22,754 nt of DNA, from positions 1 to 22,754 of the IMG/VR virus record IMGVR_UViG_3300031746_000184, one strand, 5' to 3'. Below are positions 1 through 22,754 of the stretch, piece after piece. Each line of letters starts with the position of its first letter. The stretch's first letter is position 1. The DNA comes from a virus. Under the pieces are notes generated by a model. It had not been told where the DNA came from. It did not search any database and saw nothing but the letters and a program-made list of their open reading frames with translations. Both the position numbers and the translations under genes were made by a program.

Positions 1-63
1 TTCACGGGCGATTTCCGCGCGAAAGACCGAACGGTACTGAATCGTATATTTATCGAATGTTAA
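1..63 (+). CDS. C-terminal end of an upstream gene (partial, tentative)
   Basis: Frame 1 is open from the window edge and ends at TAA 61-63, giving a 20-residue tail ending in FIEC. Its stop overlaps the ATG at 57, a typical phage overlap (ATGTTAA). The piece is too short to assign a family. The alternative is that this frame is noncoding and the small terminase begins further upstream, since that frame is also open to the window edge. Codon use looks ordinary, but 20 codons prove little. Confidence 0.3.
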   Translation, partial: FTGDFRAKDRTVLNRIFIEC

Positions 64-497
64 GTCCTCAAGCTATGGCTATAATTAGATATGGAACCAT
101 TGCAGGATTTAATCGCGAGAAGATTGCCGAGATGATTGGCTGTACAGAAGGGCAATTATCAGATTGGTGTGAAAGGTTTTCAGAGGTTCGTTCGGCGCTT
201 TTACATGGGCGTGACCTCGCAGACATGAACGTTGTCAAAGCGGCATATCGTAGAGCAACTGGAATGGGAATACGGGATACGTATTTTGCATCTAATGGTG
301 GGGAAATAAAAACAAAGCCTTTTGTAAAGTATCTTCCCCCGAACCCACACAGTATTGAATTATGGTTAAAGCATAATAAGCAGTGGTTGAAAGATACGTC
401 AACTGATGGTGAAGAGCGAGGGCTTATTATGCAGGAGTTAGAAAACAAGATAAAAGAGCCGATTGTGGAAGAGGAAAACGGCGAGGTTGAGCAATAA
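57..497 (+). CDS. terS: Terminase small subunit (DNA-packaging recognition subunit)
   Basis: The 146-residue protein has an N-terminal helix-turn-helix-like segment (about residues 5-38, with IAEMIGCTEGQLSDW), as found in phage small terminases that bind the packaging site and present DNA to the large subunit. A helical middle follows (NVVKAAYRRATG), then the usual C-terminal signature with YLPPNPHSIELWLKH and a Trp in QWLKD. It lies 33 bases upstream of the large terminase, as expected. The ATG at 57 has no clear Shine-Dalgarno; translation may be coupled to an upstream frame ending at 63, or the true start may lie outside the window because the frame is open to base 3. The family call rests on the HTH, the C-terminal pattern and the neighbour. 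Confidence 0.8.
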   Translation: MLSPQAMAIIRYGTIAGFNREKIAEMIGCTEGQLSDWCERFSEVRSALLHGRDLADMNVVKAAYRRATGMGIRDTYFASNGGEIKTKPFVKYLPPNPHSIELWLKHNKQWLKDTSTDGEERGLIMQELENKIKEPIVEEENGEVEQ

Positions 498-530
498 CCA
501 CCATTATAAACCCTTACGGTAATTGTCTTT

Positions 531-1808
531 ATGTTTTCTTTATCTAATAAACAACGTATAACTATACAGCGCTCCATTAAGCGAATTAATATCTGGGAGG
601 GAGCTGTACGGAGCTCTAAGACGTGGGGCAGCCTTGTTCGGTGGGTTCAATACTTATACAACTATAAAGGGAAAGCCGAACTCATAATCGCTGCAAAGAC
701 TGATAGGGCGATTCTACGAAACGTGATACGACCGCTACAAATAATATTAGGTTCAAAGCATGCTAAATATTACAGTGGAAAAGGCGAAGCGGTTATTATG
801 GGGAAGCGAACGTTTTGTATAGGAGCGAATGATGAACGATCAGAGCAAAAAATAAGGGGTTTGTCGTCCGGCGGAGCCTACGGTGATGAACTTACCCTAT
901 GGCCTGAATCGTTTTTTAGGATGCTTATGACAAGGCTGTCTGAAGAAGGAGCAATGTTTTTTGGTACAACGAATCCGGATACCCCTTACCATTATTTGAA
1001 AAAGGACTACATTGACAACAAGGAGCTGGATTTAGTTAGTTTCCATTTTAAGTTACAAGATAACCCGTTCCTATCAAAGACATTTATTAGAAATCTTGAA
1101 AAGGAATACCGGGGATTATGGAGAAAGCGGCTTATTAAAGGACTTTGGGTCGTAGCGGAAGGTTCGATTTACGATTGCTTTGACGATGATAGTCCTGTCC
1201 ATGTTCGGGATGTTCCCCCTTATACAAAGCCCGACTACTATTTAACTGGGGTTGATTATGGTACTTCAAACCCTTGTACCTTTTTAAAGATTGGGGTTTT
1301 CCAACATGGCGGTCAGGGGTATGCTTGCATCGAAGATGAGTATTACTATAGTAGTGAAGAAACTGGAAGGCAAAAAGGGGATGGGCAATACGTTTCAGAT
1401 TTCAAATACTTTACAAAATCTTATAGTAGTCGTAATATGTTTACTGTCGTAGACCCCTCCGCTGCATCTTTTATTGTAGCTCTACGACAATCCGGGGAAA
1501 CAAATGTTATTCCAGCGGATAATACCGTTCTTGATGGGGTTCGATTTTGTTATAATATGTTTGATGAAGGCAGGTTGATGATTCTTAAGCATTGTAAGCA
1601 CACTCGGGAGGAAGTTTCCAGCTATAGCTGGAACAAGCGTGCGCAGTTATTAGGTATTGATGAACCTTTGAAAGTAAAGGATCATACCTGTGATGCATTT
1701 CGTTATCCTTTACATACAGTATTTAATACCGAACGGTATAATACGATGATGAGCATGGAAAAGGCTATGGTTGGAGCAAAAGAAGTTATAGCTATTAATA
1801 AATTTTAG
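531..1808 (+). CDS. terL: Terminase large subunit (packaging ATPase/nuclease)
   Basis: This 425-residue protein is the DNA-packaging motor that docks on the portal, hydrolyses ATP and cuts concatemers. The ATPase half shows a Walker A variant GAVRSSKT (residues 24-31), a Walker B strand ending AYGDE (116-120) and a coupling motif GTTNP (145-149). The RNase H-like nuclease half shows acidic residues in order: GVDYGT (D242), TVVDPS (D308) and KVKDHTCDAFRY (D384 and D388). The length is typical of PBSX-like terminases. It follows the small subunit and precedes the portal. The start at 531 has no strong ribosome binding site, so coupling to the upstream gene is possible. Nothing looks broken. Confidence 0.95.
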   Translation: MFSLSNKQRITIQRSIKRINIWEGAVRSSKTWGSLVRWVQYLYNYKGKAELIIAAKTDRAILRNVIRPLQIILGSKHAKYYSGKGEAVIMGKRTFCIGANDERSEQKIRGLSSGGAYGDELTLWPESFFRMLMTRLSEEGAMFFGTTNPDTPYHYLKKDYIDNKELDLVSFHFKLQDNPFLSKTFIRNLEKEYRGLWRKRLIKGLWVVAEGSIYDCFDDDSPVHVRDVPPYTKPDYYLTGVDYGTSNPCTFLKIGVFQHGGQGYACIEDEYYYSSEETGRQKGDGQYVSDFKYFTKSYSSRNMFTVVDPSAASFIVALRQSGETNVIPADNTVLDGVRFCYNMFDEGRLMILKHCKHTREEVSSYSWNKRAQLLGIDEPLKVKDHTCDAFRYPLHTVFNTERYNTMMSMEKAMVGAKEVIAINKF

Positions 1809-1816
1809 GAGTGTTT

Positions 1817-2017
1817 ATGATTTTATGGCTTAATGCTTTGTGGTTGATGTTGTCGGATATGACAACCGTGATTTTTATTTTACTTGTGATTGTTTTGTGT
1901 GCTGTTGGTGTTCATATAAACTGGATAATTAAAATAAACAGGCTTGATATAAAAAAACAGATTATAGCTCATTGTAAAGATTGTCCTTTAAACAGAAGGA
2001 GAAAAAATTATGTCTGA
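1817..2017 (+). CDS. Small single-pass membrane protein, unknown function
   Basis: I choose ATG 1817 (66 residues) over an in-frame GTG at 1811, because AGGAG at 1807-1811 lies 5 bases before 1817 and would overlap the GTG. The protein is strongly hydrophobic from the start, with a clear membrane span around residues 16-36 (TVIFILLVIVLCAVGV). A basic tail follows, containing HCKDC and RRRK. The HxxxC/CxxC-like pair could bind a metal or form a disulphide, but this is not demonstrated. The gene overlaps the portal by 8 bases and sits between terminase and portal, where phages often carry unknown small genes. I do not recognise a family. Confidence 0.65.
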   Translation: MILWLNALWLMLSDMTTVIFILLVIVLCAVGVHINWIIKINRLDIKKQIIAHCKDCPLNRRRKNYV

Positions 2018-3362
2018 TTTAGAAAAGAGTGTTGCGAATAATGACGGCTGGGAAAATACTTTGAGTGGTATGGGACAGCCAGGAGTAGACCCCTCTCGAG
2101 GTACTTTTTTTCAACAGGGAGATTTATTAACCGAAATTGATATACAGGGTTTATACACCGATGAAGGGATTGCCGCTCGAATCGTAAACCTTATAGTTGA
2201 GGATATGCTTCGAGAGGGTTTTAAAATAGAATCTAAGAAACCCGAAGCCAACGTGTATATCCAAAAACGGTTTGAGGAGCTTAGATTAGTATACCACCTA
2301 AATAGACTCTTCTGTTGGGCACGTGCTTGCGGTGGAGCAATAATGGTAATTGGATTTAATGACGGTGAGACTGATACGTCGAGACCTCTTAATGAGAAGG
2401 CAATCAAAGGCATATCTTTCGTAAAGGTATTTGACCGGTTCAGGGTATCAAACATTACTTACGACCAAAATATTTTATCCAGTACATATTTACAACCGAT
2501 GTCGTACTCAATTTCACCGTATAATTCAGCGCCGTTTTCAATCCATGCATCCAGATGTATAGTTGTTGATGGTGTTGATTGCCTTGAATCTGTACGGGTT
2601 CAAAACCTCGGTTGGGGGTTAAGTGTTTACCAAAATATGTACGACGCTTTAATGCGGATAGGAAGAGTTTTCTGTTCAATCTCTACAATCGTGGACAGTT
2701 TTGTGCAGGACGTTATTGGAATTGAAGGACTTCACTCATTCATAGCTGCCGGGAAGGAGGAAATAATAAGAAAACGTTTACAGTTTATTGATGCAGGGAA
2801 GCACGTTTTAAATTCTATCCTCTTGGATAAGAATGAAACGTTTACTCGAATTATTGCTTCCGTTTCCGGGCTTTCAGACTTAATAGACCGCTTTGCATGT
2901 TACGTATCTGCCACGAATGGGATACCCCAAACACTATTGTTCGGCCGATCTCCAGCGGGATTAAATGCCACAGGGGAATCCGATATTCGTGGGTGGTACG
3001 ACAGGGTTGGGTCAAAGCAGGAATCAGATTTAAGTCCTGTCCTTGAACGGATTATTCATATATTGTTTATTTGTAAAGATGGATATAAAACTGAACCCGA
3101 AGATTGGTCTATTAAATTTAATCCATTATTACAAATGAGCTCCACCGAAGAGGCAACTTACAGGAAAACAATAGCGGAAACGGATAAGCTTTACATTGAC
3201 GGTCAGGTTGCCACTCCTGATGAAGTAGCCTTTACTCGCTTTACGGGCGGAAGGTACAGTGATGAGCCTTTAAAAATAGTTTTTGGTAATACTGCCGAAA
3301 GCGAATCCAAGACAACAGAAGAGCCTAAAGAGCCTAAAGAGCCTAAAGAAGAAGAGATTTAA
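2010..3362 (+). CDS. Portal protein (DUF1073/gp6-like)
   Basis: The 450-residue protein forms the dodecameric ring at the capsid vertex through which DNA passes. Its N-terminal part shows the DUF1073-like pattern (LYTDEGIAARIVNLIVEDMLREGF, about residues 48-71). The central and C-terminal parts carry the family hallmark LFGRSPAGLNATGESDIRGW (about 311-330), followed by the wing/stem helix with a conserved Gln. An AAGGAG site at 1996-2001 lies 8 bases before the ATG. The extreme C-terminus is a lysine/glutamate-rich tail made of three EPK units encoded by a 9-bp tandem repeat. The gene follows the terminase genes and a MuF-type gene starts on its stop codon, as expected for a portal. Confidence 0.92.
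   Translation: MSDLEKSVANNDGWENTLSGMGQPGVDPSRGTFFQQGDLLTEIDIQGLYTDEGIAARIVNLIVEDMLREGFKIESKKPEANVYIQKRFEELRLVYHLNRLFCWARACGGAIMVIGFNDGETDTSRPLNEKAIKGISFVKVFDRFRVSNITYDQNILSSTYLQPMSYSISPYNSAPFSIHASRCIVVDGVDCLESVRVQNLGWGLSVYQNMYDALMRIGRVFCSISTIVDSFVQDVIGIEGLHSFIAAGKEEIIRKRLQFIDAGKHVLNSILLDKNETFTRIIASVSGLSDLIDRFACYVSATNGIPQTLLFGRSPAGLNATGESDIRGWYDRVGSKQESDLSPVLERIIHILFICKDGYKTEPEDWSIKFNPLLQMSSTEEATYRKTIAETDKLYIDGQVATPDEVAFTRFTGGRYSDEPLKIVFGNTAESESKTTEEPKEPKEPKEEEI
3321..3347 (+). repeat. 9-bp tandem repeat, three copies, at the portal C-terminus
   Basis: GAGCCTAAA occurs three times back to back and encodes EPK-EPK-EPK in the charged portal tail. In-frame units can expand or contract without breaking the frame. 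It is probably a flexible tail, and copy number could vary between related phages. Confidence 0.85.
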
Positions 3363-5122
3363 TGGGTAAATTATTACCAAAACCTCCGAAGGTGCTCTAT
3401 CCCAGAGCTTTAGAACGACAGTTATTACTTATCTATCTTATGGTTGTAGAAGAAGTAATGGAAATACTCTCCAAAAAGGTTCTACGAGTATTTCATGATT
3501 CTTCTCGTGATAAGTCTATAAAAGGCGTTATTCAGAAATCCGAAGGAGCGCTGGAAGGAATTAAAGGAACAGCGAGGGCATGGGATAGAGCAGAATGGGA
3601 AAAGTTGAGAGGAAAGATTGCATTACCTCATACAGTGTACGCAGAACCCTTACAGGCTCGGCTTGATAAATTGGTGGAAGATAATATCGGTTTAATTAAA
3701 AGTCTTCCAGAACGACTTACATCCCGACTTGAAGAGAAGATTAAAGACATCCCAAAAGCAGGTGAGTCCAGAGCAACGGTTCAAAAACTATTAAAGGAAA
3801 CAGGCGATATTGGAAATCGGCGAGCCGAGTTAATTGCAAGAGACCAAATTGGAAAACTAAATGGTGACCTAACTCGGTTACGGCAAGAATCCCTTGGCGG
3901 GACAATGTATATATGGAGGACATCACAGGATGGCAGGGTTCGAGAGGCACATCAAGCTTTAGATGGAAAGATTTGTAAATGGGAAGACCCAACTGTCTAT
4001 GCTGATACAATAAAAGAGGCTATGGATGGAGAATGGAAAAGTAGAAATGAAATAGGAGCCTACGAGGGACACACTGGTGAGGACTACGAATGCCGATGCA
4101 CTGCAGAGATGGTAATGGATGACATATTAGGCATCGCTACTGGACAGGGTGGTGATGAAGAAGACAGTAGAGAGGGACGAGAAAATATAAAAATAAGCAG
4201 ACCGAAGGTACCAGCTTTACGGCTTATACCAGAAGACAGGAGTGGAGTAGTTTTCAGCCGATCTTTAAAAGGGTTATCTCCAGAGGAACAAGACAGGATT
4301 AGAGCCTTAAGAGCAGCACGTAAAGCTCGTAAAGAAGGAACTCCAGTTCAGCCTGTTGTTCGACCGGTACCAGTTGTTCGTACGGAACCCGTCGTTAGGG
4401 CGGAGGTACCTGCTCGTTATAAGGAAACTACCAGAGCCATAGAGTCATATAGTAGAGAAAATAAAATAAAGAGCTCAATTGATAATCTAAAGTATACAAC
4501 TGGCGAAGGATTCAACAAAAAAGTCTTTGTACCAGATTTGGATGCATTGGAACGAAGTCGAAAAGTAAAAGATAGTTTAAAAACTCATGTTAGTAGAATT
4601 TTTAGTGAGGTTCATGAAATTCCAAAATCGTCTGAAAACCTTGTATTAAATTTTCATAGATTTAAAGGAGCAACTTCGGGTACATATAGAAAAGGATTTA
4701 TGGAAGTAAAATTTACAAGACATTCAGAATTTGTACGACAAACATTTACTCATGAGTTTGGTCACCATTTACATTATACAATGGATCATTGGGGAAATAA
4801 TAATGTTATAGAGGCAATTAAAGAAACTGAATATTACAAGCTTCTTAAACAAAAAATGTATGAGCTTCAACCGATATTTACAGAGGCGACTGGACCAAAC
4901 AAGAGGTTATATGACTATTATGAGTACCTTACAAATGATAAAGAATTATTTGCTCGTTCTTATAGTCAGTATATCTGGGAAAAACTTGGAGATAGTAAAA
5001 TGTGTACGGCTGCAATGAGAACCGGCAGTGGATATTATATTAAAGAAGAAAGCTTTGCTCCAATACGAAAAGCGTTCGATGAGTACTTTAAAAATAAAGG
5101 ATTAAGTGTAACCAAAGGGTAA
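3362..5122 (+). CDS. MuF/SPP1 gp7-type head morphogenesis protein fused to a C-terminal HExxH zincin domain
   Basis: This 586-residue protein has two parts. Residues about 100-255 match the MuF/gp7 minor head protein: ARDQIGKLNGDLTRLRQE (about 158-175), AHQALDGK near 196-203, and a closing HTGEDYECRC with C244 and C246. MuF-family proteins bind the portal inside the prohead and may be ejected with DNA. After a PVVR-rich linker (about 328-350) comes an extra domain (about 351-586) with HEFGHH (H464, E465, H468) and ELFARSY (E528) 60 residues later, which fits two His ligands, a catalytic Glu and a downstream Glu ligand as in gluzincin-type metallopeptidases. This layout matches the described MuF-linked polymorphic toxins and polyvalent-protein peptidase domains. 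The C-terminal half looks more AT-rich than the MuF half. Whether it cuts a phage or a host protein is unknown. The start overlaps the portal stop by 1 base. Confidence 0.88.
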   Translation: MGKLLPKPPKVLYPRALERQLLLIYLMVVEEVMEILSKKVLRVFHDSSRDKSIKGVIQKSEGALEGIKGTARAWDRAEWEKLRGKIALPHTVYAEPLQARLDKLVEDNIGLIKSLPERLTSRLEEKIKDIPKAGESRATVQKLLKETGDIGNRRAELIARDQIGKLNGDLTRLRQESLGGTMYIWRTSQDGRVREAHQALDGKICKWEDPTVYADTIKEAMDGEWKSRNEIGAYEGHTGEDYECRCTAEMVMDDILGIATGQGGDEEDSREGRENIKISRPKVPALRLIPEDRSGVVFSRSLKGLSPEEQDRIRALRAARKARKEGTPVQPVVRPVPVVRTEPVVRAEVPARYKETTRAIESYSRENKIKSSIDNLKYTTGEGFNKKVFVPDLDALERSRKVKDSLKTHVSRIFSEVHEIPKSSENLVLNFHRFKGATSGTYRKGFMEVKFTRHSEFVRQTFTHEFGHHLHYTMDHWGNNNVIEAIKETEYYKLLKQKMYELQPIFTEATGPNKRLYDYYEYLTNDKELFARSYSQYIWEKLGDSKMCTAAMRTGSGYYIKEESFAPIRKAFDEYFKNKGLSVTKG

Positions 5123-5133
5123 AGGAAGGATAT

Positions 5134-5316
5134 ATGCTAAATAAGGTTGACAAGATTATGGAGTTTCTTGACAAACCTGAACAGGAATTGATTGACATGC
5201 CAAAAGACGTTTTTGTAAATGGATTAAAAGCTCTTGGTGTAGAAGGAGAAGCAGCGGAGGAGATTTACAAAACGTACCACGGAAAATTTGTTCAGTTAGA
5301 TGAAATTCCGATATAG
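5134..5316 (+). CDS. Small acidic protein, unknown; follows the MuF-zincin gene
   Basis: The protein has 60 residues, with a good site (AAAGGAAGGA at 5121-5130) just before ATG 5134 and only 11 bases after the preceding stop, so it is probably co-translated. It is acidic and predicted largely helical, with DMPKDVFVNGLKALGVEG in the middle; it has no membrane span and no signal peptide. I recognise no family. Its place directly behind a MuF protein with a peptidase domain suggests either an immunity or inhibitor partner or an unrelated small head gene; the sequence does not decide. A longer untranslated stretch follows, so it ends the early head block. Confidence 0.6.
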   Translation: MLNKVDKIMEFLDKPEQELIDMPKDVFVNGLKALGVEGEAAEEIYKTYHGKFVQLDEIPI

Positions 5317-5418
5317 GTTTTTTCCCAGTGGCAGACACCGTTTTATAGCAAAAACAAGCGATATAATAAGGGTAAACAACTATAACTTATGTTATTTTTA
5401 ATAGTATAAGGAGCCGAT
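5317..5418 (+). promoter_or_regulatory. Intergenic region with promoter-like elements before the protease/scaffold gene
   Basis: The 102 bases are AT-rich. A TATAAT lies at 5362-5367, but no good -35 box stands 16-18 bases upstream (the region reads CGTTTT). A small inverted repeat ATAAC-TTAT-GTTAT lies at 5382-5395. The 10-mer CTATAACTTA (5380-5389) and the 8-mer AGTATAAG (5403-5410) both recur in the promoter-like gap before 15761. The ribosome site TAAGGAG (5407-5413) serves ATG 5419. A promoter here is a guess based on these elements and the unusual gap length. Confidence 0.3.
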
Positions 5419-6606
5419 ATGGCAATTAAGAAAGGGTTCATATTCAACGACACTGGCGAGGTCTTTCTATATAAGACTCGAGAAGGTTATTATAAAGGTT
5501 CCGCACGCGTAACGCGAACAGGTGTTCTGGTTTACAGACAGAAAGACGGAAAACCTCTACGGATATTAAGACATCCAGATGATGTTTTTAAACAAGATAG
5601 TTTACAGACGCTTAAGATGATTCCAGCTACAAATGACCATCCTATTGTACAAGACTCTTCTGTTCTTCTCCTTGATGCAAAGACCGCAAAAAAATTCAGT
5701 ATTGGATTTACTGGAGAGGATGTAAAAGCTGATGGTCAATATGTAACTGTTTCGTTATGTATTACTGATTCTGAAGGGATTGAAGCTATTAAGGAGGATG
5801 GAAAGGTAGAGCTTTCTTGTGGATATGAATCAACGCTTGAGGATGTTCCTGGAATTTACAATACCGTACCGTATGATGCAAGGCAAGTTGATATTGTTTA
5901 CAATCACGTTGCTGTCTTAAATAAAGGACGAGCAGGGTCTGATGTCAGATTAAAATTAATGGATGGAAGTTATTATGAATTAATAAAAGAAGGTGATGAC
6001 GAAAACCTTAAAAATCAAAATGTAAAGGAGAAGTCTATGTCACTACCTAAAGTTATGCTCGACTGTATCGAGTATGAAGCGGCTCCCGAGATAATCAATG
6101 CGCTGAAAAAAGGTGAAGTAAAGATTGCGGAGCTTGTTCAGGAAATAACAAAAACCAAAGCGGTTCTGGATTCTTCGAACATTGAACTCGCAAAACTTAA
6201 AGCGGTTGATGTCGAGAAGCTTGTGACCGACCGTGTTCAAGAACGTTCGGAGTTGATTTTAAAAGCGACGCCTTTCTTGGATTCGGCTGAAAAAGAGCAC
6301 GTATCTGAGTTGTCAAACGAGCAGATCCGGAAGCTTGTCGTAACGAAAAAGTTCCCGAAGTTGGAGCTGGAAGGTAAAGACCCGAACTATGTTCGAGCAC
6401 TTTGCGATGGTGCTTTCGTGGTCGTTGATGGTGCTGATAAAGGTGACACCGACGACGATGACGATGACGATGACGTGGAAGGCAAGACCGCTTCTGCTTC
6501 ACAAAGGAAAACCGTTTTTGGTGATTCAGCAAATCAGGAAACTGTCAGGACTGCTGAAATGGCTCGGAAAGAATACAACGACCGGTTACAGGGTAAAAAG
6601 AAATAA
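5419..6606 (+). CDS. Prohead maturation protease with C-terminal scaffold domain (DUF2213)
   Basis: The 395-residue protein begins with a DUF2213 domain (about residues 10-185), a phage family held to be the prohead protease. Conserved-looking elements are NDHPI (H74), VELSCGY (S133) and YNHVAVLNKGRAGSDVRL (H163). The order His, Ser, His resembles the assemblin Ser-His-His arrangement of herpesvirus proteases; I infer this triad from order and spacing and have not tested it. After residue 206 comes a charged, helical scaffold-like region with a run of aspartates (about 343-351) and a basic tail ending QGKKK. A second in-frame start at 6037 with its own ribosome site probably yields the scaffold alone. 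The gene lies just upstream of the cement and capsid genes, as protease/scaffold genes do. Confidence 0.85.
   Translation: MAIKKGFIFNDTGEVFLYKTREGYYKGSARVTRTGVLVYRQKDGKPLRILRHPDDVFKQDSLQTLKMIPATNDHPIVQDSSVLLLDAKTAKKFSIGFTGEDVKADGQYVTVSLCITDSEGIEAIKEDGKVELSCGYESTLEDVPGIYNTVPYDARQVDIVYNHVAVLNKGRAGSDVRLKLMDGSYYELIKEGDDENLKNQNVKEKSMSLPKVMLDCIEYEAAPEIINALKKGEVKIAELVQEITKTKAVLDSSNIELAKLKAVDVEKLVTDRVQERSELILKATPFLDSAEKEHVSELSNEQIRKLVVTKKFPKLELEGKDPNYVRALCDGAFVVVDGADKGDTDDDDDDDDVEGKTASASQRKTVFGDSANQETVRTAEMARKEYNDRLQGKKK
6037..6606 (+). CDS. Nested scaffold protein (internal in-frame start)
   Basis: ATG 6037 lies in the same frame as the protease gene (codon 207) and is preceded by AAAGGAG (6024-6030) with a 6-base gap, one of the better ribosome sites in the window. 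The predicted 189-residue product, beginning MSLPKVMLDC, covers exactly the non-protease part: helical charged segments (about 20-60), an Asp run and a lysine-rich end. Nested scaffolds inside a protease gene are established in lambda (C/Nu3) and herpesviruses (UL80/UL80.5). The domain junction, the ribosome site and the gene order all agree with this. Production of the separate protein is an inference; the ATG could be unused. Confidence 0.65.
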   Translation: MSLPKVMLDCIEYEAAPEIINALKKGEVKIAELVQEITKTKAVLDSSNIELAKLKAVDVEKLVTDRVQERSELILKATPFLDSAEKEHVSELSNEQIRKLVVTKKFPKLELEGKDPNYVRALCDGAFVVVDGADKGDTDDDDDDDDVEGKTASASQRKTVFGDSANQETVRTAEMARKEYNDRLQGKKK

Positions 6607-6696
6607 CCATCACAAAGCAATATACGTTTATTCACATCTAATTTTTTTTGTGTTATTAATTAAAAGTCAAATAAATATTAACAAAACGAGGTAAAT

Positions 6697-7404
6697 ATGA
6701 ATACGAGTTATCCGTTGGACATGCCTTCTCCTTTCGCGGGAGCCCTTGTGGATATTGGCATAACCGATAAGAAGTCGGCTCCTGCTGTAAACACAATTGA
6801 GTTTGGTACTGCTGTCGTCAGTGAAGTCGGCAGTGAATCAGTAGCAACTCCTGTAAACGATGTCGCCACATTAACTTTCAATGCGGATTTAATCGCAGGA
6901 AACAAGACAAACCTGAAAGTAAATGGTGTGGCAATGGCCGAGATACTATATGGCACGAATCATGGAGCGACCATGATTGCTATTGCCGCTGCTCTGTCTG
7001 CGATGACAGGAGTCTCCGCTTCTGTAACCGCAGCGAGAGTAATAACGGTTAAAACAAATCATGTCGAGATTGCAATTTCCGATGCATTGGTAACCGAGGG
7101 GAACAGCCAAGCAACAATCACTCCTGCATATACGCATGATAATGTCTTCCGTGGAGTTGCGCTGCATACGCATTGCACTGCTGGAAAATATGTCCAGTAT
7201 GATGCAGTTCCGTATCTAACAAAGGGTCGTATCCGGGTCGTTGTTTCAGAAGCGGTTGCGATTGATGATGTTGCGTATGTTGACCTCTCTCCTGTCGGTG
7301 GTAAGTTTTGTAAGACGTCGTCTACAAACCTCGCAACTGGCGGAGTTTTTCGGTCCGCTACTTCAGGTGCAGGAATTGCAGTTCTCGAGATAAACCTGCC
7401 CTGA
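6697..7404 (+). CDS. Capsid cement/decoration protein (gp24-like) with inserted domain
   Basis: The 235-residue protein lies between scaffold and major capsid. Its N-terminus (PSPFAGALVDIG, then IEFGTAVV) and C-terminus (AGKYVQYDAVPYLTKGRIRVVV, then DDVAYVDL and GGVFRSATSGAGIAVLEI) resemble structural cement proteins of the gp24 type, which bind capsid three-fold axes and stabilise the expanded shell. Between them, about residues 55-145, is a beta-rich insert with DLIAGNKTNLKVNGVAM, HGATMIAIAAALSAM and VTEGNSQATI, a module I associate with phage surface proteins. The RBS is weak (GAGGT before ATG 6697). GC is higher here and in the capsid gene than in the tail genes, suggesting codon tuning for abundant proteins. 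Confidence 0.75.
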   Translation: MNTSYPLDMPSPFAGALVDIGITDKKSAPAVNTIEFGTAVVSEVGSESVATPVNDVATLTFNADLIAGNKTNLKVNGVAMAEILYGTNHGATMIAIAAALSAMTGVSASVTAARVITVKTNHVEIAISDALVTEGNSQATITPAYTHDNVFRGVALHTHCTAGKYVQYDAVPYLTKGRIRVVVSEAVAIDDVAYVDLSPVGGKFCKTSSTNLATGGVFRSATSGAGIAVLEINLP

Positions 7405-7440
7405 TAAAATCAGTGTTCAGTTGTAAATTTTATTTTTAAT
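7404..7440 (+). terminator. Weak AT-rich hairpin after the cement gene (tentative)
   Basis: ATAAAAT (7404-7410) can pair with ATTTTAT (7427-7433) across a 16-base loop, followed by T-rich DNA. The stem is only A-T pairs, so it is a poor terminator and may be chance in AT-rich spacer. Confidence 0.2.
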
Positions 7441-7471
7441 TTTTTTACATACACTTAACAGGAGATTACTT

Positions 7472-8428
7472 ATGCCAAAACGTTTTATTAACTTGGATGG
7501 ACAAGAGTCTATCTACTTCGCAAGGCAATTGGAATATGTGAAAACAAAAACGTATGACCAACCCTTTCCGGAGATGAAGGCACTCACTGGTCTACTCCCG
7601 GTTTCTATGGAAGCCGGTCCTGCTGCGGATTCGATTACATACCGCTCATTTACAGAACATGGAATTGCCAAGTTTCTAACAAACTATGCCGATGATTTAC
7701 CAAGAGTTGACGTTTCCGGAATCGAAGAGTCTGTCAAAGTCAGGTCAATAGGAGACTCTTTCGGTTACACGGTCCAGGATGTTCGTTATGCTGCAAAAGC
7801 AGGGATTCCATTACAGGCTTCCAAGGCGATTGCCGCAAGACGAGCAATTGAAATGCTGATTAACAAATCGGCATGGAAAGCCCGTGCTGCAGATACGACT
7901 TATCATGGGCTAACAGGATTGCTTTACAATCCGAACGTGACCTCCTACAAGGTTGCGGTTGAAGGTTCAGACTATGTATGGGCGGATAAATCTGCGGATG
8001 CAATCATAGCCGACATTAACACCCTTGCAAATACACCCATCAAGCTGTCAAAAGGGTATGAAATCCCGGATACATTCCTTTGCCCGATTACACAATTCAC
8101 ATTGATCTCCACAACTCCACGGTCTTCGTATTCGGATACAACGATTCTTGATTTTGTCAAGAAATCCAATCCGCATATTACAAGATGGGATTGGTTGGAA
8201 GAGTTGAAGGATGTAAATCCCGTTCCGAGCACTGGTGCTGCTGCAAATACTGACTGTGCTTTGGTTTACAAAAACAGTTCGGATAAACTTACCCTTGAAG
8301 TTCCCCAAGGGTTCGAGCAGTTTCCACCACAGGAGAAGGGATTAGAATTCATTGTTCCGTGTCATGCCAGATTTGCCAGTGTAATAATCTACTATCCAAT
8401 CTCGGTTGTGATTGCGGAAAATATATAA
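7472..8428 (+). CDS. Major capsid protein (DUF2184, HK97-fold type)
   Basis: The 318-residue protein matches the DUF2184 major capsid family of myoviruses: an N-terminal arm (residues about 1-45, with FARQLEYVKTKTYDQPFP), then TGLLPVSMEAGPAADSITYRSF, SFGYTVQDVRYAAKAGIPL and the spine-helix region with SKAIAARRAIE, followed by NKSAWKARAADTTYHGLTGLL. The C-terminal part carries DCALVYKNSSDKLTLEVPQGF and a closing strand. It forms the hexamers and pentamers of the shell. AGGAG lies at 7460-7464, 7 bases before ATG 7472. It sits directly before a very strong terminator, as expected for the most abundant virion protein. No separate N-terminal propeptide is obvious, although a DUF2213 protease is encoded upstream. 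Confidence 0.92.
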   Translation: MPKRFINLDGQESIYFARQLEYVKTKTYDQPFPEMKALTGLLPVSMEAGPAADSITYRSFTEHGIAKFLTNYADDLPRVDVSGIEESVKVRSIGDSFGYTVQDVRYAAKAGIPLQASKAIAARRAIEMLINKSAWKARAADTTYHGLTGLLYNPNVTSYKVAVEGSDYVWADKSADAIIADINTLANTPIKLSKGYEIPDTFLCPITQFTLISTTPRSSYSDTTILDFVKKSNPHITRWDWLEELKDVNPVPSTGAAANTDCALVYKNSSDKLTLEVPQGFEQFPPQEKGLEFIVPCHARFASVIIYYPISVVIAENI

Positions 8429-8470
8429 GATTCTTTTTTCGTACAAGTACTCCTTTTTGTACAGGGTAAA

Positions 8471-8508
8471 GGCAAAGTATAGTATTCGTACTATACTTTG
8501 TCCTTTTT
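8471..8508 (+). terminator. Strong intrinsic terminator after the capsid gene
   Basis: A 12-bp perfect stem CAAAGTATAGTA (8473-8484) pairs with TACTATACTTTG (8489-8500) around a TTCG tetraloop. It extends by two G-C pairs past a bulged T and is followed by TTTTT (8504-8508). This is the best hairpin in the window. It should end or strongly reduce capsid-operon transcription in the + direction. Confidence 0.85.
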
Positions 8509-8545
8509 ACTTAAGAACAAATTCCATTTTAAACCAGGAGGATAT

Positions 8546-8863
8546 ATGTTAGGCGTTGTCTTTACAGTAACCAGAACAGTTCCGAGAATAACAGTTATCT
8601 CGGAAAAGGTTATTTACCCAGGAGTTAATAACCTTTCATTTCCAAACGAACAAGCTTTACGTTCATTCACTCAGAATCCAGCATATACAGAAGGTATAAA
8701 GACTGGATTTCTAAGAATCGACGAAAACCCACCCGATCCAATCGTTACAAACGCTCCGAATGAAATAAAAACAATTTGGCCAAAAAAAGAGATAACCGAG
8801 AAACGTCCGGGCAAAAGGGTATTCGATATTAAAAAACTTGATGAGTCAGCTTCCGAAGAATAA
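8546..8863 (+). CDS. Unknown 105-aa protein between capsid and connector genes
   Basis: I take ATG 8546 because AGGAGG at 8536-8541 precedes it by 4 bases. An in-frame TTG at 8498 would start inside the terminator stem and has no ribosome site. The 105-residue product has a beta-like N-terminal half (VVFTVTRTVPRITVISEKVI), a middle with EQALRSFTQNPAYTEGI and a charged tail with KRPGKRVF and DESASEE. There is no membrane segment. I recognise no family. It is the only gene between two strong terminators. A minor head, head-fibre or connector accessory role would fit the location, but nothing in the sequence shows it. Confidence 0.65.
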   Translation: MLGVVFTVTRTVPRITVISEKVIYPGVNNLSFPNEQALRSFTQNPAYTEGIKTGFLRIDENPPDPIVTNAPNEIKTIWPKKEITEKRPGKRVFDIKKLDESASEE

Positions 8864-8867
8864 AAAT

Positions 8868-8924
8868 AAAAGCTCTATCTATCTATCTATCTAATTATTT
8901 AGAGGGCGATAGAGCTTTTTTTAG
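8868..8924 (+). terminator. Intrinsic terminator with a tetranucleotide repeat in its loop
   Basis: AAAAGCTCTATC (8868-8879) pairs perfectly over 12 bp with GATAGAGCTTTT (8908-8919), followed by more T residues. The 28-base loop contains most of a (TATC)4-TA run. It stands between the stop at 8863 and the ribosome site of the next gene. Confidence 0.8.
8876..8893 (+). repeat. (TATC)4 microsatellite
   Basis: Four TATC units plus TA lie across the left stem and loop of the terminator. The run is noncoding, so slippage would change only loop length and perhaps the pairing register. Confidence 0.85.
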
Positions 8925-8939
8925 AAAGGAAGTCTATTC

Positions 8940-9335
8940 ATGCTTTCGGCTTTACAAATTGTAGCTCTTCGAGCTCCTCAATTTTCTTCATCCCCAAGAT
9001 TACCAGGAATGATTTCTTATGTTCAAGAAAGTATAAGTCAAAGCGCTTTTGGCGAATCGTATGAAAATGCCGTTGCTTTGAAAGTCATGCATTTATTTAC
9101 AATTGAAAAGATGAATGGTGGAACGGAAACAAATACTGGAATTATTGGAAGCGGACAGATAGTGTCAGAAACTGAAGGAGGGCTTTCGAGAAGCTATGCA
9201 GTTAAAGGAGGGGTTTCTTCCAGTGAAGATGACGATTTAAGAAGAACTGGGTTTGGGTTAGAGTATTTACGATTAATGAAAACAACAAATATTTCTGCTT
9301 TCCAAAAGAATGTACCAGCTTGGCTGCAAAAATAA
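8940..9335 (+). CDS. Head-tail connector protein (DUF4054)
   Basis: The 131-residue protein fits DUF4054, a connector family found after the capsid gene in myoviruses: an early F..SPRLPGMISYV segment, a helix with ENAVALKVMHLFTIEKM (about 41-57), a Gly/Ser-rich beta region with SETEGGLSRSYAVKGG, and a closing TGFGLEYLRLMK. These adaptor proteins dock under the portal and start the neck. AAAGGAAG (8925-8932) lies 7 bases before ATG 8940. The end overlaps the next gene by 16 bases. Transcription must read through, or restart after, the terminator just upstream. Confidence 0.75.
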   Translation: MLSALQIVALRAPQFSSSPRLPGMISYVQESISQSAFGESYENAVALKVMHLFTIEKMNGGTETNTGIIGSGQIVSETEGGLSRSYAVKGGVSSSEDDDLRRTGFGLEYLRLMKTTNISAFQKNVPAWLQK

Positions 9336-9826
9336 AAATAATTGTTCATGATAAAGGCTGGAATAGAATTAAAGATACTTTAACCCAGTATCAATCAGCC
9401 TACACGAAGGTCGGATTTCCAACCGAAAAGGAACCGGCATCTGGTGATCAAAAAACAATGGCGGACGTTTCGGATATAGCAACATTTAATGAATATGGTA
9501 CAAAACATATACCCGCTCGTCCGTTTATGTCAACAAGTTTCAAGGAAAATAAAGAAAGAACACAACAGTTGATTGACGTTTTATACGACAGGTTATTAAG
9601 AGGAACTATTACTATTCCACAAGCTCTTGGTTTAATTGGTGAATTTACAGCCGATAGAATTAAAGAAAAAATAAGAGCAATAACAACCCCTCCAAATAAA
9701 CCGAGCACAATAAAAAGAAAGATGAGAAAGAGAACACAATTTTTGTCTGGGACAGCTCCGACGAAAGTTCTTATAGATACAGGACAGATGATTAACTCGG
9801 TTACTCATGTTGAGGTTCTCCAGTGA
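9320..9826 (+). CDS. Neck/tail-completion protein (HK97 gp10-like, virion morphogenesis)
   Basis: The product has 168 residues if it starts at TTG 9320, overlapping the upstream gene by 16 bases with no clear ribosome site. The next in-frame ATG would delete about 46 residues, including the conserved KIKIIVHDKGWNRI start, so TTG (or translational coupling) is preferred. The family pattern is clear: YTKVGFP, then ATFNEYGTKHIPARPFMSTSF (about residues 54-74), a long helix, then KPSTIKRKMRK and a closing VLIDTGQMINSVTHVEV. Such proteins act in the head-tail neck or tail completion. The next gene overlaps its stop by 4 bases (GTGA). Confidence 0.75.
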   Translation: MAAKIKIIVHDKGWNRIKDTLTQYQSAYTKVGFPTEKEPASGDQKTMADVSDIATFNEYGTKHIPARPFMSTSFKENKERTQQLIDVLYDRLLRGTITIPQALGLIGEFTADRIKEKIRAITTPPNKPSTIKRKMRKRTQFLSGTAPTKVLIDTGQMINSVTHVEVLQ

Positions 9827-10143
9827 TTCCAAGGAGAGCATTGATTGTCAAAACGATAAGTAACGGAGGGTACACTGATGGAAAATGGGTAGGTGAAACT
9901 TCTGTTAATGGTTTAATTATGGCAAGTGTACAACCATTAACTGCGAAGCAAAAACAAACCTTACCCGAAGGCAGGAAAAATTCAGCTTCATTTCGTTTGT
10001 TTAGTGCAGATTTACTTAATACAGTTGAAGAACAAAACCCGGATATAGTTGTTATTGATGACCAGGATTATGAAGTACATAGTAGAGCGGCATGGCAGAA
10101 CAATATAATAAACCATTTTGAATACGTAGTAATAAAGATATGA
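9823..10143 (+). CDS. Head-closure/head-tail joining protein
   Basis: The 106-residue protein starts at GTG 9823, overlapping the previous stop, with GAGG at 9812-9815 seven bases upstream. The pattern VNGLIMASVQPLTAKQKQTLPEGRKNSASFRL (about residues 29-60), then DIVVIDDQDYEVHSRAAW and a closing NHFEYVVIKI, is that of small beta-barrel head-closure (stopper) proteins that seal the portal channel and dock the tail. Position between the gp10-like and terminator genes supports this. It is coupled to the next gene by an ATGA overlap. Assignment to stopper rather than another neck component is inferred from order. Confidence 0.65.
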   Translation: MIPRRALIVKTISNGGYTDGKWVGETSVNGLIMASVQPLTAKQKQTLPEGRKNSASFRLFSADLLNTVEEQNPDIVVIDDQDYEVHSRAAWQNNIINHFEYVVIKI

Positions 10144-10721
10144 TAGACATTGATTTAATTCAAAGAGCAATTTACAGTTGGGTATTCGGAATTTCTGGGT
10201 TGGCTGCAATCTGGGAAAATCAAAATGCTCCTGCTCCTAAAACCGATTATATTTCTTTGTCTTTATTGTCTATGGTTGATGTTGGTCATGATGCTTGGGC
10301 TCCAGTAAATCCTAATAAAATGTCAAGGATTCTTTCAGACAAAACAATAGATGTTCGCATTCAATGCTTTTCTAATAATGCAATTGCTATCCTTGAATCT
10401 ATTGGTAGTCTTTCAAAACTACCAGATGTTAGTTTTATTTTTCATGCCGCTGGAATTACTTTACTTCAAAAAGGTAAAGTACAGGAATTAACAGGACTGG
10501 ATACGAATGATAGATTCCAAAAAAGAGCGGTGATGGATACGACATTCCTTTTGACAACTATATCTGACGAAATTGACTTGTCAACGATTGAAGGAGTTGA
10601 AATTAATGGTATTATAAAAATCGGTGAAGATACTGTAAGAGAACTACAAATATTAAATGTTTCTGTTGAGGGAATAATTCCTATAGAACATATTTTAGAG
10701 GGTTCAATTACTCCAGAATAA
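10140..10721 (+). CDS. Tail terminator / neck protein (LIC_12616-like)
   Basis: The 193-residue protein resembles the LIC_12616 phage family (neck/tail-terminator-like): an N-terminal helix (DIDLIQRAIYSWVF), then WENQNAPAPKTDYISLSLLS (about residues 25-44), SDKTIDVRIQCFSNNAIAIL and KRAVMDTTFLLTT. Tail terminators form the hexameric ring that caps the finished tube and sheath. It lies immediately before the sheath gene, the usual location. The C-terminal 50 residues (ISDEIDLSTIEG onward) form an extra beta-rich tail beyond the core domain, often seen in this family. Its start overlaps the upstream stop by 4 bases. Confidence 0.7.
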   Translation: MIDIDLIQRAIYSWVFGISGLAAIWENQNAPAPKTDYISLSLLSMVDVGHDAWAPVNPNKMSRILSDKTIDVRIQCFSNNAIAILESIGSLSKLPDVSFIFHAAGITLLQKGKVQELTGLDTNDRFQKRAVMDTTFLLTTISDEIDLSTIEGVEINGIIKIGEDTVRELQILNVSVEGIIPIEHILEGSITPE

Positions 10722-10742
10722 TTTTTTTTAAAGGAGATTACT

Positions 10743-11828
10743 ATGAGTAAAGTTGACAGGATTGTACAGGTTACAATTTTACGTGAGTCAAGACCAATAA
10801 GCCAAGCAGCATTTGACATGGTGCTCATCCTGGGAGAAAATCTTGAACTTCCAGAAGATGCGAGATATGCAGTTTTTTCTACCGACGACCTCACTGCTCT
10901 CGCTGCTGTTCTTGGTGAAACCCCAACAACGAAACCAGAATATCTGGCTGCAGAAGCTCTTGCTTCCCAGAGTCCAAGACCAATAAACTTCGCTGTCGGT
11001 AGGGTAGACAGTGAAGACGCCGACCATAAAGAAGCGCTTGCTGCTGTTCTATTAGAGAACAGTAACTTCTTTTATGTTGTTTGTGTAAGCAGAACTCAAG
11101 CGGATCAGGAAGCTGTTGCCGATTGGTGTAATTCAAACAGAAGAATATTCATTTCGGTAAGTGCTGGCAATGATGGAGATATTTTAGACCCCAATGACGA
11201 TACTTCATTACCTTTCTACATCAAGGATGAAGCTCTTGATAAAGCGTGCTGTATATACCACGCCGATGCAGCGACGGACTACATTGACGCTGGTCTTTCT
11301 GGGCTTTTGGCTGTTCGGAGGCCAGGTACATATACTCCAATGTTCAAAACGATAATTGGCTCTGGTGTTGATACGTTGACCACAACCGAACAGGGTATTT
11401 TGTTTGCAAAATACTGTTCCTCTTACGAGTCCGTTGGTGGACAAAATATATTACAAGAAGGTTGGGTCGGGACTGGAGAGTATCTGGATTTGATTATCTG
11501 GTTAGAATGGTTAAACTCAAAAATTCAGTCCAATGTCTACAGTCTTCTTGCAAAGAGTGAAAAGATTCCGTTTACTTCCGAGGGTCTTGGACTACTTGAG
11601 TCGGCAGTTCAACAAGTCCTTGAAATTGAACAATCGGCAAAGGCAATTTCTCCTGAGGAATTTGATGGGGATAATATTCAAACGGGTGGTTATCATACTT
11701 CCGTCCCGAAGGTAAGTGAACTATTACCGAACGACAAGCTTCTCAGAGTGGCAAAGGACATCAAGTTTACATGCTGGTATAACAATCCGATTCACCGTGT
11801 TCAAATAAATGGTGTCATCAAAATATAA
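10743..11828 (+). CDS. Contractile tail sheath protein (DUF3383)
   Basis: The 361-residue protein fits DUF3383, a sheath family of myoviruses. It opens with DRIVQVTILRESRPISQAAFDMVLIL, followed by DDLTALAAVLGETPTTKPEYLAAEALASQ and PINFAVGRVD (the TagX-like sheath core), a domain with FFYVVCVSRTQADQEAVADW, and a C-terminal region with VGTGEYLDLIIWLEWLNSKIQ, LARSEK-like loops and a closing strand IHRVQINGVIKI. Sheath subunits polymerise around the tube and contract to drive it through the envelope. AAGGAG (10731-10736) precedes ATG 10743. This gene identifies the phage as a myovirus. Its last strand would take part in inter-subunit weaving, as in other sheaths. Confidence 0.9.
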   Translation: MSKVDRIVQVTILRESRPISQAAFDMVLILGENLELPEDARYAVFSTDDLTALAAVLGETPTTKPEYLAAEALASQSPRPINFAVGRVDSEDADHKEALAAVLLENSNFFYVVCVSRTQADQEAVADWCNSNRRIFISVSAGNDGDILDPNDDTSLPFYIKDEALDKACCIYHADAATDYIDAGLSGLLAVRRPGTYTPMFKTIIGSGVDTLTTTEQGILFAKYCSSYESVGGQNILQEGWVGTGEYLDLIIWLEWLNSKIQSNVYSLLAKSEKIPFTSEGLGLLESAVQQVLEIEQSAKAISPEEFDGDNIQTGGYHTSVPKVSELLPNDKLLRVAKDIKFTCWYNNPIHRVQINGVIKI

Positions 11829-11882
11829 TATCATTAACAACAATAGTCTTGTTTTTAATTCAGAATTTAGAAGGAGGTTTTT

Positions 11883-12332
11883 ATGTTGAGTCCAGGTATA
11901 GCGACCATAGACCCAGCGATGGTTGTAACGACCGTCGGAAAAGGAATTGTTGGTGGGTTTGCCGATGGTACTTTTATTAATGTTGAGTACACTGCTGATT
12001 TCTTTTCAAAGGTAACTGGTTCCGACGGCCTGACTACCAGAATTAAACAGAACGATTTCAGCGGTACAATCACATTGACGTTGAAGCAGTCGTCCCTATC
12101 AAATGATTTTTTGATGTCACTTGTAATCCTCGACCGTCAAGCGAATGCTGGTATTGTTCCAGTGTCTATCAAAGATTTACTTGGGACAACAAAAATGGTA
12201 ACTGGCTTTGCTTGGGTTCGAAAACCACCAGCATCGGTCTATAGTAAGAACGTCGAGAATCGTGAATGGATTTTGGATTGCGCAACATTAAGGATGTACG
12301 TTGGAGGAAACGTCCAGATTCCAGTGGTGTAA
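11883..12332 (+). CDS. Tail tube protein (DUF3277)
   Basis: The 149-residue protein directly follows the sheath gene and fits the DUF3277 inner tube family: residues about 18-45 read GKGIVGGFADGTFINVEYTA, then FSGTITLTLKQSSLSNDFLMSL, ending in WILDCATLRMYVGGNVQIPVV. It forms the hexameric rings of the tube through which DNA passes. A very strong ribosome site, GAAGGAGG, precedes ATG 11883, consistent with high production. A weak 5-bp hairpin (AACAA/TTGTT, 11836-11853) lies upstream in the sheath-tube gap. Confidence 0.85.
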   Translation: MLSPGIATIDPAMVVTTVGKGIVGGFADGTFINVEYTADFFSKVTGSDGLTTRIKQNDFSGTITLTLKQSSLSNDFLMSLVILDRQANAGIVPVSIKDLLGTTKMVTGFAWVRKPPASVYSKNVENREWILDCATLRMYVGGNVQIPVV

Positions 12333-12386
12333 TTGTAAAGTAAACAATAACCTGTTTTAATTTATTAGACTATCCAGGAGGTCTTA

Positions 12387-12839
12387 ATGATTAAAAATTT
12401 AGAGAGGGTATTTACAAATGCTTCTGGAGGTACCGTTTCCGTTATCTCCAGTTCATTTCCGGCGAGACAATCCATTTCTGTAAGAACAAAACTGTTTGCT
12501 ATTATCCTTCCTTTCCTTTCAAAATTTACTGTCGCCGAGTTAAAGACTTTTTTGGATGGAAAAGGAATGGACGACCCAAACGTAGTTATCAAACTCCTTC
12601 CGGCATTTACAACTGTTCTATCAACTTGTGAGCTTGTTCCGTTAATTTTAGAACTACTTACATATACTCGTGTAAACGGTCTGGAAGTTTCCAAGGGAGA
12701 AATTTTTGATTCTGTGTTTACCGGAGAAGATCTTCTACTTATCCAGATTCTTAAATTTGTTATCATGGACGTCAATTCTTTTTTGGCACGAATAGAGGCT
12801 GGGAAAAATACTATAGAAGCCCCAAGCCTCGAAGAGTAA
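12387..12839 (+). CDS. Tail assembly chaperone, short (unshifted) form
   Basis: The 150-residue protein sits between tail tube and tape measure, the standard place for the G-type tail assembly chaperone that binds the tape measure and recruits tube subunits. It is helical, with FAIILPFLSKFTVAELKTFL (about 37-56), LLPAFTTVLSTCELVPLILELL and a hydrophobic IQILKFVIMDVN before its end. Residues are highly AT-coded but in line with neighbours. CAGGAGG precedes ATG 12387. Near its 3' end is a slippery T TTT TTG at 12779-12785 that leads into a second open frame, making the longer form. The chaperone family call is from position, fold-like pattern and the frameshift arrangement rather than a strong motif. 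Confidence 0.75.
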   Translation: MIKNLERVFTNASGGTVSVISSSFPARQSISVRTKLFAIILPFLSKFTVAELKTFLDGKGMDDPNVVIKLLPAFTTVLSTCELVPLILELLTYTRVNGLEVSKGEIFDSVFTGEDLLLIQILKFVIMDVNSFLARIEAGKNTIEAPSLEE

Positions 12840-13039
12840 GGAGTAGAATAGCTTCTATAGAATCTAATATCTCTCCGGATTTACTTGAGGAGAGTTTAAT
12901 TTGGGAAGCGGTTTTAAGTGGTAAAGTAACTCTTCATGAATTGGAAACAACATATTCTCTGGACGATTTGTATAGGTTAATTAGTTTCTTGAATATACAA
13001 AGTGATATTGAGCAAGAATCACTTGAAAGGATAGAGTAA
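12387..13039 (+). CDS. Tail assembly chaperone, long form by -1 frameshift (G-T-like)
   Basis: If ribosomes slip -1 at 12779-12785, translation continues from GGC 12785 in the -1 frame to TAA 13037-13039. The fused product is 217 residues: the first 133 are shared, followed by 84 new ones. The new part starts GTNRGWEKYY, has a basic patch (PKPRRVRSRI), then a helical acidic domain with LLEESLIWEAVLSGKVTLHEL and LDDLYRLISFLN. This frame has no ATG or GTG near its beginning and no other gene explains 12840-13043. Such a two-product chaperone is the rule in long-tailed phages. An unusual ATA start at 12848 behind AAGGAG (12838-12843) is the main alternative. Confidence 0.75.
12779..12830 (+). 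promoter_or_regulatory. -1 programmed ribosomal frameshift signal (slippery heptamer plus stem-loop)
   Basis: The heptamer T-TTT-TTG is in the correct register (zero frame TTT 12780, TTG 12783). After a 9-base spacer (12786-12794) comes a stem of GAGGCTGGG (12795-12803) with CCC-A-AGCCTC (12821-12830), nine pairs with one bulged A and a 17-base loop. Spacer and stem sizes are those typical of -1 signals. Confidence 0.75.
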
Positions 13040-13043
13040 TACA

Positions 13044-13418
13044 ATGGTTGAAAAAATTATAGTAGGGTTATTAATTTCTATAGTGTCTGCTTTATTTGTT
13101 TTTACTTTTATAACAAATCGGTCAAGAGTTCAAATTATAAAAGATGCAAATGGAATTGTAAACGAGGCAATAAAAACACACTTGTCTATAGAACATCAGT
13201 TAACGATGCATGCAATAGTAAAGGAGCATGTAGATTCATGTCAAGCGCCAACTAATTTTATAGAAGTACAAACAAAACTTGAACAGCATATTCAGGCATG
13301 TCCAGCACCAAAAAATATACAAGAGCTTCAAAATCAACTTAATATTATAAAGATATCACTCGTCTTTTTAGTTCGTAATGCTGGAGGAAACCCTGACGAT
13401 TTAGGATTGAGATTATAA
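13044..13418 (+). CDS. Membrane protein with tandem HxxxC repeats, unknown
   Basis: The 124-residue protein has an N-terminal membrane span (about residues 4-24, with VGLLISIVSALFVFTFI), a helical middle and a second hydrophobic stretch near 101-111. The middle contains two copies of an approximately 20-residue unit with H..xCxAPxN: H62/C66 (EHVDSCQAPTNF) and H82/C86 (QHIQACPAPKNI), an exact 20-residue period. This could be a metal site or a coiled-coil register; no family is recognised. It begins 4 bases after the shifted chaperone stop and ends just before the tape measure, so it is part of the tail operon. A membrane protein here is unusual. An alternative is a holin-like or superinfection-related protein, but no evidence separates these. 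Confidence 0.65.
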   Translation: MVEKIIVGLLISIVSALFVFTFITNRSRVQIIKDANGIVNEAIKTHLSIEHQLTMHAIVKEHVDSCQAPTNFIEVQTKLEQHIQACPAPKNIQELQNQLNIIKISLVFLVRNAGGNPDDLGLRL

Positions 13419-13419
13419 T

Positions 13420-14994
13420 ATGATAACTGTAAGAGAGCTTGTAAATTTAATTGGCTTTAAAATAGATGAAGCGGAATTTGCTTCTGCTCAAAAAAGAATG
13501 GATGGATTCCAGAAGAGCCTTGCCACTGCAGGAAATAAGATGCTCCTTGGAATTACCTTACCTTTTGTTGGGTTGGTTACGGCTGCTGTTAGAGCGGCAT
13601 CAAAACAGGACACAGCAACTGCTCAAGTAATACAAGCAATACAATCAACTGGTGGTGCAGCAAATAAAACAATAGAAGAATTACTGCAATCGGCGACCAG
13701 ACTTCAAAACGAAACACTCTTTGGAGATGATGATATTTTGGGTGGAGTTTCGGCGTCGTTATTAACTTTCCAAAATGTTACCGGAGAAGTTTTTGATAAA
13801 GCTCAAGAAGCAATTCTTGATGTAACCCAGCGAATGAGCGGAGCCAATGGTGGAATGCAAGCATTACACGGAACGACTTTACAGTTGGGGAAGGCTTTAA
13901 ATAATCCATTAATTGGGTTACAAGCGCTCGGGCGTGCGGGGATTCAGTTTACTGCTGAACAAAAGAAGGAGATAACGAACCTTGTCAAATCCGGTCAATT
14001 GCAGAAGGCTCAAATTGTCATGCTGGATTTAATCCATGCGAAGTTTGGAGGGAGTGCAAAGGCAGCGGCAGAAGCTTCATTTGGTTTTAAACAGCTTTCC
14101 AACGCTTTTGGTGATTTGTTAGAAGTCATTGGTACTTCGTTAAAACCGATTTTAAAACCATTAAGTGAATGGTTAAAGAAAATAACAATCGCTTTACAAA
14201 ACATTAACCCAGAACTTATTTCAGCTATTCTTCTTATTGGTGGATTGGCAGCAGCGATTGGTCCTTTACTAATAGTATTGTCTTCTTTGATTAAAGCAGG
14301 TATGATAATTCGAACTCTATTTGTTTCTATAAAAACCGTTTCCATGGCAACTGGGGTATCAATGGGGTTAATGTCTCTTAAATTTATTGCAATAGCTGCG
14401 GCAATTGCTGCGGTGATTGCTGCAATTACCTTACTTGTCGAAGATTTTCTTGTTTACAAACGAGGGGGAAAGAGTTTTATTGGTGAAATGATTAAATGGT
14501 GGAATAAATTAAGTGAAGTAATGGGATTAAAAAACATTGGAGAGGCATGGCACGAATTCTTTTTTAATTTAGGAAGTTGGCTTCATGGATTTATTACTGA
14601 CAAATGGATTCCATTTTGGGAAAATGCAGGAGCGGGATTATATGCTGTTATACAAAAGATAGGAGAATGGTGGGATACCATCTGGGATAAAATTGGATGG
14701 GGTCTTGACAAGATGAAAATAGTTGTAGATGCTTTACAAAGGTTTTCATCGAGTGCTCCAGCTATAACTGATTTTGACCCAGAGCTCGGAGGAAAGAATT
14801 TGGCGTTACTTGAAAGATTAAATGCTCCTCAAGAAAAAACAATAAAAATTGATGCAACAGTAAATACTTATGTACCAGAAGGGACAACAGCACAAGCAAC
14901 TGAATCAATAAGAAAAACGGCTGAAGATGTATATAGTGTATTCATGAGTAAACTGACAAGACAGTTGTCTTATAGTGTTCCGATGAAAGAATAA
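13420..14994 (+). CDS. Tail tape measure protein
   Basis: The 524-residue protein has tape-measure character: N-terminal VNLIGFKIDEAEFASAQKRM with amphipathic helices, Ala/Gln-rich helical stretches (about 55-240), two hydrophobic segments (about 266-291 and 321-346, rich in Ile/Ala) that can enter the host membrane during ejection, and a Trp-rich region (about 360-430, with WW and WDTIW). The length predicts a tail of roughly 79 nm at the common rule of about 0.15 nm per residue, an estimate only. The family is known to set tail length by spanning the tube and to be bound by the chaperone encoded just upstream. The start follows the previous stop by 1 base and the end is 2 bases before the next gene. 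Confidence 0.88.
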   Translation: MITVRELVNLIGFKIDEAEFASAQKRMDGFQKSLATAGNKMLLGITLPFVGLVTAAVRAASKQDTATAQVIQAIQSTGGAANKTIEELLQSATRLQNETLFGDDDILGGVSASLLTFQNVTGEVFDKAQEAILDVTQRMSGANGGMQALHGTTLQLGKALNNPLIGLQALGRAGIQFTAEQKKEITNLVKSGQLQKAQIVMLDLIHAKFGGSAKAAAEASFGFKQLSNAFGDLLEVIGTSLKPILKPLSEWLKKITIALQNINPELISAILLIGGLAAAIGPLLIVLSSLIKAGMIIRTLFVSIKTVSMATGVSMGLMSLKFIAIAAAIAAVIAAITLLVEDFLVYKRGGKSFIGEMIKWWNKLSEVMGLKNIGEAWHEFFFNLGSWLHGFITDKWIPFWENAGAGLYAVIQKIGEWWDTIWDKIGWGLDKMKIVVDALQRFSSSAPAITDFDPELGGKNLALLERLNAPQEKTIKIDATVNTYVPEGTTAQATESIRKTAEDVYSVFMSKLTRQLSYSVPMKE

Positions 14995-14996
14995 TT

Positions 14997-15626
14997 ATGA
15001 TAACGGTTTTAACGAGATTTCAAAATGTAAAGATTGAAGGAATTGAATTAGATACAGTTCTTTCTGAAACTCATAGTTATTCTAATCAAATAACAGTGCA
15101 TCCAATTGAGGGGGATGATATAGACACTGATAATGTACAACGAACTCCCGAAGAGTTAACAATTGAGGGAGTGTCTTCGGATACTCCATTAAGAGAAATT
15201 AATCAGGATTTACAAAAACAAGCATTATCCAGCGGACGGGTTCAAGTCGTATTTAATAAGCTCCTTGAATATGGTGGATTTGAAGTAAATCAGTATAACA
15301 GTAAAAAATTGCAGGTAAAGAAAATACCAAAGATATTGACAGTAGTCACCGGATTAAAGGTTTATACAAGTATGGTGATTACTCAATTGACAATTCCAAG
15401 GGTCCCTGGCTCTGGATATGGTTTATCATTTACTGTGACATTTACAAAAATTAATAAAGTTAATACTCAATTTGTTAGTGGAATTAATCTTGTGTCAGAT
15501 AAGGCTGGAACTGGAACACAAGACGAGGTATCAAATACAACAGATAAAGGATTGCAGGATAAAAAGAAAGAACCGTCTGAATCTACATTGTACAAGTATA
15601 CGTTTGGGCTTTTTGAGAAAAAGTAG
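14997..15626 (+). CDS. Dit-like baseplate/distal tail protein
   Basis: The 209-residue protein directly follows the tape measure, as Dit-like and baseplate-initiator proteins do. The N-terminal half has the family-type pattern DTVLSETHSYSNQITVHPIEGDDIDTDNVQRTPEELTIEG (residues about 19-58; described here by its key segments SNQITVHPIEG and RTPEELTIEG), a beta-rich sandwich. VVTGLKVYTSMVITQLTIPR and YGLSFTVTFTKI follow near 115-155. The last third is Lys/Ser/Thr-rich and likely flexible. Such proteins nucleate the baseplate around the tube end. The start overlaps nothing and lacks a strong ribosome site, so it is probably coupled to the tape measure. Its stop codon lies inside the left arm of the downstream hairpin. 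Confidence 0.7.
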   Translation: MITVLTRFQNVKIEGIELDTVLSETHSYSNQITVHPIEGDDIDTDNVQRTPEELTIEGVSSDTPLREINQDLQKQALSSGRVQVVFNKLLEYGGFEVNQYNSKKLQVKKIPKILTVVTGLKVYTSMVITQLTIPRVPGSGYGLSFTVTFTKINKVNTQFVSGINLVSDKAGTGTQDEVSNTTDKGLQDKKKEPSESTLYKYTFGLFEKK

Positions 15627-15703
15627 GCTATTACAGGGGTTATTATAAGCTTATTAGGGAAGGTACAATAAGGGTAATGGGCGGTTGCCTACTTTTATTT
15701 TTT
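15619..15703 (+). terminator. Long-loop terminator-like structure overlapping the Dit stop codon
   Basis: AAAAGTAGGC (15619-15628) pairs perfectly with GCCTACTTTT (15687-15696), followed by ATTTTTTT. The enclosed 58 bases contain the perfect palindrome ATAAGCTTAT (15645-15654) and several GGG tracts. A shorter rival hairpin, TGGGC-GGTT-GCCTA, would use the same right arm, so two exclusive folds are possible. Whether it stops RNA polymerase is uncertain because of the large loop. Confidence 0.45.
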
Positions 15704-15724
15704 TAGGTTGTTAAACCGACTGTA

Positions 15725-15753
15725 TTGTCTCTATAACTTAAATAAAGTATAAG
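15725..15753 (+). promoter_or_regulatory. Sigma70-like promoter candidate before the baseplate plug gene
   Basis: TTGTCT (15725-15730) and TATAAG (15748-15753) are separated by 17 bases, the ideal spacing. The ATG at 15761 begins only 7 bases after the -10 box and has no Shine-Dalgarno, so the message could be leaderless or nearly so. The box matches are imperfect and the region is AT-rich. Confidence 0.35.
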
Positions 15754-15760
15754 TAATACT

Positions 15761-16081
15761 ATGTATACAATTCCGTTCTCAAACAATGCTTCTTTTACCG
15801 AAGAAATTGAACTGGATTCGGCTTTATATAAATTTCATTTCTATTATAATACTCGAGAAGGAAGTTGGTCTTTTAATATTTTCGACCGAATAGGAAATGC
15901 TATTCTATACGGTAAGAAGATTGTACTTCATTTTAATTTGCTAAAGTTATTTTCAAATAGCTTTTTTCCTCAAGGTATTCTTGCAGCGATTGACCAGTCA
16001 GGTAATTTGAAACCTATAAGTAGAGATGATTTTATTAATGGTAGATTAAATCTTGTATACATAGAGAAAGATGAACTGTAA
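15761..16081 (+). CDS. Baseplate plug protein (Pam3 gp18-like)
   Basis: The 106-residue protein begins MYTIPFSNNASFTEEIELD, then LYKFHFYYNTREGSWSFNIF and GKKIVLHFNLL, with GILAAIDQSGNLKPISRDDF and a closing LVYIEKDEL. This ordering is that of the small baseplate plug family defined in cyanophage Pam3, which closes the tube at the baseplate before infection. It lies between Dit-like and hub genes, as in those phages. No ribosome site is visible before ATG 15761; a short inverted repeat AGTAT/ATACT (15746-15760) abuts the start. Its stop overlaps the next ATG by 1 base. The name is from family recognition and not confirmed by alignment. Confidence 0.7.
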   Translation: MYTIPFSNNASFTEEIELDSALYKFHFYYNTREGSWSFNIFDRIGNAILYGKKIVLHFNLLKLFSNSFFPQGILAAIDQSGNLKPISRDDFINGRLNLVYIEKDEL

Positions 16082-16974
16082 TGTTTTCTCCAGTGATTAA
16101 GGTTGAAATTTCAAATCAAGACGGCGGATTAACCGTTATTACTGATTTGGATATGTCCTTTACAATTACAAAAACGGCAGGGAAGGAAGAAAATACTCTT
16201 TCTTTACAGATATTTAATTTATCAGATACGGTTAAAAATAGAATATCAAAAGACAATGGAACTATTCTTTTAAGAGCTGGATATGAAGATGAGATGCCAC
16301 TCCAAATTATATTTAAAGGAGATATCTGCTTTACCCAATTGGTTGTGCAAAAACCGGAACGAGTCTTTACGATAGAAGCTTTAGATGGAAATAAGTTATT
16401 AAAGGCTACAAAAGCGGTTTATTCTTTTAAGTCTGGAAGTACTGGAAAACAGATTTTAAATTATTTAATTAAAAACCATAATATTAAAATGAGGTCAGAC
16501 ATAGATTTACTTCCGATATTAGATAAGCAATATTTAACTGGAAGTAATTTTAATGGGATTCTTTTAAATGCTTTAAATAATATATGTTCTGATTTAAATT
16601 TAAAATGGTCGATTCAGAACGGGTTATTAGTGTTCTGGGATAAGAAAAAATTAAATGGAACATTAAAGGGTCGAATTTATTTATCAAAAGATACTGGATT
16701 AATTGGAAGCCCTGAAGAAGTTAAAATAAAAGATGAGGAGACTTCTTCTTCTTCTTCGGAAGAAGGCTCTGTTCCAAAAAATAACTTTAGAAAAGGTTGG
16801 CAAATTACAAGTTTATTACATCCGTCTATAGAACCTGGAAGTATTATCACGGTGTCGTCATTAAAATTTACGAATACTGTTATTGTCAGAGCAGTTGATG
16901 TAAATCATACTGGTTCTAATATTGCTGGAGGAGAAAACGTAACAAGCTTTACTTCAGAGGTATATAATGAGTAA
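16081..16974 (+). CDS. Baseplate hub protein (gpD/gp44-type)
   Basis: The 297-residue protein has features of tail hub proteins: N-terminal beta strands with EISNQDGGL and SFTITKTAGKEENTLSLQIFNLSD (about 25-48, described by the key piece ENTLSLQIFNLS), then AGYEDEMPLQIIFKGDI and FTIEALDGNKLL, then a domain with GKQILNYLIKNHNI, and LLNALNNICSDLNLKWSIQNGLLVFWDK. The C-terminal part has a run of serines (about 222-226) and a beta domain containing HPSIEPGSIITVSS. Such hubs join the tube to the spike. It overlaps the plug gene by 1 base and the spike gene by 8 bases. Codon use is AT-rich like its neighbours. Confidence 0.75.
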   Translation: MFSPVIKVEISNQDGGLTVITDLDMSFTITKTAGKEENTLSLQIFNLSDTVKNRISKDNGTILLRAGYEDEMPLQIIFKGDICFTQLVVQKPERVFTIEALDGNKLLKATKAVYSFKSGSTGKQILNYLIKNHNIKMRSDIDLLPILDKQYLTGSNFNGILLNALNNICSDLNLKWSIQNGLLVFWDKKKLNGTLKGRIYLSKDTGLIGSPEEVKIKDEETSSSSSEEGSVPKNNFRKGWQITSLLHPSIEPGSIITVSSLKFTNTVIVRAVDVNHTGSNIAGGENVTSFTSEVYNE

Positions 16975-17680
16975 CTCTGGAGAGTTTATTAAAGTCATTG
17001 AAAATATTGTATTAAATATACTTAATGGTTCTATTCATACTTGCCTTCCAGGGAAAATAACTTCTTATGATTCTAAGACACGGAAGGCAACGGTTCAACC
17101 ATTAATAAAAAAGAAATATCTGGACGGAACAACTGCAAGTTATAAACCGGTTGAAGCCGTTCCAGTTTTATTTTTTGGTATTGGAAACAGTGGAATAAGG
17201 CTTCCTGAAAGCCAATACAAAGGTAAATCGGTTTTATTAGTTGTCTCGGAGCGATCGTTAGATACATGGCTTGTTGGTAATGGGAAAGAGGTTACTCCTC
17301 AGTCAAATAGAAAATTTGATATTTCTGATTGTATTGCTATTATATCTCTAAATACATTTTCCAATAAAGATATTGGAGGTAATAATTTAGAGGTTTATTA
17401 TAAAGACAGTGTAATTAGAATAAAACCAAATGGAGATATTGAGCTTGGATTAAATACTTTCAAAAAATTAATAAATGAAAGCTTTGCTGACTTGTTTGAC
17501 AATCATGTTCATACTGTTTCCGTTGCTGGGACTCCTTTGGCACAGACTGGAGTAACTTCGAGTCCTTCAAAACTAACGGGTATTCTTCCAGTGGCTGTTC
17601 CAGCGGTTCCGACAGTTCAACATTTATTTAATGATAGTATTATGGATAATCATAAGACAGAAAAAGTAAAGGCTGAATAA
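16967..17680 (+). CDS. Baseplate spike / central puncturing protein (gp138/gpV-like)
   Basis: The 237-residue protein begins with a helix, then an OB-fold-like domain: HTCLPGKITSYDSKTRKATVQPLI (residues about 23-46, key piece GKITSYDSKTRKATVQPL), VPVLFFGIGNSGIRLP and GKSVLLVVSERSLDTWLVG. A beta-stalk segment (NLEVYYKDSVIRIKPNGDI) follows, then NHVHTVSVAG near residue 177, an HxH motif of the kind that binds iron at the tip of gpV and gp138 spikes. Such trimeric spikes pierce the outer membrane. It sits between hub and receptor-region genes as expected. The C-terminal part with many Pro/Val/Thr residues after HVHT is longer than a minimal spike tip. Confidence 0.78.
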   Translation: MSNSGEFIKVIENIVLNILNGSIHTCLPGKITSYDSKTRKATVQPLIKKKYLDGTTASYKPVEAVPVLFFGIGNSGIRLPESQYKGKSVLLVVSERSLDTWLVGNGKEVTPQSNRKFDISDCIAIISLNTFSNKDIGGNNLEVYYKDSVIRIKPNGDIELGLNTFKKLINESFADLFDNHVHTVSVAGTPLAQTGVTSSPSKLTGILPVAVPAVPTVQHLFNDSIMDNHKTEKVKAE

Positions 17681-18411
17681 TGGATTACAAGTTTACTGAA
17701 AAATTGCCGGAAAACCGCTTGCTCTGGGATAAGTGCCTGATAAGTTCAGACGGAGTATATGCAATAGCTTTAGGAGAAAATCAATTATATATATCCAATA
17801 ATTCCGGGGATACATGGGTGAGGCCTGCGGATACTTTGATTTTTAATTTTATTGATTATATAGCAATAGATAAATCAGGTCAATATATGTTCGCCGCCAG
17901 TATTGGAATAACAGAAGAAAATGGAAAATTATATCTATCTGTTAACTATGGAGTAAATTGGACTGAGATAACAACCTGGCCAGGATACGAGGATGGAAAA
18001 ATAATAGAGGGAATAGGTATAAATAGTAATGGTACGGAAATTTTTATCTGTTATCATACTGACGTAGATTATCCAAACGGTGAAACCTTTTATTACAGTT
18101 CCGTAAATTTGGGAGTAGACTGGGTTGAACTTACGGTGCCTTCAGTAATCTCTGAGGGTAATGCCCAGGCGTGGTTTTTTGCGAACGAGGACTCAACGAT
18201 AATACATATCTATTATGAATATGGAGTTTTCCGTTCCGACAATCACGGTACGGATTGGACTGCCATATATGTTGCCTCCTCGATGGGGAAAGAGGGAATG
18301 TTTTCCGTCAGTGAGGACGGAGTGACAATGTTAATAAACGATTATAACATATTATATTTATCAGTAAACAGCGGTGCGGATTGGGTTGAACTTCCCGATT
18401 TGCTGTTATAG
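17680..18411 (+). CDS. Asp-box (BNR) beta-propeller protein, first part
   Basis: The 243-residue protein contains five Asp-box-like repeats of the type S-x-x-x-G-x-x-W: SNNSGDTW (39-46), SVNYGVNW (87-94), SVNLGVDW (141-148), SDNHGTDW (186-193) and SVNSGADW (228-235), spaced about 42-54 residues apart. Asp boxes mark blades of sialidase/sortilin-type propellers, often carbohydrate-binding, so a receptor-binding or tail-fibre role is plausible. It has no catalytic signature I can recognise. It starts on the spike stop (TAATG) and ends at TAG 18409-18411; a further Asp-box ORF follows in the same frame after two stops, so it is probably the first part of a larger propeller. Confidence 0.7.
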   Translation: MDYKFTEKLPENRLLWDKCLISSDGVYAIALGENQLYISNNSGDTWVRPADTLIFNFIDYIAIDKSGQYMFAASIGITEENGKLYLSVNYGVNWTEITTWPGYEDGKIIEGIGINSNGTEIFICYHTDVDYPNGETFYYSSVNLGVDWVELTVPSVISEGNAQAWFFANEDSTIIHIYYEYGVFRSDNHGTDWTAIYVASSMGKEGMFSVSEDGVTMLINDYNILYLSVNSGADWVELPDLLL

Positions 18412-18420
18412 GAATAATTT

Positions 18421-18690
18421 ATGCCAACAGAACCGAACGATGTTGTTACTTGTAAAGTGAACCTCGATGGGACAAAGTTATTTGTTTTGCGATGGTATAA
18501 ACTATTTGTATCTTTTGATAACGGAGAAACATGGACGGAAGTGACAAATCTACCAGAAGTTCCGGAACAAATAATAGTTCCTGGTAATCCTACGATTACT
18601 TGGAATCACTTATGGAAATCTATGGATGCCAGCGATGATGGTAAAAAATTAATAGCTGCAATAAAAGCTTTTGCGGTTATAGGGGATTAA
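18421..18690 (+). CDS. Asp-box propeller, second part (same frame, after two stop codons)
   Basis: The 89-residue product lies in the same frame as the upstream propeller gene, after TAG 18409 and TAA 18415. It has a sixth Asp box, SFDNGETW (31-38). Counting through the stops gives 50 residues from the fifth box, the same period as within the first gene. It has a modest ribosome site (TAGGA, 18409-18413) and its own ATG 18421, so it may be separately translated as a sixth blade. Whether this is a natural split or a decayed fusion cannot be decided here. KLIAAIKAFAVIGD closes it. Confidence 0.55.
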   Translation: MPTEPNDVVTCKVNLDGTKLFVLRWYKLFVSFDNGETWTEVTNLPEVPEQIIVPGNPTITWNHLWKSMDASDDGKKLIAAIKAFAVIGD

Positions 18691-18693
18691 TCA

Positions 18694-20181
18694 ATGTTAA
18701 CAATTTTTGTTGATTTAGATATAAATACACCGGAAGGTTTAGGCACTGTTGAAAGTCCGGCTAATTTACAACAATTATATGATAATGATGATTGGTATTA
18801 CTCCTACAGTGACGGTACTATTTACAAAATGAGGGGAGTCTACCGGTATACCGGAGAGCAGCAATTACAGATCAACCTTGAAAGTTGGATGCATTATACC
18901 GCTAATAGTAACGCACAAAAAATATTCGAGGCATGGGATCTATCAACATACGGACAATGGGGTTTTGTCGGTAATGAATTATTTGTAAATGTTAATATCG
19001 GTACAAAAAAAGATGCCCAGTTAGTAGTTATGAGGGATTATTTTATTTGCACAAACACTTATAAATTCACAGCGGAGGGTTCCTCTTCTGAAGGAGCAAA
19101 ATATGAACATAGGAACGCATACATTAATACAAATTTCTTTCATTCAATAGCATCCGAAGGCACGGAGGAAATAGATTGGTTAGGTTGTAGTATTATACCG
19201 AAAGTTAACGAAGATGGTGAGGCATATATTGATTTTGACCCTCTCCATGTAAATGCTTTACAACGGTTTTATTATAGTTACTTTGGAGAATATTATCATA
19301 ATAAATATACTGGAACTCCTACTCAAAACGCTTGGCATAATATTCATCCTAATTATCTTAAGTTTTATAATTGCTATTTCGAAAACGGATTAAATGATGA
19401 AGTTGGGGCATATATTAATGATTCTTTATTTACTCTTGGTGGGGCTGAAGTAATTGACAAGGACAATATAGGTCATGTTTCATCAATTCCTATTCCAAGT
19501 GCTAAGAATCTTTCTATCGCATTTAGAACTCGTTATCAATATCTATTATTTGATCTACCTAAAATTACTAATCCAGTAATTCTTTCGGATTTTATAACTA
19601 AAAATATTAACAAAGGTTTGTTTGGGGATAATAGAATTGCAATTGGTGCGTTTGAATTTTCAGAAGAATTAGAAGATGTAGGGCAGGGTGGACTTTTATT
19701 TATGGCGGAGCTGGAAGATGATATACCGGTACCGGTACCACGCCCAGTACTTATATCTAAAACAAAATTACAGGTAACTTTTAAAGCTCAATCCAAATAT
19801 GGAGAATTAGTTTTCATTGGTAAATTGACAATACCTCCTCTTGGAACAGAACAAGAAGAGGGGTTAAAGGTTTACTATAGTAGAGAAAAAACAGATTCTT
19901 GTGATTTACGATTAGGATCCAACCACGATTTACTAATAGTTAATAATGATTTTGACTTTGTTTATAATATTGACAAGGTTCGTCAGAATTTAAAAATAAG
20001 ATTGCAGAGTTTTATAAATGATTGGTACTTGGATATTACAGACGGGATAGACTACTATGGCATTATTTTTGTAAAAGACCCAGATATGAATCTTATTGAT
20101 AGTGTTATTAAAACAATAATTTTAGAGACTGACGGCATTATTGAAATCCTTGAATATAATTCTCAAATACAAAGAGATTAA
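18694..20181 (+). CDS. Beta-helix-like tail protein fused to a gp25/gpW-like baseplate wedge domain
   Basis: The 495-residue protein looks like a fusion. The N-terminal about 340 residues have the texture of right-handed beta-helix or adhesin proteins (repeated short strands such as LKFYNCYFENGLN, INDSLFTLGG, and a closing DNRIAIGAFEFSEEL). A Pro/Val linker (IPVPVPRP, about 345-352) and a short beta region follow. The last about 93 residues (403-495) match the GPW/gp25-type baseplate wedge: SNHDLLIVNNDFDFVYNIDKVRQNLKIRLQSFINDWYLDI (key pieces DFVYNIDKVRQNL and FINDWYLDITDGIDYYG) and VIKTIILETDGIIEI. The gp25 domain normally stands alone next to gpJ, which is indeed the next gene. The domain boundary is estimated by eye. 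Confidence 0.7.
   Translation: MLTIFVDLDINTPEGLGTVESPANLQQLYDNDDWYYSYSDGTIYKMRGVYRYTGEQQLQINLESWMHYTANSNAQKIFEAWDLSTYGQWGFVGNELFVNVNIGTKKDAQLVVMRDYFICTNTYKFTAEGSSSEGAKYEHRNAYINTNFFHSIASEGTEEIDWLGCSIIPKVNEDGEAYIDFDPLHVNALQRFYYSYFGEYYHNKYTGTPTQNAWHNIHPNYLKFYNCYFENGLNDEVGAYINDSLFTLGGAEVIDKDNIGHVSSIPIPSAKNLSIAFRTRYQYLLFDLPKITNPVILSDFITKNINKGLFGDNRIAIGAFEFSEELEDVGQGGLLFMAELEDDIPVPVPRPVLISKTKLQVTFKAQSKYGELVFIGKLTIPPLGTEQEEGLKVYYSREKTDSCDLRLGSNHDLLIVNNDFDFVYNIDKVRQNLKIRLQSFINDWYLDITDGIDYYGIIFVKDPDMNLIDSVIKTIILETDGIIEILEYNSQIQRD
19728..19739 (+). repeat. 12-bp perfect palindrome in the linker coding sequence
   Basis: GGTACCGGTACC is self-complementary and sits in the IPVPVPRP linker codons. It probably reflects a repeated Pro/Val codon pair and not a regulatory site. 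Confidence 0.6.
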
Positions 20182-20204
20182 CATATAATAGGAAGAAGGA
20201 TTTT

Positions 20205-21656
20205 ATGGCTTACGGATTAACCCCAGTAGGATTTAACCAAAAAAGATTTCCAGAGGTTGAACAGGAACTTAAGGAGAGTACGATTTCAAAATTTCCAAAT
20301 ATAATGACAACTCCGGGTTCGGTTAACGGTATATTTATAAGTATATTTTCAAAACCGATTTCTGATATATGGGAAGCTCTTGCGGCGCTCTATCATGCTT
20401 TGCATCCTTCAGAAGCCGAAAATATTAATTTGGATTATATTGTCGAATATAATGGATTGACTCGCTTAAAGGCTCTTCCAACAGTTACCGAAATTATTTT
20501 GACTGGAAGTTCCGGGACGGTTGTTCCAGCGGAAACAACTCTATTTAAATCAACTGTAAATAATTCAATTCATAAACTTGCGGAACAAATTGAATTGTCA
20601 AATACTAATTTAAAAGAATGTATCATTACAATCGTGGAAGTTATTGCTGACGAGGATTATACGATTACTGTGGACGAACACGAATATATATATACTGCAC
20701 AACAAGGTGATTCTATTGAGGACGTTATAGCTGGATTAATCAAAGAGATAACTGATTTTCAGGAATCAACTATCAGTGCTGAAGAATATGGTATTGGTTG
20801 TAGACTTACAGCAAAGCTTGATGGATTTACAATAGGAGTAACCGAAAATATTATTTTCTGGAATATTGGTATTGCTCACTCTGTTGTTTTAGATTCAATT
20901 GCAGTGACCGAGTCTGATATTACAGAAGTAGAAACACTAATCAGCGGATTAGATTCCGTGGACAATTTACTTCCAGGGATTCCTGGAAGGAAAGTTGAAA
21001 CGGATACTGAATTAAGGATACGTCGAGAAGAGGCATTAACTGTTGGTGGTGGTGGTGGTTCTTTAGATTCGATATGTGCAAAACTACTTGATGAAGTTGA
21101 CTTGGTTACATTTGTAAAGGGTTATCAAAATCAGACTTCCGAAGAAGTAGACGGGCGTCCACCCCACTCTTTTGAAATAGTTATTTCGGGTGGGGACGAG
21201 ACAGAAATAGCTGAGAAAATATGGAGTTTAAAACCAGCTGGAATTCAAACATTTGGTAATACTGAAGTGGAAATTACTGATTCGGTAGGGGGACTTCAGA
21301 AGGTTTATTTTTCTGTACCTGAAGAAAAATATGTCTGGCTCCAAATAACCTTAACAAAGTATACTGATGATGGAGTTTATCCATTGAATGGTAATGCTAT
21401 GATTAAGGCTGGAATTATTAATCAGGGTGCTGATATTGGTATAGGGATAGATGTGATACCTGATAAATTTAAGAGCTCGGTTTTTTATTCAAGTCCTGGA
21501 ATAGCAATACCAGGTATAGCAGAAGTAATTATTGAAGCAGCAATAAGTGATGATCCAGAAGCTGAACCGCAAGATTTCTCTTCAGACAGGATTATAATTG
21601 AAGAAAATGAAATTGCTTTGTTTGATAATAATCGCATAGAAATTATTGAAATATAA
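20205..21656 (+). CDS. Baseplate J-like protein
   Basis: The 483-residue protein is of the gpJ/Mu gp47 baseplate family that, with the gp25-like domain upstream, builds the wedge/inner baseplate ring contacting the spike hub. Evidence: GSSGTVVPAETTLFKST (about 102-118), a beta domain (about 130-250), the family signature LPGIPGRKVETDTELRIRRE (about 257-276), a Gly-rich turn GGGGGSLDSICAKLL and a C-terminal domain with AEKIWSLKPAGIQTFGNTEVEI and VYFSVPEEKYVWLQITL. AGGAAGGA precedes ATG 20205. The length is within the usual range. The C-terminal end (SSDRIIIEENEIALFDNNRI) is acidic and unlike the core, possibly an anchor for the tail-fibre protein next door. Confidence 0.88.
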   Translation: MAYGLTPVGFNQKRFPEVEQELKESTISKFPNIMTTPGSVNGIFISIFSKPISDIWEALAALYHALHPSEAENINLDYIVEYNGLTRLKALPTVTEIILTGSSGTVVPAETTLFKSTVNNSIHKLAEQIELSNTNLKECIITIVEVIADEDYTITVDEHEYIYTAQQGDSIEDVIAGLIKEITDFQESTISAEEYGIGCRLTAKLDGFTIGVTENIIFWNIGIAHSVVLDSIAVTESDITEVETLISGLDSVDNLLPGIPGRKVETDTELRIRREEALTVGGGGGSLDSICAKLLDEVDLVTFVKGYQNQTSEEVDGRPPHSFEIVISGGDETEIAEKIWSLKPAGIQTFGNTEVEITDSVGGLQKVYFSVPEEKYVWLQITLTKYTDDGVYPLNGNAMIKAGIINQGADIGIGIDVIPDKFKSSVFYSSPGIAIPGIAEVIIEAAISDDPEAEPQDFSSDRIIIEENEIALFDNNRIEIIEI

Positions 21657-21680
21657 ACAATAAACTATTTAGAGGTAAAT

Positions 21681-22754
21681 ATGCCATACACTACAATTTC
21701 GGGCGATTTGTCAGAACACACAGAGTGGGTTGCTGGGACATACTATCTTACTGCAGATTGTAATTTAGGTAATTATAACCTAACATTAAACTGTTCAGCG
21801 GGAAACATAGTAATCAAGACATCCGGTAATAAACAAATAAAGTTGAATGGTACCGGTGTTATCGCAACAAGTAATTCCAGCACAACAAAGAAAGTAATAT
21901 TTACTTCCAAGAATGATGATTTACATGGAGATGTAATTGACGGAAGCTCTGCCAGTCCAGCGATAGGTGACCAAAGTAAAGGATTTCTTTCAGTAACGGC
22001 AAATAATGTTTCAGTGAATTTCCTGCATACGGAATGGTGGTATTGTGAAGTTATTGACGATGGAATTCTTGATTTTGGAAATACGTCTATCGGACAATCT
22101 GTTGGTATTTCTTTATCTTTAACTAATATTACTTTTAAGTATTGCGGTTTAAAAAACGGGTCGGATACGGATAGTACATTTATCGGGCAATGGAGACGAA
22201 CAGGATTTTTGTCACTGACTATTGACGGATTGTATGTTGATAGTACAAATAGAATACTTGAAAGCGGTGCAATGAAAGGTACCGTGGTATCATTTGGTAA
22301 CTGCGTTACTGTATCTATAACCAATATTAATATTGAATTGACGTGTAATAATGTTGGCTACGGATTAATTAAAATAAGAGCTTCAACCATTGCCATTATC
22401 GTTACACTCGGTTCTTATTATATAAAAGGAAATACGGAAACTGCTGCGTTGTTATTTTTGGCATCAGGAGTAGCTGCTTCTTTGACACTTACAATGCAAG
22501 ATGGTTTGATAGATATGAAAGATAACGCTATTGCAAGAGCAGCGGTATCACTTGCCCAGGCATCAAATGCAGTATTTAACTTTACAATGAGAAGGACTAC
22601 GATATGTAATTGTAATGTTGGTGTCTCGGAGTCTGGAATAATAACCGGTTATGACGAGGATTATAATAATTTCTATAATAACGGAACGAACGCTACAAGC
22701 GCGTTGGGAGCTCATACTGGCCAGTCAAACCCGATTGCAGCACAACCGTTATTA
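21681..22754 (+). CDS. Beta-helix tail fibre/tailspike-like protein (3' truncated by the window)
   Basis: From ATG 21681 (GAGGTAAAT upstream) the frame is open for 358 codons to the window end. The sequence alternates short strands with Gly/Asn turns, as in right-handed beta-helix proteins: LTLNCSAGNIVIKTSGNKQI (about 33-52), GISLSLTNITFKYCGLKNGS, LSLTIDGLYVDSTNRI, VTVSITNINIEL and LTLTMQDGLIDMKDNAIA. Such proteins serve as tailspikes or adhesins. No catalytic residues are evident and the C-terminal part is missing, so the fold and role are inferred from texture and from its location after baseplate J. Confidence 0.65.
   Translation, partial: MPYTTISGDLSEHTEWVAGTYYLTADCNLGNYNLTLNCSAGNIVIKTSGNKQIKLNGTGVIATSNSSTTKKVIFTSKNDDLHGDVIDGSSASPAIGDQSKGFLSVTANNVSVNFLHTEWWYCEVIDDGILDFGNTSIGQSVGISLSLTNITFKYCGLKNGSDTDSTFIGQWRRTGFLSLTIDGLYVDSTNRILESGAMKGTVVSFGNCVTVSITNINIELTCNNVGYGLIKIRASTIAIIVTLGSYYIKGNTETAALLFLASGVAASLTLTMQDGLIDMKDNAIARAAVSLAQASNAVFNFTMRRTTICNCNVGVSESGIITGYDEDYNNFYNNGTNATSALGAHTGQSNPIAAQPLL

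What the first reader, a model, noticed from the sequence alone, without database searches (positions are those of the whole stretch)
4412..5122. MuF head protein carries a zincin domain: possible virion-delivered effector
Seen: a MuF/gp7 domain, a PVVR-rich linker and about 235 further residues with HEFGHH (H464/E465/H468) and a Glu (E528) in an ELFARSY context, plus a more AT-rich coding segment. Known: MuF-linked polymorphic toxins and polyvalent metallopeptidase domains use this architecture, and anthrax lethal factor-like zincins share a HExxH plus later EFFA-type Glu. Inference: the domain may be ejected into the host with DNA and cleave a host or rival-phage target, or act inside the prohead.
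Basis: partly seen in the sequence, partly recalled or inferred. Interest (0 to 1): 0.75.

Follow-up and report, generated by a model that had tools for sequence, protein, structure and literature searches.

The report
Phage head-borne zinc protease with partner
A phage capsid protein (MuF) carries at its end a zinc protease domain folded like anthrax lethal factor and the Pro-Pro endopeptidases, and the next gene encodes a small acidic protein, conserved alongside this protease in many other phages, that is probably its dedicated inhibitor; the general MuF-toxin design is known, the conserved partner family appears not to be described.

Summary
ORF 3362-5122 (586 aa) is a MuF minor head protein directly after the portal gene, with a disordered linker and a C-terminal domain carrying HEFGH (464-468) and Glu528. 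All 33 homologous loci extracted after a search with the Glu-helix region alone have HExxH upstream (81/81 distinct after widening). A structure model gives a zincin core whose best solved counterparts are the anthrax lethal factor catalytic domain and Pro-Pro endopeptidases. On the same MuF lineage other phages carry ADP-ribosyltransferase, CdiA_C or different zincin tails: a MuF polymorphic-toxin architecture, which is published (Jamet 2017: 20% of MuF toxins carry a metallopeptidase). A small acidic ORF follows 66/76 zincin genes (29 with a 4-base ATGA overlap) but only 3/66 MuF genes without zincin (Fisher p 1.3e-25); its members form one homologous family without a Pfam or PHROGs match. 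It goes with the zincin, also where the zincin is fused to a portal protein. Best explanation: a virion-delivered protease with a cognate non-enzymatic inhibitor (immunity) protein. Enzyme activity, ejection, target and inhibition are untested.

The parts
3362..5122 (+). MuF-zincin gene, 586 aa, overlaps the last base of the portal stop (portal 2010-3362)
3755..4105 (+). MuF domain (PF04233), residues 132-248
   Evidence: E 6.6e-16; the genome search
4130..4534 (+). linker, mostly disordered, with PVVR repeats, residues about 257-391
   Evidence: pLDDT under 50 over 257-301 and 339-391; sequence
4538..5095 (+). zincin domain, residues 393-578: helix, three strands, HExxH helix, Glu helix
   Evidence: model; fold match; alignment
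4751..4765 (+). HEFGH, residues 464-468 (predicted zinc ligands H464, H468; general base E465)
   Evidence: invariant in 27 homologues; 81/81 loci
4943..4945 (+). E528, predicted third zinc ligand, in ELFARSY
   Evidence: invariant in 27 homologues
4922..5095 (+). stretch matching Pfam LPD1 (PF18796) below cut-off, residues 521-578: the Glu-helix half of the zincin
   Evidence: 23.8 bits on the domain alone, cut-off 27
5134..5316 (+). small acidic ORF (60 aa, pI 4.5), member of a family that follows this zincin; proposed cognate inhibitor/immunity protein

Best explanation
The gene encodes a MuF polymorphic toxin. The N-terminal half is a minor head protein that, as reported for SPP1 gp7, sits at the portal inside the head in one or two copies. 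The C-terminal domain is a zinc endopeptidase of the lethal factor/Pro-Pro endopeptidase fold, coordinated by H464, H468 and E528 with E465 as base. It is thought to leave the virion with the DNA and cleave a protein in the infected cell. The gene directly downstream makes a small, mostly helical, acidic protein that binds and silences this domain, protecting the producing cell and phage morphogenesis until delivery. Shown here: architecture, fold prediction, co-conserved active-site residues, exchangeable C-termini, conserved partner gene. Inferred: metal binding and activity, packaging, ejection, target, inhibition by the partner.
For: MuF domain and position after the portal. Active-site residues invariant in 27 homologues, HExxH in 81/81 loci, including 33/33 found with a query that lacked the HExxH region. 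Model: zincin core, block pLDDT mostly 80-93; best solved matches outside designed helical bundles are lethal factor (6zxj_H, Z 9.7, 160 residues, 3.9 A) and PPEP-3/PPEP-1 (Z 9.0/8.7). Same MuF lineage with other tails: ADPrib_exo_Tox twice, CdiA_C, other HExxH domains. Small acidic ORF after 66/76 zincin genes against 3/66 MuF genes without zincin, Fisher p 1.3e-25. Partner homology: 47/62 held-out members score above 99% of shuffles; three ORFs not used in training, two of them from bacterial genomes, hit at 1e-6 to 1e-9 while controls do not. The partner also follows zincins fused to a portal (L038) or without a MuF match (L047). The zincin is the fastest-diverging part: 49.5% identity to the nearest relative, against 73% for MuF and 81-92% for neighbouring genes. 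Precedent: Bxa, a MuF-ADP-ribosyltransferase, is neutralised by adjacent small proteins, one of which binds and blocks it (PMC11699363); 89.4% of MuF toxins against 25.5% of short MuFs have a small downstream ORF (PMC5576092).
Against: No activity, toxicity, packaging or ejection data. The partner is one recognisable family, whereas immunity proteins are usually unrelated between toxins; that would also suit a chaperone, a propeptide-like factor or an assembly factor. In one locus (L087) the partner appears fused to the next protein downstream (weak match, 10.5 bits). Ten of 76 zincin loci lack a partner by my criterion, and co-divergence of partner and zincin is weak (r 0.29). Whether the phage is temperate, as known MuF toxins are, cannot be seen from this 22.7 kb record.
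Confidence: 0.55

Rival explanations
1. The zincin is a processing enzyme that acts inside the prohead or virion (cleaving MuF itself, the scaffold or portal-associated proteins), and the small ORF is its propeptide-like regulator or chaperone.
For: The gene lies in the head operon next to the head maturation protease. P1 DdrB, with a C-terminal zincin, is processed before packaging (PMC5512222). In L087 the partner seems fused to the following gene. The partner is conserved across phages rather than polymorphic.
Against: Most phages with the same MuF lineage manage without any C-terminal domain (61 of 66 controls have short tails), and others carry ADP-ribosyltransferase or CdiA_C domains there, which points to effectors. 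A dedicated maturation protease is already present.
Confidence: 0.22
2. The zincin is a self-release peptidase: after entry it cuts the linker to free itself or another domain from the MuF anchor, as proposed for polyvalent proteins.
For: Proposed role of zincins in polyvalent proteins (PMC5512222); long disordered linker between MuF and zincin.
Against: In the window protein there is no further domain to release, and the zincin is the C-terminal domain in nearly all homologues (tail after the Glu motif about 50-70 residues).
Confidence: 0.15
3. The C-terminal domain is a non-catalytic relic or a DNA- or portal-binding extension that only resembles a zincin.
For: No experimental activity known; lethal factor itself contains a second, inactive copy of this fold (established knowledge; the model also matches it, 1jky_A 32-256).
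Against: All catalytic residues are invariant over 20-30% identity and in 81/81 loci.
Confidence: 0.05

Closest known systems
MuF polymorphic toxins (Jamet et al. 2017, PMC5576092; Zhang et al. 2012, PMC3482391)
   Same: MuF N-terminus after the portal gene, variable C-terminal toxin domain, small downstream ORF; 20% of 191 reported MuF toxins carry a metallopeptidase
   Different: Here the zincin clade and its homologous acidic partner are defined; the paper reports small ORFs in general, not this partner family
Bxa and its immunity protein Bsi (PMC11699363)
   Same: MuF fusion in a head operon with adjacent small proteins, one blocking the toxin by binding
   Different: ADP-ribosyltransferase, not a protease; its immunity proteins were not compared here
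Zincin-like MPTase domains of polyvalent proteins, and LPD1 (PF18796) (Iyer et al. 2017, PMC5512222)
   Same: Phage-delivered proteins with HExxH plus distal Glu; LPD1 matches the window's Glu-helix segment
   Different: The window protein is a short MuF fusion, has no Pfam MPTase-PolyVal match, and LPD1 is below cut-off
Anthrax lethal factor catalytic domain (ATLF) and Pro-Pro endopeptidases PPEP-1/PPEP-3
   Same: Predicted fold over residues 364-583, HExxH and a Glu on the next conserved helix
   Different: Sequence identity 12-15% in the structural alignment; no Pfam ATLF match in the window; attached to a phage head protein, not secreted

Membership tests
MuF polymorphic toxins | N-terminal MuF domain encoded next to the portal gene | tested here: met
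   PF04233 E 6.6e-16; portal phrog_146 directly upstream
MuF polymorphic toxins | Exchangeable C-terminal effector domains on a common MuF N-terminus | tested here: met
   Relatives found with the window's MuF carry ADPrib_exo_Tox, CdiA_C (E 4.4e-5, 24.0 bits, just under cut-off 26.6), other HExxH domains, or none
MuF polymorphic toxins | Small gene directly downstream (candidate immunity gene) | tested here: met
   ORF 5134-5316 and homologues in 66/76 zincin loci against 3/66 controls; protective function itself not testable here
MuF polymorphic toxins | Carried by a temperate phage | tested here: inconclusive
   Window holds only packaging, head and tail genes; zincin homologues occur in bacterial genome assemblies
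MuF polymorphic toxins | Toxicity in bacteria, neutralised by the partner | not testable with these tools
   needs expression experiments
Zincin metallopeptidases (HExxH...E) | HExxH plus distal Glu on a following helix, three-stranded sheet before the active-site helix | tested here: met
   distances between ligands could not be read, as model coordinates are not released
ATLF / PPEP fold group | Fold similarity to solved members | tested here: met
   lethal factor Z 9.7 (160 aligned, 3.9 A), PPEP-3 Z 9.0 (150, 3.3 A), above other zincin rows at about Z 7; plain Foldseek gave nothing at E<=0.001, so the match is of middling strength
ATLF (Pfam PF07737) | Sequence match to the family model | tested here: not met
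   no match of the window protein at E<=1; one of 27 homologues at E 0.0061
Pfam MPTase-PolyVal models | Sequence match to the family model | tested here: not met
   none listed for the window protein or 27 homologues
LPD1 (PF18796) | Score above the curated cut-off | tested here: inconclusive
   23.8 bits against 27 for the window domain; 10 of 27 homologues match at E<=0.01

The most novel reading that the evidence does not exclude
Phages carry a mobile two-gene cassette: a lethal-factor-fold protease anchored in the virion (through MuF, portal or other head proteins) and one conserved family of small acidic inhibitors that silence it through the active site until ejection. It would be a single protease-inhibitor lineage spread across unrelated phages, with Pfam 'LPD1' being part of the same protease.
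Probability: 0.4. Interest if true: 0.7.

Novelty: new variant of a known kind. Interest (0 to 1): 0.5.

Why it matters
MuF toxins with peptidase domains have been listed, but I found no report of a target or inhibitor for one. A conserved, co-encoded small partner makes the question testable at the bench: does it bind and block the protease, and what does the protease cut in a bacterium? It would link the fold of a well-known secreted toxin to a phage infection tool and give a new family of small protease inhibitors. The overlap of LPD1 with the Glu helix also suggests that a domain of unknown function is half of an enzyme.

Tried and rejected
Direct relatives by a single-protein search of viral contigs: none for the full protein, two for the domain; profile queries were needed. 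Genome search with the first domain alignment found nothing. phmmer of the domain against solved structures gave only the HExxH neighbourhood of serralysins (E 0.2), and the profile gave ADAMTS-5 (E 7e-4) over 54 positions around the HExxH: taken as motif-level matches, not family membership. Plain Foldseek of the full model against PDB gave no match at E<=0.001; designed helical bundles matching residues 8-180 were ignored as helix matches. The partner's fold model (four short helices, pLDDT 76) has no solved counterpart above noise; weak UBA-like hits (UBA_HYPK, RuvA_C, E 0.07) are only a lead. In L031 a second zincin gene follows with an N-terminal stretch resembling the partner, but the profile does not confirm it. 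Partner searches with the window's copy alone found nothing. The co-divergence test gave a weak signal. The genome search around the window was not possible as it is a virus record.

Full report
What is there. The window is a complete IMG/VR record of 22,754 bases, a run of packaging, head and tail genes on the + strand: terminase 531-1808, portal 2010-3362, the gene in question 3362-5122, a small ORF 5134-5316, a head maturation protease 5419-6606, and the major head protein 7472-8428. The 586-residue product has a MuF domain at 132-248 and matches the head families phrog_324 and phrog_4529. HEFGH is at 464-468 and Glu528 in KELFARSY. The AT-rich claim holds: 32.3% GC for residues 351-586 against 43.5% before.

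Is the zincin real. A close relative (IMGVR 3300009082_000083, also in 3300027792_000059) keeps the head operon; its terminase is 83%, portal 81%, MuF N-terminus 73%, maturation protease 92% but zincin only 49.5% identical. A query restricted to the Glu-helix region (A3, no HExxH) found 30 viral and 4 genome loci, and all 33 extracted proteins have HExxH upstream. A wider scan brings this to 81 distinct loci, 81 with HExxH 48-119 residues before the Glu motif. In 27 aligned proteins H418, H464, E465, G467, H468, E528, R532, Y534 and Q536 are invariant and Y522 nearly so. The AlphaFold2 model from 27 homologues is poor overall (mean pLDDT 62) but mostly confident in the domain: helix 393-417, strands 428-432, 440-443, 448-452, HExxH helix 458-473, Glu helix 526-542, block pLDDT mostly 80-93. 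VIA-align ranks lethal factor (Z 9.7, 160 residues, 3.9 A) and PPEP-3 and PPEP-1 (Z 9.0 and 8.7) above other zincins such as LTA4H at about 7. The viral structure library returns minor capsid proteins.

LPD1. The only Pfam match in the domain is LPD1, 23.8 bits against a cut-off of 27, over residues 521-578, that is, over the Glu helix. I searched 388 genomes of the phylum of the Akkermansia locus for LPD1: all eight proteins found have HExxH 56-197 residues upstream and a Glu-containing E..ARAF-like motif inside LPD1. One of the eight (L222) is itself a member of this zincin family. LPD1 therefore looks like the Glu half of a zincin rather than a separate domain. Whether its authors already treat it so is not stated in the text I read.

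Polymorphic C-termini. Using the window's MuF region I fetched 80 loci. Of 66 usable MuF genes without HExxH, 61 end soon after the MuF domain. The long ones, and three further HExxH cases, carry ADP-ribosyltransferase exoenzyme domains (L133, L175), CdiA_C (L209, just under cut-off), an intein-like insert (L189), an unknown tail (L155), a divergent member of the same zincin (L132, HEISH and ELWARSYSQ) and two other HExxH domains (L138, L190). This is the polymorphic-toxin pattern described by Jamet et al. 2017 (PMC5576092), who report that 13% of MuF proteins carry toxin domains, 20% of those metallopeptidases, and that these toxins are confined to temperate phages.

The partner gene. Directly after the zincin gene the window has a 60-residue ORF, pI 4.5, which the relative keeps. 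Looking after each of the 76 zincin genes with enough sequence, 66 have an ORF of 38-115 aa with pI under 6 starting within -90 to +80 bases, 29 of them at exactly -3 (ATGA overlap). By the same criterion only 3 of 66 MuF genes without zincin do; Fisher p 1.3e-25. These ORFs are homologous: in five-fold cross-validation 47 of 62 held-out members exceed the 99th percentile of shuffled sequences, the window's at 13.8 bits against a best shuffle of 7.4. A final profile hits three ORFs not used in training (L099, L214, L226; the last two from bacterial genomes) at 1e-6 to 1e-9, and no control ORF. The shared pattern is a glycine-led turn followed by a helix with a conserved Ala, then G-E-x-x-G-D-V and an acidic tail; the window's copy lacks the GDV. 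No Pfam or PHROGs family matches with significance (best E 0.015). The partner follows the zincin, not MuF: it is present when the zincin is fused to a portal protein (L038) or lies in a short protein with no MuF match (L047, whose ORF scores 11.6 bits). The model of the window's copy is four short helices with a loose tail. My acidity and distance limits were set after seeing the first 30 loci, so the 66/76 figure is partly fitted; the control used the same limits, and bacterial-genome loci seen later repeat the pattern.

Mechanism. MuF proteins of the SPP1 gp7 kind are bound to the portal inside the head (PMC5576092). A C-terminal protease there would be carried in a few copies and could leave with the DNA. 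That relatives swap it for known toxin domains, that most close relatives lack it altogether, and that it is matched by a dedicated small acidic protein, together favour an injected effector with a cognate inhibitor over a head-processing enzyme. The best experimental parallel is Bxa, a MuF-ADP-ribosyltransferase blocked by the adjacent small protein Bsi (PMC11699363). The target is unknown; the PPEP-like fold suggests a protein substrate cleaved at defined, possibly proline-containing, sites, which is only a lead.

Verdict. The general kind is published. What goes beyond is the partner family, its tie to this zincin clade, and the overlap of LPD1 with the Glu half of the zincin.

Noticed in passing
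L215-L222 (genome-search loci): Pfam LPD1 (PF18796, unknown function) in eight proteins of one phylum always has HExxH 56-197 residues upstream and a Glu..ARAF motif inside it: probably the Glu-ligand half of a zincin.
   Followed up: partly
L189 2533-4416: MuF gene interrupted by an intein-like insertion (Intein_splicing E 4.1e-6, below cut-off) right at the MuF cysteine motif.
   Followed up: no
L133, L138, L190, directly downstream of the MuF genes: A different small ORF type with conserved Cys and 'CEAFPxGIP..H..P..GDNGIQFE' follows other MuF genes, in L133 fused to a longer protein; possibly a second partner family.
   Followed up: no
L123 13-3462: 1150-aa fusion of portal protein, inorganic pyrophosphatase and this zincin.
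   Followed up: no
L031 5216-6301: A second zincin gene follows the first; its N-terminus looks like the partner but the profile does not confirm it.
   Followed up: partly
L087 3429-4928: Partner-like N-terminus (10.5 bits) fused in frame to the next 500-aa protein downstream.
   Followed up: partly
window 17680-18690: Two neighbouring ORFs with repeated SxDxGxTW-like motifs (17680-18411 and 18421-18690) are in the same frame, separated by a stop codon: perhaps one beta-propeller gene with an in-frame stop.
   Followed up: no
Akkermansia phages Chantilly and Chambord (ON453895.1, ON453894.1): Phages with a named cultured host whose 'head morphogenesis' gene carries the same zincin, placed before the terminase; usable as experimental relatives.
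   Followed up: partly

Follow-up and report, generated by a model that had tools for sequence, protein, structure and literature searches.

Frameshifting in the tail assembly chaperones of tailed phages, including lambda gpG/gpGT, has been reviewed (PMC5009743). The locus described here lies in a virus record of IMG/VR that was analysed over its full length of 22,754 bases (the window, i.e., the whole stretch of DNA analysed) and resembles that of lambda in that the chaperone gene is located between the tube and tape measure genes, with a −1 shift near the 3′ end (predicted for the window) and a short and a long form as products. In lambda the shift is a low-frequency event, as is presumed for the window. 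The lambda slip site is G GGA AAG, and the lambda chaperone has no detectable sequence relationship here to that of the window.

The same −1 shift in the chaperone was reported in December 2025 for Vandenendeviridae and Andersonviridae (Pseudomonas phage Adele), with GTTTTT as the slip motif (PMC12846349). Phages of these families share with the window sheath relatives, gene order and a T-rich −1 shift site near the end of the short chaperone product (TAC-N), followed by an extension which needs no start codon, and the chaperones of PAK_P1 and REP8 match the same family, Phage_TAC_15. However, the sites differ, being GTTTTT there (GTT TTT T at the corresponding site of PAK_P1, T TTT TTC in REP8) and T TTT TTG with a nine-pair hairpin in the window. 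The window phage is also distant from them, in that a tblastn search of the phage collection with its chaperone returned no match. The device is already known from many tailed phages and within the Phage_TAC_15 chaperone family; what the window contributes is a canonical site, together with a hairpin, in a lineage that is distant and unclassified.

The slip site and the −1 frame

The window is a myovirus fragment which encodes the module for the head and the contractile tail. The chaperone gene has the tube gene upstream and the tape measure gene downstream, with one small ORF intervening before the latter (Table 1). The product of this small ORF carries a membrane helix at its N-terminus, and the ORF is kept in the nearest relatives (dN/dS 0.24); in many other relatives, unlike in the window, the tape measure ORF follows directly after the chaperone locus. 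Elsewhere in the window, the ORFs 17680–18411 and 18421–18690 lie in the same frame with two stops between them, and both resemble portions of a single repeat protein with SGDTW/NGETW motifs (the first also matches Sortilin-Vps10 exactly at the cut-off); they may be read as two proteins or as a fibre-like gene that is broken.

Table 1. Positions of the chaperone locus and its neighbours in the window
Feature	Position	Strand	Remark
Sheath gene (DUF3383)	10743–11828		
Tail tube gene	11883–12332		
Tail assembly chaperone, short product (TAC-N)	12387–12839	+	150 aa; Pfam PF21822 match
Slippery heptamer T TTT TTG	12779–12785	+	In register with ORF 12387–12839
Putative −1 frame extension (TAC-C)	12785–13039	+	84 codons and stop; would be fused to residues 1–133
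Spacer	12786–12794	+	9 nt
Hairpin, possible stimulator	12795–12830	+	12795–12803 pairs with 12821–12823 and 12825–12830; A12824 bulged
AAGGAG and ATA 12848, non-standard start	12838–12850	+	Rejected
Small ORF	13044–13418		124 aa; between chaperone and tape measure
Tape measure gene	13420–14994		Baseplate genes next

The heptamer lies 17 codons ahead of the chaperone stop codon and comprises the codons TTT (12780–12782) and TTG (12783–12785), so that residues 131–133 at the slip site are S-F-L and tandem slippage predicts the junction peptide SFLGTNR. The −1 frame has no stops from 12755 and is open through 13036, with the stop at 13037–13039; dinucleotide shuffling produced an open frame of 84 codons in 10 of 20,000 sequences. 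In-register X XXY YYZ heptamers number 47 over the 7,170 codon positions of the ORFs in the window, and only the one at 12779–12785 has a −1 frame reaching more than 5 nt past the stop of its own ORF, which it exceeds by 200 nt. The −1 product matches phrog_3976 with E 2e-6. On re-reading, all positions and counts of the initial annotation proved correct, including the register of T TTT TTG with the chaperone ORF, the fusion junction at residues 133/134 and the −1 frame open to 13039 with 84 added residues. Its statement that the −1 frame has no normal start holds for ATG and GTG, neither of which occurs in this frame of the window, but needs amending for TTG, which occurs at 12941, 12968 and 12989, each time within the conserved domain.

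A sheath search yielded two viral contigs with 85% identity, which recur as L011/L012 among the loci described below. The closest relatives (L001/L011/L012) carry T TTT TTA at the homologous position, and the −1 product of the window is 70% identical to that of its nearest relative. In the −1 frame past the zero-frame stop, the changes by codon position amount to 12/8/25 and dN/dS is 0.10, the latter from the closest pair as a single independent comparison, which together read as a clear coding signature at the sequence level; the other two frames of this stretch contain 8–10 stops. The zero-frame synonymous divergence (pS) is 0.60 ahead of the slip site and drops to 0.17 in the overlap, as would be expected for double coding, with the overlap comprising 15 codons only.

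Related loci and other origins of a long product

Because the chaperone sequence alone found no relatives, including a search of viral contigs with the single chaperone protein, an alignment of the sheath was chosen as bait and gave 80 loci, to which the window and three named phages were added for a total of 84; a sheath scan of prokaryote genomes gave no relative. A profile of the −1 product was then run on all three forward frames of the 84 loci. It was seeded with loci known to show the −1 arrangement, a possible source of bias, while the frame of the other loci was not imposed. The profile matched 69 of the 84 loci, and 67 of these matches were in frame −1 relative to the chaperone ORF that they overlap. 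The remaining two, L022 (E 9e-3) and L088 (E 9e-4), matched in the opposite relative frame and were excluded from the −1 counts, the L022 match being too weak to trust.

Clustering at about 80% identity gave 44 non-redundant clusters, and in 33 of them a canonical heptamer occupies the homologous ...(E)VN(F/Y)xxFF codons. In 29 of these 33 the heptamer is T TTT TTN, and the other four are not poly-T (A AAT TTT twice, G GGT TTT and C CCT TTC). The heptamer density of the overlap is 4.7 times that of the remainder of these ORFs (45/1483 vs. 33/5134). The named phages REP8 (Felixounavirus), RHph_Y17, ST11-OXA48phi15.1, Meifeng, W70 (Vequintavirinae) and Brigit likewise have T TTT TTC or T TTT TTG at the corresponding position. 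Alignment of related phages, named by the initial annotation as a check on the conservation of both frames, thus bears it out. The slip site is not invariant across the family, because in 10 of the 44 clusters the overlap lacks a canonical heptamer although the −1 arrangement is present, and in an eleventh (L063) the only canonical heptamer lies away from the site.

Several of the sites outside the canonical set can be described. One clade with the same −1 extension (L052, L053, L056, L057, L060, L061, L065 and L070, joined by L071, L072, L078 and L089) has, where read out, the site N CTT TTT ACG (N = any base; in L057 near 5950), at which only the Phe tRNA would be able to re-pair after a −1 slip. 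G GAT TTT occurs at the slip position in L033, L063 and L069, and C CTT TTT in the Acinetobacter phage L005. In L004 (6680–6889), L098 (6176–6409) and L088 (5684–5938), which are phage D6E, Aeribacillus phage AP45 and one further prophage contig, the downstream frame is +1 (or −2) relative to the preceding small ORF, which suggests from sequence that the type of shift changed in this branch. Tentatively, and with rather less than even confidence, the recoding signal may have drifted within one chaperone family between canonical tandem slippage, one-tRNA slippage (N CTT TTT ACG, G GAT TTT) and forward shifting (Gram-positive phages D6E and AP45). If so, selection would keep the long product rather than the type of shift, with the window as one canonical point.

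A long product could also arise if RNA polymerase slipped on T6 and produced mRNAs one base longer or shorter, so that the extension would stem from transcription errors. The window has six consecutive T residues and several relatives have longer runs, which speaks for this explanation. However, T6 is a short run for polymerase slippage, and the four non-poly-T clusters keep the tandem-tRNA register, which argues for tandem tRNA slippage and makes an origin in transcription very improbable.

Slightly less probable still is that the −1 frame is a gene in its own right, translated by re-initiation at ATA 12848 or at a TTG. The sequence AAGGAG (12838–12843) does stand 4 nt ahead of this ATA, and in relatives such as Felixounavirus REP8 the downstream frame is annotated as its own CDS from an ATG. 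The initial annotation had singled out both initiation at ATA 12848 and a downstream frame with its own start in relatives as findings that would speak against a frameshift. Upon checking, the Shine-Dalgarno-like AAGGAG was absent at the homologous place in L001/L011; initiation at ATA 12848 is therefore not conserved, and this start was rejected. In addition, the −1 frame remains both open and similar ahead of ATA 12848, relatives differ in where the first start codon lies, and the only candidate starts in the window, the TTG codons, lie within the conserved domain. L055 lacks ATG, GTG and TTG altogether in its −1 frame, which excludes ordinary re-initiation in that locus.

A sequencing or assembly error in what is truly a single long ORF, where a one-base indel would fuse both frames, is refuted to the point of being negligible by the comparison with 67 related loci on independent contigs and with isolate phage genomes, which are broken at the same codons.

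The hairpin after the slip site

The hairpin has a stem of nine pairs and a loop of 17 nt, and the 9-base spacer, nine pairs and one bulge of the initial annotation were recovered as described. The stem is the minimum-energy fold in the 45, 49 and 65 nt stretches tested with the slip site excluded, with an energy of −12.8 to −14.6 kcal/mol and z of about −2.5 to −2.9; 3–4 of 200 shuffles fold as well. A fold of 82 nt with the T run included gives another structure rather than the same stem.

All nine pairs are retained in L011 via two G-U changes, both of which are one-sided substitutions with no true covariation, and a search of the corresponding position in L013/L014 (52% sheath identity) did not recover the stem. 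The regions 3′ of the canonical slip sites have a median z of −1.23 vs. −0.29 for control stretches (Mann-Whitney p 6e-4), and z is below −2 in 10 of 33. Based on its absence from L013/L014 and on these 10 of 33 regions, the hairpin is regarded as a plausible local stimulator of the shift, common only to the closest relatives. By these comparisons it is the weakest part of the frameshift signal and not a conserved element.

Chaperone fold and a two-product model

TAC-N matches Pfam PF21822 (Phage_TAC_15) with 27.7 bits (cut-off 22), and so do all 36 of the 36 aligned TAC-N relatives. The AlphaFold model of TAC-N (pLDDT 81) consists of a beta hairpin and helices, the last of which (115–142) covers the slip site at residue 133. 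Foldseek of this model against the PDB gave no significant match; re-ranking of 593 Foldseek candidates by VIA-align placed 5ir0 (Z 9.4, rmsd 2.8 over 98 residues), 3klu (Z 6.3) and 2ob9 (Z 5.0) at the top, the two scores below 8 being merely suggestive when taken alone. The entry 2ob9 is titled as the HK97 tail assembly chaperone (gp13), and the annotation of a homologous Klebsiella phage gene draws on its likeness to ORF19 of 5ir0. 3klu (YqbN) and 5ir0 (V. cholerae ORF19) are presumably tail chaperones as well, so that among the Foldseek candidates the predicted fold is best matched by tail assembly chaperones, solved or likely, at only 9–10% sequence identity.

The extension is modelled as a small helical domain (pLDDT 80). 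A fold search with this C-terminal domain in BFVD gave nothing below E 0.001, with short uncharacterized phage ORFs at the top. Families phrog_3976, phrog_4364 and phrog_16972, all of 'unknown function', and short BFVD entries such as A0A077KAX1 match the −1 extension, which probably makes them C-terminal halves of frameshifted chaperones that went unrecognised and were annotated as genes of their own.

The open frame, its selection and the conservation of the site support the central claim of the initial annotation, a programmed −1 signal in the chaperone gene, and it is very probable that a −1 frameshift on T TTT TTG yields both a short chaperone and a fusion. A minority of ribosomes would slip into the −1 frame on U UUU UUG, with tRNA-Phe and tRNA-Leu re-pairing in tandem from UUU UUG to UUU UUU, as fits the heptamer rule, possibly assisted by the hairpin 9 nt downstream. 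Translation of 84 further codons would then give TAC-NC (133 + 84 = 217 aa) beside TAC-N of 150 aa. By analogy with lambda gpG/gpGT (PMC5009743), from which the two-product role is taken, many short and few long copies may coat the tape measure protein, and the C-terminal extension may recruit tube subunits.

For the window, the predicted frameshift corrects the annotation and accounts for the stretch 12840–13043, which the initial annotation had explained in the same way as otherwise gene-free: positions 12840–13039 are the C-terminal part of the long chaperone rather than intergenic. A number of small phage ORFs listed as 'uncharacterized' resemble −1 extensions of this type. The family offers a natural series of slip sites within one protein family, which is usable for studying which sites interchange.
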